Below are positions 1 to 47,628 of a stretch of 47,628 nt of DNA, piece by piece. The stretch comes from a virus. The stretch's first letter is position 1. Each line of letters opens with the position of its first letter. A program made the position numbers and the translations under genes. A model generated the notes under the pieces. The model worked only from the letters and a program-made list of their open reading frames with translations. It was not told the DNA's origin and ran no database searches. The stretch spans positions 1 through 47,628 of IMG/VR virus record IMGVR_UViG_3300036831_000023; one strand, 5' to 3'.

Positions 1-182
1 GCCTCCCCGATGATCATTATCCTACTCTTAGGATCGCCGCTCCCCATGACACAGGCACGCTCCGTACTCTCATGTAGCGAGCACAGCGTACAGTCGTGGT
101 CAGCGAGCTTATCTAGTTTACTTTTATATCCCATCGACTACCGTACAAACAGGGATTCCACGAAGACCTGCCTCCTGCATTG
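1..182. repeat. Terminal repeat, left copy (contains 5' end of polymerase gene)
   Basis: Bases 1-182 match 47447-47628 with a single difference (G at 55, A at 47501). The copy contains the first 134 bases of the polymerase gene (reading leftward from an ATG at 134) and the last codons of the SLOG gene. The most economical explanation is a circular or circularly permuted genome whose assembly ends overlap. A true short direct terminal repeat is less likely because the ends fall inside a coding sequence of a continuous operon. The single mismatch changes polymerase residue 27 from Val (right copy) to Ala (left copy). Confidence 0.95.
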
Positions 183-474
183 TGTGTCTCGTCCCTTTAG
201 ACTTACCGTCCCAGAACGCTATCACCAACTCGGGTTCAAGATCGAGCATAGCAATGTTACGCTTGAATCCCGCTGCTTTACCCCACTTCGTCCAGTCCGC
301 CGGCATCTCAGTAACAACGAAGCCAAGACCCATAGCCACTCGCCCTGCGAGGGTGTCAGCACCTTGCGCTCCGCCATGCACTATCTCTCGAGGGTGGCGG
401 ATCTCTTTGAGTACGCGGTAGATTTTTTCTTCGTTAGTCCACGACCTCGATCCGCAGATAACAATCTTCCTCAT
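124..474 (-). CDS. SLOG-domain protein (DprA/YspA-like, DUF2493 type)
   Basis: 116 residues from an ATG at 474 that overlaps the TGA of the upstream deaminase gene (ATGA) and has AAGGAT just upstream. The protein opens with ICGSRSW, has HGGAQGADTLAG in the middle and ADWTKWGKAAGFKRN followed by VIAFWDGKSKGTRHT. These are the signatures of SLOG (Rossmann-like) proteins that bind nucleotides or nucleotide-derived ligands. The family is common in phages and next to defence or nucleotide genes; its exact substrate is usually unknown. Its last 11 bases overlap the start of the polymerase gene across the genome junction, so it is co-translated with deaminase and polymerase, which suggests a role in nucleotide sensing or processing. 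That role is inferred from context. Confidence 0.85.
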   Translation of the reverse strand: MRKIVICGSRSWTNEEKIYRVLKEIRHPREIVHGGAQGADTLAGRVAMGLGFVVTEMPADWTKWGKAAGFKRNIAMLDLEPELVIAFWDGKSKGTRHTMQEAGLRGIPVCTVVDGI

Positions 475-1013
475 ATCCTTAGGCACTCGATGCCCGCCTT
501 TCTCAGGATCTCCTCACCACTGTGGTCACGGTACTGCTCGAGGTAATACACGCGCCGCACGCCTGAAGCGATTAGGAGTCGCGCGCACACTTCGCACGGG
601 CTAACTGTCACGAACAGCTCGCAACCGTCTGTAGAGATCCCCTGACGCGCTGCAAACGCAAGGGCATTCGCTTCTGCGTGCGTTGCGTTGCGACACCCTC
701 TTATTCTAGAGGCCGATTCCTGACGGGGATCATCGCCAAAGTGGCGAGGTGGTAAAGATATCATCTCACCATGCCATCCATGGTCGTTCTCATCGCAGTG
801 GGGTGCTCCTGGCGGCGCGCCGTTGAAACCCCACGAGATGCAGCGCCCATCGCGTACGAGGACTGCACCCACGCGCTTGCGGTCGCAGGTACCGAGCGAA
901 GCGATGGACTCAGCTACGTCCATAAAGACGTGGTCTTTGAGTGCTTCCCGTGCTGGGTTACCACCGCCTTTGGCGGGGTAGGGTAGAATACCTGTTTCTG
1001 ATCTACACATCAT
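471..1013 (-). CDS. Deoxycytidylate (dCMP) deaminase
   Basis: 180 residues. The zinc-site motifs of the cytidine/deoxycytidylate deaminase family are present: HAEANALAFAA (His, and Glu as proton shuttle) and SPCEVCARLL (two Cys ligands), preceded by VGAVLVRDGRCISWGFNGAPPGAPHC, split here as VGAVLVRDGR and WGFNGAPPGAPHC. The family converts dCMP to dUMP, the substrate for thymidylate synthase-type enzymes, two of which lie just upstream in the same operon. An AGGAGG lies 1 base before the first ATG and 4 bases before the next ATG (1010), so 1010 may be the better start. The gene is 5 bases from the upstream thymidylate-synthase-like gene and overlaps the SLOG gene. Cytosolic enzyme; function is well supported by motifs. 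Confidence 0.93.
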   Translation of the reverse strand: MMCRSETGILPYPAKGGGNPAREALKDHVFMDVAESIASLGTCDRKRVGAVLVRDGRCISWGFNGAPPGAPHCDENDHGWHGEMISLPPRHFGDDPRQESASRIRGCRNATHAEANALAFAARQGISTDGCELFVTVSPCEVCARLLIASGVRRVYYLEQYRDHSGEEILRKAGIECLRI

Positions 1014-1018
1014 GCCTC

Positions 1019-1855
1019 CTAGAGAAGGTGAATATCGCCCTTGTGGACGTGGAACGAGTGCGCTGCGAAGTGGAGATAGCCTGGCTTGGCTTCAATCCAT
1101 GTGGGATGGGGAGAAATCATATCGTCTCCCATTGCGGTGACGGGGATTTCGTAGTCCTTCTTCAGTTCCGAGAGCACCCACTGTACAAGACGCACAGCAA
1201 GGTAGAGGTCATCGCGGAAGTGACGCACAGCATCACAACTCCGAATGTCATACCAGCAGTGCAGCTTATCGCTGCGAAGAAGAAAGTGATACCCAAGACT
1301 GCACGGAATACGTCCGCCATGAATTGCACCTGTATCCTCCGGGAAGAAGATGGGGAAGTATGCTTGACGCGTGTAAGGCTCTTTGCGTAGTAAACCGATC
1401 ACGTCATCGAGGTCACCTATCGGGTAGCGAATGCCCTGTCCAGGTGGAACTGGCTTAAACAGCCAACGATCACCTGCCTGCTTCGGCCAGAAGCGCTCTT
1501 GGTAAGTGTGAGAGAAGATCATAAACTCATCGTCGTGATCAAACGCTTGTTCTTGACCACTCCACCACGGCCACTTCTTGTACTGTTCGCCGGGGTTAGA
1601 TGGCACTCGCGACACTCGTTCTTGGAAGTGATCTTCCGCCCAGGGTAAGTTTGGTCCGATGGTGTCTTGTGCGTGTTGCTTCGAGCCAGGCATACGTACT
1701 GAGAACTGAAGTCCTATCAACTCCTTGGTAACGAGGTCAGGCTTACCTGCCGTCGAAACACCTTGCCAGTGGCCGGTATCGGTATCTATTCCATACTGCT
1801 TGAGCAATTCGATGGATCGTTTGATAGCTGAAGGGAAGTCAACGTAATTAGTCAC
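1019..1855 (-). CDS. Thymidylate synthase-superfamily enzyme 1 (Asp at the Asn177 position)
   Basis: 278 residues from a GTG at 1855 overlapping the previous stop. The C-terminal half follows the ThyA order: YPIGDLDDVIGLLRKEPYTRQ (split: YPIGDLDDV, PYTRQAYFPIFFPEDT), then IPCSLGYHF with the likely nucleophile Cys185, then IRSCDAV with Arg205, Ser206 and Asp208, matching RSCD of ThyA. Eight residues after Asp208, where ThyA has the dUMP-selecting Asn177, this protein has Asp216. Asp at this site is known from T4 dCMP hydroxymethylase. AHSF near 265-268 aligns with the His207-x-Tyr209 region, with Tyr replaced by Phe. The enzyme probably transfers a methylene or hydroxymethyl group to C5 of a pyrimidine nucleotide using folate. 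Whether it acts on dUMP or dCMP cannot be settled here. The N-terminal 120 residues are less recognisable. Confidence 0.8.
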   Translation of the reverse strand: MTNYVDFPSAIKRSIELLKQYGIDTDTGHWQGVSTAGKPDLVTKELIGLQFSVRMPGSKQHAQDTIGPNLPWAEDHFQERVSRVPSNPGEQYKKWPWWSGQEQAFDHDDEFMIFSHTYQERFWPKQAGDRWLFKPVPPGQGIRYPIGDLDDVIGLLRKEPYTRQAYFPIFFPEDTGAIHGGRIPCSLGYHFLLRSDKLHCWYDIRSCDAVRHFRDDLYLAVRLVQWVLSELKKDYEIPVTAMGDDMISPHPTWIEAKPGYLHFAAHSFHVHKGDIHLL

Positions 1856-2261
1856 TCGGCATCAACTCCTTCTTACCAATCTCCTGCCAGAGCTCTGCCT
1901 CATCTACTCTCACTCGCGCACCGGGACGATTATCACCCTCTAGATATCGCGCTCGAGCTTGCTCCTCAAGCGGACGAAGCACATGACCCTCGGGGAAGAT
2001 CCAGAGGCCTTGCTCCCATGGATGAGTAACCTTCGCGGGACCTCCTATCATATCGGTAAGGCTGACGCGTGACAATTCCTCTTCCGCACGTTCGGTGGCG
2101 GGATAGGGCTTTACACCGTATCCACAGTCGGTGAACAAGCCGTCCATGTAGCCATCGAGTTGACGCACTATCTTTGCAACTGCTAGGCGAGCGTCACCCT
2201 CTGTGGGACCTACCACTCGTCCTACGACGGTGAACTCGAAGTCAGGCACCGCGAGCCTCAT
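1848..2261 (-). CDS. Conserved hypothetical protein of the nucleotide operon
   Basis: 137 residues, not recognised. The start ATG at 2261 sits inside the end of the preceding small gene, and its stop overlaps the start of the thymidylate-synthase-like gene, so translation is coupled on both sides. The N-terminus (VPDFEFTVVGRVVGPTEGDA) looks like a beta strand rich domain followed by an amphipathic helix (ARLAVAKIVRQL). There is no signal peptide or membrane segment. Its fixed place directly before a nucleotide-modifying enzyme suggests an accessory role, but nothing in the sequence proves it. Confidence 0.7.
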   Translation of the reverse strand: MRLAVPDFEFTVVGRVVGPTEGDARLAVAKIVRQLDGYMDGLFTDCGYGVKPYPATERAEEELSRVSLTDMIGGPAKVTHPWEQGLWIFPEGHVLRPLEEQARARYLEGDNRPGARVRVDEAELWQEIGKKELMPSD

Positions 2262-2412
2262 TCAGCGCTTGCTCTGTGGCGCGGCGAATCTCCTGCTCCG
2301 AGCAGCCGACGTTTACCGCCATCCGCACCATCGTTTTGATTTGCAGCAGCGAGATCTCTCGTTTCGACTCCTGCGTTTCTTGCCTAGTGTGTTCCTTCAA
2401 CTCCTTTACCAT
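2242..2412 (-). CDS. Small helical protein, first gene after an internal promoter
   Basis: 56 residues (MVKELKEHTRQETQ...), start ATG at 2412 with GGAGGAG 3 bases upstream. Almost wholly helical and charged, ending ATEQALNEARGA. It is the first gene after the promoter at 2445-2474 and its last 20 bases overlap the next gene. Not recognised; possibly a small regulator or an unstructured adaptor. Real-gene status rests on the strong ribosome site and the tight overlap. Confidence 0.65.
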   Translation of the reverse strand: MVKELKEHTRQETQESKREISLLQIKTMVRMAVNVGCSEQEIRRATEQALNEARGA

Positions 2413-2444
2413 CACTCCTCCTTCGCGTGATCGCGTACACTACG

Positions 2445-2474
2445 ATTGTATCACACGGGGAACTGCCATGTCAT
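2445..2474 (-). promoter_or_regulatory. sigma70-like promoter, leftward, with extended -10
   Basis: On the minus strand ATGACA (2469-2474), an 18-base spacer, then TACAAT (2445-2450) preceded by TGA, giving an extended -10 (TGATACAAT). It overlaps the stop of the upstream gene and would transcribe the 2412-to-left part of the operon: thymidylate-synthase-like protein 1, dCMP deaminase, SLOG protein and polymerase. Confidence 0.6.
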
Positions 2475-3307
2475 CTCTGCAACGGCGCCAGGGTCAGCTG
2501 ATCGACCGTCACTGTGGGGAGGAAACGCTCTTCTACGTATTCCCCATATCTACGACGAATCCGACGGAGCGGTCCATATTTCTGTGCCTCCAGCGGAACC
2601 TGATTGTCATAGTCTCTGACAATCTGGTCCCACCAACGTCCCACCAACTTGATCGTTGGAAACTTATCCCGCAGAGGAAGGTTCTCCAGGTCTCTGATGT
2701 AGTCGGTTCGGTAAAGGAACGGGAGAGATTTAAACCCATGGAACTGAAGCGCGTCGATGTGCCATCGGAATTGGAATTGTTCGACTGGTACCTCGATACG
2801 CTCCCCAATCTCGCGAGCCAAGACGTGGGCGAGGGCCAGATCCAAGCCACCGATGTAGGCGATATAACTAACCCGAGAGTGCATAGCGATTGTAGGACCA
2901 TCAGACTCACCAGTCCATTTCTTTAGTCCGCGGAAAGTGAAACCCAACATGCAGTTTCCCCATCGGTGTCGCTTAGCTCGACGTGGGACAACAGCGCAAG
3001 GCATCTGCGTAACGACCCCGCGCTTCCCTTCCCCAAGACCAATATCTGCCGCCCGGTCGATGAAACTTGTGGTGTCCTCGAGATCCAGGTAATCCCGCAC
3101 AAGCCTTGTCCATCTCTGCTTGTTAAGCCACAGATCCCGTCCAAGGTCAATGTCAAAGTCCATCGAGTCGGCCATGAGGAGATTGTCGTAAGCGATGGTA
3201 TCAATCGACGCCACGAAGTCAAGTCCGCCGTTGTCAAGTGTTCCACGCCACATCCTCCTCGTCGTCTTTCTCCACAAGTCAGAGAGGGTCGGGTAGTTAA
3301 CTAACAT
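2471..3307 (-). CDS. Thymidylate synthase-superfamily protein 2 (divergent)
   Basis: 278 residues from the ATG at 3307, which overlaps the end of the MazG gene. I place it in the ThyA superfamily from the order of three blocks: RWGNCMLGFTFRG (Cys119 as possible nucleophile), MHSRVSYIAYIGGLDLALA (Arg145 aligned with ThyA Arg166; the Ser-Cys-Asp that follows is Val-Ser-Tyr here; Asp156 falls exactly at the Asn177 position), and FRWHIDALQFHG (His183 aligned with His207, Tyr209 replaced by Asp). It is clearly distinct from thymidylate-synthase-like protein 1. It may be a second pyrimidine C5-modifying enzyme or a substrate-binding partner without full activity. An upstream in-frame extension to 3397 exists but overlaps the MazG gene and lacks a ribosome site. 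Confidence 0.6.
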   Translation of the reverse strand: MLVNYPTLSDLWRKTTRRMWRGTLDNGGLDFVASIDTIAYDNLLMADSMDFDIDLGRDLWLNKQRWTRLVRDYLDLEDTTSFIDRAADIGLGEGKRGVVTQMPCAVVPRRAKRHRWGNCMLGFTFRGLKKWTGESDGPTIAMHSRVSYIAYIGGLDLALAHVLAREIGERIEVPVEQFQFRWHIDALQFHGFKSLPFLYRTDYIRDLENLPLRDKFPTIKLVGRWWDQIVRDYDNQVPLEAQKYGPLRRIRRRYGEYVEERFLPTVTVDQLTLAPLQR

Positions 3308-3629
3308 GCTCACCGCCGTGAGCCGGGTCGCCCACCCAATCGCGAGCACGAACACGCTCCCAAGTATCCGACACGAGCTGTCCGTAGTCGGTGTCAAGAT
3401 GGGTGCAGACGCCAGCGAGGAAGATCACGCAGTCGGCTACTGCGTCAAGCATCTCTGCTTTATGCATCTCTTGGTCGCCACGGATCCCCTGCTTGCGCTT
3501 GAGGAAGTGGTGAGCGAGTTCTCCGATCTCTTCGACGGCTCCGAAGATCGAGTCTTCGATGACGTCTCCCGGAAAGTTAGTCGCTACCCACTGATTTCTC
3601 TGAGCTTGCATCATTGAGAGGTTAATCAC
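3297..3629 (-). CDS. MazG-like nucleoside triphosphate pyrophosphohydrolase
   Basis: 110 residues from a GTG at 3629 that overlaps the kinase stop (GTGA) with GAGGT upstream. The all-alpha NTP-PPase signature is visible as EEIGELAHHF followed by AEMLDAVADCVIFLAG, the EExxE and ExxD metal-binding pattern of the MazG/dUTPase-2 superfamily. Such enzymes hydrolyse (d)NTPs to monophosphates and pyrophosphate, removing unwanted bases from the pool or producing dNMP substrates. Located between a deoxynucleotide kinase and the second thymidylate-synthase-like gene, it most likely acts on pyrimidine nucleotide pools. Confidence 0.85.
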   Translation of the reverse strand: MINLSMMQAQRNQWVATNFPGDVIEDSIFGAVEEIGELAHHFLKRKQGIRGDQEMHKAEMLDAVADCVIFLAGVCTHLDTDYGQLVSDTWERVRARDWVGDPAHGGEHVS

Positions 3630-4180
3630 TTTGACCTCGCTTTCAGTGCCTGATCTACCCAAGAGATGACGTTCTCTATTGGCTGTTCGGTGTAGTCATA
3701 GTGGATGACATCCTCGAACGCCATGTTCTGCCACATAGCGTAGAATGCCCAGTACATGAAGTTGACCTTCTCGAGGTGTTTGTACTCGAGACCTTTCAGA
3801 GAAGCTCGACCGTCCTGGATTACATTGCTGTATTGCACATCCATCGACGGCATACAGAAGACTATCAATGGACCCTCGCCCCACAGGTCGTGAATGCCTC
3901 GCCAGAGATTCAACTCCGGTACGAGGAGATCACGCTTGATCTGCGCCATTTGGTAGATCGGTTCGGAGATCCAGAAACAACGGTCGTATACACCCCGTGC
4001 CTTGTACCCGCGTGACCCCCTCCATTGCTCCACCCACCACTGTGGGAGCTCTGAACTTGGACCAGACTCAGAGCTTAACAGCTGCTCCGACGGCCGACGA
4101 TAGTCAAGACCGAGCTCCTCGCATATCGCCTTCGCCAACGTCGTCTTGCCCCCACCGTCGGGGCCCTCGAGGATGATCAC
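3626..4180 (-). CDS. P-loop deoxynucleoside-monophosphate kinase-like protein
   Basis: 184 residues from a GTG at 4180 overlapping the previous TGA. N-terminal Walker A GPDGGGKTT (residues 6-14), then a kinase-like core with DRCFWISEPIYQ (a DR motif typical of the thymidylate and deoxynucleoside kinase families) and GPLIVFCMPS as a core beta strand. Length fits phage dNMP kinases. In this operon it could phosphorylate dTMP or a modified pyrimidine monophosphate made by the neighbouring enzymes. An alternative is a kinase acting on hydroxymethyl bases, as known in hypermodified phages. Substrate is inference. Confidence 0.8.
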   Translation of the reverse strand: MIILEGPDGGGKTTLAKAICEELGLDYRRPSEQLLSSESGPSSELPQWWVEQWRGSRGYKARGVYDRCFWISEPIYQMAQIKRDLLVPELNLWRGIHDLWGEGPLIVFCMPSMDVQYSNVIQDGRASLKGLEYKHLEKVNFMYWAFYAMWQNMAFEDVIHYDYTEQPIENVISWVDQALKARSK

Positions 4181-4413
4181 CAGAGGATCTTTCGTGCAAC
4201 AGCAGCAACAACGCCACGACTCGCAAGGTCATCGTCGGTTGGTGGGATATAGACTGCATCAATCACTCGCCATCGAGTGTTGTGCCAAACACCGAAGATT
4301 GTCTTAAAGACTTCGTGCGCGCGAAGTGAGGCATCTGTCCAATGCCCCTGCACCTTCACCTCGCACACATTCCCGTGGTACCTCACCGATAGTACTACTG
4401 GTTCAGGTGTCAC
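4177..4413 (-). CDS. Small conserved hypothetical protein
   Basis: 78 residues from a GTG at 4413, 4 bases after AGGAGGT; the ribosome site lies inside the end of the helicase gene. The N-terminal half (VVLSVRYHGNVCEVKVQGHW) predicts beta strands, the rest is mixed and ends at the kinase start. Not recognised. Tight overlap on both sides shows it belongs to the operon. Confidence 0.65.
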   Translation of the reverse strand: MTPEPVVLSVRYHGNVCEVKVQGHWTDASLRAHEVFKTIFGVWHNTRWRVIDAVYIPPTDDDLASRGVVAAVARKILW

Positions 4414-5845
4414 TGTAACCTCCTGTTAGATACCGTCGTGGATCCCGCATCATAGTTCGGTGTACATCCTCCTTACCTCGGAGAGACGTGAGGACTGATA
4501 CGTCCACACTTCCTCGTGCAACCAGCGCCGATACCCTGACGGGCCGCTTCTGATTAGGACCTCTAACGCGGTTAAGAAATTGCCAGAAGTCCACCCACCC
4601 GTCCGGGAGCGAGTAAAAGACCACCTCCGCGGCTCTCGATAGCTCGATGCTTCGACTGCCAGCTTGTACCTGGAAGACCATAGCGGACGGCTGCGAGGCT
4701 TTCTGAAAGGCCCTGATCGCCGCAGATCTATCATCGTGCGGGGTACTTCCTGATATGACAGCAGTATCAAAACCCAGTTCTGTCGTAACCAGCCCGCAGG
4801 CGCGTACCTCCGGTAGAAAACGTGCACCCACCACGACGCACTCGCCTTGGGAATGGAGCATTCGTAGCCAATCTCGAAGCTTCTCCACCTTCGCGCGATG
4901 GATCTGCTTACCTGAGGTGGTGAATCCTCCGGTAATCTGCAGTAGGCGTAGACGCTTAACCCCCTGATTCTTCGCTGTAAGAACTTCTCCGCCCAACTCG
5001 ACAGCGAACTCCTCAGCCATCTCAGCATAGATGGACCTCACCCTCTGTGGCAGTTGTACGTGGAGTGGCTCGAACCACAGCTTGCCCTCTAGCCCGGCCT
5101 GTTCAGCGGTGCATGTGGTGCTGTTGTCGTGAATGGTTCGTTGGAGACGTGAGAGATTGCGGTACTTGATGATGGTGTACTTGCGGGCACCCTGTCCGTA
5201 AACACAGTACTCCTCATCAAAGTCGCTAGCACTCGTACCAAGAAGACTCTCATCCATGATGCGGTACTGGGCAAAAAGATCGCGCCACCCCTTGGGGTTT
5301 GGTGTACCGCTGAGAAGTAGAGCGTACGGCCTCTGGTCAGTACTTCTTTGTCGTAGGCGACGGACCATCCGCCAGGCATCCTGGGCTCCACGACCACCGG
5401 GCCGCTTGTACTCGTGACTCTCGTCAAGAATGATCGCATCGGGTCTCCACTCCTCTAGCTCCTTCTGCTTCGGTCGGTGTAGTTTACCCCGTTTGTCGCG
5501 TGTAGCGCGAAACGTTTCTTCTCGCCCTGCGAGGAAGAACTGCACAGGCTTGATAAGCGGGTCAAGTTTGTGCCCCGACCACTCCTCAGTGTAGGTCTCA
5601 GCTTCGTAGTAGTATGGGAAGTGTTGTTCGATCTGCCCTTGCCAGACGTCTAGAGCAATTCTGGGAGCCAGGATCAGTACGCGTGATACTTCACCCTTCA
5701 GTGCAAGAATGCCTACGTAATCCAGTGCAGCCTTGCTCTTGCCCAGGCGGGGCTCGAAGAAGATTGCGTGGTTACGTTGCCGAACAGCGTTGAGTGTTGC
5801 TTGCGCTTGGTGCTTGAAGGGTTTGGTCCGAGGCTTGTAGTGCAA
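4403..5845 (-). CDS. SNF2/DEAD-type superfamily 2 helicase
   Basis: 480 residues from a TTG at 5845 with AAGG 6-7 bases upstream. Motif I is EPRLGKSKAA (31-40), motif II DESHEY (141-146), motif III LLLSGTPNPKGW (177-188) followed by RIMDESLLG, as in phage SNF2-like helicases. The second RecA-like domain holds VVVGARFLPEV and later EVVFYSLPDGWVDFWQFLNRVRG, the motif V-VI region. These ATPases translocate on double-stranded DNA and help replication, recombination or removal of bound proteins. It precedes the kinase and nucleotide genes and has no nuclease domain. Function family is secure; precise role is not. Confidence 0.88.
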   Translation of the reverse strand: MHYKPRTKPFKHQAQATLNAVRQRNHAIFFEPRLGKSKAALDYVGILALKGEVSRVLILAPRIALDVWQGQIEQHFPYYYEAETYTEEWSGHKLDPLIKPVQFFLAGREETFRATRDKRGKLHRPKQKELEEWRPDAIILDESHEYKRPGGRGAQDAWRMVRRLRQRSTDQRPYALLLSGTPNPKGWRDLFAQYRIMDESLLGTSASDFDEEYCVYGQGARKYTIIKYRNLSRLQRTIHDNSTTCTAEQAGLEGKLWFEPLHVQLPQRVRSIYAEMAEEFAVELGGEVLTAKNQGVKRLRLLQITGGFTTSGKQIHRAKVEKLRDWLRMLHSQGECVVVGARFLPEVRACGLVTTELGFDTAVISGSTPHDDRSAAIRAFQKASQPSAMVFQVQAGSRSIELSRAAEVVFYSLPDGWVDFWQFLNRVRGPNQKRPVRVSALVARGSVDVSVLTSLRGKEDVHRTMMRDPRRYLTGGYSDT

Positions 5846-5872
5846 GTAGTGCCTTTCTCGCAGTAGGTGCGG

Positions 5873-6106
5873 TTATCTCGCCGCTTGCGGCGGCGCTTGC
5901 GGCGGCGCTTGATGCTGACGTCCATCATCGCGAGCGCCCTTCTTGGCCGCGTCGCCCCAGGCGTCAGCGGCGTAGGCGTAGTCCGGCTCGATGTGCTCCG
6001 GCACATGGCCGTGTTCCGCGCAGCGGTTCTGGAACGCAACGCCGTAGCCTGGGACGGCCTCGTTCTCGCAGCCCACCACGACGCACCGAATCGCGCCCTC
6101 AGACAC
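5873..6106 (-). CDS. Small Cys/His protein of the G+C-rich block
   Basis: 77 residues from a GTG at 6106 overlapping the upstream stop. IRCVVVGCENEAVPGYGVAFQNRCAEHGH has the C-x6-C...C-x2-H spacing of a small zinc-binding fold (split: RCVVVGCENEA, NRCAEHGH). The tail is low complexity, QAPPQAPPQAAR, encoded by a 12-bp tandem repeat. Base composition is visibly richer in G+C than the genes on either side, suggesting later arrival. Function unknown. Confidence 0.65.
   Translation of the reverse strand: MSEGAIRCVVVGCENEAVPGYGVAFQNRCAEHGHVPEHIEPDYAYAADAWGDAAKKGARDDGRQHQAPPQAPPQAAR
5883..5911. repeat. 12-bp tandem repeat in the tail of a small gene
   Basis: The unit GCTTGCGGCGGC occurs at 5883-5894 and 5895-5906 with a third partial copy at 5907-5911. 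On the minus strand it encodes the QAPPQAPPQA tail of the Cys/His protein. Copy number could vary by slippage. Confidence 0.85.
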
Positions 6107-6404
6107 GGCGGTTCACCATCCCGACAAGTTCCTCCCACGCGTCCTTCTCCACCGCGACGTAGTTGAGGTCGATCGGATGCCGGAGACGATCGTTCGCCTC
6201 GTTGACGAGCGCGCGGATTCGCACGACGGCCTCTTGAAGGCCCGCGACGCCGGGATCGGTCGGATCGACTCCAAGAGCCTCCGCTGCCCGAAGATCGTCA
6301 CCGGCCTGCGGAAGCGGATGTCCCGCCGAACACCAAAGCTCGCCTGGTCGATCAAGCGGCCGATGGCAGATGTGGCACTCGATAGCGTCCGATTCGTTAG
6401 CCAT
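6099..6404 (-). CDS. Small protein with N-terminal zinc-binding motif
   Basis: 101 residues, ATG at 6404 overlapping the previous TAA. The start IECHICHRPLDRPGELWCSAGH carries C-x2-C...C-x3-H (split: ECHICHRPL, LWCSAGH), a probable zinc knuckle. The rest is helical (GLQEAVVRIRALVNEANDRL) and may dimerise. Part of the G+C-rich block. Not recognised as a named family. Confidence 0.65.
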   Translation of the reverse strand: MANESDAIECHICHRPLDRPGELWCSAGHPLPQAGDDLRAAEALGVDPTDPGVAGLQEAVVRIRALVNEANDRLRHPIDLNYVAVEKDAWEELVGMVNRRV

Positions 6405-6708
6405 TCCCCACCTCGTCGGCCCGGCGCAGCGCGGTCATGGCAAGCTCGGCCGGATACGTTCCGGCGTGCGACGGCTCGGCGTCGATGATCCACTGCAAGC
6501 CCCGCCGAAGATGGCCTTCTCGCTTGCGCAGCCGCTCAACTTCGTCGCAGAGCGCAAGCAAGTACTCCTCTGCTTCGAGGCCGCGTGTCTCAAGCGTTGA
6601 GACTCCAGGAGCGCCGGTCGCATTCCACCTGCGGCGGATTCCATCCACGTCAAGCACCGGAGCGCCCTTGGAATCGTCACGACTCTTTGTGTGCGTCATA
6701 TCGTTCAT
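6397..6708 (-). CDS. Small coiled-coil hypothetical protein of the G+C-rich block
   Basis: About 103 residues. Start uncertain: ATG at 6708, another ATG at 6699, or GTG at 6714; none has a strong ribosome site and all overlap the end of the preceding gene by 20 bases or more. The middle (LEAEEYLLALCDEVERLRKREGHLRR, seen as EEYLLALCDEVERLRKRE) is a predicted coiled coil. G+C-rich codons like the two following genes. Function unknown. Confidence 0.6.
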   Translation of the reverse strand: MNDMTHTKSRDDSKGAPVLDVDGIRRRWNATGAPGVSTLETRGLEAEEYLLALCDEVERLRKREGHLRRGLQWIIDAEPSHAGTYPAELAMTALRRADEVGNG

Positions 6709-6916
6709 CAACACCCACTCGAGAGCGTGACCCCTGCTTCTGCTCCTCGATCAGCGCCAGACGATAAGGCTCCATGATCAGATTGACTCCGTCGATCAAC
6801 TGCGTAAAGTATTCGGAGCTGTTGTTCTGACGCGCGATGATGAGACCGCGGAGAAAATGCTCCGCCTCATCGGGATCGTCGATGGTGATAAAGATCCTCT
6901 TCATCTTAAATGCCAT
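6677..6916 (-). CDS. Small hypothetical protein
   Basis: 79 residues, ATG at 6916 with AAGGAGGAG 5 bases upstream (inside the previous gene). Begins MAFKMKRIFITIDDPDEAEHF and reads as an alpha/beta mini-domain; no motif recognised. Base usage is like the main phage genes, so the G+C-rich block begins after it. Conserved-looking and well positioned, but no function can be given. Confidence 0.68.
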   Translation of the reverse strand: MAFKMKRIFITIDDPDEAEHFLRGLIIARQNNSSEYFTQLIDGVNLIMEPYRLALIEEQKQGSRSRVGVDERYDAHKES

Positions 6917-6917
6917 G

Positions 6918-7055
6918 TTACTCCTCCTTCTTGAAGTTGTTGGGGTCTACGATAGCGAAGTTACAGGTGTCGCAATCGAGGCCCATCTCTGAACGGTAGA
7001 GAATACCACCACACTCGGCGGGACAGATGTCGCCCTCTTGAGCAAACTCACCCAC
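6918..7055 (-). CDS. Tiny zinc-ribbon protein
   Basis: About 45 residues from a GTG at 7055 lying 8 bases after the preceding stop. CPAECGGILYRSEMGLDCDTC has two C-x3-C and C-x2-C knuckles (split: CPAECGG and DCDTCNF), the pattern of a zinc ribbon. A longer reading up to 7127 is open but would overlap the previous gene by more than 60 bases and is poor in composition. Probably a small nucleic-acid or protein binding factor; function unknown. Confidence 0.55.
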   Translation of the reverse strand: MGEFAQEGDICPAECGGILYRSEMGLDCDTCNFAIVDPNNFKKEE

Positions 7056-7063
7056 ACCTGTTC

Positions 7064-7825
7064 TCAGGGTATAGGGCGACGCCGCCTCGCCCGTCGTACC
7101 CCCTTCTTGAACACCCTCTTCTCCCACGGCTGATTAGACCTCCTCATAGTAGAGTCGCGGTTAGTTAGCCCACACTGTGGGCAGTGTAGTAAACGTAGCT
7201 CACGGTCTTTATACTCGTACTTCTCCTTGTCGTCATTCCACTCCTTACGCATGGCATGGAATGTCTCCTGCGGACGTACAGCTTTGAAGCGTCGAGCGGT
7301 CATACATCGTGGACACCACTTATAGGGGAGTGGTATCTTGCCACGAAGCTTAGCAGGTATGTCGTAGCCGTTACGGTTGACGAGTGCTGCATGGGGATCT
7401 ACATACTGCACTTTCTCGGTGATGAACACAAGACCATGCCATGGGCTAGCGAAGTACTTACGCAAACGCTGCCCGGTCTTAGGAGACTTCCAGGTAACGA
7501 ACCACGCCTGACGCTTGACCATGTGCGTCCACAGTAGTGGCTTACGGAGGCAAAGCCTGACTCCGTATGGGACTCTCCAACGATGCTCGCCACTGTGGAA
7601 GTATCCATCATCATCTATGAGAACGGCGCTAGCTTTATGCTGACGTTGGAACCAAGCGTACACTTTTTCAGTATCGTATTTACCGTGGAGAAATCCCGTT
7701 TGCGGACTGTAAAGATCGTCCCGGGACACCCTGCGAACTGCTCGACGCACGTCGGACACGCGAGTATCTCTACGCCCCTCACTCTTGCCGCCGCTATTGC
7801 GCCTCTTTCGGGGTGCCATTGGCAA
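7064..7825 (-). CDS. Zinc-binding hypothetical protein, about 250 residues
   Basis: 253 residues from a TTG at 7825 (AAGGAGG 4 bases upstream) or 251 from the ATG at 7819. The N-terminal 40 residues are Arg-rich. The core contains DTEKVYAWFQRQH, DDDGYFHSGEHRWRVP and KRQAWFVTWKSPKTG. The C-terminal part has CPRC near residue 173 and CPQC near 220, a split four-Cys zinc site. It resembles phage proteins of unknown function that carry a treble-clef or zinc-ribbon end. Its first 200 bases also have a plausible second reading frame (see the 78-residue entry), so the true N-terminus deserves care. Confidence 0.7.
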   Translation of the reverse strand: MPMAPRKRRNSGGKSEGRRDTRVSDVRRAVRRVSRDDLYSPQTGFLHGKYDTEKVYAWFQRQHKASAVLIDDDGYFHSGEHRWRVPYGVRLCLRKPLLWTHMVKRQAWFVTWKSPKTGQRLRKYFASPWHGLVFITEKVQYVDPHAALVNRNGYDIPAKLRGKIPLPYKWCPRCMTARRFKAVRPQETFHAMRKEWNDDKEKYEYKDRELRLLHCPQCGLTNRDSTMRRSNQPWEKRVFKKGVRRARRRRPIP

Positions 7826-7851
7826 TTGCCCTCCTTAGTCGACAGTTTCAT
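7615..7851 (-). CDS. Possible overlapping zinc-finger reading frame
   Basis: 78 residues from an ATG at 7851 preceded by GGAGGGG at good distance. It lies in another frame over the 5' end of the 250-residue gene. The first two thirds read like a real zinc protein: NCQWHPERGAIAA, then ACPTCVEQFAGCPG. The last third (KKCTLGSNVSIKLAPFS) is unconvincing. It may be a true overlapping gene, the displaced N-terminus of the following gene after a frameshift, or chance. I rate it low but record it because both its ribosome site and Cys/His pattern are good. Confidence 0.3.
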   Translation of the reverse strand: MKLSTKEGNCQWHPERGAIAAARVRGVEILACPTCVEQFAGCPGTIFTVRKRDFSTVNTILKKCTLGSNVSIKLAPFS

Positions 7852-8044
7852 CCCACCCCTCCGCGAAGCCTTGGAACTCCTCCATCTCACGCATCAACGT
7901 CTTACTGAGCGATGTGACTTTCTCAGTGAAGTTCTCCTGCACCTGGTCTGGATATCTGTCCATGACAGAGGCTATCAGGTTGATCGTCACCAAGGTGTCG
8001 ATAGCGATATGACCAAGCTCGCTTACACGCTCGTGTCTCTCCAC
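7835..8044 (-). CDS. Small helical hypothetical protein
   Basis: 69 residues from a GTG at 8044 with GGGGGTGAT upstream, 7 bases after the endonuclease stop. Entirely helical (LGHIAIDTLVTINLIASVM and LMREMEEFQGFAEG). Length and composition suggest a small dimeric helical protein. Not recognised. Confidence 0.65.
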   Translation of the reverse strand: MERHERVSELGHIAIDTLVTINLIASVMDRYPDQVQENFTEKVTSLSKTLMREMEEFQGFAEGWDETVD

Positions 8045-8051
8045 TCATGTA

Positions 8052-8477
8052 TCACCCCCGTTCTGCCAGTCGGCGCTTATTGGGTACTGCAACTCGAAGG
8101 TGCTTCTGGTACTCTATGAGTTCACGCGCGGCTTGCTGCTTCGCGTTGCTCCCGGGCTCACTCACAGCAATTCGCCTCATAAGTACCAACTCATCCCGCT
8201 TCACTGTGCAGAAGGGGATAAGCATATCTGTTAGTGCAGCAATATCCTTAGCATTCCGCACCCCCCATACGTAGAAGGGACTGCGGCTCGCGGTGGGAGT
8301 GATCTTGTAGACACCACCTAACCCCACGATTTTAGCAAACCTGTCGAGTGGTTCTCTTAGTCGCTGGCTCACCTGCACAGTGATCGAGGTTGTTTTCCCG
8401 CGAGGTAGCCTAACGAAGACACAACCTTCTCCATCGAAGAAACCCCCCGCCCAACCTAGATCGTGCGAGAATGTCAT
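8052..8477 (-). CDS. LAGLIDADG-type homing endonuclease-like protein
   Basis: 141 residues, ATG at 8477. GWAGGFFDGEGCV (residues 8-20) is a single LAGLIDADG motif with the acidic residue in the expected place; the following SITVQVSQRL and later FYVWGVRNAKDI fit the beta saddle of this family. One-motif proteins work as homodimers and cut long DNA sites. It is free-standing (no intron or intein seen) and sits at the head of the left operon beside the primase-helicase gene, a usual target neighbourhood for homing genes. Its promoter is positioned so that transcription would begin at the ATG. It may spread itself between related phages. Confidence 0.82.
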   Translation of the reverse strand: MTFSHDLGWAGGFFDGEGCVFVRLPRGKTTSITVQVSQRLREPLDRFAKIVGLGGVYKITPTASRSPFYVWGVRNAKDIAALTDMLIPFCTVKRDELVLMRRIAVSEPGSNAKQQAARELIEYQKHLRVAVPNKRRLAERG

Positions 8478-8483
8478 ACATGC

Positions 8484-8513
8484 ATGTTATCACATGGATA
8501 TCACACCTGTCAA
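8484..8513 (-). promoter_or_regulatory. sigma70-like promoter, leftward, leaderless geometry
   Basis: Minus strand TTGACA (8508-8513), 18-base spacer, TAACAT (8484-8489). The ATG of the endonuclease gene lies with 6 bases between it and the -10 box, so transcription should start at the first base of the codon. Its -35 overlaps the -35 of the rightward promoter. Confidence 0.65.
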
Positions 8514-8535
8514 GTCCATCCTCGTCATGTATAAT
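8507..8535 (+). promoter_or_regulatory. sigma70-like promoter, rightward, for primase-helicase
   Basis: CTGTCA (8507-8512), 17-base spacer, TATAAT (8530-8535). The -35 shares five bases with the leftward -35 box, so RNA polymerase could not occupy both at once. Direct repeats of TATCACA at 8489-8505 lie in the same region and could bind a regulator. Confidence 0.6.
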
Positions 8536-8570
8536 GGTCGTATGCATATATACAAGAGAGAGGAGTGATA

Positions 8571-10616
8571 GTGGAGCTTGACTGTGAGGAGTTTCTCGAG
8601 CTCGTCTGGGGGGAAGACCCCGGATGGGTAGACCTGCCAGCGAAGGTCGGGGAGTACTGGGTGCCGTGGTATCACGATTGGGAGGGCGATGCCGAACTCG
8701 CAATCACTAACCGCATCGACACCTGCCTACGCGATCGTGAGTCTTTGTACTTTAGCGTTTGTAAGTTCTCAGAGAAGGGGAGGTCGATAGAGAATGTCTT
8801 GCCCGGAGAGTGGCTCTTCGCTGATCTCGACGCTGTATCACCGACGGTGGCGAGAAATGATGGACTCATGCCTACCCTGGCTTGGGAATCTTCACCGGGC
8901 CGGTTTCAGGCTCTGTGGCACCTTGACAGAGAGTTACGCCCGAAAGTACTGGAGAAGCTTAACAGAGGTCTCAGTTACCATCTGGGAGCGGACTTCGGCG
9001 GATGGGATCTCACTCAGGTCCTCAGACTACCAGGCACTCGAAACTTCAAGTATGAATCTGCGCCACCGGTTACACTCATGTGGGCAGAGACGGGGCGCAT
9101 CTATAACCCCCGTGAGGTCTGGGCAGTCGTTAAGGGCAGTCTACCTAGAGAAGGATTGCCCGCCGGGGAAGATCTACGAGATGCAGGACCCATGCCAGCC
9201 ATCGTCAAAGCACTGCTACGTGCTAAACCCGAAGACGTGGTCGAAGGTGAGCGATCCGAAAAGCTCTGGCGTATTGAGTGCGCTCTGTGCGAGTCTGGGT
9301 GGTCAGAGGATGCTATCTTCGCAGTCGTCTGTGACTCGGCATGGAATAAGTGGCGAACAGAGGGTATTACCAGCTGGGAGCGACGTCTCAGAGCTGACAT
9401 CTCCAAGGCCGCTCGGTACGTCCGAGCCCATAGTAGAGAACATGCAAGTGAACTCGGAGGATCCGAACAAGCCAGCGTCGTTTCTGGGGAGTCCGAGGCA
9501 GTCGATGACTTAGACTTAGACTCAGAGCCGACTGACACACAATCGACGCTGCACCTGCCGTGGGTGGGGTACTCTTCGTTTATGGCGATGCGGATTGACC
9601 CGCCGCGGTGGTTGGTGGAGGACATCTGGACCGCTGGGAGTCATGGGGTGATCGGCGGGGAGCCGAAGACGTCGAAGACCACGCTGACGCTGGGGCTGGG
9701 GCTGGCTATCGCTTCGGGTAAGCCGTTTCTTGGACAATATCGAGTGCGGACACCGGGTCCAGTGCTACTGGTCCAGGAGGAGAATGCGCAGGTGGATGTT
9801 CAGGACAAGCTGCAGAAACTAGCGTGGCATTCGGGACTCTTGCGGGTGGGGGATGTTGTTACCACGCCCCTTGGGGCGGGTGCGCTGGGTACGCAGGGGG
9901 TAACGCTAGACTTCCCAGATGATGTGCCGTTGAGGTTGCTGAATAACTGGGGCTTCGATCTGACCGATGCGGAACATCGTGAGGCATTGGAGGAGGAGAT
10001 TCAGACGCTACGTCCAGTGGCGTTGATGATGGATCCACTCTATCTGATGCTGCCCGGGGTGAACCTCGACAAGGGCTACGTGGTGACACCGTACCTGAAG
10101 TGGCTGTTGGGACTTCGCAATGAATATGGTTGCGCGGTGATTGTCAACCACCACATGGGTAAGTCGTCAGTAGAGAACTCAGGACGTCGCGCAGGTCAAC
10201 GATTGATGGGCTCAGCGTTGTTCCACGGCTGGGTGGATTGTGCGCTTTACACCTCACAGGTGGATCTAACTGAGGATAAGCCAGGATGGGTCGGAGTACA
10301 CATGGAGCGCGAGTTCAGGTCGATGCAACCGCAAGGGTCGCTTGACATCTCTATGTTCTTCGGGAAACCTGGGGACATTGATACGATGGAGGTGTTGGTT
10401 GAACAGGGTAAGGGGTTGAGTCAAGTCATCGTGGACATGGTGACTAAGGAACCCGGCACCACAGCTCGTAAGGTGGCAGATGCTTTGGGTATAGATATCA
10501 AGGTGGTTGTTGGACGTGCGCGAGATGCCGGTCTTGAGATCGTCTCAAGAAAGCATCCAAAAGGCATGAGTTATGTGCTATCCCCCAACGGGGATTCGGA
10601 ACGGCATACATCGTAG
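8571..10616 (+). CDS. Primase-helicase (AEP primase domain plus RecA-like ATPase)
   Basis: 681 residues from the GTG at 8571, chosen because GAGGAG lies 5 bases upstream; the GTG at 8565 would leave no spacing. Residues 75-165 resemble RepB-type archaeo-eukaryotic primases: WLFADLDAVSP (metal-binding Asp85 and Asp87), SSPGRFQALWHLD, and VLRLPGTRNFK. A RecA/AAA-25-type ATPase follows with Walker A GEPKTSKTT (about 363-371) and Walker B-like LMMDPLYLML (about 485-494). The last 60 residues form a winged-helix-like segment (TTARKVADALGIDIKVVVGRA). The protein likely primes and unwinds DNA at the replication fork. It is transcribed away from the other replication genes. Roles are inferred from motifs. 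Confidence 0.88.
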   Translation: MELDCEEFLELVWGEDPGWVDLPAKVGEYWVPWYHDWEGDAELAITNRIDTCLRDRESLYFSVCKFSEKGRSIENVLPGEWLFADLDAVSPTVARNDGLMPTLAWESSPGRFQALWHLDRELRPKVLEKLNRGLSYHLGADFGGWDLTQVLRLPGTRNFKYESAPPVTLMWAETGRIYNPREVWAVVKGSLPREGLPAGEDLRDAGPMPAIVKALLRAKPEDVVEGERSEKLWRIECALCESGWSEDAIFAVVCDSAWNKWRTEGITSWERRLRADISKAARYVRAHSREHASELGGSEQASVVSGESEAVDDLDLDSEPTDTQSTLHLPWVGYSSFMAMRIDPPRWLVEDIWTAGSHGVIGGEPKTSKTTLTLGLGLAIASGKPFLGQYRVRTPGPVLLVQEENAQVDVQDKLQKLAWHSGLLRVGDVVTTPLGAGALGTQGVTLDFPDDVPLRLLNNWGFDLTDAEHREALEEEIQTLRPVALMMDPLYLMLPGVNLDKGYVVTPYLKWLLGLRNEYGCAVIVNHHMGKSSVENSGRRAGQRLMGSALFHGWVDCALYTSQVDLTEDKPGWVGVHMEREFRSMQPQGSLDISMFFGKPGDIDTMEVLVEQGKGLSQVIVDMVTKEPGTTARKVADALGIDIKVVVGRARDAGLEIVSRKHPKGMSYVLSPNGDSERHTS

Positions 10617-10626
10617 TTAGTGTATT

Positions 10627-10654
10627 CATACATATTACCTTTAGGTAATGTATG
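10627..10654. promoter_or_regulatory. Inverted repeat between primase-helicase and next gene
   Basis: CATACATATTACC and GGTAATGTATG flank TTTA, giving nearly complete dyad symmetry (one arm has two extra bases). It has no T-tract, so it looks more like a protein-binding site than a terminator. A TATGAT box overlaps its right arm at 10651. Confidence 0.5.
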
Positions 10655-10682
10655 ATCACACAACGAAGGTACAAGGAGGGGA

Positions 10683-11339
10683 ATGACTAGGGTAAGAACC
10701 GACGAACGCCGACGATATGAGAGGCAACTGAATCTGAACCGCACATTGAAGAGGTTCGCTGTTGAATCCATCGTCGCTATTGAGCCTGACAACCCCAGAT
10801 CACGGGTAGTGTGCACCCTCTGTGGTCATGAATCACCGCGGTGTGGGGCGGGTGCTAGGATCAGGCATAAGTGGATGTGTCCGATGAACTCGTCGAGGGC
10901 GGAGGTGACCATGACAGGTGACACCGAAGGTGTCATAAAGAATCCGAGTGAGGTCCTTGAATCGTGGCTTGAATCGGAAGGGTTCCAACGCAGTTACCTC
11001 TGGGGTAGGGTGGCAATGGCGTTGGAATTAATTACCGTCAAACGTACTCTTGAGGCTTACGGCGAGGCAATGATGGACTTCGAACGAGAGCAAATCATCT
11101 CCGTGCTTGACACCTTTATGGTGTCACAGGGCGTAGCGAATCGTGCCTACGAACTCTATGAGTGGCTGCTAGAGTGGCGCAAGCTGAAGTTTATAGCAGT
11201 TGACGAGGCCGTCGAACACGTCGACCCCGACGTTCAGCCTTCTGAGCCCGGAAGGCCTCTAAGTGTTTCTGTTCCCGAGCGGCATAGACGCGTTCTGCGT
11301 GGTAACGGTCGAAGTCCGGACCCTCCATCAGTACACTGA
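10683..11339 (+). CDS. Hypothetical protein with N-terminal Cys motif, possible internal start
   Basis: 218 residues, ATG at 10683 with AAGGAGG upstream. Residues 40-65 contain CTLCGHESPRCGAG...WMCPMN, a zinc-finger-like cluster (C-x2-C-x5-C...C). Then a strong in-frame ribosome site (GGAGGTGACC) precedes an ATG at 10910, so a 142-residue helical product starting MTGDTEGVIKNPSEV may also be made. The helical part (ESWLESEGFQRSYLWGRVAM; YELYEWLLEWRKLKF) is not recognised. The last 149 bases overlap a gene on the other strand tail to tail, and the final 40 residues look disordered. Confidence 0.68.
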   Translation: MTRVRTDERRRYERQLNLNRTLKRFAVESIVAIEPDNPRSRVVCTLCGHESPRCGAGARIRHKWMCPMNSSRAEVTMTGDTEGVIKNPSEVLESWLESEGFQRSYLWGRVAMALELITVKRTLEAYGEAMMDFEREQIISVLDTFMVSQGVANRAYELYEWLLEWRKLKFIAVDEAVEHVDPDVQPSEPGRPLSVSVPERHRRVLRGNGRSPDPPSVH

Positions 11340-11550
11340 GCTTGCGCAGGACTGGGGCGTTGAGGAAGAGCGCTCGCCATGAGGATCGACGGATGTGGAT
11401 CTCCTGCACGAACTTATGACTACCTGGCTGGATGCTGCGGATGGTGACGTATCCGTCGTAGAACAGCACTTGCAGTACCCCTTTGCCATTCTTGACCTCG
11501 AGAGTGTACGGATGCCCATTCTTCTTGATGTAGCGACTAAGTTTAGACAA
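11191..11550 (-). CDS. Hypothetical protein, basic C-terminus
   Basis: 119 residues from a TTG at 11550 overlapping the previous stop. The N-terminal 80 residues alternate beta strands (YTLEVKNGKGVLQVLFYDGY) and read like a small SH3 or beta barrel domain; the tail KAERRGRRVRRPRQLL is strongly basic and could bind nucleic acid. Last gene of the leftward small-gene block; it overlaps the converging gene by 149 bases. Not recognised. Confidence 0.65.
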   Translation of the reverse strand: MSKLSRYIKKNGHPYTLEVKNGKGVLQVLFYDGYVTIRSIQPGSHKFVQEIHIRRSSWRALFLNAPVLRKLSVLMEGPDFDRYHAERVYAAREQKHLEAFRAQKAERRGRRVRRPRQLL

Positions 11551-11731
11551 GAGTAGCGCTCACGATCTCTACACGATAACGCTTGTCGAGCACCTTGCGG
11601 TGAGAAACACGAATAGCCTCGCGTTTGATATCCCTCATACAATCATCTACGTCCATAGCGCTTTGAGCCCACATCTCCACTGAGATGGTGAAATCACGAC
11701 GGACCTTCATTGTGTGCTTGGGGTCATTCAC
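11543..11731 (-). CDS. Small hypothetical protein
   Basis: 62 residues from the GTG at 11731, chosen because GGAGG lies 4 bases upstream; its beginning overlaps the end of the secreted nuclease gene. DFTISVEMWAQSAMDVDDCM and DKRYRVEIVSATLV suggest an alpha/beta sandwich of the kind seen in small phage proteins. Its layout resembles the 57- and 60-residue proteins at 14139-14312 and 14548-14730 (beta strand, helix with Ala/Asp, beta strand), hinting at a small paralogous family. Confidence 0.62.
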   Translation of the reverse strand: MNDPKHTMKVRRDFTISVEMWAQSAMDVDDCMRDIKREAIRVSHRKVLDKRYRVEIVSATLV

Positions 11732-12221
11732 CTTTCCTCCAATCATGGCGCATGATGGACTGCGCCTGTAGTAGTGTCATGTTGCCTACGCAGACTTCAT
11801 CGTGGAGTTTGTTCTCGAGGTTGTCCTTCACGTAACTGCTCGGATGGGGTTCTGGCCACAAGTTCTTTACGCTGGTGGGGTTACCGCCCAACTCTAGTGG
11901 GATGAGATGATCGAGCTCGTAATTACTTGCGCTGGTTCCATTGATGTAGCCATAGGCCCTCATCAATTTGTACTTCAGTGGTTCTGTATAGTTAACTGAT
12001 GGGCGCGGCGGATCATCGTACCGACACAGCATAGCTGTCGTGTAGCCTGCCGCAACTGCACCTGGAGTGCATCTTGGATCAGGTAGTAGGCCACCCACCC
12101 GATAGTGACAAGCTGTGGGCACTGTACTTGGACCAGCAGCTAGGCTTGAAACGCCTGTCACCATGAGGACTATCACGATGGGGGCTAACAAGCCTATAGT
12201 GAATAGGCGACTGAATAACAT
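11724..12221 (-). CDS. Secreted HNH-like nuclease
   Basis: 165 residues from the ATG at 12221 (AGGAGA upstream). The first 25 residues form a signal peptide (LFTIGLLAPIVIVLMVTGVSS) [hydrophobic core LLAPIVIVLMV], with cleavage likely after SLAAG. The mature part has Cys residues suited to disulfides and the motif YELDHLIPLELGGNP...VKNLWPE, matching the DH...N core of HNH nucleases found in secreted actinobacterial proteins; ENKLHDEVC then follows. It may be exported to cut DNA outside the cell or in the cell wall space. The last catalytic His is not obvious. An 80-bp repeated element lies upstream. Confidence 0.7.
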   Translation of the reverse strand: MLFSRLFTIGLLAPIVIVLMVTGVSSLAAGPSTVPTACHYRVGGLLPDPRCTPGAVAAGYTTAMLCRYDDPPRPSVNYTEPLKYKLMRAYGYINGTSASNYELDHLIPLELGGNPTSVKNLWPEPHPSSYVKDNLENKLHDEVCVGNMTLLQAQSIMRHDWRKGE

Positions 12222-12283
12222 GGAGAGTTCTCCTGATCGACGCGATGACGACACAAATCGGCGATATGCCAAAGGCGATTCAT

Positions 12284-12363
12284 GGCGTCTTTGGGATGAC
12301 GGAATGTGTGATGTGATGTTCGATGCATGTGCAACGGCTCAGTGTATCTCGGACGCCTAGGGA
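12284..12363. repeat. 80-bp conserved noncoding element, copy B
   Basis: Ungapped match of 52 of 80 bases to 41927-42006. Strongest blocks are GGCGTC, GATGACGG, TGATGTTCGATGCA and GGACGCCTAGGGA at identical spacing. The outer ends (GGCGTC and GGACGCC) can pair with each other. It lies between a terminator and the signal-peptide gene at 12221. No reading frame is conserved in it. Confidence 0.7.
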
Positions 12364-12401
12364 AAAATAAGGGCGGACGTCTGTGAAAGCACGCCCGCCC
12401 T
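12363..12401 (-). terminator. Rho-independent terminator after the histone-like gene
   Basis: On the minus strand the stem AGGGCGGGCGT / ACGTCCGCCCT (one mismatch) closes a 10-base loop and is followed by TTATTTTT. This is the clearest intrinsic terminator in the window and ends transcription of the 12988-12431 gene. Confidence 0.88.
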
Positions 12402-12430
12402 CCTATCGACTTCCGGAAGCCGACGAAGTG

Positions 12431-12988
12431 TTACTTGGTCTTCTTCTTCGTCGACTTCTTCTTCGGTGCGGGCTCTTCCTCTTCGTCGTCCTCTTCGTCG
12501 TCTTCGTCCTCGACCTCAGTCTTCTTCTTGGCCTTGGACTTCTTGGACTTGTCGACGCGCTCCTTCAGCTCTTCGAGACGCTTGCTGCGCGACTCGGTCA
12601 AAGCCTCCTGAGCCTCTTCGAGGTCGTCGAACCCGAGCGCTTCGAGTGCATCATCGATGCTGTCCCACTCGTAGCGGTTGTTCTCGTTCTTCTTGACCTT
12701 CTTCTGACGGAGCAGGACGCGAAGCTCACGTCCACTCGTCTCGAGCGCCTCAGCGAGATCCTTCGAGCCCACAGTGTCAGACTCCTTCTTCGCCTTGGCC
12801 TTGGACTTCGTGGACTTCGACGTCGACTTCTTCGACTTCTTCGGCGCCTCATCCTCGTCTTCCTCCTCGACATCCTCGTCCTCTGACTCGTCTGCGAGGT
12901 CTTCGAGGTCGAGTTCGTCGTCCTCATCGAGATCGAGCTCATCCTCGACGTCTTCGACTTCGACTTTCTTCTTGCTCTTTGCGGCCAT
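12431..12988 (-). CDS. Histone-like acidic/basic protein with HTH domain
   Basis: 185 residues from the ATG at 12988 with AAGGAGG upstream. Residues 1-50 are strongly acidic (long runs of Asp and Glu), followed by a Lys/Ser-rich linker (KKSKKSTSKSTKSKAKAKK), then a folded domain: VGSKDLAEALETSGRELRVLLRQ...NRYEWDSIDDALEALGF. The end is again Lys- and Glu-rich with PAPKKKSTKKKTK. The folded domain aligns with the 71- and 64-residue HTH proteins at 15376-15591 and 16536-16730 (helix, SG turn, VRxxLR recognition helix, then a W and a short helix). A nucleoid-associated or DNA-compacting role is likely. It has its own promoter and terminator, so it may be abundantly expressed. Confidence 0.75.
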   Translation of the reverse strand: MAAKSKKKVEVEDVEDELDLDEDDELDLEDLADESEDEDVEEEDEDEAPKKSKKSTSKSTKSKAKAKKESDTVGSKDLAEALETSGRELRVLLRQKKVKKNENNRYEWDSIDDALEALGFDDLEEAQEALTESRSKRLEELKERVDKSKKSKAKKKTEVEDEDDEEDDEEEEPAPKKKSTKKKTK

Positions 12989-13058
12989 ATAGGCCAGCCT
13001 CCTTGCAGCACCCTTGGAATAGATAACTGCCGATGGGGCGCTTAAGCACCGACAGTTA

Positions 13059-13087
13059 ATCTTATCAAACTTCGCGTGCCGTGTCAA
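13059..13087 (-). promoter_or_regulatory. Strong sigma70-like promoter for the histone-like gene
   Basis: Minus strand TTGACA (13082-13087), 17-base spacer, TAAGAT (13059-13064). Predicted start near 13051 leaves a leader of about 64 bases. A dyad (AACTGCCG...CGACAGTT, 13025-13057) covers the predicted start and could be an operator. Confidence 0.75.
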
Positions 13088-13105
13088 CTGACGATAGCCA
13101 GACTA

Positions 13106-13477
13106 TTATCGCGGGTCCACTAGCTCTTGAATGAGGACACGAGTCCGGGCAATCGCATCGAAGTCTTGGAGCAATCGCTTGAGATCCTTATAAGTCTCGC
13201 CGTTGATCCCGTCGATCTCCGCCCACGCTTCCTGTAGTTGATCCCGAACCTCGTCTAGGATAGCATAGGCAGTAGAACATTCAATTGCCCACTCCTCGTT
13301 AATAGACTCATCAGTGGGTGGTTTGATGGCGTTGCGGAACTGGTCGAGGTTGTTGAGCAACTTGCAGAGAGGGTCTACCTCACTGACAGATGCGAGGTGA
13401 AGTACACGGCCGGGATTCCACTCGCCTTGAAGGTTGTCAAGTTCCTCAGCCGTGGGGAATTCACGGTAGTTGGCCAT
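13106..13477 (-). CDS. Helical hypothetical protein
   Basis: 123 residues from the ATG at 13477, which overlaps the TGA of the preceding gene (TGATG). All-helical: ELDNLQGEWNPGRVLHLASV, LCKLLNNLDQFRNAI, STAYAILDEVRDQLQEAW. No motif recognised. It is the last gene of the coupled small-gene chain before the histone-like gene. Confidence 0.7.
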   Translation of the reverse strand: MANYREFPTAEELDNLQGEWNPGRVLHLASVSEVDPLCKLLNNLDQFRNAIKPPTDESINEEWAIECSTAYAILDEVRDQLQEAWAEIDGINGETYKDLKRLLQDFDAIARTRVLIQELVDPR

Positions 13478-13626
13478 CACTGCACCGCCCGATGGCCCAC
13501 TGTGGTGATCCGCAACGCGATCAAGCCGTAGGGGTCAGCCTCGACCTTGGGCGACTGCCAACCACATCCGCGGCAGTTCGTGTGAGCCTTGCCTCTTGCG
13601 AGGGTAAGTACGATGGGGTGTTTCAT
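13477..13626 (-). CDS. Tiny Cys-containing protein
   Basis: 49 residues (MKHPIVLTLARGKAHTNCRG...), ATG at 13626 overlapping the previous TGA (ATGA) with GGAGGG upstream. CRGCGW gives one C-x2-C knuckle; the remaining 30 residues (DPYGLIALRITTVGHRAVQ) form a short alpha/beta tail. Probably half a zinc site. Function unknown. Confidence 0.65.
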   Translation of the reverse strand: MKHPIVLTLARGKAHTNCRGCGWQSPKVEADPYGLIALRITTVGHRAVQ

Positions 13627-13790
13627 GAGCCCTCCTTGACTCGTTCCCAGTTATGCAGCATGGACGGTTTGCCTGGTGTTGGACAACGGTCGCCTGCGAA
13701 CACCCAGCCGTGAAATCTGCCAGTAGTATACCCACAATCCTTGCAACGAATCTTGTAGCGTGGTGGGCGCTTGTGCTTCGTTCGGCTCAT
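13623..13790 (-). CDS. Small basic zinc-finger-like protein
   Basis: 55 residues from the ATG at 13790 that overlaps the upstream TGA (ATGA). MSRTKHKRPPRYKIRCKDCGY is very basic and carries CKDC; DRCPTPGKPSMLHNW follows and could complete the metal site. The same frame is open upstream to 13901 with a convincing composition (DETDYVQFTAIAQGRLVSRG), so a 92-residue form starting at 13901 is possible. Confidence 0.62.
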   Translation of the reverse strand: MSRTKHKRPPRYKIRCKDCGYTTGRFHGWVFAGDRCPTPGKPSMLHNWERVKEGS

Positions 13791-14008
13791 GCGTCCGAAG
13801 CTCCGAAGATAGTTTGTTTCTTGATTCCTGATGCCTCTGGAGACGAGTCTACCCTGCGCGATGGCGGTGAACTGAACATAGTCCGTCTCATCTTGGTGCA
13901 TCCTTCATGGATACATGCCCAATCCTCGTAAGTGATGCCTCGCTTTTCGGGCTCTTTGTCCATGCTGGAGAACTGCGTGACAAGCCTGTAGACGTGGCGA
14001 TGCATCAT
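13787..14008 (-). CDS. Small hypothetical protein, doubtful C-terminal half
   Basis: 73 residues from ATG at 14008 (or 14005) right after GGGAG. ATGA overlaps join it to both neighbours, which favours this reading. The first half (HRHVYRLVTQFSSMDKEPEK; ITYEDWACIHEGC) is convincing with a Cys pair; the second half (SPPSRRVDSSPEASG) is poor and competes with the other frame at 13790-13901. A frame change near 13895 would join two good halves. Confidence 0.5.
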   Translation of the reverse strand: MMHRHVYRLVTQFSSMDKEPEKRGITYEDWACIHEGCTKMRRTMFSSPPSRRVDSSPEASGIKKQTIFGASDA

Positions 14009-14142
14009 TCTCCCTTGTCGAGACTGTCGAGCCAACCGCGGAACCAGCGTAGATACCACACGCGGTGTACATTGATCTCTGCACGAGCTGTGGCGACGAT
14101 GCGTTGGTCTTCGATGGGGATGATCTCTGCGAAGTAGCTCAT
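14005..14142 (-). CDS. Tiny hypothetical protein
   Basis: 45 residues (MSYFAEIIPIEDQRIVATARA...), ATG at 14142 overlapping the upstream TGA and its own TGA overlapping the next ATG. Ends VHRVWYLRWFRGWLDSLDKGE, rich in Trp and Arg, perhaps a membrane-surface helix. Not recognised; supported only by the coupled gene order. Confidence 0.55.
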   Translation of the reverse strand: MSYFAEIIPIEDQRIVATARAEINVHRVWYLRWFRGWLDSLDKGE

Positions 14143-14312
14143 GCCTCGACCTCCTCCTCGAGGGTGAGTGCCTCAAGGACTGATGGGGAGTGACGGTCGT
14201 CTACGCTCCAGTCATCCCAATTGTCGGTGGAGGCGACCGCTGCTTGTCTTGCTTCTTCCTCCGTGTTTGCTTCGATGGAAACACAAACGGGAATGCGGAA
14301 ACAGTAGATCAT
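14139..14312 (-). CDS. Small acidic hypothetical protein
   Basis: 57 residues from the ATG at 14312 (GGAGGA 4 bases upstream), overlapping the previous TGA. IYCFRIPVCVSIEANTEEEA then ARQAAVASTDNWDDW: strand followed by an Ala-rich helix, as in many small phage proteins with an xxxEEEAxxxA helix. Ends in an acidic tail EALTLEEEVEA. Function unknown. Confidence 0.62.
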   Translation of the reverse strand: MIYCFRIPVCVSIEANTEEEARQAAVASTDNWDDWSVDDRHSPSVLEALTLEEEVEA

Positions 14313-14548
14313 CTGATCCTCCAATCGAGTAGCTTGGCGCAGTATGTGCAGAATGTTGCGTGGATGGGCTGTCCGACTTCCGAGCGATAGAGCAACTCGG
14401 GTAGGGGTGTGTGCTTGCCGATTTTACATCGCCACCGACGATGGAACCACGATGGGCGTGATTTGGGTTGACGACGAATCTTCTCTTTCAGCCAACCCGG
14501 GTGTCGGTGCATGAACCGACGGTTACGTGCGTTGCCACCGCTAGGCAT
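14309..14548 (-). CDS. Small basic Cys/His protein
   Basis: 79 residues, ATG at 14548 overlapping the previous TAA (TAATG). The first half is very basic (NARNRRFMHRHPGWLKEKIR). Then WRCKIGKHTPLPEL and HATFCTYCAKLLDW give C...H...C-x2-C, a possible zinc-binding fold. Probably binds nucleic acid. Not recognised. Confidence 0.62.
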   Translation of the reverse strand: MPSGGNARNRRFMHRHPGWLKEKIRRQPKSRPSWFHRRWRCKIGKHTPLPELLYRSEVGQPIHATFCTYCAKLLDWRIR

Positions 14549-14730
14549 TAGCGATCCTCCAGTAGATCAGATTCGACAGTGCGCGGAACAAATCGCTGAA
14601 CCGAGCAATCGACCTCTTCGACGTATTCTGCGTACTGCATGGACGTTTGGTACTGTGATGCGCGCCAGACTGCATCTTGTCCGTCGCGAGCCTTGACGCG
14701 GTACTCGACGGTGACTATGAACGTGTCCAC
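14548..14730 (-). CDS. Small hypothetical protein
   Basis: 60 residues from a GTG at 14730, adjacent to the upstream stop with GAGGAG 13 bases upstream. MDTFIVTVEYRVKARDGQDAVWRASQ: strand, helix with DAxxxA, then strand. The pattern matches the 57-residue protein at 14139-14312 and the 62-residue protein at 11543-11731. Function unknown. Confidence 0.62.
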   Translation of the reverse strand: MDTFIVTVEYRVKARDGQDAVWRASQYQTSMQYAEYVEEVDCSVQRFVPRTVESDLLEDR

Positions 14731-14925
14731 CTAGATCAGGTTTCTCCTCTCTGCAATCTCATAGGCGGCATTGGAGATGGGGTGCCCTTCCGGGTAGTTA
14801 TCCATCATTGGTTCGAGCAACGCGAGTACTGCTTCATCGTCGTCGCCGAGCAGATCAACTGCCCCCTGTACTTGCTCCTTCGCTCGCTTGCGATCCTCTG
14901 CTAGTCGTTGACTCAGACTAGGCAA
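14731..14925 (-). CDS. Small helical protein
   Basis: 64 residues from a TTG at 14925 with AGGAGG 5-6 bases upstream. Fully helical: LAEDRKRAKEQVQGAVDLL and EAVLALLEPMMDNY. No motif seen. Coupled to its neighbours (2-base gap upstream, direct junction downstream). Confidence 0.6.
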   Translation of the reverse strand: MPSLSQRLAEDRKRAKEQVQGAVDLLGDDDEAVLALLEPMMDNYPEGHPISNAAYEIAERRNLI

Positions 14926-14926
14926 T

Positions 14927-15175
14927 CTACCCTCCTATACTCTCGAGGATGTCATCGACGGATATAAGGCTAACGTCCGACGATATGGTGATGTGGGCGC
15001 ATGACCTACAAGTGCGGAAGATTTTGCCGTCACGACAGTCGCTCAGATAGTTACCCGATTCACTGCCGCATTCCGAACATGGGGATTGTGCATCTTCCGC
15101 GACGATGCGCCTGATTCTGGCACGGCAAGTCTCACGTCTAGCGTTTGCTCGCGCCAATGGGGATTGATTCATCAT
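14927..15175 (-). CDS. Zinc-ribbon protein, first gene of the small-gene operon
   Basis: 82 residues, ATG at 15175. A basic start (RANARRETCRARIRRI) precedes CSECGSESGNYLSDCRDG and RTCRSCAH, a four-Cys zinc ribbon with two C-x2-C knuckles (CSEC, CRSC). Likely binds nucleic acid, possibly a transcription factor. The promoter -10 lies 7 bases from the ATG so the message should have no leader. No clear ribosome site is present. Confidence 0.68.
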   Translation of the reverse strand: MMNQSPLARANARRETCRARIRRIVAEDAQSPCSECGSESGNYLSDCRDGKIFRTCRSCAHITISSDVSLISVDDILESIGG

Positions 15176-15182
15176 TACCTAG

Positions 15183-15211
15183 ATCATATCAAAACCGCAG
15201 CGAAATATCAA
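15183..15211 (-). promoter_or_regulatory. sigma70-like promoter, leaderless geometry
   Basis: Minus strand TTGATA (15206-15211), 17-base spacer, TATGAT (15183-15188). Seven bases separate the -10 from the ATG at 15175, so the start codon should be at or next to the first base of the transcript. It drives the chain of small genes to the left. Confidence 0.75.
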
Positions 15212-15258
15212 CTGCTACGAGGATGCTAGGCTGAGAGATAAATGGCCGTTCCCCTGAT

Positions 15259-15308
15259 ACCAGTCACGGATTCGGACCAGATATAGGGCTTGACTGTAGC
15301 TATAAGGC
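15259..15308. repeat. 50-bp conserved noncoding element, copy 1
   Basis: Shares ACCAGTCA, TCGGACCAGAT and AGCTATAAGGC at exact spacing (5 and 15 variable bases between) with 16232-16281. It sits downstream of the first small HTH gene, between its hairpin and the next promoter. No coding frame is shared. Confidence 0.75.
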
Positions 15309-15324
15309 TAGTGGTAGGGCAAAG

Positions 15325-15360
15325 TGAAGGGCACACGGCTTGCGGACCGTATGCCCTTCA
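15325..15360 (-). terminator. Hairpin after the first small HTH gene
   Basis: TGAAGGGCA-C-ACGG pairs with CCGT-A-TGCCCTTCA (13 pairs, one mismatch) around an 8-base loop. It follows the stop of the leftward HTH gene by 16 bases. There is no clear T-tract on that strand, so it may be a terminator or an RNA-stabilising hairpin. Confidence 0.6.
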
Positions 15361-15375
15361 GTATGGGGGGGGGAA

Positions 15376-15591
15376 CTACGACTCGTCCTCGACCTTGCTG
15401 GACGATGCCTGCTTGAAGTGCTTGATCGTGGCCTGTGCTTGTTCACGAGTCAGCACCCAGGAAGTTCCCTTCGCATCCGTTGGGCGAGTGTACGCCTTGC
15501 GGAGATACGCGCGGACCTGCTTCCCGCTGATGCCGAGGGACTCGGCGATCTGCTCGGGGTTGTACGTCTTGGTCTCGGTCTTCGTTGCCAT
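15376..15591 (-). CDS. Small HTH DNA-binding protein 1, probable autoregulator
   Basis: 71 residues, ATG at 15591 with GGGAGGTG upstream. YNPEQIAESLGISGKQVRAYLRKAY is a helix-turn-helix, followed by SWVLTREQAQATIKHF. Closely similar to the protein at 16536-16730 (LGISGKxVRxYLR, RPxDAKGTxWVL shared) and more distantly to the folded domain of the histone-like protein. Its promoter contains a 9-bp inverted repeat over the -10 box, as expected for self-repression. Probably a phage switch or DNA-coating protein. Confidence 0.8.
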   Translation of the reverse strand: MATKTETKTYNPEQIAESLGISGKQVRAYLRKAYTRPTDAKGTSWVLTREQAQATIKHFKQASSSKVEDES

Positions 15592-15622
15592 ATTGTCACC
15601 TCCCTTCGGTGCGTGGTGTGAA

Positions 15623-15645
15623 TTGACATACCTCTAGTATATCAA
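15623..15645. promoter_or_regulatory. Palindromic operator over the HTH 1 promoter
   Basis: TTGACATAC and GTATATCAA (8 of 9 complementary) around CTCTA. It covers the -10 box of the HTH 1 promoter. Spacing and position fit a dimeric repressor site, most simply for the HTH protein it controls. Confidence 0.6.
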
Positions 15646-15664
15646 ATCGCAGACCGCATGTCAA
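15636..15664 (-). promoter_or_regulatory. Strong sigma70-like promoter for small HTH gene 1
   Basis: Minus strand TTGACA (15659-15664), 17-base spacer, TATACT (15636-15641). The HTH gene ATG is 45 bases from the -10 box, with a good ribosome site. Confidence 0.82.
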
Positions 15665-15717
15665 CTGTCCCAAGTACCGTGGTACCAACAGTTATGCTAT
15701 CTCTACCGATAGATTAG

Positions 15718-15746
15718 TTGACACTGGCTTCGGGATTTGTTATCAT
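15718..15746 (+). promoter_or_regulatory. Strong sigma70-like promoter for small terminase gene, leaderless geometry
   Basis: TTGACA (15718-15723), 17-base spacer, TATCAT (15741-15746). Seven bases then separate the -10 from the GTG at 15754, so the message should begin with the start codon. Confidence 0.8.
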
Positions 15747-15753
15747 AGTCCTT

Positions 15754-16242
15754 GTGTCTTCACAGGCTCTGGTACCAGTTGGTCCCGCCACAAATGAGCC
15801 AAATCAAGACCTCGAGAGTGGAATTGGACCACTTCCTGACCTCTCAGATAAGAGAACTCTCCAAAATCAGGTAGTTGAACTATATGGCCACGGATATACT
15901 CGCGGTCAGATAGCAAAAGCTCTCGTAAATCATCTCGCGCCGAAGAAGCGGCACAATGAGCAGCTTCAGTACCGCTACAAACGAGCGCGAAGCATCCTCA
16001 GACGATGGGAACACGCCAAGTGGTTCCGCGATCAGGTCTGGGACAATGCGCTTGTCAGGTTAGACCTCGAGAATCCTCGCATCTTACAGGCTGTGGCGTC
16101 ATCCGCCAAACGTGGACGCGTTGACGCAGCCAAGCTTGCGCTTGAGATTACGGCGCGGCACGTCGCTAATGAGACTCGCATGGTTACTGCCGTCCAGGTG
16201 AATATCGCCAACGGACTTCCTCGACCAGGTGACCAGTCATAG
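15754..16242 (+). CDS. Probable terminase small subunit
   Basis: 162 residues from the GTG at 15754. A longer frame to 15718 is excluded because it would start inside the promoter. An HTH-like N-terminal part (LQNQVVELYGHGYTRGQIAKAL) precedes a helical domain and the C-terminal GRVDAAKLALEITARHVANE followed by VTAVQVNIANGLPRP. This last segment is characteristic of many small terminases, whose C-terminus contacts the portal or large subunit. It would recognise packaging sites. Unusually it lies about 4.1 kb before the large terminase and has its own promoter. An alternative is a plain DNA-binding regulator. Confidence 0.72.
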   Translation: MSSQALVPVGPATNEPNQDLESGIGPLPDLSDKRTLQNQVVELYGHGYTRGQIAKALVNHLAPKKRHNEQLQYRYKRARSILRRWEHAKWFRDQVWDNALVRLDLENPRILQAVASSAKRGRVDAAKLALEITARHVANETRMVTAVQVNIANGLPRPGDQS

Positions 16243-16281
16243 ACTCGGACCAGATTCAGAGCCGCGCTAGAGCTATAAGGC
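16232..16281. repeat. 50-bp conserved noncoding element, copy 2
   Basis: Same length and same three blocks as 15259-15308 (ACCAGTCA, TCGGACCAGAT, AGCTATAAGGC). It overlaps the last codons of the small terminase gene by 11 bases and lies left of the terminator of a small leftward gene. As with copy 1, it is found downstream of a small HTH gene, suggesting gene and element duplicated together. Confidence 0.75.
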
Positions 16282-16289
16282 CCACGAGT

Positions 16290-16308
16290 GAAACCCGCCG
16301 TAGCGGGT
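16290..16308 (-). terminator. Intrinsic terminator-like hairpin
   Basis: ACCCGC-CGTA-GCGGGT, six G-C-rich pairs with a 4-base loop, directly after the stop of the 55-residue leftward gene and followed by TTTCACT on that strand. It may work in both directions and end the small terminase message too. Confidence 0.65.
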
Positions 16309-16475
16309 CAGACGGGAATCGTGAAGCGGTGGTCGTAGGGGTATCGTCGTACCTGACGGATGCGGTATCGATGTTCGGCACCGATACAGTTCCACAGCAT
16401 GATGCGGAGAATGAAGTTGTCATGCCGCAGCGCCCAATACTCGCGGATGACTTCAGTGTACGGACCTTTGATCAT
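16308..16475 (-). CDS. Small basic hypothetical protein
   Basis: 55 residues (MIKGPYTEVIREYWALRHDN...), ATG at 16475 with AAGGAG 6 bases upstream. Helical first half, then basic and aromatic end (HRYRIRQVRRYPYDHRFTIPV). It follows the second HTH gene in the same direction. Not recognised. Shorter than usual gene cut-offs but supported by ribosome site and terminator. Confidence 0.65.
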   Translation of the reverse strand: MIKGPYTEVIREYWALRHDNFILRIMLWNCIGAEHRYRIRQVRRYPYDHRFTIPV

Positions 16476-16506
16476 CGTGCTCCTTTCGGTTGGTGGGATT
16501 GGGGAA

Positions 16507-16525
16507 GGGGCGCGCGAAGCGCCCC
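16507..16525 (-). terminator. Hairpin after the second small HTH gene
   Basis: GGGGCGC-GCGAA-GCGCCCC, seven G-C pairs with a GNRA-like loop, 11 bases after the HTH stop. No T-tract; may attenuate transcription into the next small gene. Confidence 0.55.
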
Positions 16526-16535
16526 AACCTCAACC

Positions 16536-16730
16536 TCACGCCTCGGGGTTGCGGGACTTGAAGTGCGCGACGGTCTGCTTCGCCTGATCGGCGGACAGAA
16601 CCCACGTCGTGCCCTTCGCGTCTGCGGGGCGCGTGAACGTCGAGCGCAGGTACGAGCGAACGACCTTGCCCGAGATGCCGAGCTGCTTCGCGATCTCGTC
16701 AGGACGATACATCTTCGCGGACGTTGCCAT
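16536..16730 (-). CDS. Small HTH DNA-binding protein 2, probable autoregulator
   Basis: 64 residues from the ATG at 16730 (GGGAGGG upstream). YRPDEIAKQLGISGKVVRSYLR is the HTH, then RPADAKGTTWVLSADQAKQT. Clear paralogue of the protein at 15376-15591. Its promoter carries a 7-bp perfect inverted repeat around the -10 box. The upstream in-frame extension to 16793 starts inside the promoter and is rejected. Confidence 0.8.
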   Translation of the reverse strand: MATSAKMYRPDEIAKQLGISGKVVRSYLRSTFTRPADAKGTTWVLSADQAKQTVAHFKSRNPEA

Positions 16731-16764
16731 GTTCCCTCCCTTCGCGGTGATGGGGTTTGTGTTC

Positions 16765-16787
16765 ATGTACGTAGTATATGCGTACAT
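16765..16787. promoter_or_regulatory. Palindromic operator over the HTH 2 promoter
   Basis: ATGTACG and CGTACAT, a perfect 7-bp dyad separated by 9 bases, centred on the -10 box. The sequence differs from the operator of HTH 1 but the position relative to the -10 is the same. Confidence 0.62.
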
Positions 16788-16801
16788 CGCCAACGTGTCA
16801 A
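16773..16801 (-). promoter_or_regulatory. Strong sigma70-like promoter for small HTH gene 2
   Basis: Minus strand TTGACA (16796-16801), 17-base spacer, TATACT (16773-16778); both hexamers equal those of the HTH 1 promoter. Confidence 0.82.
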
Positions 16802-16962
16802 TAGCAATTTACAAAATCATTACAAGTTGAGTTCTTTGTGCACGCAACAATCCCCGCCTACGTGCGCGCGAAGGAGGAATTTGACACGGAATTTTTCGTG
16901 TGAGAGCGTAGCGAGAAGGACGCGAAAGATCTGGCCCAAGCAGATCCACTATAGAGGATGCC

Positions 16963-17244
16963 ATGCCAACGGGTAGACCTCTCAAATACGAGAAGTTCGT
17001 CTACGAGGCGATTAAGTCGCCTCTTCACCTGGTACCACCTGATGGAGCGCATCGCGTCTATCTCCACAGTGAGGTTGCGTACATCCGCTATCGCTTCACT
17101 GACGATGAGCGTGAGCTGCTCTCAGGCGAGGGATTCCCTCTGCTGCCTGACTACCCCGATGAGTTCGACACCGACCTACACAGGCTGTGGGTCGTTGCGG
17201 GGACATCCGATTCTGCGTTGTCAGTCTATTGGTACGGGACCTAG
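16963..17244 (+). CDS. Small hypothetical protein, first late gene
   Basis: 93 residues, ATG at 16963. Begins PTGRPLKYEKFVYEAIKSPL and ends LWVVAGTSDSALSVYWYGT; mostly beta with a helical start. Not recognised. A TATAGA box at 16950-16955 lies at the leaderless distance but no -35 is visible, so how the late block is started remains open. The 160 bases before it contain no convincing gene. Confidence 0.65.
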   Translation: MPTGRPLKYEKFVYEAIKSPLHLVPPDGAHRVYLHSEVAYIRYRFTDDERELLSGEGFPLLPDYPDEFDTDLHRLWVVAGTSDSALSVYWYGT

Positions 17245-17252
17245 GAGGCAAC

Positions 17253-17375
17253 ATGTTCGAGCAGTACGCATGGCTCTTCATTCCGCTATTCGCCGCTCTC
17301 GCCTTCGTGGCGGGGTGGTGCGGTAGCTGGGCGCGCGAAGTCGTTCAGAGGAGCGCACGGTGGGCACGTCGGTAG
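17253..17375 (+). CDS. Small single-pass membrane protein
   Basis: 40 residues (MFEQYAWLFIPLFAALAFVAG...), ATG at 17253 after AGGAGG. One hydrophobic segment (residues 6-24) followed by a basic tail WAREVVQRSARWARR, so the C-terminus should face the cytosol. Function unknown; the gene overlaps the next by 16 bases. Confidence 0.68.
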   Translation: MFEQYAWLFIPLFAALAFVAGWCGSWAREVVQRSARWARR

Positions 17376-17920
17376 ATCAGCTCAAGCCAGGCGTCGAGCG
17401 CTGGGCTATTAAGACCGGTGTCGATGCTCAGGCAACTGACGTCGTGTCGGCGGTAACGCCCGTCGCGATTCTTGACCTCATAGGTCGGCAGGCGCCTGCT
17501 GACCCGGATACGGTTGCTGATCGCGATGCGCCGGTGGAGCTAACCACCTATGAAGTCACGGCAACGCTGATCGGTTACAAGCTAGAAGCGGATGGCGACT
17601 ATCACCTGGTCCTCGACGATGGTCAGGGCCACACGATGATCGCTGAGATCCCCGACCCCGCCTTCTGCGCACAGAGCCTGTGGTTGGCAGAGATCACTGC
17701 ATCCCGCAAAGCGTTCGATGGTAAGTTCGGACCTCAGATCGCTGCGCTCAAGGTGATGATGGTATCGCTCGCCGCGAACGAGGGTGTCCCGATGATCACC
17801 AAGGTCTCGGTGCCTGTCGTTGTGACCGGCATCGGTTTCTTCGACCGCCTTCACGGTCAGACGGGCGTAGCGCCTAACGGCATCGAACTTCACCCCGTGC
17901 TGGACATCTCATTCGGATAG
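17360..17920 (+). CDS. Conserved hypothetical protein with GVAPNGIELHP motif
   Basis: 186 residues from a GTG at 17360 with GAGGAG upstream. The central part YEVTATLIGYKLEADGDYHLVLDD with GHTMIAEIPDP, and the end VVVTGIGFFDRLHGQTGVAPNGIELHPVLDI, form a pattern seen in many bacterial secreted or hypothetical proteins, probably an OB-like beta barrel. No signal peptide is present here. Possibly a virion decoration or host-interaction protein. Function not established. Confidence 0.72.
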   Translation: MGTSVDQLKPGVERWAIKTGVDAQATDVVSAVTPVAILDLIGRQAPADPDTVADRDAPVELTTYEVTATLIGYKLEADGDYHLVLDDGQGHTMIAEIPDPAFCAQSLWLAEITASRKAFDGKFGPQIAALKVMMVSLAANEGVPMITKVSVPVVVTGIGFFDRLHGQTGVAPNGIELHPVLDISFG

Positions 17921-17928
17921 GAGGGGTA

Positions 17929-18039
17929 ATGCTTGCCTACCTGATCGCTGCCTCGGTCAATCTCGTTACCGTCATTGAAGTGCTTGCGGTGATCGCACTT
18001 CTCGCCTTTATCTTCTACCTCGTGAGGGGTAGATTGTGA
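17929..18039 (+). CDS. Tiny membrane protein
   Basis: 36 residues (MLAYLIAASVNLVTVIEVLA...), ATG at 17929 after GAGGGG. Almost all hydrophobic, one long transmembrane helix ending LVRGRL. Stop overlaps the next GTG. Function unknown. Confidence 0.62.
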   Translation: MLAYLIAASVNLVTVIEVLAVIALLAFIFYLVRGRL

Positions 18040-18233
18040 AGAAGCTTGCCTATGTAGTTATAGGCGCTGCGGTTGTCGCCGGTATCGCGGTCATCCTCGC
18101 AGTGATCTTCGACCACGACCATACACCAACACCCATGCCCACCACAACTACCCTGCCGACGACCACGACTACACCGCACGCCTCGTGCAAGGGTGATCGT
18201 GACCGCGACTGCGCCAAGGAGCCCAATGGCTAA
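18036..18233 (+). CDS. Small membrane-anchored protein with Thr/Pro-rich tail
   Basis: 65 residues from a GTG at 18036 overlapping the previous stop. Residues 4-26 form one membrane segment (LAYVVIGAAVVAGIAVILAV), followed by PTPMPTTTTLPTTTTTPHAS and a charged end with two Cys. The tail looks exposed outside the membrane and possibly glycosylated. Not recognised. Confidence 0.62.
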   Translation: MKKLAYVVIGAAVVAGIAVILAVIFDHDHTPTPMPTTTTLPTTTTTPHASCKGDRDRDCAKEPNG

Positions 18234-18426
18234 GAAGAAGCGCACGGGCAAGCTTAACATCAAGATCAAGAAGTCCAAACAGGGTTCGCTTCGCGCCGCG
18301 ACCGGTACTCCCAAGGGCAAGAAGATCCCCATGTCTACACTCAACCGCCTCAAGAAGTCTGGGTCGCCGGCGATGCGTAAGAAGGCCACCTTCGCCAAAA
18401 ATGCTCGCAGTTGGGGTCACCGCTAA
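18226..18426 (+). CDS. Small Lys-rich protein
   Basis: 66 residues from the ATG at 18226 with AAGGAG upstream. Highly basic throughout (KKKRTGKLNIKIKKSKQGSL; MRKKATFAKNARSWG). Could bind DNA or coat packaged genome. Overlaps both neighbours. Not recognised. Confidence 0.65.
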   Translation: MAKKKRTGKLNIKIKKSKQGSLRAATGTPKGKKIPMSTLNRLKKSGSPAMRKKATFAKNARSWGHR

Positions 18427-18608
18427 TGGCGCGTGGTCCTAAGGTCGGCTTCCGTGTCCGTAGGCGCAGTGGTACTGCTAGCGGGTTCAGCGCTCAGCAT
18501 CGTGCGGGCGCGGGTCCTAAGTCGTGGAAGACCTCGGTAGGCAAAGCTACTAACGCGTGGTCTAGCACTCGACGCCCACGCACTGGAAGGAGAAAGAGAC
18601 CTATATGA
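18426..18608 (+). CDS. Small Arg-rich protein
   Basis: 60 residues from the ATG at 18426 (TAATG overlap). Basic and Ser/Gly-rich, ending SSTRRPRTGRRKRPI. Likely nucleic-acid binding. Follows a Lys-rich protein of the same size, so the pair may act together. Unknown function. Confidence 0.6.
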   Translation: MARGPKVGFRVRRRSGTASGFSAQHRAGAGPKSWKTSVGKATNAWSSTRRPRTGRRKRPI

Positions 18609-18805
18609 GCGACAGATATGCAGGTGCTAGCGCCACAGGCGATTGCGGCAGTCCTGGTCCAGGCGCTGATTTCCCCACGGGGATGCAGAGCGATGGCACG
18701 GAGGGCGGAGCAGATCCCGCCGGCCTGCCGGGGGGCGGTAGCGACGTAATGCCGACCGCAGATTCGTCCACAGCGAATCAGCCTCGCCCTGAGGACTTCA
18801 TGTGA
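18605..18805 (+). CDS. Small Gly/Asp-rich, disordered protein
   Basis: 66 residues, ATG at 18605 overlapping the previous TGA. Low-complexity composition (GADFPTGMQSDGTEGGADPA) without predicted secondary structure. ATGA and GTG overlaps keep it in the translational chain. Function unknown. Confidence 0.55.
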   Translation: MSDRYAGASATGDCGSPGPGADFPTGMQSDGTEGGADPAGLPGGGSDVMPTADSSTANQPRPEDFM

Positions 18806-19239
18806 TCCGCCTACTCGCACACCTCACCACACTGTGGGGCGTTGTCAATGCCGGCGTTGATCAGTTCAACGCGCTCGCAGGTAAGAAGCTGTGGCAGGAC
18901 GTCGTCAGTAACCAAGCGCTTACCACAGGCAGCGTCTTTAACTACGACGCTGAGTGCACCTCTACTGATTGGCTTGTGATCGAGGCCGAGTTGACCGGTG
19001 CCGCCTCCGGTGACCTCAGCATCACAGTCACTCCCTATGAGGCGGACGGCATCACACTGCAGTCTAACACGCCTCTCGCACCCGTCTCCTCTGCAGGGCC
19101 GACGTTCGGTGGCGGCGTCTCCCAGTTCCTCGGCAAGTACGACGTACTGGGCATCCGTCGAGTCCGTATCACTGCGAAGAACAACAACGCCGGCACTCAA
19201 ACACTCAACCGCCTCTCCTGGCGCGCGCAGGGATACTAG
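18802..19239 (+). CDS. Beta-rich probable minor virion protein
   Basis: 145 residues from a GTG at 18802 with GAGGA upstream. After a short helical start (LLAHLTTLWGVVNAGVDQFN), the rest alternates strands: GSVFNYDAECTSTDWLVIEA, DLSITVTPYEADG, VRITAKNNNAGTQT. This resembles small decoration or appendage domains. The order before the terminase suggests a structural gene. No specific family recognised. Confidence 0.65.
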   Translation: MIRLLAHLTTLWGVVNAGVDQFNALAGKKLWQDVVSNQALTTGSVFNYDAECTSTDWLVIEAELTGAASGDLSITVTPYEADGITLQSNTPLAPVSSAGPTFGGGVSQFLGKYDVLGIRRVRITAKNNNAGTQTLNRLSWRAQGY

Positions 19240-19241
19240 AC

Positions 19242-19784
19242 ATGGCGAAGACCAAAGTCAAGTTGCCGTACAAGAAGAAGTACAAGGACGACTTCGGTCG
19301 CATCCACCTTGATTGTGGTATCATCATCCCAAAGCCCCAGATTCATCTACCAGAAGGTGTAGATCTTGCTCAAACAGGTGGTAATCTCAAGACCGTTCTC
19401 TTCGCTAAGGGCAAACTAATTAACATGGGCGTTGCGACGATTGGCTCTGGTGTGTCGGCTGTAGCAAGTCTTGTTACAGCAGGCTATCAGTGGTTAACGT
19501 GTATCGCTCGTATCGGTAATGCAACTACTCCAGCAGCTGCACTTGGTGATTGTAACTTCGGATTGGGGCTTTTTGAGGATGACGGTACGACGACTGTGCC
19601 ACCTAACAGTGGTGCTTTTTCAGGTGTTGATCTGACTGTTATCCCCGCCGCCTTCACTACCCCATATGCGTTTCGAGGTTTGCGATATAACCTCGCCGGT
19701 CTTGATATGGTGAGGGCTATTCTTAACAACGCTAACGCTGGTGCTTTGCAGGGCGGCACTGTCACCTACTTCCTCCAGGGCTAA
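19242..19784 (+). CDS. Beta-rich probable minor virion protein
   Basis: 180 residues, ATG at 19242. Basic start (MAKTKVKLPYKKKYKDDFGR), then beta and Gly/Ala-rich segments, e.g. GVATIGSGVSAVASLVTAGY and GGTVTYFLQG. The last 40 residues could pair with the fold of the preceding protein. No motif recognised. Probably virion-associated by position and composition. Confidence 0.62.
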   Translation: MAKTKVKLPYKKKYKDDFGRIHLDCGIIIPKPQIHLPEGVDLAQTGGNLKTVLFAKGKLINMGVATIGSGVSAVASLVTAGYQWLTCIARIGNATTPAAALGDCNFGLGLFEDDGTTTVPPNSGAFSGVDLTVIPAAFTTPYAFRGLRYNLAGLDMVRAILNNANAGALQGGTVTYFLQG

Positions 19785-19811
19785 TGACGATAGTGGGCGG
19801 AAGGGAGTTAC

Positions 19812-20108
19812 ATGGCTGAGGAAGTTCGTATTCTTACTCAGACGATGGATGTCCTTGCCGATCCCGGTCTCGTCTATGATGAGAGTGGTGGCATCGTCGA
19901 GGTTGCTCCTGATGGTACCCGTCGTAACGTCGGCGAAGAGATGCGCTACGTTCACGGTCCTGGTAAGGTGACGGTCGTGGATGGCGACTTCACCACACCG
20001 CCCAACGACGGTGCGCACGCTATCTGCTGGGATGACACGGCAGCTCGCGCTTACTTCTCAGTACGTGCTAACGGCGCCTGGCACGTCATGGCAGGCCCTG
20101 TCGCGTGA
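19812..20108 (+). CDS. Small hypothetical protein
   Basis: 98 residues, ATG at 19812 after GGAAGGGAG. Beta-rich: VYDESGGIVEVAPDGTRRNV and ARAYFSVRANGAWHVMAGPV. The end resembles short surface domains found in phage tail proteins. Overlaps the next GTG by four bases. Function unknown. Confidence 0.62.
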   Translation: MAEEVRILTQTMDVLADPGLVYDESGGIVEVAPDGTRRNVGEEMRYVHGPGKVTVVDGDFTTPPNDGAHAICWDDTAARAYFSVRANGAWHVMAGPVA

Positions 20109-20356
20109 TACACATCTACCACATCTTGCAGTGGACCTGGGGCGGCTTGCGCTTCCGTTCAGGCGCAGCTGGATACAACATCTTCTCAGGTCCGCTGCCG
20201 GACGTGGTGTTCATTTCCATCATCGTCGGTTGGTGGCGCAAGCACAACTGTCACGTGCATCGCTGCTGGCGCATTGAATGGCATCCGCATCCAGTACACG
20301 GTCACCCCGTTTGTCGTCATCATCACCCCCACAGTGAGGCGATTCATGCAAGTTGA
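20105..20356 (+). CDS. Small membrane protein with Cys/His-rich tail
   Basis: 83 residues from a GTG at 20105. A hydrophobic segment (DVVFISIIVGWW) is followed by RKHNCHVHRCWRIEWHPHP and GHPVCRHHHPH, a dense Cys/His cluster facing the cytosol. Proteins of this pattern are common just before terminase or tail genes in actinobacterial phages, with unknown function. Its end overlaps the terminase start by 11 bases. Confidence 0.7.
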   Translation: MIHIYHILQWTWGGLRFRSGAAGYNIFSGPLPDVVFISIIVGWWRKHNCHVHRCWRIEWHPHPVHGHPVCRHHHPHSEAIHAS

Positions 20357-21812
20357 AGTATCCCTCGACTACAAGGCTAACCCCAAGCAGCGAGTTTTCC
20401 ACGGTATGCAAGCTAAGTACCGTGGATTCTGTGGGGGGTGGGGTAACGGTAAGACGACTGCTGGCTGCGTCGAGACCTTCATGCGCCTTATGGAGTTTCC
20501 GAAGACTGAGTGTATCATCGCCCGTAAGACGCGCCCTGAGCTCAAGGCTACCACGTGGAAGATGTTCATGCAAGGCGACACGTCCAAGGACGGTTGGCAT
20601 GGGGTGCCTAAGGAGTGCATCAAACTTTACAACCGCTCCGATCTCTACCTTGAGCTCGTGAATGGTAGCGTGGTGCATGGCGTGCCGCTCGACGATCCCG
20701 CCAAACTCGAGAACTACAACCTTGGTCTCTTCTGGGTAGATCAGGCGGAGGAGATTGAGGAGGATATCTTCCTTAAATTCCACGGTCGCCTTCGTCAGCA
20801 GGAGGCGCCTCGCGAGGGTTTGCTCACGTTTAACCCTAACGGACACAACTGGCTGTGGCGGCGATTCATCGACTCGAACCGCTCCCACAGTTTCGCACGT
20901 CAATACGGCTGTGTCGAGGCGACGCCGTTCGATAACCCGAACCTCCCGGAGGACTACCTTGAACAATTCGAGAACCTCCCTAAGCATTGGTATGAACGGT
21001 TCGTTATGGGGTCTCATGAGGTCTTTGTGGGGCAGATCTTCACGGATTACAACCCCGATATCCACGTCATCGACCCCTTCCGAATTCCCTCTGACTGGGA
21101 GCGATGGTCATGTTTCGATCCCGGGCTTCGTCACGAAGGTGCCCTGTCTTGGGTGGCCCGTGACTATGAAGGCAACGCATACTACTACCGTGAGGTCGTA
21201 GAGGCGGGGCATGATATTGCTTGGTGGGCTGATCGGTGGCTTGAGGAGGAGATGGTCAATGACGCGTGGGGTGGACCTGACGAAGACATCTACCGTCGAC
21301 TTGTTGGACCTGAAGCCAGGATCAGGGCCCAAACTGACGGCAGATCAGTTATCAGCCTACTCAACGACGCTGGAGTCTTTCCTGAGTTCTCTGATCGTGA
21401 CCCCACCGCTCGGATATCCCGGATCACCGAGTACCTACGACCCACTGTGGGACATGTACCCCCATTCGGGTATGTGGATGAGGCCGACGTGGCAGCGCCT
21501 CGGCTATATATCTTCTCCACTTGCGCTAAACTCCAAGAATGGCTCCCACAGTACAGATGGAAGCCGCAGCGGACGAACTTTACTGAAGAAGATACTCCCG
21601 AAAAGCCGCGCAAGAAAGACGACCACAACATCGACTGCCTCGGACATATCCTCGTTGCTTTTGATGACGAATCTCCTATGCTGGAGGGACGGGATAGACC
21701 GCGTCGTAATGCCGAGGATAGACTTCTGGATGAGCATTTCGAGGCCGAACTTGCCGCCGCTGGCGGACGCATCCGTGGCAAAGGTTACAGAGGTAGGAGC
21801 GTGATGGTGTAA
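20346..21812 (+). CDS. terL: Terminase large subunit
   Basis: 488 residues from the ATG at 20346; a longer reading to 20274 overlaps the previous gene and is rejected. N-terminal ATPase: Walker A CGGWGNGKTT (29-38), arginine-rich IARKTRPELK, Walker B and catalytic LFWVDQAEEIEED. The C-terminal RNase H-like nuclease starts at WSCFDPGLRHEGALSW (first metal Asp), and continues to KKDDHNIDCLGHILVAFDD with the last Asp. It packages DNA into the prohead through the portal. The small subunit is probably the 15754-16242 gene. High confidence from motifs, length and position before portal. Confidence 0.95.
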   Translation: MQVEVSLDYKANPKQRVFHGMQAKYRGFCGGWGNGKTTAGCVETFMRLMEFPKTECIIARKTRPELKATTWKMFMQGDTSKDGWHGVPKECIKLYNRSDLYLELVNGSVVHGVPLDDPAKLENYNLGLFWVDQAEEIEEDIFLKFHGRLRQQEAPREGLLTFNPNGHNWLWRRFIDSNRSHSFARQYGCVEATPFDNPNLPEDYLEQFENLPKHWYERFVMGSHEVFVGQIFTDYNPDIHVIDPFRIPSDWERWSCFDPGLRHEGALSWVARDYEGNAYYYREVVEAGHDIAWWADRWLEEEMVNDAWGGPDEDIYRRLVGPEARIRAQTDGRSVISLLNDAGVFPEFSDRDPTARISRITEYLRPTVGHVPPFGYVDEADVAAPRLYIFSTCAKLQEWLPQYRWKPQRTNFTEEDTPEKPRKKDDHNIDCLGHILVAFDDESPMLEGRDRPRRNAEDRLLDEHFEAELAAAGGRIRGKGYRGRSVMV

Positions 21813-22430
21813 ATGTACGACTTCTCGGACAACAACGCCGGTCGGGTTAATTGGAAAGAGATCTACGCCAGCGGTACGCGTCGCATCTACCTTAAGCGGG
21901 GTGGTAGTGAAGGTCGCGCAGCTAGTTTCGCTGACCCGACGTTTGTACCGCGTCTTAACGCCGCTCGTAAGGTAGGACTCGAGGTTGGCCCGTACTACTT
22001 CCATGAGCCTCGTCGGCATTCGCCGAAAGAGGAGATGGACGCGGTCCTCGGCCTCCTCGCGCATCATCATCCCAAGCTCCTGCCGCTGGCGATGGATGTT
22101 GAGTGGGGCACTGCAGACAAGGCTGCGGGTGCATGGGTGTGGGAGTTCGCTACATTGTGGAAGCACCACGTCGGTCATCTGCCGATCTTCTACAGTTACT
22201 ACTCTTTCGCTCAGGACCTCGAATTGCCTGATGCGGCTGCAGAGATGCCGTTGTGGCTCGCGGGGTATGGTCGTGACGACGGCAAGGAGTACCCATACAC
22301 CGTGCCGCACCCTTGGCGGCGAGCCACTGCACATCAGTATACAACGAAGGCTCGTGTCCGTGGGATTACGGGGACTGTCGACTTGACTCACGTCCTCGAT
22401 GGCACGGCTTTCGACTCTCGGATCTGGTGA
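21813..22430 (+). CDS. GH25 muramidase (endolysin)
   Basis: 205 residues, ATG at 21813 directly after the terminase stop. Glycoside hydrolase family 25 signatures: YDFSDNNAGRVNW at the N-terminus, RIYLKRGGSEG, GPYYFHEP, and PLAMDVEWG with Asp95 and Glu97 as the catalytic DxE pair, then LPIFYSYYSF and PLWLAGYG. These enzymes cleave the N-acetylmuramic acid bond of peptidoglycan. No signal peptide or separate wall-binding domain is present. Its place between terminase and portal, away from the holin-like genes, is unusual; it may be the lysis enzyme or a virion-associated muramidase. Confidence 0.9.
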   Translation: MYDFSDNNAGRVNWKEIYASGTRRIYLKRGGSEGRAASFADPTFVPRLNAARKVGLEVGPYYFHEPRRHSPKEEMDAVLGLLAHHHPKLLPLAMDVEWGTADKAAGAWVWEFATLWKHHVGHLPIFYSYYSFAQDLELPDAAAEMPLWLAGYGRDDGKEYPYTVPHPWRRATAHQYTTKARVRGITGTVDLTHVLDGTAFDSRIW

Positions 22431-22438
22431 GGAGGCAT

Positions 22439-22759
22439 ATGTTTCTCGTAGAGACAATGACGATGGCGCCTAATTGCTGCCTTACGTGCGGCAAGGGCAA
22501 CACGCCAGATGGTCGAACCGGTGTTGTAGGACCGTTCGTCGATCTCGCTATCGATTATAACTGGGGCGATTCGGGGTATATGTGCAGCGATTGTGTCGCG
22601 AAGCTCGCTGTGCTCTTTGGGTGGATCTCCCCTGACACTAAGAAGGAGCAGGATCTCAAGATCGCGAAGCTCGAAAAAGAGATCCACGACCTCAATGCGG
22701 ACATGGATCGCCGCCGCCTACGCGAAAAGAAGGTTCTGAGAAAGGCGAGAATCGCGTGA
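22439..22759 (+). CDS. Small zinc-binding, coiled-coil protein
   Basis: 106 residues from the ATG at 22439 after GGAGG. CCLTCGKGNTP and YMCSDCVAKL give two C-x2-C knuckles, a four-Cys zinc site, followed by a coiled coil (EQDLKIAKLEKEIHDLNADM) and a basic tail. Similar small proteins occur before portal genes in actinobacterial phages. Function unknown. Confidence 0.7.
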   Translation: MFLVETMTMAPNCCLTCGKGNTPDGRTGVVGPFVDLAIDYNWGDSGYMCSDCVAKLAVLFGWISPDTKKEQDLKIAKLEKEIHDLNADMDRRRLREKKVLRKARIA

Positions 22760-23172
22760 CTTGGGCTGCTCTAAGCATTGCTGCGTTCGTTGCGACTGTT
22801 TCCGTTGTCGGTGCAGTCGTGATCGCCGTAAAGCTCTCTAGAAATGCCGCAGATGAAGCCGCGCGTTACGTCACAGCGCACGCTGAAACGCTTGCGTCCC
22901 TCGAGAGGGTCCACGACAAGAACATGCAACAGCTTTCGACTATGGCGGATCGTTTCATGGCCCTCGACTTCTCACAGTTCAAGAGCTTCCAGATGTCGGA
23001 GACTGCTGAGGAGGGCTCTTTCGAGCTGCCTGACGACCTCGTTCGGATCGAGCGACCGATGCCGGGTGGTCGTACTGCTGTCGTAGGCGAGCGCGAGGTA
23101 GAGCTTATGCGCCAGCGGGTCGAAGAAGAAGCACTGCTGCGTGAGGATTTCCCACCTGAGGACGATCTGTGA
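22756..23172 (+). CDS. Membrane-anchored hypothetical protein
   Basis: 138 residues from a GTG at 22756 overlapping the previous TGA. Residues 5-27 are a membrane anchor (LSIAAFVATVSVVGAVVIAV), then a helical stalk (AARYVTAHAETLASLERVHD) and an acidic C-terminus rich in Glu. Such a layout could tether an assembly factor to the membrane. Function unknown. Confidence 0.65.
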   Translation: MTWAALSIAAFVATVSVVGAVVIAVKLSRNAADEAARYVTAHAETLASLERVHDKNMQQLSTMADRFMALDFSQFKSFQMSETAEEGSFELPDDLVRIERPMPGGRTAVVGEREVELMRQRVEEEALLREDFPPEDDL

Positions 23173-25394
23173 GAATCGGCCAGGCCACTAACGAGAAAGA
23201 ACTTCTCTCCGCGTGTAAGAACGCTCGGGAGCGGCGGCTTATGGCACGTCGCGCGCACGAGGTTGTTTGGTGGAATAACATAGCTATGATCGCCGGGGAT
23301 CACTATGCCACCTTCAATCCGAACATGGCGCTCTTCGAGGACCGCGATCCTAACTTCGACACCGAGTACATGGATAAAAAGCCTCGTATGGTCGTTAACC
23401 ACAGCCTGTCTGTGGCGCGTACCGAACTTGCGAAGCTCACTAAGAGCGACCCGATCATGGAGGTCGTTGCAAACTCAGATTCGCCACAGGACATTGCTGC
23501 GGTGAGAGTGAGTAAGGCTGCTCTGAACTACGTAGAGTGGAAATTCCGCCTTAAGAAGCTGCGTAAGAACGCAGTCTGGTGGATGCTCGTTGGTGGCGTA
23601 TGCGGGGTGAACATCGGGTGGGACTACTTGAACGAGCAGGCAGGGTTTATGTCCTACGTTATCGACCCCTCCACGGGCGATGCGACATTTAACCCCGACC
23701 GTAAGAAGGAAATTCAGGACATGGTAGACTCGGGTGAGCTTGACAAGTTGCCTGAGGAGAAATTGCCGCTCGGTGAGCTTGAGTACAAGCTCTATACCAT
23801 GTTTCAACTATTCCCCGACGAGAATGCCCTCGACTTCGAGGAGATCAGGGATCTAATCACTACCGAGGTCATGGACATTGATACGCTTCGGGGTATCTAT
23901 GGCAAGCAGGTCGACGGCATCATGCCTGAGGATACTCAGCTTGGTGTCATGGAGCGCCGTATGATGCAGCGTATCGGGGCGATCAATCCTCTCTACGAGC
24001 AGCGGGACCTTAATGGGGTTTACATTCACACCTTCTGGCTTGAGCCGGGGGTGTATTCGGGTAATAAGTTCCTCAAAGATGGCATCTACATGCGGTGGTG
24101 TCAAAATAAGATCCTCGATTGCTCCAATGGGTTTCCGTACCAGGATGGTCGGCTGCCGTTCGTGTTCTTCCAGCACATCCCCAGTGCCACAACGATCTGG
24201 CCTGACACCACAGTGAATCAGATTCGCCAGCTTAACCTCGAGGTGGACAAGACAACGTCACAGCTCGTGGAGTCTAAGGACTACATGGCGAATCCGATGT
24301 GGCGTATCCCGACGCAGTCTAAGGTCAAGGGACAGATTAAAGCTGTGGCGGGAGGTATTATTCGCTATGTTCACGTTCCAAATGTTCCTCCACCCGAGCC
24401 GATTCAGGGCCTCGAGATGCCGGCGCAGGTGGAATCCCTACTTGCCGGTCTACGCGAACAGATATTGGACATCTCTGGTCAATCCGAGGTTTCCCGCGGC
24501 CGTGTCCCGACTGGCGTTCGTTCTGGGGTGGCTGTCGCTTACCTGCAGGAGGAGGACGATACCAAGCTTGGTCCGACAGTGTTGCAGATGGAGGAAGCAA
24601 TCGCTGTGATGGGTAGCATGACGCTAGAACGTATCGCTCAGTTCTACACCCAGCAGCGCACCATTCGCTTCTACAAGCCTGATGGGCAGTTCGACGTGAT
24701 TAAGTTCCGTGGTACTGACCTCAAGAACAACACCGATGTCCTCTGTCAGTCGGGTAGCGCGATGCCGAAGATGAAGGCTGCACGCCAGCAGTACACGCTT
24801 GAGCTCGTATCTCTGGGGATTCTCACAGATCCTAAGGAGATTAAGGATGAGCTCGATCTTGGTGCAGGTGAGCCTGATAACGACGATAAGAACCGCGCGC
24901 AGGCAGACCGTGAGAACAACATCATGCTCCACGGCCTCGACCTTAAGATGTTCACCATGCCTAATAACCCCTCGGATGAGCAGGTACAGCAGACTGTGTC
25001 AGCTGCGGTGCCGGTCAAGGCGTGGCAGAATCATCAACTCCACATCGAGCGCCACACCTCGCAGATGATGGAGGAGGAGTTCGATCAGCTTCAGATCAAG
25101 AATCCAGGCATTGCGCGCCTCTTCGATGAACATGTAGCGATGCATCAGCAGTTTATCCAGGCGCAGCAGCAACAGCAGATGCAGTTGATGCAGGCTGCTA
25201 AGGGTGCACCTGAGGGCACGGGCGGTATGACACCTAACACCAATGGTAATGGCGCGCCACCAGCACCTTCTGGATTCACGCGGCAGATGTCGCCTGTTCC
25301 GGATATCATCGGGGGTGGGGTAACGCAGCTCACGACCCGCGTCGAGCGCCCCACGGCCGGTCTCCGAGCGCCGTCCGGTGGGCCACCCCCGTAA
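23169..25394 (+). CDS. Portal protein
   Basis: 741 residues from a GTG at 23169 (GAGGA upstream). Long helical protein with WWNNIAMIAGDHY, KPRMVVNHSLSVARTELAKL, and AQFYTQQRTIRFYKPDGQF, in the size range of P22/podovirus-type portals. The C-terminal 110 residues are Gln-rich (QQFIQAQQQQQMQLMQAAKG) then Pro/Gly-rich, which could form the internal barrel or disordered tail. It forms the dodecameric DNA gate. Position after terminase and before scaffold supports it. Confidence 0.9.
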   Translation: MRIGQATNEKELLSACKNARERRLMARRAHEVVWWNNIAMIAGDHYATFNPNMALFEDRDPNFDTEYMDKKPRMVVNHSLSVARTELAKLTKSDPIMEVVANSDSPQDIAAVRVSKAALNYVEWKFRLKKLRKNAVWWMLVGGVCGVNIGWDYLNEQAGFMSYVIDPSTGDATFNPDRKKEIQDMVDSGELDKLPEEKLPLGELEYKLYTMFQLFPDENALDFEEIRDLITTEVMDIDTLRGIYGKQVDGIMPEDTQLGVMERRMMQRIGAINPLYEQRDLNGVYIHTFWLEPGVYSGNKFLKDGIYMRWCQNKILDCSNGFPYQDGRLPFVFFQHIPSATTIWPDTTVNQIRQLNLEVDKTTSQLVESKDYMANPMWRIPTQSKVKGQIKAVAGGIIRYVHVPNVPPPEPIQGLEMPAQVESLLAGLREQILDISGQSEVSRGRVPTGVRSGVAVAYLQEEDDTKLGPTVLQMEEAIAVMGSMTLERIAQFYTQQRTIRFYKPDGQFDVIKFRGTDLKNNTDVLCQSGSAMPKMKAARQQYTLELVSLGILTDPKEIKDELDLGAGEPDNDDKNRAQADRENNIMLHGLDLKMFTMPNNPSDEQVQQTVSAAVPVKAWQNHQLHIERHTSQMMEEEFDQLQIKNPGIARLFDEHVAMHQQFIQAQQQQQMQLMQAAKGAPEGTGGMTPNTNGNGAPPAPSGFTRQMSPVPDIIGGGVTQLTTRVERPTAGLRAPSGGPPP

Positions 25395-25429
25395 GTCTAA
25401 TAGTGTCATACGAGAGAGGAGGGTAGTAC

Positions 25430-25954
25430 ATGGCAAGCACCAAGACCAAGTCCGCTACGAAGCGTAAGGTCACTGCAAAGCGGACGCGTAAGGCGAAGCC
25501 TCCGACTGTTGAGCAGCTCAATCAGCCTGCAGATGCTTCGTCGGAGAACGCTGTACCACTCGCAGAGGGGCAGAAGACGACTCCTGGTAAGAAGTTGTCG
25601 AAGCCACACAAGCTCCGAATCGTGGTCGGTGGTAATCCCGGGACAGTACCCGCGGAGGATCAGACGGCCTACGAGGGTGAGGACATGCCAGCCCTCACCG
25701 GTGAGACGTGGGTCGTGCTTGGTGAGCACGAATCCGTCCCCGAGCGGTATCAGGGCAGCATCGCTGCGGTGATCGACCCGATCCCGATTGCTCGTAAAGA
25801 GGATCCGGTGACCGGTGCAGTGAAGGAGTACACTCATCCGGATGCGGAGCTTCACGTCCGCGAACGGTCGCAAGGCGCAGAGCTGTGGATTCCGCTCGAC
25901 GCGGTGAAGCAGATCTCGCTCAACGGTCGCCCCGGAGTTACGAAGGGGCTATGA
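25430..25954 (+). CDS. Hypothetical head-region protein
   Basis: 174 residues, ATG at 25430 after GAGGAGGG. Basic N-terminus (KTKSATKRKVTAKRTRKAK) then a folded part with RIVVGGNPGTVPAED, TGETWVVLGEHESVP and ELWIPLDAVKQISL, probably a beta domain. Located between portal and scaffold, so likely a head assembly or DNA-binding virion protein. Not recognised. Confidence 0.65.
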   Translation: MASTKTKSATKRKVTAKRTRKAKPPTVEQLNQPADASSENAVPLAEGQKTTPGKKLSKPHKLRIVVGGNPGTVPAEDQTAYEGEDMPALTGETWVVLGEHESVPERYQGSIAAVIDPIPIARKEDPVTGAVKEYTHPDAELHVRERSQGAELWIPLDAVKQISLNGRPGVTKGL

Positions 25955-26247
25955 TGAAAGACAGTTCGCTCCACAACTTGGACAACGCACTCGCTCGCGT
26001 GAGCGATAAGATGGTGCACACCGACAAGGGGTCCTTTGTGCGAGTGGACGATCTAAAGGAGGCAATGGCCGATACACGAGAGGCCATGATCGAGGAGGCG
26101 CTTAGATCGCGTCCTCGAACGATGAGGGAAGCGAAGAGGATGGCACGTCAGGACCCGGAGCTGCAGAAAGCTTTCAGCTACGACCGGATGGAGCCCCCTG
26201 GTCGCTCCGTACCTGCTACAGAAGTCCGAACGTCGTCGAGGACGTAA
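25951..26247 (+). CDS. Small helical head-region protein
   Basis: 98 residues from the ATG at 25951 overlapping the previous TGA (ATGA; a second ATG follows at once). Helical and charged (VDDLKEAMADTREAMIEEAL; MREAKRMARQDPELQKAF). Possibly a small scaffold partner. Not recognised. Confidence 0.6.
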   Translation: MMKDSSLHNLDNALARVSDKMVHTDKGSFVRVDDLKEAMADTREAMIEEALRSRPRTMREAKRMARQDPELQKAFSYDRMEPPGRSVPATEVRTSSRT

Positions 26248-26278
26248 AGCGTAGGCTTCTGAGAGGAGATGATTCGCT

Positions 26279-27166
26279 GTGGGTAACATGGCTGATGAGG
26301 TAGCTCGTCGTATGAGGGAAGATGGTGTAGACCTCGCCAATACTCCCGAAGGGGAGTTTGGCAACGACGAGAGAACTCCAGCACCGGGTACCGGAGAGGA
26401 AGGCCGTTCTAGATCGCCTGCGGAGGCGCAAAATACCGATAGGCAGAACGAGCCTGGACCGATTCCGTACTCGCGCTTTCAGGAGGTAAATGCCGAACGA
26501 ACCGCTCTGAAGGAAAGATGGGGCGTGCTCGATGAATACGGCATCGAACCGGACTCCGCGGTTCGACTGACCCAGTTCGAGAGAGCCTACCAGGCGGATC
26601 CCACTGGTGTTCTCGCATCCATGATCGACAATCTCACCGACTTGCCTGACAGTCGAAAGGCGGCGCTCAAGGAGCTCCTAAGCTCCCAGTCGAACCAGAC
26701 TAAGCGGGCGGGTGAGGGTGAAGATGAGGGTAATGAGGACAATAGATCGTTGCCGCCTGAGGTGAAAGAGGCGCTTGACTATGTCCGCCGTTCTCAGGAG
26801 CGTGACAGACAGGCCGAGAGCAATGCACGTCTCGACGTCGTACTGAGTCATTGGAAGTCGCTCGACGAGAAGGACAACATCAAGTTCTCTGATCGTCAGA
26901 AGCTGCAGTACGTTCAGACCGCATCCGCTATGGGGGGTCACAAGACTCTTCAGGATCTGTCTGAGGCTGCACGCAAGATGGCGCTGGAGGACCGCGATGA
27001 ACTCCTGGGAGGAGCGATTCAGAGGCCGAGAACGGAACGGCCCTCAACGGTATCCGGTGGTGGAGTTCTCCGTAGTGACGCCATCGTCCCCAAGACGATG
27101 CCAGAGGCGAGGAAACTCATCGAAGCAGATATCGCAGCGGGTCGTTTCCCAGACCTATCACCGTAG
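26279..27166 (+). CDS. Probable scaffold protein
   Basis: 295 residues from a GTG at 26279 (AGAGGAG 12 bases upstream; ATG at 26288 is possible). Highly charged and helical, low in aromatic residues, with a disordered N-terminus (PAPGTGEEGRSRSPAEAQN) and a C-terminus that ends PEARKLIEADIAAGRFPDLSP. Composition and position immediately before the capsid genes are typical for scaffold proteins, which guide prohead assembly and are then released. Confidence 0.75.
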   Translation: MGNMADEVARRMREDGVDLANTPEGEFGNDERTPAPGTGEEGRSRSPAEAQNTDRQNEPGPIPYSRFQEVNAERTALKERWGVLDEYGIEPDSAVRLTQFERAYQADPTGVLASMIDNLTDLPDSRKAALKELLSSQSNQTKRAGEGEDEGNEDNRSLPPEVKEALDYVRRSQERDRQAESNARLDVVLSHWKSLDEKDNIKFSDRQKLQYVQTASAMGGHKTLQDLSEAARKMALEDRDELLGGAIQRPRTERPSTVSGGGVLRSDAIVPKTMPEARKLIEADIAAGRFPDLSP

Positions 27167-27174
27167 GAGGCTAG

Positions 27175-27513
27175 ATGGCACTTGCTTACGCACAGGTGAA
27201 GCCTCAGCCGCGTGATGCCTGGGGGCAGTTCGAGGTACGCATCGTGGATATCACTCTCGACGGGGCATACGCCGCGGGTGGTTACGCGATTACTCCACAG
27301 CAGGCGGGTTTCGGGGCGAATGGTGTGATCCTCTTCGCTATTCTCCCGGAGATTGCAGGCTATGCACTGGAATGGATTCCTGCTACACAGAAGCTGATGG
27401 TGAAGCAATCTGGTGCAGTAGTCTCATCGCCGAACGCGGAAGTGCCTAACAACGCAGCCGGCATCAACGGCTTGATTCCGAGAGTCATTTTTCTCGGATA
27501 TGGAAACGGCTAG
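27175..27513 (+). CDS. Probable head decoration protein
   Basis: 112 residues, ATG at 27175 after GTAGGAGG. Beta-rich (FEVRIVDITLDGAYAAGGYA; LEWIPATQKLMVKQSGAVV; LIPRVIFLGYGNG). A small protein at this position, between scaffold and major capsid, is often a decoration or cement protein. Inference from position and size. Confidence 0.6.
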   Translation: MALAYAQVKPQPRDAWGQFEVRIVDITLDGAYAAGGYAITPQQAGFGANGVILFAILPEIAGYALEWIPATQKLMVKQSGAVVSSPNAEVPNNAAGINGLIPRVIFLGYGNG

Positions 27514-27524
27514 GGAGGTAACTG

Positions 27525-28814
27525 ATGCAGACTACCACCTCTGCTGATCAGATCCTCCAGAACTACTATCTGCCGGTCGTCCGGGAGATGGTGAACCAGC
27601 GTGCTATCCTGCTCTTCGGATACACGCCGGCGGAACTGGAGGCTGGCGCAGGAACGATGAACGCTGCCGGTGGCGAGACCATCGACTATCAGGGCATCTC
27701 CAAAGATGCTGAGATTGTCGAGTTCGCTGGTCGTCAGTGGGTTGTGGCCGTTCACACCGGTCGCAACGAATCCGGTACGGCACGTGCTGAAGGTGGCACG
27801 CTTCCGCCTCCGGGTCAGCAGTCCTGGAACGACCTCATCGACAAGATCCGTAAGCTGTACAAGCAGATTCAGCTCTCGGGTTACGCGATGGAGGTCACCG
27901 AGCGCTCTATTGGTGCATATCTGAGGCTCCTCGAGGGCGAGACCGTCGGTGCGGTCAATGACCTCCGTAAGGATATGAACCGCCAGGCGTTCGGAGATCA
28001 GTCGGGCATTCTGGCCAATATCACAGCGAAGGCAGCTAACACGATTACGGTGGACTCCCTGCAGTACGTTCGCGTGGGCATGTTCATCGACTTCGTGAAC
28101 TACTCGACGCTGGCTGTGGTCGGTACGCCGAATATCCAGATCACTGCGATCAACGCCGCTACTCGTGTTCTGACCTACTCTGGCGCTGACCAGAGCGGTA
28201 CGATCACAGCAGGTACGCACGTTCCGATGCTCAACGGCAACGCTGGTAATGAGATCAACGGTATCCAGAAGTTCACGCGATCCGATCTGTCTCAGAACTA
28301 CGCGCTGCACGGCATCGACTCGTCTGTTGCCGGTAACGAGTGGTGGAAGGCAAAGCAGCAGAACGGAAACAACTCTACGTTCGATGAGGACACGGGGCAG
28401 CTGCTCCTTGACCAAATCGGCGCGGAGGGCTGGGAGACTGAGCTGATCCTCACGACTCGCGGTATCCGCCGTCGGTACGTGAACACGCTCAAGGCCCAGA
28501 AGCGGTGGAACGATGCCAACGCTGGCACCATGCACGGTGGCTTCAAGTACATCGACTACAACGGGTTGCCGCTCATCTTCGATGACGACTGCCCGAAGCA
28601 GCTCATGTTCTTCCTCCGGCCGTCGGACCTGTTGTGGATTCAGCTCAACGGCAACGACTTCCGATGGATGAACCGTGACGGTGCAATTCTCCGTAAGGTC
28701 GAGACTACCGACCTCGATGCGTACAAGGCTACGCTCTACAAGTACGCAGACCTTGGTTGCATCCGTCGCAAAGTGCAGGGCGTCGTCTACAACCTCGCAG
28801 ACGACATCCCGTAA
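27525..28814 (+). CDS. Major capsid protein (HK97-fold likely)
   Basis: 429 residues, ATG at 27525 after GGGAGG. YLPVVREMVNQRAILLFGYT at the N-terminus, then FAGRQWVVAVHTGRNESGTA, RLLEGETVGAVNDLRKDMNR, GWETELILTTRGIRRRYVNT and GGFKYIDYNGLPLIFDDDCP fit the layout of phage major capsid proteins with HK97 fold (E-loop, spine helix, P domain). No protease gene is visible, so maturation cleavage is uncertain. Placed after scaffold and decoration genes. Confidence 0.88.
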   Translation: MQTTTSADQILQNYYLPVVREMVNQRAILLFGYTPAELEAGAGTMNAAGGETIDYQGISKDAEIVEFAGRQWVVAVHTGRNESGTARAEGGTLPPPGQQSWNDLIDKIRKLYKQIQLSGYAMEVTERSIGAYLRLLEGETVGAVNDLRKDMNRQAFGDQSGILANITAKAANTITVDSLQYVRVGMFIDFVNYSTLAVVGTPNIQITAINAATRVLTYSGADQSGTITAGTHVPMLNGNAGNEINGIQKFTRSDLSQNYALHGIDSSVAGNEWWKAKQQNGNNSTFDEDTGQLLLDQIGAEGWETELILTTRGIRRRYVNTLKAQKRWNDANAGTMHGGFKYIDYNGLPLIFDDDCPKQLMFFLRPSDLLWIQLNGNDFRWMNRDGAILRKVETTDLDAYKATLYKYADLGCIRRKVQGVVYNLADDIP

Positions 28815-28836
28815 CCCGCGCGAGATAAGGCGGACG

Positions 28837-29292
28837 ATGGCTAAGCTACACGCGATCCAAACTTTCTACGACCAGCGCCTTGGCCTGGTAACGTTAGAGG
28901 ACGACGTGCTATCCATCGTCCGCCAAGTCCGCGATCTCTATGGTGACCGAGTCTACATCCTAATGGATGAGACTAACGGTTACTACCACTTCGTGGAGAA
29001 AACTGACACGGAGGAGAAACTGATCTTCACCACCGACTGCCTCGACGCAAGATCTCTGGAGCGTTTGCGGCGCGCTGATTCCCACAGTCGGGGTTATGTC
29101 GATGCCTACGACGAGGTTGAGAAGGAGCAGGACGAATTGAACGCAGCGCACGAGAACTCCCTGCGAGAGCGAATTAGGGAACCCTTGGAGCGCTTGATTC
29201 ACACGAACAAACAAGACGGCCTCGAACCATTAATGCCTACTGTAATGCCAGTCTCTGGTGAGCGTAGAAAGGTGGGCCGTCCCAGTGCCTGA
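28837..29292 (+). CDS. Hypothetical protein following the capsid gene
   Basis: 151 residues from the ATG at 28837 (AAGGCGG upstream). A beta-rich start (GDRVYILMDETNGYYHFVEK) precedes a long charged helix (AYDEVEKEQDELNAAHENSL RERIRE, written in two parts) and a tail ending GRPSA. Could be a head completion or assembly factor. Not recognised. Confidence 0.62.
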   Translation: MAKLHAIQTFYDQRLGLVTLEDDVLSIVRQVRDLYGDRVYILMDETNGYYHFVEKTDTEEKLIFTTDCLDARSLERLRRADSHSRGYVDAYDEVEKEQDELNAAHENSLRERIREPLERLIHTNKQDGLEPLMPTVMPVSGERRKVGRPSA

Positions 29293-29953
29293 CGCGAACG
29301 GCAAACTTCAGCTTCAGGACTATGACACCGGCCTCACTGCTCGCGGCTTCGATGCCTTCCTGCAGTCAGATCGCTACCAGATGATTAATTTCGGATATCG
29401 CTACATCGCGCGTAAGTTTCCCTGGTCGTGGGAACAGACGAATCAGGTCTACGTCATCAACCCCGGGACGCCCTCTATCGCTGTCGGTGGCGGTGTACCT
29501 CTCACAGCCAAGAACGTCGAAGCTGTGGAGAACATAACTGACCCATATCGCCAACGTTTGACGCCTGAGCGCGAGGATCAATTCCGTCTCGTATGGTTGC
29601 CCCTCGACTTAACAGCGACGAAGAATCAGGCAGTTCCGTTCCGTTACTATGTCTGGGCAGGGCAGATCTATCTGTTACCACCGCCGCAGGTGACAATGAG
29701 CATCCAGGTCTGGTTTCGTAAGTTCCTACCTGACATGGTACTGCCGGCGGATATACCTGCGACACCGCAGATCATGGACGAGGTTATTCTCGATGCTGCT
29801 CTCGTTCGTTGCCATCGACGAGCGCATGAGATTGCCCTTGCCCAGGAGGCGCAGTCGCGCGTGGATGAGGCGCTTGGCGATATGCTTGCTGAGGACGTGT
29901 TTGTAGACGAAGAGAGGCAGGAGCGAGTGCTCCCTGATTCGCAATGGCTCTAG
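29285..29953 (+). CDS. Head-tail adaptor protein (T7 gp11/P22 gp4-like)
   Basis: 222 residues from the GTG at 29285 (AGGTGGG upstream), overlapping the previous gene by eight bases. SDRYQMINFGYRYIARKFPW, VPFRYYVWAGQIYLLPPPQV and QIMDEVILDAALVRCHRRAH follow the order of podovirus adaptor proteins: N-terminal helices, beta domain in the middle, C-terminal helix that plugs into the portal. It closes the head and joins it to the nozzle. Position after the capsid and before the large beta-rich tail protein supports this. Confidence 0.72.
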   Translation: MPDANGKLQLQDYDTGLTARGFDAFLQSDRYQMINFGYRYIARKFPWSWEQTNQVYVINPGTPSIAVGGGVPLTAKNVEAVENITDPYRQRLTPEREDQFRLVWLPLDLTATKNQAVPFRYYVWAGQIYLLPPPQVTMSIQVWFRKFLPDMVLPADIPATPQIMDEVILDAALVRCHRRAHEIALAQEAQSRVDEALGDMLAEDVFVDEERQERVLPDSQWL

Positions 29954-30201
29954 AACCGGGACAGATCGACATTGATCGTGTCCAGGTTACAGGCTGGATT
30001 AAGTCCTACCAGCGACTTAAGAATCCTAAGATAAACCTCGAGGGCTATATCAGAATGCAGGTGGATAAGTTGAACCTCCCCGATGCGATGGTGAATACCG
30101 ACGTTGAAGGCCGCGAGCATCTTCCTAACGAGGTGCACGTCGCCGACCTCATCATCGCTGACCTACCCTCCTATGGAGTGAAAATTGCCCCAGGTAGCTG
30201 A
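29944..30201 (+). CDS. Small probable tail connector protein
   Basis: 85 residues, ATG at 29944, overlapping both neighbours. Contains GWIKSYQRLKNPKINLEGYI and DLIIADLPSYGVKIAPGS. Between adaptor and nozzle; may be a minor completion protein. Not recognised. Confidence 0.58.
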   Translation: MALEPGQIDIDRVQVTGWIKSYQRLKNPKINLEGYIRMQVDKLNLPDAMVNTDVEGREHLPNEVHVADLIIADLPSYGVKIAPGS

Positions 30202-31750
30202 TCTCAAAGAACTCCGCGCCGCCACTGCTGGCTTTGGTGGGGGGGTCAATATCCGTGATGCTCCCGATCAGCTTGGGCCAGACGAGCTTCGTAAGGCAGA
30301 GAATGTGACTCTCGATCAGAAGGGTAGTCTTAGCAAGCGTCTTGGTTGTATGAACATGGGACCTATTGGTGTGAGTGGAGATCGTATTATCTCTAACTTC
30401 ACTTTCTACCGTCCCGGTACCACGCCACAGTTGATGGCGCATACGACAGCGGGTAAAATGTACTACACCAACGACCCGACTGCTAACCCCATCGTATGGA
30501 CTCAGATTGTAGCAGGTCTCTCTATGACAACGCCTGCCTCGTTTGAGGTCTACGCTAACAAATGCTTCTTCGCCGAAGGGACGGTCTATGCATCCTGGGA
30601 TGGAGCAGCTTACCTTACCTACGCTGGAGCGCCGTTGGGAACCTTCCTCAGGGTATGGAAGGATGCGATGTGGGTCTCTGGAGTTGCTGGTCTGCCCGAC
30701 CGGTTGTATGAAAGTACTGCGGGAGACGCGACAACGTTCCCCGCTGCGCAGTGGGTGGACATCCTCCACGGAGATGGGGACTTCGTGTCAGCTCTCTTTT
30801 CCGACGGCCTCTTCCTCGGCGTCGGCAAGAAACGTCGCACTCAGGTCGTCTACGATCCAGGACTATTGGCGAATCGTACTGCAGACTTTGAGAAGGGCGT
30901 GGAGAGCCACTTTGGCGTGGTGCACATGGAGGACAAACTCTACTATCTCTCGCGGCTCGGGGTCTGCTGGTGGCAGGGGGATGCGAGTGCGAGGCTGATC
31001 TCCTACAAGATCGATCCACTCTTCCGTGGTGAGCTCATTAACTTGGGTGCGCTCAGTAGTGTTTACGCCTACCAGTTGAATGATCGCTGTGGGTGGGCTA
31101 TCCCTGAGGCGGGATCGTCCATTCCCACGATAGTGATTGAATACTACCCACGTCTCGGTCCTATCTATCAGATTTCTGGTAACATCGGACCGGGTCCGTG
31201 GACATTCCAGCGTCTCCCAGCTACATGTTTTGCTACATACCGCTCAGGCGGTGTCGAACGTGTCCTCGGTGGTAATGCCAACGGCAACTCGATGCTGTGG
31301 GTGTACGGCTCTGTGGGCACTGATGATGGGCAACTTTTCACGAGCACCGTTGAGACTGGCGCATATAACCTGGGCGATCCCATCAACTGGAAATACCTCC
31401 GACGTGTCAAGCTCATCGGTCGTGGTAAGTTTTACTTCCAGCTTAAGCGGAACTTCCAGACTGCACTTTATAAGACTTACCTTATCGACCTTACTGGGTC
31501 ATCTGATAACTGGGGTACAAGTAACTGGAATGATCCAGGTAAGACATGGGGGCCAGATTCTTATCTCAAGGAGCTAATCCAGAACCTCGACGCGTTTGGG
31601 CGAGTCTTTACTATCGTCCTCACTGACAGTGAAACTACTACGGGGTTCTTGAACATCCCTGTCGGCAGTAAGAATACTGAGGTGCCAGCAGGTGAGTGGC
31701 AATTCTTGGAGTGTGTCATGGACGGCGATCAGCTAGGACTGAGGGGCTAA
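30185..31750 (+). CDS. Tail nozzle/stopper protein (T7 gp12/P22 gp10-like)
   Basis: 521 residues from a TTG at 30185 (GGAGTG 5 bases upstream). The N-terminus has the motif GFGGGVNIRDAPDQL followed by AENVTLDQKGSLSKRLGC, widespread in podovirus tail proteins, then repeated beta blades rich in Gly, Trp and Tyr (DGDFVSALFSDGLFLGVGKK; RRVKLIGRGKFYFQLKRNF) consistent with a beta-propeller nozzle. It holds DNA in the head and binds fibres. Strong call by motif and gene order. Confidence 0.82.
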   Translation: MPQVADLKELRAATAGFGGGVNIRDAPDQLGPDELRKAENVTLDQKGSLSKRLGCMNMGPIGVSGDRIISNFTFYRPGTTPQLMAHTTAGKMYYTNDPTANPIVWTQIVAGLSMTTPASFEVYANKCFFAEGTVYASWDGAAYLTYAGAPLGTFLRVWKDAMWVSGVAGLPDRLYESTAGDATTFPAAQWVDILHGDGDFVSALFSDGLFLGVGKKRRTQVVYDPGLLANRTADFEKGVESHFGVVHMEDKLYYLSRLGVCWWQGDASARLISYKIDPLFRGELINLGALSSVYAYQLNDRCGWAIPEAGSSIPTIVIEYYPRLGPIYQISGNIGPGPWTFQRLPATCFATYRSGGVERVLGGNANGNSMLWVYGSVGTDDGQLFTSTVETGAYNLGDPINWKYLRRVKLIGRGKFYFQLKRNFQTALYKTYLIDLTGSSDNWGTSNWNDPGKTWGPDSYLKELIQNLDAFGRVFTIVLTDSETTTGFLNIPVGSKNTEVPAGEWQFLECVMDGDQLGLRG

Positions 31751-31751
31751 C

Positions 31752-32600
31752 ATGGGTGCATACAACATCGTAAACCCGGCTGACCTCGTCTCTGGGCAGC
31801 CTGAGGACATTTCGCAGGTGCTCGCCAACTTCCAGGCAATCCAGGCGATTCTGAATGGTGGCATAGATAACTCCAACATCAATGCGGCAGCTGCCATCGC
31901 CTACTCCAAGCTCATGTTGGCGAACAGTATCCTCAACGCAGATATTTCACCCGCAGCAGCCATCGCTATCGCTAAACTTGCAGGTTATCCCGCCAATGGA
32001 GCAGTCTTCCTTGCAGGTGATGGCACGTGGAAGGCTGCATCTTCTATCACCTACCGCAGGACGATCGCTGTTACAGTGAACAATAGTGTGGCTGAGGTGG
32101 ACCTACTTGGCGGCGGGGTTACGGTGGCTGCCGGTGCGATTGGACCCTCGGGCGTTATTCGGCTCACAGCGTGGGGCGACCTGCTGAGCAATAATGGTAT
32201 CATCGGAGTCAATCAGTGGAAGTTGAAGCTTGGTGCGACGACCCTGATTGATACAGCCAATCCTGGTGCGAACTTCAGATATGGCGGGTCGGCAACGCGC
32301 TACCCTTGGCGATTGGTTGCAGAGATAATGAATCTCGGGGCAGCAAACTCGCAACTTGTTAGCTTCTTGCTCACATATCAATCTCCGCTCAACAATGTTA
32401 CATCTTTGGCGATGGCCACAGGAGAAGGCTATACAACTTCGGATAGTGTACCTACTCTGCCGGAAATCATCGCACAGGGCTTTAACACCGCAGCGGTAGA
32501 TACGACCGTGGCCGATGCTCTTGTCTTATCAGTGATACAGTCTGCCGCAAGTGTGAACCAGGAAACCAAATGCTACGGTGCACTCGTGGAGATCATCTAG
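31752..32600 (+). CDS. Tail fibre or spike protein
   Basis: 282 residues, ATG at 31752. Repeats of the type NINAAAAIAYSKLMLANSIL and ADISPAAAIAIAKLAG near residues 45-85 are typical of trimeric fibre shafts, followed by VFLAGDGTWKAAS, a common fibre junction, and a 170-residue C-terminal beta domain that may bind the receptor. Adjacent to the nozzle gene, which fits attachment to a short tail. Confidence 0.8.
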   Translation: MGAYNIVNPADLVSGQPEDISQVLANFQAIQAILNGGIDNSNINAAAAIAYSKLMLANSILNADISPAAAIAIAKLAGYPANGAVFLAGDGTWKAASSITYRRTIAVTVNNSVAEVDLLGGGVTVAAGAIGPSGVIRLTAWGDLLSNNGIIGVNQWKLKLGATTLIDTANPGANFRYGGSATRYPWRLVAEIMNLGAANSQLVSFLLTYQSPLNNVTSLAMATGEGYTTSDSVPTLPEIIAQGFNTAAVDTTVADALVLSVIQSAASVNQETKCYGALVEII

Positions 32601-32941
32601 TGGGTCAGACTACTTTTCCCTATCGTCCCAATAAGGGGTCTGATGCGGGTAGCATTGCCTGGACGGTCTGGCAGATGCTGCAATACTTTGCTAATAGCAT
32701 CTTCGACGTCTTCGTCAACAAGTTTATCCAGGGCACAGCTGTGGTCGCAGCGGGCACTACTAATGTAGTAGTGAATGTTGGCCTCAGTAGTGGTGCCTAC
32801 CAAGTTGAACTTTGTCCTCTTGCAGATCCAGGAAGTAGGTGGTGGGCAAGTGCAAAGACCGGCGCGAACTTCCAGATCAATCTTTCCGCTGCTGCTCCTG
32901 CTGGCGGCGTTCCTTTCGATTACTTCTGCAAGCTTCCCTAG
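32600..32941 (+). CDS. Small fibre-associated beta protein
   Basis: 113 residues from a GTG at 32600 overlapping the previous TAG. TVVAAGTTNVVVNVGLSS-type strands (TAVVAAGTTNVVVNVGLSSG) and AYQVELCPLADPGSRWWASA resemble the fibre-tip domains that follow fibre genes. Ends GGVPFDYFCKLP. Probably a separate receptor-binding or chaperone unit. Confidence 0.68.
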   Translation: MGQTTFPYRPNKGSDAGSIAWTVWQMLQYFANSIFDVFVNKFIQGTAVVAAGTTNVVVNVGLSSGAYQVELCPLADPGSRWWASAKTGANFQINLSAAAPAGGVPFDYFCKLP

Positions 32942-32951
32942 GAGGGTTAGT

Positions 32952-34058
32952 ATGAGTGCAGCCGCCCCGACTGTAGCAGAACTCAACGCTCAGGGTATTG
33001 GGCAGCTTGGCGCTGCGCCGCCTAACCCGCAGACGACGCCCGGCGGCCTCAATAACCCCAGCGTGAACACGCCTGGTGGTACTGATTATGTAGCGCAGGT
33101 GGATACGACTCCGATGTTCCAGCTTGCGCCGAGTCAGGTGCTGCCTACAAACATGACCTTCCCACAGGCGTACTCAGGGCCTGAGGCAGATGCCCAGTAT
33201 ATGGCCGATGAGGCTGCACTGCGATACAACATCGCGAAGCAGTACTCAGACCTACTTAACCAACTGGGGTACGTTGACCCACAAACTGGGGCGACGATCC
33301 AGGGGCAAATCGCACAGAAGTCGAACATCCAGGGTGCTCAGTACCAGCACGACCTCGCGCAGGAGGCGATTGACAACGACCGTACCATGCAGAACAACGG
33401 TACGATCTTCTCCGGCGTTCGTGGTACTGAGCTCGCAAAGCTTCAGTACCCCACAGAGAACCAACTTGGTGGGCTGCAGCTTGACACCGCCACGCAGATG
33501 CAGCAGGCCTACCAGAACGCGCAGGACCTCATCAATCAGTACTCGCTCCAGAACAACCAGCTCATCGGTCAGGCTGCGCAGCGATATCTCCAGAACATGC
33601 TGCAGCAGCAGTCGTTTGCAACACCGCCTAGTGGTGGTACATCAGGTGGTGGGACAGGTACTCCCTCTGGTCAGATTAGCAGCACACAAGGTGCTACTAG
33701 CGCATCCCCCATTCAGACGCCCCAGGCGATTATGACACCGCCTGCTTCTACACCAAATCTTCAGGCGATAGCTAATCAGGGATTTGCATCTGCTGGTGGT
33801 GGCGGTCCTGGTGAGAGTGCACCGATCACCTCAAGCGAGGGTCAAGCAGTTCCTATCGGTGGACTTGGTGTCAAACTTGCTGCGGAGGGAGCTGTTGTTA
33901 CGAAGCCCACTCTGACGGTAACAGGTGAGAATAATCGTCCTGAGGTGATTGTGCCCCTCGATAAGCTCAAGCCTCGCTCGCAGATTGCATTGCTGAGGCT
34001 TGCTGACGAGGCGGGTATCTACACTGAAACGGTGAAGAGGATGGCGAACATTGGCTGA
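32952..34058 (+). CDS. Probable internal virion (ejection) protein 1
   Basis: 368 residues from the ATG at 32952 with GGAGGG 5 bases upstream. Gln/Ala/Tyr-rich helical core (QMQQAYQNAQDLINQYSLQN; AAQRYLQNMLQQQS), Gly/Ser/Thr-rich linker and a folded C-terminus (PEVIVPLDKLKPRSQIALLR). The first of three large Gln/Ala-rich proteins in a row, the usual arrangement of ejection proteins in short-tailed phages. Function inferred from order and composition. Confidence 0.65.
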   Translation: MSAAAPTVAELNAQGIGQLGAAPPNPQTTPGGLNNPSVNTPGGTDYVAQVDTTPMFQLAPSQVLPTNMTFPQAYSGPEADAQYMADEAALRYNIAKQYSDLLNQLGYVDPQTGATIQGQIAQKSNIQGAQYQHDLAQEAIDNDRTMQNNGTIFSGVRGTELAKLQYPTENQLGGLQLDTATQMQQAYQNAQDLINQYSLQNNQLIGQAAQRYLQNMLQQQSFATPPSGGTSGGGTGTPSGQISSTQGATSASPIQTPQAIMTPPASTPNLQAIANQGFASAGGGGPGESAPITSSEGQAVPIGGLGVKLAAEGAVVTKPTLTVTGENNRPEVIVPLDKLKPRSQIALLRLADEAGIYTETVKRMANIG

Positions 34059-35607
34059 CGCTACAGCTACCGCTCCAGCAGTAACACCTGGCGCTACAGG
34101 TGCACCCGCGACAGCGCCAAACATCTTGGGTGTTGGCTCAGATGTCCTCACACCACAGACGACGGCTGATCTTGCAGCTACTGCGCAAGCGCAGGCGACA
34201 CAGCAAACGACTGCTGCTGAGGCGCCATATCAGAATCAGATCGACCTCTATCAGACGCAGGCAAAACAAGCCGCCGGCGACGTTTCCTCTGAGTACGCAA
34301 GTCTTCTGCCTCAGGTGCAGGCTGCTGCTACCTCTGTACAGGGTGCTAACGATCAGGCGCTCGCAGCTGAACAATCTATTTGGCAGAGCGCCGGCACACG
34401 TCTTAACCAGCTCGCTCAAAGTCAGGCATCTGAGGCGCAGCAGATGGCGCAGCAAATCGGAGGCCCTGTGGGTGGTACGGCATTGCTCACCGAGGGTTTG
34501 GAGCCGTACATGGCAGCATTTCCTAGCGCTGAGGCGGGTAGCTTGCTTAACGCGCTTGGCTTGTCGCAAGCGGGTGAGCAAATGGCTGAAACGTTCGCTG
34601 GGCGCGTGTTCCCCGCTATGCAGACGGAGGACGAGGCGAAAGCACGTAACTTCTACGACGACAAGATCAGCACTGCCCAGGACTCCATTAACAGTCTAGA
34701 GAGTCAGAAGGCGGGCTTGGTCAACGACAAGTATACTACTCTGCTGCAGAACGAGCGGCAGTTTGAGTTGGATCTCGCGACTAAGCAGGCGGACGCACTC
34801 AAGGCCCAGCGCGATTGGACTGTGGCGCAGCACACCCTGAAGAACGACGATACTCGTCTCGCCATCGAGGAGGGTAACTATCAGGACTCGCGCGCAAAAA
34901 CCGCTGCGGACATTACTCACATCTCTACTCAGGATCGTCTTGCCGCTGAACGACTTGGCATAACTGCTCAGCACTACACTGTGCTGGCGCAGCATTATCA
35001 GGAGACAACGGCAATTGCTCAGCAACGTGCAGACGTTCAGCAGCGCACTAACGCCATGTCGCTCTTGGACGCAGCGATGGGGTACAGCAAGGCGATTACG
35101 CTCACCCAGAAGCAGGTGCTGTCTGGGGCGCAACTTAACTCCGTACAACTGTCACTGATTCAGGGCAAGCGTGTTCCTGACGTGTGGTACGATGGCAAAA
35201 CTAAGCAGTGGTATCAGTACCAGCGCGTGACACAGACTCCCCAGGAATGGGCGCAGGCGGGTGGTCCTAATGGCGCTACACATATCACCGATCCGAATCA
35301 GCTTTACTCTATTCTTATCGGGGCGAACGTAAATAAGTCCCTCGCCGAAAGCCTCATTAAAGCACGCACTGGGCTTGGTGATTGGGCACCAGGTAAGCAG
35401 GTTAACTACGCTGCCCCAGATCTCGCACAGAAGAGTCTTGATGAGCTTCGCGGTATCGCTACGCAGCGCGGGTTGAAGAGCGCTACAGGCGTTAAGAATA
35501 AGCAGCGCCTGATGGACTTCATCATGGCACATAATCCCGCAGCAGCTACGGGCACTAATGCGGGTGGCGCTGGTCCTGGCAATATTCTGACGCCCCCGGG
35601 TGGCTAA
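34051..35607 (+). CDS. Probable internal virion (ejection) protein 2, SAP-like C-terminus
   Basis: 518 residues from a TTG at 34051 overlapping the previous gene. Ala/Gln-rich coiled coils fill residues 40-330 (QDSINSLESQKAGLVNDKYT; LAAERLGITAQHYTVLAQHY). The C-terminus has QKSLDELRGIATQRGLK followed by NKQRLMDFIMAH, a SAP or Rho-N-like helix pair that could bind DNA. Likely ejected with the genome or lining the portal channel. Start codon uncertain. Confidence 0.65.
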   Translation: MADATATAPAVTPGATGAPATAPNILGVGSDVLTPQTTADLAATAQAQATQQTTAAEAPYQNQIDLYQTQAKQAAGDVSSEYASLLPQVQAAATSVQGANDQALAAEQSIWQSAGTRLNQLAQSQASEAQQMAQQIGGPVGGTALLTEGLEPYMAAFPSAEAGSLLNALGLSQAGEQMAETFAGRVFPAMQTEDEAKARNFYDDKISTAQDSINSLESQKAGLVNDKYTTLLQNERQFELDLATKQADALKAQRDWTVAQHTLKNDDTRLAIEEGNYQDSRAKTAADITHISTQDRLAAERLGITAQHYTVLAQHYQETTAIAQQRADVQQRTNAMSLLDAAMGYSKAITLTQKQVLSGAQLNSVQLSLIQGKRVPDVWYDGKTKQWYQYQRVTQTPQEWAQAGGPNGATHITDPNQLYSILIGANVNKSLAESLIKARTGLGDWAPGKQVNYAAPDLAQKSLDELRGIATQRGLKSATGVKNKQRLMDFIMAHNPAAATGTNAGGAGPGNILTPPGG

Positions 35608-35610
35608 CAT

Positions 35611-38600
35611 ATGCCCCCGTTGGGCGCACCACCTCCAGGGCTAGGTATTGATCCTCAGAATCGTCTAAACCTCGGTCAGGGCGTCAAGGGCGGTCGTACC
35701 GCTCTGAGGCTTTCTAACGACCAGGACGAACGCGGGCTCCCACCGACCCCTCAGGGTCTCCCGCACATTCAATCTCCTAGCCCCCCTGCGCCTGCACCTC
35801 CGCTACTGCAATCCCCCATTACCGGCGCTATGCAGCCAGTTAGGGACACTGACAGAGCCGTCGCAAGTAATCAACCGTTGCAGGAACCGCTCCAGTACAA
35901 GGGTGAAGCTGTCCTTCGTCGCGGTTTGCCAACAATGCTTTCTTCGCTCGCGGACGAGCAGGCCTACAAGCCGATGAAGTCCATCGAGGTTAAAGCGATG
36001 AAGGCGATCCAGGATCCCCTCGGCAAGTACGATCCGAAGGATCAAACCACCACCAATCTCATTAACGATCCCACCCCACGTATGCAGCTGCGCATCCAGG
36101 CTGACCCCACTCTCACTGAGAATCAGCAGCGTCTGCAGCAGCACATTCAGCAGTACCCCGGTCAGAAACCAAACGTACTTACGATGGGTGTACCCAAAAT
36201 CGCACCCACACACGGTGAAGTTACACCCCCCAGACCTGTGGCGCCACTTGCTAATGCTATGCCGACGCCGGGTACTCCTGAGTATGCTGCGTGGGCAGCG
36301 TCGAGGCAGCCGGAGGTTGAACCTAGCAGTGGCGGTGGTGGGGGTACTCCCGCGCAGCAGGCTGAGGTCGCTAAGCAAAGGGCGGAACCTATAACTGCGC
36401 TATCACCTAAGGACCTTGCAGCAGCAAATGCATATGGTGTAGCGAACAAGAAATTCCTTGCTACACTGGATGCTAGTGTTAACCCCTTTAGCGGTTCATC
36501 GCCCCTCGTTCAGACTGGCAACGAATTGGTGGGTATTGGTCCTGGTCTATACCACATCGCGGGTGGATTGATTCATCATCCAGAGCGTGAGGTTAGTCAG
36601 GTGGGTGCAGCCCTTGAACACAGCTATGGTGAGACAATTCATCATCCACTACGCCAGCTCAACAGTGACCCTCTCGGTTTCATCACTAACGTTGCGTCGC
36701 CCTTCTTCGTCGGTGCTGGCGCTGCTGCTCGCGCTGGGGAGATCGGTACAACTACTGAGGCGCTGCGCGCAGGCGAAGTTAGTAGGCTTGCCGCTGCCGG
36801 TCGTATAGCAAAGATTCTACTGCGCCCACAGCCGGTTGAGCGGTCGATCAAGGGTCCTGCTGGTGAGCTTACGCCGCCTGCATACAAATCCGCCCTCGGT
36901 GGACTCCTACAGAAGCATGTGTTCGACCCCATCACTGAGCAGCGTATTAACGCCGCGCAAACTGCGCCCATTCAGAAAGCGGTGGAGGGTGTAGGCAAAG
37001 AGATCCATGTAGATGGGCTCGGCAATATGTTCACGCGCAGTGCTAAGTATGGGCGTGAGGTACGTCGTGAGCAGACACGCCTAGTGCAGCAGTATGCGGG
37101 TGCGGCTGCTGCCAAGGGTGCAGGCAAAGCTACTCAGGCGGTCGCAGAAGGACGCGCACACCTCCAACTGTGGCATGAATTGTGGGGCGCAGCGCCACCT
37201 CATGCTGAATCTTACGCGCTCGACCCAGAGCGATATGTAGGTATTAAGGCACCACCTGACGGGGCTGTGTCCTCGAAGGGGTATGCTACCGAATCGGGGG
37301 TCGCTAATCGCTACAAGGCGATGGTAGAAAATGATCCTGCTAAGATCGCTGCCAACCCCGACGCCTATCGCTTTGTACCTAAGGATGTATGGAAGAGCAT
37401 GCAGCCATACGCACCACCCACGGGTACTGCTGCGAAGGTCATCTCGGGGGTTAACAACGTCTCTCAGCTCGTGCGTCTCGGTCGCTTCCTTCATCCTGGT
37501 TATGCAGCATGGGCGGTGCAGAATGGAATTCTCCACGCATCTCAGGCAGGTATGTTCGCCTTCCGCAATGCCTGGCAGCTGCGTAATGAATATCCGCGGC
37601 TAGGCGCTACCGCACAGCAAGTGTTTGATCGCCTCGCGGGTACAGGTGTTGCACACGCCACAGAGGGTGAGGGGTCGGGTAAGCTTTTCACTGCTGGCCA
37701 GAAACTGGGTAAGTTCTGGCACAAGGTCGACGACAGCTACTGGCGAAAGATGTCGATGATCCATGAACTCAATCATGCGGGCTATCACACTGCTGAGGAT
37801 TGGACGAAGCTCATGCGTGAGAATCCTCAGCGATTCCGTACCATAGCTAACCGCTCGGGTAAGGAAGCTATCGAGTATGTGAATGAGATGACGCCAGCTG
37901 AGCGTCAGACGCTACAGAAGACGATGACTGCGTATGGCTGGACACGTGGTGCAACGTCGTGGTCTGGGCGTTTCGCATGGCAGCATCCAGTACAGGCACG
38001 TCTTGTTGCTGAGGCCGGACGCGAGGGCAAGAATCAGGTGGAGCAATTCTATGCCGGGCACAACGGTATGGCGCCCGATTGGCTCAGAGGCTACCTACCT
38101 CTCTCAGCGCATAATTCACCCTGGATGTTGTCGGGTATGACCGTCAACCCCTTCGGTACACCGGGTCAGCTACTCGGCGAGGCGGGGCTTACTCCTGGTA
38201 GCGCATCTAACTTCACAGCTGAGGAGGCGCCTGCACTGCAAGATCTATCTGAGGCTGTCACTGGCATGGATCGTTACGGCAAGGCTATCCCCGGCGGATT
38301 CGGTGGTCGTGTCGGCAAGGCGTTGTCGGACATGGTGGGTAGATTCGAACCCGCTGCGGCGTTCAAGTCTATCACTGGTGGTCGTACCTCAGGGACATTC
38401 CTCGGCGGTCCGAAGCAGGGGCTTGCTGATTATCTCGGCACGGGGCTTGTGCAGCTTAACAACGCCACTAAGACCGCCGCGCTCGGTGAGAAAGATTACG
38501 AGCAGGCGTTGAGTAAGCCTGACGAGATCACCTTCCGTATGCAGCATACATTGCAGCAACTGCCTTCGGAGTTTGCTCAGTACGCTGCCAAGGTGGGTAG

Positions 38601-38952
38601 TCCGCCACCGCCTAACCTCGTCGGACGTATCAAGGGCGATCTAGAGATGGTGCAACAGCGCGATCTCTATCAGTATCACTACGCATCGGTACATGGCGCG
38701 AAGAGCTGGAAGGGGCTACCGCCGATCAACAAGCTCCAGGGCACCTTCGCCTTCATAGAACAGCACAAACTCATCCCACAACATATGGTGGGTGAGATGA
38801 TGACTGCAGCTCGGGGTCTAACTAATGATAAGGAGATCGACGCTTACGTGCGGGCACTGTGGGCGGGTACGGGTATTGGATCAGCTAGTAACGCTTGGAA
38901 GCGTACTATGAAGTCTATAACACCCGCTACCCTATCACCGCCCAATAAGTGA
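35611..38952 (+). CDS. Large internal virion (ejection) protein 3
   Basis: 1113 residues, ATG at 35611. Pro-rich N-terminus (LPHIQSPSPPAPAPPLLQSP), then long helical segments. Possible membrane-active stretch near residues 355-375 (GFITNVASPFFVGAGAAARA). Later parts include LVRLGRFLHPGYAAWAVQNG, ALEYVNEMTP-like IEYVNEMTPAERQT, and a Gly-rich region before the end. Size, helical content and place before the transglycosylase gene match the large ejection proteins (T7 gp16-like role), which form a channel across the cell envelope. No enzymatic motif recognised. Confidence 0.72.
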   Translation: MPPLGAPPPGLGIDPQNRLNLGQGVKGGRTALRLSNDQDERGLPPTPQGLPHIQSPSPPAPAPPLLQSPITGAMQPVRDTDRAVASNQPLQEPLQYKGEAVLRRGLPTMLSSLADEQAYKPMKSIEVKAMKAIQDPLGKYDPKDQTTTNLINDPTPRMQLRIQADPTLTENQQRLQQHIQQYPGQKPNVLTMGVPKIAPTHGEVTPPRPVAPLANAMPTPGTPEYAAWAASRQPEVEPSSGGGGGTPAQQAEVAKQRAEPITALSPKDLAAANAYGVANKKFLATLDASVNPFSGSSPLVQTGNELVGIGPGLYHIAGGLIHHPEREVSQVGAALEHSYGETIHHPLRQLNSDPLGFITNVASPFFVGAGAAARAGEIGTTTEALRAGEVSRLAAAGRIAKILLRPQPVERSIKGPAGELTPPAYKSALGGLLQKHVFDPITEQRINAAQTAPIQKAVEGVGKEIHVDGLGNMFTRSAKYGREVRREQTRLVQQYAGAAAAKGAGKATQAVAEGRAHLQLWHELWGAAPPHAESYALDPERYVGIKAPPDGAVSSKGYATESGVANRYKAMVENDPAKIAANPDAYRFVPKDVWKSMQPYAPPTGTAAKVISGVNNVSQLVRLGRFLHPGYAAWAVQNGILHASQAGMFAFRNAWQLRNEYPRLGATAQQVFDRLAGTGVAHATEGEGSGKLFTAGQKLGKFWHKVDDSYWRKMSMIHELNHAGYHTAEDWTKLMRENPQRFRTIANRSGKEAIEYVNEMTPAERQTLQKTMTAYGWTRGATSWSGRFAWQHPVQARLVAEAGREGKNQVEQFYAGHNGMAPDWLRGYLPLSAHNSPWMLSGMTVNPFGTPGQLLGEAGLTPGSASNFTAEEAPALQDLSEAVTGMDRYGKAIPGGFGGRVGKALSDMVGRFEPAAAFKSITGGRTSGTFLGGPKQGLADYLGTGLVQLNNATKTAALGEKDYEQALSKPDEITFRMQHTLQQLPSEFAQYAAKVGSPPPPNLVGRIKGDLEMVQQRDLYQYHYASVHGAKSWKGLPPINKLQGTFAFIEQHKLIPQHMVGEMMTAARGLTNDKEIDAYVRALWAGTGIGSASNAWKRTMKSITPATLSPPNK

Positions 38953-39134
38953 GAACTGTCGAACTTCCCAAGACGGTTGAGGGTTGTGATCGTGCGCTAC
39001 ACTACTACGCCGCTCAGTTGGACATGGTCACTGATCCCGAGGACAAGACCCTCATTCGCTGGAGCATTGACAAGCTACTCGACCGCAGAACGGAGTTGAG
39101 TCGTGAGCGCCGTAAGCGCCGCGCTACCGCCTAA
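38949..39134 (+). CDS. Small helical protein
   Basis: 61 residues from a GTG at 38949 overlapping the previous TGA. Helical and charged: TVEGCDRALHYYAAQLDMVT then DKTLIRWSIDKLLDRRTELS. Overlaps the next gene by 32 bases. Not recognised; perhaps a partner of the transglycosylase. Confidence 0.6.
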   Translation: MRTVELPKTVEGCDRALHYYAAQLDMVTDPEDKTLIRWSIDKLLDRRTELSRERRKRRATA

Positions 39135-40125
39135 CATTCAGCAGATGGCTGAGAGTGTGGGTGCCCAGGAGGGTCTACCCCCAGGCGTATTACCCGCGCT
39201 GGTGAATCAGGAGAGTGGTGGTGACGTCAATGCTAAGTCGCCGGCAGGTGCTGAGGGACTTACACAGCTCATGCCATACACGGCGCAGGGGTTAGGCGTC
39301 ACCAATACGATGGATCCGTTACAGAATCTTACAGCAGGCGCGCGGTATCTTAAACAGCAGCTAGACAAGTTTGGAAGTCTCCCATTAGCGCTCGCCGCGT
39401 ACAACGCGGGCCCTGGTACAGTCGCCAAGTACGGCGGCATCCCTCCGTATACTGAGACGCAGGCCTACGTGAGGGATATCATGGCCGCTATGGGACAGGG
39501 CGGGGGAGCCGCCGCCTTCAGTGCTGCAACGACCCCCTCGCCCGACACTGAGGGTACCCCCGCCCTGACAACTCCGCAACAGATGATAGGTGCAGGTGCG
39601 GGTCTTGACCCATCACTACTTGGTGGTGGTGACGAAGCTACAATGGCGGCGAACGAGGCAAACCAGCCAATCCTCGCGCCCCCGTCATTGTCTGGACCTA
39701 CCGCCTTGGGCGGAGGTAATCCCACTGCACCCGATAACGCTGCACCTGTGGTGCAGGCAGCGAAGAGTTTCCTCGGCGTCCCATACAAGTGGGGCGGTAA
39801 TAATCCCAAGACTGGCCTCGATTGTAGCTCCTTTGTGCAGCAGGCGTTCGCTAAGGTTGGTGTTAATCTCCCACGTACTACCTATGAGCAAGTCAAGATG
39901 GGGCAGCCTGTCGCACTCGATCAGCTTCAACCGGGTGATGCAGTGTTCACCGAGCCCGGTCGCGCGGGTCCCAATCATGTTGGCATTTACGTAGGTCATG
40001 GTACGATACAACAATCGCCCCACACGGGTGATGTTAATGGCTACATACCGCTCAAGAGTTTCTTAGGCGACGGCTTCGTAGCCGCTCGTCGATATGCAGT
40101 ACCTACAAGAGGAGGCAAGAGGTAA
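39103..40125 (+). CDS. Two-domain wall hydrolase: SLT transglycosylase plus NlpC/P60 peptidase
   Basis: 340 residues from a GTG at 39103 (GGAG upstream). Residues 25-130 are a lytic transglycosylase: ALVNQESGGDVNAKS with catalytic Glu37, GLTQLMP, and LALAAYNAGPGTV. A Pro/Gly/Ala linker follows, then an NlpC/P60 domain from about 215: GVPYKWGGNNPKTGLDCSSF with Cys241 as nucleophile, and NHVGIYVGHG with His292. It can cut both glycan and peptide bonds of the wall. Absence of signal peptide and place after ejection proteins favour a virion enzyme that opens the wall during infection. Confidence 0.9.
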   Translation: MSAVSAALPPNIQQMAESVGAQEGLPPGVLPALVNQESGGDVNAKSPAGAEGLTQLMPYTAQGLGVTNTMDPLQNLTAGARYLKQQLDKFGSLPLALAAYNAGPGTVAKYGGIPPYTETQAYVRDIMAAMGQGGGAAAFSAATTPSPDTEGTPALTTPQQMIGAGAGLDPSLLGGGDEATMAANEANQPILAPPSLSGPTALGGGNPTAPDNAAPVVQAAKSFLGVPYKWGGNNPKTGLDCSSFVQQAFAKVGVNLPRTTYEQVKMGQPVALDQLQPGDAVFTEPGRAGPNHVGIYVGHGTIQQSPHTGDVNGYIPLKSFLGDGFVAARRYAVPTRGGKR

Positions 40126-40376
40126 TGTTTAAGGGCGTCACACCGAACATCACGCCGGCACAGGTCACGGCGTTCGTAGCATGGGACGTAGCACAGGCAG
40201 TGTCATTTGGCTGGGTGAGTGGCACACAGTCACAGCTGCTCATCAGCATCGGCAGCACTGTGGTGTCAGCGATCATCGTTGTCGCTGATGCTATCATCCG
40301 CCACGGTCGTGCGACAGGTGGTGTTACATCCAGCGCCTTCACCCATGCACCATCATCTACGCGGAGTAGTAAGTAG
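40125..40376 (+). CDS. Holin-like small membrane protein 1
   Basis: 83 residues from the ATG at 40125 (TAATG overlap, GGAGG upstream). A soluble-looking start (ITPAQVTAFVAWDVAQAVSF) then one membrane segment (LLISIGSTVVSAIIVVADAI) and a basic, Ser/Thr-rich tail. Resembles single-pass holin or regulator proteins of actinobacterial phages. It begins the membrane gene cluster after the wall hydrolase. Confidence 0.65.
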   Translation: MFKGVTPNITPAQVTAFVAWDVAQAVSFGWVSGTQSQLLISIGSTVVSAIIVVADAIIRHGRATGGVTSSAFTHAPSSTRSSK

Positions 40377-40480
40377 TGCAGTTGTTCATAGCTACAGTGT
40401 CGCTAGCGCCTGTGTATCTAGGTGGCGGATACTTTGCCGCGCGCTGGTATCACCATCGAAGGAAAGGCATAGGGCACTGA
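40376..40480 (+). CDS. Tiny membrane protein with basic tail
   Basis: 34 residues from a GTG at 40376 overlapping the previous TAG: hydrophobic MQLFIATVSLAPVYLGGGYF, then AARWYHHRRKGIGH. Single membrane helix with positive cytosolic end. May tune holin action. Supported by its overlaps only. Confidence 0.55.
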   Translation: MQLFIATVSLAPVYLGGGYFAARWYHHRRKGIGH

Positions 40481-40481
40481 T

Positions 40482-40652
40482 GTGGAAACACAATTGCTCC
40501 GTACCTATCTGGCAATACTCGTTGCGGCGATCTGGGGCATCGTGGTAATCGTGAGTCTGTTTACCCAGCAGTACACTGTCCTTGGGGCGATTACGCCCGT
40601 AATGCTGGTGGTAGCGGGGTGGTTGTTCGTCAAGAGAAACGGAGATACATGA
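40482..40652 (+). CDS. Holin-like small membrane protein 2 (two membrane segments)
   Basis: 56 residues from a GTG at 40482: METQLLRTYLAILVAAIWGI then VVIVSLF, a short polar turn (TQQY), and a second hydrophobic segment (LGAITPVMLVVAGWLF) ending VKRNGDT. Two helices with a tight loop and charged ends is a classic small holin layout. Its TGA overlaps the next ATG. Best holin candidate in the window. Confidence 0.65.
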   Translation: METQLLRTYLAILVAAIWGIVVIVSLFTQQYTVLGAITPVMLVVAGWLFVKRNGDT

Positions 40653-40984
40653 TGCAACGCGCATATCTTCTACTCATAGTAGTGGCAGCTATCGCCTTCG
40701 GTGTCCTCTCGTTTCTCACTCTACATGCGTACAATCAGGTGAAGGCAGAGACAAAGGCAAGAATCGCAGCTCTACAAGCAGAACGCCTGGCCTCATGCAG
40801 GGACGGTCAAGCTCGCCATATTCAAGTGATTCGGGTGTTTGACCACGACATTACCCTCGCTCTGCAGGCAGCTACAACATCTGCTGAGCGTAGGCATATC
40901 GAACAGCAGAAGAACGCGACGCTGGCGTTGATAGATGCGCTGGTGCCGTCAAAGAACTGCGTACAAACGATCTTCCACCCATAG
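40649..40984 (+). CDS. Spanin-like or coiled-coil membrane protein
   Basis: 111 residues from the ATG at 40649 (overlap with previous stop; second ATG next). One membrane anchor (AYLLLIVVAAIAFGVLSFL), then a coiled coil (YNQVKAETKARIAALQAERL), two Cys, and a helical tail. It resembles inner membrane spanin or phage-encoded anchor proteins. A lysis role is inferred from its neighbours. Confidence 0.6.
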   Translation: MMQRAYLLLIVVAAIAFGVLSFLTLHAYNQVKAETKARIAALQAERLASCRDGQARHIQVIRVFDHDITLALQAATTSAERRHIEQQKNATLALIDALVPSKNCVQTIFHP

Positions 40985-40992
40985 GAGGCAAT

Positions 40993-41802
40993 GTGCAGCT
41001 CAAGCTCGGTAAGAAGCCAGCGTCATACGACCGTCGTGATCTCCTCTTCACCGACTTTCGTAAGGGCGGTGCGCAGGAGCAGTACACACCGGCAGCAGTG
41101 GGCTTCGCTGTGGATCGTACACAGAACTTCCCCTGGGGTATAATGGGCAATGGTCCCGAGGACGATAACTCACTGCCCACCGACTGGTCAGCAGCTAAGG
41201 GTGGCGCGGGCGATTGCACCTGCGCAGACTCAGTGCACCGGGTGATGTACGCCAATCACCTGGCAGGCACTGTGGTCAACATGACCAGCAAGCAGGCTAT
41301 CGACCTCTACATCGCTATCGCTGGGTACGACCCAACCACCGGCGCTAACGACAACGGCGCTGACATGCGGAACGTCCTCAACTACTGCTACACCACCGGC
41401 GTCACTGACGCTGATGGCAACGTTCATAAGATTGGTGGGTTCTGCGCGTTGCAGGCAGGGGATTGGACGCAGATGCTCGAGGCGCTCGAGGTCTTTGATG
41501 TTGTCAGCATCGGCATCGAATTCCCGCAGTCAGCGATGGATCAGTTCAATGCGGGTCAGCCATGGACGTATGTCGCATCTTCGCCTATCGAGGGCGGCCA
41601 TGACATTATGATCGCCACTCGACCGGGGGATAATCTCGTAGATGTCGTGACCTGGGCGAAGCTCCAGGGGATGACGCAGGAGTTCTACGCCAAGATGTGC
41701 GACGAAGCGTTCGGCGTTTTTCTGCCCGAGTCCATGACAGCAGGTAAGTCCCCTGAGGGCTTCGACATGGACCAGTTCAAGACAGCGCTCGCGTCACTGT
41801 AA
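40993..41802 (+). CDS. Papain-like cysteine protease-like protein
   Basis: 269 residues from the GTG at 40993 after AGGAGG. GGAGDCTCADSVHRVMYANH gives the nucleophile region (Cys75 or Cys77), GGHDIMIATR the His (His203), and VVTWAKLQGMTQEF the third region with Trp221, as in papain-fold phage proteins. YDPTTGANDNGADMRNVLNY is also conserved in this type. The substrate is unknown. It could process virion proteins, cut cross-bridges of the cell wall, or be displayed on particles. Last gene before the transcriptional boundary. Confidence 0.72.
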   Translation: MQLKLGKKPASYDRRDLLFTDFRKGGAQEQYTPAAVGFAVDRTQNFPWGIMGNGPEDDNSLPTDWSAAKGGAGDCTCADSVHRVMYANHLAGTVVNMTSKQAIDLYIAIAGYDPTTGANDNGADMRNVLNYCYTTGVTDADGNVHKIGGFCALQAGDWTQMLEALEVFDVVSIGIEFPQSAMDQFNAGQPWTYVASSPIEGGHDIMIATRPGDNLVDVVTWAKLQGMTQEFYAKMCDEAFGVFLPESMTAGKSPEGFDMDQFKTALASL

Positions 41803-41806
41803 CTGA

Positions 41807-41866
41807 CTGACGGCGCCCACCCGTCAGCGAGTGGGGACAGATTGGGCCTCCTGTCTGTCCCCACTC
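41807..41866. terminator. Tandem bidirectional terminator hairpins
   Basis: CTGACGG/CCGTCAG (41807-41827, 7 pairs) is followed by GAGTGGGGACAGA/TCTGTCCCCACTC (41829-41866, 13 perfect pairs, 12-base loop). They lie between the last rightward gene and the converging leftward genes. There are no long T-tracts. The symmetric stems can act for both strands. Confidence 0.8.
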
Positions 41867-41926
41867 ACCGAACGTCACTGTCGCGTTATGTCGTCGTGTG
41901 AGGCACGTGCCTAGAACGCATCCCTA

Positions 41927-42006
41927 GGCGTCCCAGAGATGACGGCGCACGTGTGTTGATGTTCGATGCACACGCGATGGGTGCACATGCCCAGGACGCT
42001 TAGGGA
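41927..42006. repeat. 80-bp conserved noncoding element, copy A
   Basis: Aligned without gaps to 12284-12363 (52 of 80 identical). Its ends form a longer inverted repeat than copy B: GCATCCCTAGGCGTCC against GGACGCTTAGGGATCAT. Inside, CGTGTG and CACACG pair around the shared TTGATGTTCGATG core. It directly follows the stop of the Rpf-like gene. The rest of the 41867-41926 stretch shows only the palindrome GGCACGTGCC (41903-41912) and no gene. Confidence 0.7.
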
Positions 42007-42312
42007 TCATACGTCGCACAATCGTCGGGTCGTCGGCCACGGCGAATATCCCCTGACACGCACCGCCCTGCGGGCGGCTAAGAGTTGAGCCCAGTGGGGC
42101 CAGTTATTGGCAGTGCCCCAGCGCCTAAGAAATACAGCACCATATGTCTCCATGAAAGACATATTCATCTGGAACCTGCCGTAATACCCGTTACCTGTAT
42201 TGTCGGTCCATGTGCCTTCGTAGCGACCGATGCAGATTAACGGATCAGCTGAGGAAGAAGCTGTGATTGATAGAGCCACGATCATAGCACACACCACGAT
42301 GAGTAACTTCAC
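42007..42312 (-). CDS. Secreted Rpf/transglycosylase-like protein
   Basis: 101 residues from the GTG at 42312 (AGGAGA 7 bases upstream). Signal peptide MKLLIVVCAMIVALSITASS, cleaved near SSSA-D. The mature part CIGRYEGTWTDNTGNGYYGR then FQMNMSFMETYG matches the resuscitation-promoting factor fold (catalytic Glu in RYEG and the NTGNGYYG signature), followed by NNWPHWAQLLAARRAVRVRG. Rpf domains cleave peptidoglycan and are almost confined to actinobacteria, the main clue to the host. Being in the early operon, it may remodel the wall or wake dormant host cells rather than lyse them; this role is inference. Confidence 0.82.
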   Translation of the reverse strand: MKLLIVVCAMIVALSITASSSADPLICIGRYEGTWTDNTGNGYYGRFQMNMSFMETYGAVFLRRWGTANNWPHWAQLLAARRAVRVRGYSPWPTTRRLCDV

Positions 42313-42616
42313 GCTCACTCTCCTTCTCGAGGTAAGCTAGAAGACGAACCCCTTGCCCCACCGTCTCGACGACAGCGGCAACGCCGCCAGCCTCGTAGAT
42401 TTCGCGGAGTGTTAAGCGCTGCATCTTGCTTAACTTTTCACCGGGAAGCTTCGTCTCTAACCCAACGTACCGACCATAGATACAGCAGAGCAGGTCGGGG
42501 ATGCCCACAGCCTGAAACGGGTTGTCGCCGCCATGTATCTTAGCGCAGTACCCACCTGCATCTCTAACAAGCTTCTGTACAGCTGTGACGAGTTTGGCTT
42601 CGGGTTGTCTAGGCAT
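42245..42616 (-). CDS. VRR-NUC domain nuclease
   Basis: 123 residues, ATG at 42616. AKIHGGDNPFQAVGIPDLLC and VGLETKLPGEKLSKMQRLTL carry the PD-(D/E)xK pattern (Asp in GIPDLL, Glu-x-Lys in LETK, then Gln), typical of VRR-NUC nucleases that cut branched or flap DNA. Phage members may resolve replication or recombination junctions. The 3' end overlaps the Rpf-like gene by 68 bases, and the tail after residue 100 looks poorly ordered. Confidence 0.85.
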   Translation of the reverse strand: MPRQPEAKLVTAVQKLVRDAGGYCAKIHGGDNPFQAVGIPDLLCCIYGRYVGLETKLPGEKLSKMQRLTLREIYEAGGVAAVVETVGQGVRLLAYLEKESEREVTHRGVCYDRGSINHSFFLS

Positions 42617-42626
42617 ATATACTAGT

Positions 42627-42664
42627 CGGAGGGGTGACAGGCCCCATCTCCCATCACCCCTCCG
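42627..42664 (-). terminator. Terminator-like hairpin after the SSB-like gene
   Basis: CGGAGGGGTGA pairs perfectly with TCACCCCTCCG over 11 bp around a 16-base loop, and a second hairpin (TCCGCG/CGCGGA, 42665-42679) sits beside it. No T-tract follows. It may reduce transcription into the nuclease and Rpf-like genes. Confidence 0.6.
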
Positions 42665-42690
42665 TCCGCGCGCCGCGGAACTGTTAAACC

Positions 42691-43218
42691 TTAGAGGTCG
42701 TCGAGGTCGACGTCTTCCAGTTCCTCGTCGTCTTCCTCTTCTTCCTCGTCATCTTCCTCAGTATCTTCGTCATCGTCTTCATCCTCGTCATCTGTTTCGC
42801 CGTACTTCTCCTTCGGCTGATAGTCGACGGGACGGCTGCGAACGACAGTCTTCTTGTCCTTCTTGTATTCATCGTCGTCTACTGTGGCCATGACGACCTT
42901 ACCCTCGATCATCTCCGGATCGAAGCTCAACGACTTGCCGGCGACATTCTTGCCGGTCGCTGCGAAGATGAGGTTGCGTAGATTCCAGAGCGCCTTCGCT
43001 GACAGCCAAGTGCTGTCGTATATCGTCTTGCCCTTGTACTTCTCAGGCTTGACGACGGTGAAACGCCAATTGATACCGGGCGTCTCCTTCTCTGGCGACT
43101 CAGTCCACTCGCCCTTGACGATCTTCAGGAGATAATCGCCAGGTGGCACATGTGCTGCACGACCACCACTGCGAATCTCCTTCGCTACGCCCTCAAAGTT
43201 GATCTTGCGCTTCGGCAC
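42691..43218 (-). CDS. SSB-like protein with acidic tail (DUF669 type)
   Basis: 175 residues, ATG at 43218. GDYLLKIVKGEWTESPEKET and NWRFTVVKPEKYKGKTIYDS, then LWNLRNLIFAATGKNVAGKS, fit the DUF669 family of phage single-strand DNA-binding proteins. The last 50 residues are mostly Asp and Glu, ending EDVDLDDL, like the partner-binding tail of SSB proteins. It lies beside the recombinase and nuclease genes and probably coats single strands during replication and recombination. Confidence 0.8.
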   Translation of the reverse strand: MPKRKINFEGVAKEIRSGGRAAHVPPGDYLLKIVKGEWTESPEKETPGINWRFTVVKPEKYKGKTIYDSTWLSAKALWNLRNLIFAATGKNVAGKSLSFDPEMIEGKVVMATVDDDEYKKDKKTVVRSRPVDYQPKEKYGETDDEDEDDDEDTEEDDEEEEEDDEELEDVDLDDL

Positions 43219-43227
43219 TGCTCCTCC

Positions 43228-44016
43228 TTACTCGCTATATATTAGTCCGAGCATCTCCGTCAAATTCGGAGCGTCGATGTACTCACCGAAAGCATTGTTA
43301 CGATCCTTCGAGATATAGGTGCTGCTGTCGCCGATGAGGAGACGACGCCTCACCTCCTTTCTTCTTCGGTTAGTCTTCTTACTCTTGATAAAGATTTCAC
43401 GCTTCACGAGGTAGCCGATTGTGCCCACAGCTGCGTCGAGGTGTTTGGCGATGCTGGGCGACACGTCTGGTCCGTACGTCGTGGTCGAGTCGAGGTCCTC
43501 ATCATCACCTGACTCTTTGGTCCTAACTTGGGCCAAGTAAATGCTATTCAACCCAAGGTTTCTGAAGTTGGTGATCTGGTCTCGCATGAGCTTACCGACC
43601 TTGCCGTAGATCTGGCGCGATGGCATATCGGGGTCGCGGCTTGCATCGCGTGAGACCTCATCGCCGAGCACGAATTTGAGGCACATTTGATTGAGTCCCG
43701 TAAGTGTATCGAGGGCGAAACTCTCGAAATCGTGATCACCTTCTTGTAGGTACCAATACACGTCTAGCACGTCCTGCCATACTTCAGCACGAAAGACCTT
43801 TGGGTCAAAGTCCCGCCGTACGCTGTCGGTGCCTTGCTCATCTACATCGATGATGAGACAGTTAGGTGCTGACGCAGCAAGACGCGTCTTACCCGACCCC
43901 GGCTCACCGTAGAAGGCAAAGTGCTGATTGCGTGGTTGTTCGCTAGCGGGCTTGATCTTCTGCCGTACGCGGTCAGAAATCTCACCCTCGCTACGCTTCT
44001 TCTTAGTCGTTGCCAT
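43228..44016 (-). CDS. Sak4-type recombinase ATPase (RecA-like)
   Basis: 262 residues, ATG at 44016. Walker A GEPGSGKT (37-44), NCLIIDVDEQGTDSV, and FESFALDTLTGLNQM for Walker B, as in phage Sak4/AAA-24 single-strand annealing ATPases. IYLAQVRTKESG provides a sensor-like polar strand. These proteins promote annealing with SSB help. It is located between an SSB-like gene and a RecB-like nuclease gene, a usual phage recombination set. Confidence 0.85.
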   Translation of the reverse strand: MATTKKKRSEGEISDRVRQKIKPASEQPRNQHFAFYGEPGSGKTRLAASAPNCLIIDVDEQGTDSVRRDFDPKVFRAEVWQDVLDVYWYLQEGDHDFESFALDTLTGLNQMCLKFVLGDEVSRDASRDPDMPSRQIYGKVGKLMRDQITNFRNLGLNSIYLAQVRTKESGDDEDLDSTTTYGPDVSPSIAKHLDAAVGTIGYLVKREIFIKSKKTNRRRKEVRRRLLIGDSSTYISKDRNNAFGEYIDAPNLTEMLGLIYSE

Positions 44017-44019
44017 TCA

Positions 44020-45093
44020 CTACTCCTTGAGGAGGTCGGATTCGGATTGAGTGTAGCGCTCATCTTCGAAGGTGAAGTCGCTACGAATGAGCGGTTCTAT
44101 GTCGAGACCGGCGAACTCTGCGCAGCAGATGTCGTGGTATTCGCAGCCGAACTTGCAGGTGTAGAAGTAACTTCTGGGCGGGTGCTTCACTGACCGTCGT
44201 TCAATGTCCTTCACCGTCGTCAGAAATTCTGCGAGGCCCTCACGGATCTTGACAGGCTCTACCGGGATGCGTTCGCGTCTGTACCAGAGCGCCTCCCGAC
44301 CTTTGAGCGAGAGCAACTTATCGCGGTAAACCGCCTTGGCATACTGCTTCCACATCTCACCGTGGACTTCCTTGATTGCGGACAGGTAGGTGTAGTAATC
44401 AGTATCCATGCGCTGCGCCATTGAGAGCGTACCCGCCTTAAGCAGGCGAGGTACTGCGGGTGGCTTTGTTCGACCATAGTTGTAGAGGAACCCCCTCACG
44501 TCGTAGCCCATCTTACGTAGCCCCCAGGTATACATGACGTTCTGCGGGCTCATCATGCGCTCGTCCGCTGTGGGCACTGACTTTACCCATTTATGATCCC
44601 AAACCCAGAGGCCACCGTACTCGAGATCTTCTACAAGGAGATCGACGCGACCCTTGAATGGATCTTCAATGCCCCACTTGGTGAGGGGTACCTCGAGTAC
44701 GAACTCCACAGCTGGTGTGCCGTCGTCAAGCGTCGCTACTTGGTAGTTCTCCTCCACTTCTCCCCAGAAACGAAGGTATCCGCGCATTAATCTGTACGCC
44801 TCGTCAGGTAGATCGCCGAGCATCTCCTTCTCTTCTTCGAAGAGGCCGTCAAATTGATCGCGAAGTTCCTCGTGCACCTGCTCCCACGGCGATACATCGA
44901 GTCCCGCCCACGTTCTATGGTGCGCCTCCAACAACGCGTGCAGCCATGTACCACGGCGTAGCGGCAGACGTGGTCGTTTCGTCACCATCTCCCGCGACGG
45001 ATCGAGGCCGAGCGCCTCAGCCGTGTCGTAGCGGAAACTATACTGCTTCTGACAGCGGCGGAACATCTTGATTCTCGATTGGTTGAATGCCAC
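44020..45093 (-). CDS. Cas4/RecB-like PD-(D/E)xK nuclease with Cys cluster
   Basis: 357 residues from a GTG at 45093 with AAGGAG upstream. The family order is clear: RIKMFRRCQKQYSFRY with Cys14, RGTWLHALLEAHH, FKGRVDLLVEDLEYG (Asp), LWVWDHKWVKS (Asp-x-Lys), and QNVMYTWGLRKMGYDV. The end CKFGCEYHDICC supplies three or four Cys (313-324) which with Cys14 could hold an iron-sulfur cluster as in Cas4 and AddB. It resects or trims DNA ends for the Sak4 recombinase. It has its own promoter. Confidence 0.88.
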   Translation of the reverse strand: MAFNQSRIKMFRRCQKQYSFRYDTAEALGLDPSREMVTKRPRLPLRRGTWLHALLEAHHRTWAGLDVSPWEQVHEELRDQFDGLFEEEKEMLGDLPDEAYRLMRGYLRFWGEVEENYQVATLDDGTPAVEFVLEVPLTKWGIEDPFKGRVDLLVEDLEYGGLWVWDHKWVKSVPTADERMMSPQNVMYTWGLRKMGYDVRGFLYNYGRTKPPAVPRLLKAGTLSMAQRMDTDYYTYLSAIKEVHGEMWKQYAKAVYRDKLLSLKGREALWYRRERIPVEPVKIREGLAEFLTTVKDIERRSVKHPPRSYFYTCKFGCEYHDICCAEFAGLDIEPLIRSDFTFEDERYTQSESDLLKE

Positions 45094-45117
45094 TAACTCT
45101 CCTTATCGCGTACATGC

Positions 45118-45146
45118 ATTGTATCAAACCTCGTCTTCTGGGGCAA
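45118..45146 (-). promoter_or_regulatory. Extended -10 promoter for the recombination genes
   Basis: Minus strand TTGCCC (45141-45146), 17-base spacer, TACAAT (45118-45123) preceded by TGA. It overlaps the stop of the polymerase gene and shares its TGATACAAT core with the promoter at 2445-2474. Confidence 0.6.
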
Positions 45147-47580
45147 TGCCTAACCCCGAGGCGTCTGGCGTACCGTCCCAGTGAGTACCCCATTCGACGT
45201 CTACCACGATGGGTACACTGAGCTCAAGACCGAACGCCTTCTTTAATGGCAGGTTCTCCATCACGTCCTTGATCACTGTGGTGTACTCGCCGATCACGTC
45301 CTCTCTCACCTGGAAGAAGACTGCGTCATGCAGCGTCCCCACCATGAACGCCTCTTGGGGGTTAAGCTCGTCGCGGAGCTTCACCATTGAGTAGAGCATC
45401 ATGTCCGACGCTGTCGCTTGGACCGGCGAGTTGATCGCCTGCCTTTCTGCTTCCCGTCGAACGGCATTATCAGATGAAAGAATGTCAGGGAGATGACGGA
45501 CGCGTCCGAGTGGGGACGTAACGTAGTGGAGGCTATTGGCAATCCTTTTCTGCCGCTCATGCCATGGTACAAGGCCCGGGAATGTTTCAAAGTATTGACT
45601 CCGTGCAAGTTCAGCTTCAGCAATGCTTACCTCCACTCCATAATTCTCGAACGCATAGCTCTGGAACTTCTTCGGATACATCTCGTAGAGGAAACCGAAG
45701 TTAACCGATTTCGCTAGCTTCCTCTCCTCCTTCGTCACCGCAGATCCAGGCTTTCCGGTCAAGTTTGATGCCATCACCAGGTGCAAGTCCTCGCCTGTCT
45801 TGAAGGCGCGCAACATCCGTCTCTCCCCCGAGATGTGGGCAGCGATGCGTAACTCTATCTGGGAGTAGTCCGCTTGGACGAAGCACCAACCCGGAGGAGC
45901 ACCGAATACACCACGTACAAACGAGTCTCTCGGCACCTGCTGCATGTCTCCAGACAATCGTCCAGTCACTGTGCCGTACAGCTTGTAAGTAGTGTGCAGC
46001 CGACTTCGCATATCCAGTCTCGTCGACCACGGTAATAAGTACGTTCGCATCCACTTTAGCTCCAATGTCCGATATTCCAGAAGCGCCTTGACCGCTGGGT
46101 GGTCGTGATAGTGGAGGAGAACTGCCTCACGGGTAGAAGGATTGCCGGATGCCGTCGTCTCCAGTGGTGAGAGATTGAGCCCCCGCTTAGAGAAAAGCCA
46201 ACGCCCAAGCTGCTGGGTGCTGTTGAAGTTGAACGGTTCGCCCCTTTCAGTCTCACGCATAGACTTCGGCAGATGCTCATGCAGCACCTCCTTACGTAGA
46301 TCGATCTCCCGTTGCAGTTGAGTGATGCGTGACCACAGCCTCGTCTTGTCGACGTACCACCCCGCCATCTCTACTTCCTGTATCACCTGCGAGGCAGGCA
46401 TCAGAAGCTTTACGAAGAGTCGTGCTAGACGAGGCTGCTTAAGAAGCTCGCTGCGCAGATGTCCGTAGATCTGATGAGTGTAGGCAACGTCGTTGCCGTT
46501 GTAGCGAGCGATCTTCTTAAGCGGCTCGTGCATGATCTTATCGGGCTTAAGTTCGACCATACCTTTATACACGTCCGCACCGAGGATAGACTGACTTAGG
46601 AACCCCAGATTCTTCGGGCGGTTCTCGTCGAGGAGATGAGCTGCAAGCATAATGTCGAAGCCATGCTGCAGAAATACGCCGGCGCCCGCGAGTTGGAGAT
46701 TGTCGTGCTTGCCGTTCTGAGCCACGAGTTTAACTCCGTGTCGAGAAAGTGCAGGCTTAAGGTACCTGAGTACTTTTCGCCAGTTTCTAGCGAATGGAGA
46801 GTCAGGGTGAGATAGCGGTATGACGTACGAAGTCTCACCGTCAAGCGAAAACCCGAGGCAGACAATGTCCCATACGCTCTCCCAGGGACGACCTCGATTT
46901 TCCACGTCATACGATACGACAGTGCCCTCGGGTGCCTGCGCGAGGAGGTCCCTGACATGCTCTAACCCTTGGAGGGAGCGGACGTAGATTGTCTTGACTG
47001 GAGCGACTGTAAGCTCGCCACGTATGAGTCTTGCAAAGCGTCGTACGTCTTCGGCAAAAACAGTACCCTGTCCAGGGTTACGGAGCACGTAAGCTGGATG
47101 GATGGTAGCCATGACGCTGGCACCTTGCCAGGCAGGGTCCTTAACATCCAACTTAATACCGCGTTTCGTAGTGATGCCAGACTTTCGAGCGACAGTCTGT
47201 AGTGCCGCATTTCCCAAGAGGAGAACGTAACGTGGAGATACCGCCCTGACCTCTCGTTCCAGATACTTGCGGCAAGCCTCCCATTCAATACGTGAAGGCC
47301 GACGGTTGTCCGGGGGGCGACACTTGACCACGTTAGTAACGTAAACCTCGTCTCTCTGAAGTCCGGCCTGAGTGAGTTCGTAATCCAGTAGTTGACCGGC
47401 CCGCCCCGAAAATACCCTGCCTGTCTCTGCTTCGTTTGCACCTGGCGCCTCCCCGATGATCATTATCCTACTCTTAGGATCGCCGCTCCCCATGACACAG
47501 ACACGCTCCGTACTCTCATGTAGCGAGCACAGCGTACAGTCGTGGTCAGCGAGCTTATCTAGTTTACTTTTATATCCCAT
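45124..47580 (-). CDS. Fusion: family 4-type uracil-DNA glycosylase and family A DNA polymerase
   Basis: 818 residues, ATG at 47580 overlapping the SLOG gene across the junction. Residues 1-195 are an iron-sulfur uracil-DNA glycosylase: CTLC (Cys15, Cys18), Cys87 and Cys103 as cluster ligands, GEAPGANEAE (43-52) and IHPAYVLRNP with His161. Residues 200-390 hold a DEDDy 3'-5' exonuclease: YDVEN (Asp225, Glu227), QNGKHDN, and YNGNDVAYT. The polymerase part has motif A DYSQIELR (571-578), motif B KLAKSVNFGF (Lys624, Phe628) and motif C LHDAVFF (Asp752), where the usual HDE is HDA. It is the replicative enzyme and can probably remove uracil from template or product. All three domains look intact apart from the motif C change. 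Confidence 0.93.
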   Translation of the reverse strand: MGYKSKLDKLADHDCTLCSLHESTERVCVMGSGDPKSRIMIIGEAPGANEAETGRVFSGRAGQLLDYELTQAGLQRDEVYVTNVVKCRPPDNRRPSRIEWEACRKYLEREVRAVSPRYVLLLGNAALQTVARKSGITTKRGIKLDVKDPAWQGASVMATIHPAYVLRNPGQGTVFAEDVRRFARLIRGELTVAPVKTIYVRSLQGLEHVRDLLAQAPEGTVVSYDVENRGRPWESVWDIVCLGFSLDGETSYVIPLSHPDSPFARNWRKVLRYLKPALSRHGVKLVAQNGKHDNLQLAGAGVFLQHGFDIMLAAHLLDENRPKNLGFLSQSILGADVYKGMVELKPDKIMHEPLKKIARYNGNDVAYTHQIYGHLRSELLKQPRLARLFVKLLMPASQVIQEVEMAGWYVDKTRLWSRITQLQREIDLRKEVLHEHLPKSMRETERGEPFNFNSTQQLGRWLFSKRGLNLSPLETTASGNPSTREAVLLHYHDHPAVKALLEYRTLELKWMRTYLLPWSTRLDMRSRLHTTYKLYGTVTGRLSGDMQQVPRDSFVRGVFGAPPGWCFVQADYSQIELRIAAHISGERRMLRAFKTGEDLHLVMASNLTGKPGSAVTKEERKLAKSVNFGFLYEMYPKKFQSYAFENYGVEVSIAEAELARSQYFETFPGLVPWHERQKRIANSLHYVTSPLGRVRHLPDILSSDNAVRREAERQAINSPVQATASDMMLYSMVKLRDELNPQEAFMVGTLHDAVFFQVREDVIGEYTTVIKDVMENLPLKKAFGLELSVPIVVDVEWGTHWDGTPDASGLGIAPEDEV

Positions 47581-47628
47581 CGACTACCGTACAAACAGGG
47601 ATTCCACGAAGACCTGCCTCCTGCATTG
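47447..47628. repeat. Terminal repeat, right copy
   Basis: Second copy of bases 1-182; differs only at 47501 (A, against G at 55). It contains the first 44 codons of the polymerase gene and the end of the SLOG gene. Together with the left copy it shows that the window closes on itself. Confidence 0.95.

Follow-up and report, generated by a model that had tools for sequence, protein, structure and literature searches.

The window, i.e. the entire stretch of 47,628 nucleotides of viral DNA that was analysed (IMG/VR record IMGVR_UViG_3300036831_000023), represents a closed circle of approximately 47,446 bp, its ends forming a terminal direct repeat of 182 nt (1-182 versus 47447-47628, 99% identity). 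Two open reading frames, which had been assigned to the thymidylate synthase (TS) superfamily by an earlier sequence-only reading, were confirmed at their coordinates (Table 1). Both are located on the minus strand, a detail that reading had omitted. They are referred to as p1 and p2 in the following and belong to an operon predicted to encode a deoxynucleoside monophosphate (dNMP) kinase, a MazG-like protein, p2, p1, a dCMP deaminase and a polymerase with a uracil-DNA-glycosylase-superfamily domain (UDG-PolA), the gene of the latter being the last of the operon and reached across the circular join. The gene order dNMP kinase, MazG-like protein, p2, p1, dCMP deaminase, PolA, exonuclease and Sak4/RecA is kept in named phages, and relatives carry MazG/dUTPase genes in the position equivalent to that of the MazG-like ORF of the window.

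Table 1. Features predicted in and around the p1/p2 operon of the window.
Feature	Position	Strand	Remarks
YAcAr SLOG-family protein, downstream of dCMP deaminase	124..486	-	PF10686 3.9e-13
dCMP deaminase	471..1013	-	PF00383 3.8e-21; PHROG_174 3e-53
p1, predicted dCMP-type TS-superfamily enzyme	1019..1855	-	C185, R205, D208, D216, H269; 278 aa
137-aa ORF between p2 and p1	1848..2261	-	no family match (Pfam, PHROG)
57-aa ORF between p2 and p1	2242..2415	-	no family match (Pfam, PHROG)
p2, divergent TS-fold partner protein (by predicted structure)	2471..3307	-	Y73, C119, R145, D156, H190; Tyr148 at pterin-Asp position; 278 aa
MazG-like nucleotide pyrophosphohydrolase, candidate dCTPase	3297..3662	-	PHROG_715 3.6e-4
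dNMP kinase, thymidylate-kinase-like	3626..4180	-	PHROG_761 3.4e-17
Homing-endonuclease-like ORF	8052-8477	-	PHROG_5046 HNH endonuclease
Family A DNA polymerase with N-terminal uracil-DNA-glycosylase-superfamily domain	45124..47580	-	PF00476 2e-85; PF03167 1e-37

p1 is certainly a member of the TS superfamily. It matched the Pfam TS family PF00303 with 18.1 bits, which is under the gathering cut-off of 24.3, and PHROG_160 (thymidylate synthase) at 6e-21. A profile of 62 p1 relatives gave 7e-11 with both MilA and the RB69-type enzyme and also matched many TSs, and in the hhalign comparison the RB69-type family (4e-15) was followed by the T4-type family (2e-10) and ThyA (6e-10), control families scoring 0.06 or worse. 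The structure predictions suggested by the sequence-only reading yielded TS-superfamily folds for both proteins; the AF2 model of p1 (pLDDT 89) was assigned by Foldseek to TS, MilA, the T4 dCMP hydroxymethylase (T4 dCH) and the RB69-type enzyme AfhB with a probability of 1.00.

The motifs and offsets described in that reading, namely PCSLGYHF, RSCD and Asp216 at +8 in p1 and Arg145 followed by Asp156 in p2, hold in both proteins, and their conservation rules out chance. In p1 they read P184-C185-SLGYHF, R205-S-C-D208 and D216 (D208+8 and R205+11), with Cys185, Arg205, Asp208 and Asp216 corresponding to C146, R166, D169 and N177 of ThyA. Together with H269, residues C185 and R205 form a catalytic trio equivalent to Cys146, Arg166 and His207. 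C185, R205, D216 and H269 are invariant across all ungapped p1 relatives (113 distinct), and position 177 is occupied by Asp in 110/110 ungapped distinct relatives, the canonical Asn of TS being absent. The pterin-side Asp (D208, ThyA D169), which p1 has in common with ThyA, T4, Xp15 and MilA, is conserved in 108 of the 113 relatives (Glu in two, gapped in three). At the Glu58/60 site hhalign aligns E74 of p1 to E73 of RB69, and so to E68 of MilA, while MAFFT puts His76 there; the E74 column contains 83 Glu and 17 Asp among 113 relatives. Due to this disagreement of the alignments W80 and E58 were not used as folate markers.

In T4 dCH and MilA it is the Asp at position 177 that determines the use of cytosine (PMC6400193, PMC5175136), and the MetaGPA study found TSs with Asp177 to be enriched on cytosine-modified contigs, alongside dCMP deaminase and PRA-PH domains (PMC8670742). 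Since Asp177 TSs have already been linked to cytosine-modified phage DNA in this way, p1 adds a new clade to an enzyme type that was already known. From their residues we infer that dCMP is the substrate of both p1 and p2.

p1 resembles the T4 dCMP hydroxymethylase gp42 (PDB 1b49, 6a9b) in the TS fold, the Cys nucleophile, Asp177, the pterin Asp, the short C-terminus and Thr/Ser at position 147, the second MetaGPA position, which is shared with the RB69 enzyme as well. The C-terminus of p1, like that of T4 dCH, stops just past the H207 equivalent and lacks the C-terminal segment of ThyA, which in TS shields the intermediate from water. However, the p1 relatives form a clade of their own (support 100/100 in the comparison with ThyA, T4, Xp15, MilA and RB69-type enzymes), which lies outside the T4 and RB69 groups on a long branch and in which otherwise conserved sites are altered, Arg127 to Gln and Gly173 to His. 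The T4 enzyme, to which the sequence-only reading had compared both proteins, is therefore too narrow a model, p1 falling outside its clade and the closest solved fold of p2 being that of the flavin-dependent dCMP hydroxylase. The CMP hydroxymethylase MilA (PDB 5jnh) shares the TS fold, a cytosine nucleotide substrate and the pterin Asp with p1, but uses a ribonucleotide, serves in antibiotic synthesis and carries Lys133 and Ala176 where p1 keeps Arg and mostly Ser, respectively. Hydroxymethylation is the most likely reaction of p1 and is favoured over hydroxylation and methylation. Because of the separate, long-branched clade with its changes at Arg127 and Gly173, the product may nevertheless not be the hydroxymethyl compound.

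For p2, no Pfam match was obtained and the sole PHROG match was PHROG_13667 of unknown function (3.5e-38). No TS match was detected in a Pfam scan of 47 p2 relatives, and the p2 profile retrieved nothing from the PDB sequences. In hhalign comparisons of the p2 profile with TS families the individual results were non-significant (P about 0.005-0.03), the best being the RB69 type with 0.005. The register of these alignments places R145 on R183 of RB69 and D156 on both D194 of RB69 and D216 of p1. The AF2 model of p2 (pLDDT 94) retrieved the phage RB69-type dCMP hydroxylase AfhB (9iqu) as its best PDB match in Foldseek (4.2e-6), and 9/9 matches at E<=0.001 belong to the TS superfamily. In a viral structure library the model matched mainly TSs, the top matches including a dCMP hydroxymethylase and the protein that occupies the p2 slot in phage PMBT14 (3e-7). 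Its structural elements follow the same order as in p1, i.e. a strand, C119, a strand, a strand with R145, a helix with D156 and a strand with H190. The predicted structure thereby supports p2 as a TS-fold protein lacking significant sequence similarity, a membership the sequence-only reading had proposed from residue spacing. That D156 occupies the Asn177 position is likewise supported by the fold match, by the strand and helix register and by the spacing (R145+11, the same Arg-to-Asp offset as in p1).

Y73, C119, R145 and D156 of p2 match by position Y94, C146, R166 and N177 (changed to Asp) of ThyA, for Y94 by position only. All four are conserved in every one of the 95 distinct p2 relatives but one (94/95), which is gapped. 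At the site of the pterin-side Asp169 a Tyr (Tyr148) is found in 90/95 relatives and a Glu in the proteobacterial branch. In terms of the modelled structure p2 keeps the machinery for nucleotide binding and the catalytic Cys without the Asp that contacts the pterin. As p2 is widespread, has an intact nucleotide and Cys site and has lost the pterin contact, it may hide a new nucleotide chemistry. In the literature searched we found no paper on the p2 family, its fold or its pairing with p1, so that this partner family is the novel element; two database records name the protein in the p2 slot 'pyrimidine hmase synthase'.

The linkage of both genes was surveyed in 150 loci, some of which overlap on one contig. 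p2 was detected in 130 of them and is accompanied by p1 in 128, the two loci without p1 both stopping at a contig end. Wherever both genes were found (128/128), they share a strand and p2 lies upstream. Among public phages the counts of p1 and p2 are equal in those of Gordonia (68), Mycobacterium (9), Streptomyces (4) and Microbacterium (2). Phages of Pseudomonas, Serratia, Yersinia, Brevundimonas and Desulfofustis encode a protein of approximately 270 aa, mostly annotated as 'hypothetical', in the slot before p1. These proteobacterial proteins match p2 over the full length (hhalign 96.7%, 3.3e-10), and by sequence comparison they are true, divergent p2 homologues. The pattern C-x(18-25)-R-x10-D was present in 15/15 slot proteins examined versus 15.6% of background ORFs. 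A query with p2 of phage Muddy revealed no p2-like genes in bacterial genomes.

Twenty loci initially appeared to contain p1 without p2. This was partly rejected, as the slot or its vicinity in some of them encodes proteins of the clusters c77, c614 and c217, which show the C/R/D spacing of p2 and are divergent p2-like proteins, the calls for c614 and c217 being weak. p2 was not detected in the available sequence of the p1 loci L023, L049, L065, L067 and L068, so p1 can probably function without p2. In four of these (L023, L049, L065 and L067) a protein of cluster c115, which we take to be an asparagine-synthase-like class II amidotransferase, is encoded near p1. Cluster c95, presumably a Dcm-like methyltransferase, occurs in L023 and also in the p2-like-bearing loci L059 and L060. 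A putative DHH-family phosphoesterase-like protein is encoded between the p2-like gene and p1 in two further loci (L016:3995-5068, L017:3980-5080). Two loci harbour a tandem pair of p2 genes upstream of a single p1 (L045:3864-5962, L124:7773-9871).

Phage T4 replaces dCTP by means of dCTP removal, dCMP modification and a kinase, together with a deaminase that acts on dCMP left unmodified; gp42 is accompanied by a dCTP-cutting enzyme, a dNMP kinase and a dCMP deaminase. The gene set of the p1/p2 operon follows this dCTP-replacement logic and is not that of a dTMP supply. In contrast to T4, p1 is accompanied by no recognised DNA glucosyltransferase, and p2 is without a T4 counterpart. A modified pyrimidine rather than extra dTMP, as proposed by the sequence-only reading, gains support from this gene set, from the presence of a separate ThyX in 6/44 related records and from the association of Asp177 with modified cytosine in MetaGPA. 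On the basis of the encoded proteins the phage DNA probably carries modified cytosines.

A similar operon is found in the Xanthomonas phage Xp15 (L195:1-3769), in which a carbamoyltransferase, a hydrolase, a dCMP-type TS and a dCMP deaminase are encoded together without p2. The Xp15 system and the 5-carbamoyloxymethyl-C pathway of MetaGPA combine a MazG-like protein, an Asp177 TS, a dCMP deaminase and a polymerase in one operon, as is the case here, but employ a carbamoyltransferase instead of p2. A carbamoyltransferase was rejected as the decorator of the base in the p1/p2 phages, the family (Carbam_trans_C) being absent from all 43 p1/p2-type records searched. Glycosyltransferases were matched in few records (GT2 in 4/44, GT1 in 1/44) in a search with two Pfam models, which an enzyme decorating at the DNA level could escape given the diversity of these families. 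With no carbamoyltransferase (0/43) and few glycosyltransferases (4/44), p2 is therefore the only recurrent companion found for the modification step.

We consider it fairly probable that p1 and p2 act as a two-protein system by which dCMP is modified at C5 ahead of replication. dCTP would be converted to dCMP by the MazG-like enzyme, and p1 would add a one-carbon group from methylene-tetrahydrofolate to dCMP, with Cys185 as the nucleophile, Asp216 for the recognition of cytosine and Asp208 for that of the pterin, most likely yielding 5-hydroxymethyl-dCMP. p2 would work with p1, either acting on its product or being a subunit dedicated to it. The kinase of the phage would then lift the modified product towards the triphosphate and the phage polymerase would incorporate it, while the dCMP deaminase would drain unmodified dCMP to dUMP. 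This order of steps is deduced from the predicted functions. If p2 acts on the product of p1, it could be a folate-independent TS-fold enzyme whose Cys119 attacks C6 of the C5-modified dCMP so that the group at C5 is exchanged or extended, a proposal that we regard as less likely than not. Should it be true, cytosine would be hypermodified at the nucleotide stage, prior to replication, by two serial paralogous TS-fold enzymes.

The possibility that p2 is a subunit rather than an enzyme of its own, forming a heterodimer or mixed oligomer with p1, is a credible one, although we rate it below even. TS dimers share phosphate-binding arginines across protomers, and T4 dCH borrows Arg123/124 from the opposite protomer. 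The strict linkage and order of p2 and p1 also agree with a common complex, as do the overlapping or abutting reading frames of both genes in Cozz, Zuko, PMBT14 and Polewnik. In the window, however, two small ORFs intervene between p2 and p1, and some p1 loci lack p2. Furthermore, p2 possesses its own invariant Cys, Arg and Asp, which would be needless in a structural subunit.

It seems unlikely that p1 (or p2) belongs to the flavin-dependent dCMP hydroxylases known from RB69 (PDB 9iqc, 9iqu) and that the resulting base is 5-hydroxycytosine or a derivative. RB69-type enzymes make 5-hydroxy-dCMP (PMC13390438); they share Asp177, and this family provides both the closest profile to p1 and, with AfhB, the best solved fold for p2. 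Nevertheless, Asn at the pterin site and Val173 are found in 4/4 of the RB69-type enzymes in the comparison, whereas p1 has Asp and His; the pterin site of p2 is occupied by Tyr instead of Asn; and p1 is placed outside the RB69-type clade with a support of 98/97. The annotation of RB69 shows no p2-like gene beside ORF048c.

Still less probable is a function of p1 as dCMP methylase with 5-methylcytosine replacing cytosine. The N177D variant of ThyA methylates dCMP according to earlier work cited in PMC8670742, but the C-terminal segment of ThyA is lacking in p1, as it is in T4 dCH. An ordinary thymidylate supply by p1, as expressed by the database name 'thymidylate synthase' and by the published thymine-synthesis account of the operon in the Gordonia CT cluster (PMC10353413), is very improbable given the invariant Asp177, which contradicts that account, and the separate ThyX, which is present in two named records with p1 in addition to the six mentioned above and makes p1 dispensable for dTMP in the records bearing it.

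Taking the two-protein modification of dCMP as the preferred reading, a broad group of phages, including the Gordonia phages of SEA-PHAGES and Muddy, has been annotated as producing extra thymine but probably contains modified cytosine instead. The two distantly related proteins are encoded together in phages with widely differing bacterial hosts, usually labelled as 'thymine synthesis' and 'hypothetical protein'. Modified cytosine, if present, would affect the sensitivity to restriction, CRISPR and type IV nucleases as well as sequencing and phage engineering. Cultured representatives of the p1/p2 phages exist, so that the question of modification is directly testable. In the therapeutic Mycobacterium phage Muddy the pair corresponds to gp47 (p2) and gp46 (p1) (L160:7961-9630).
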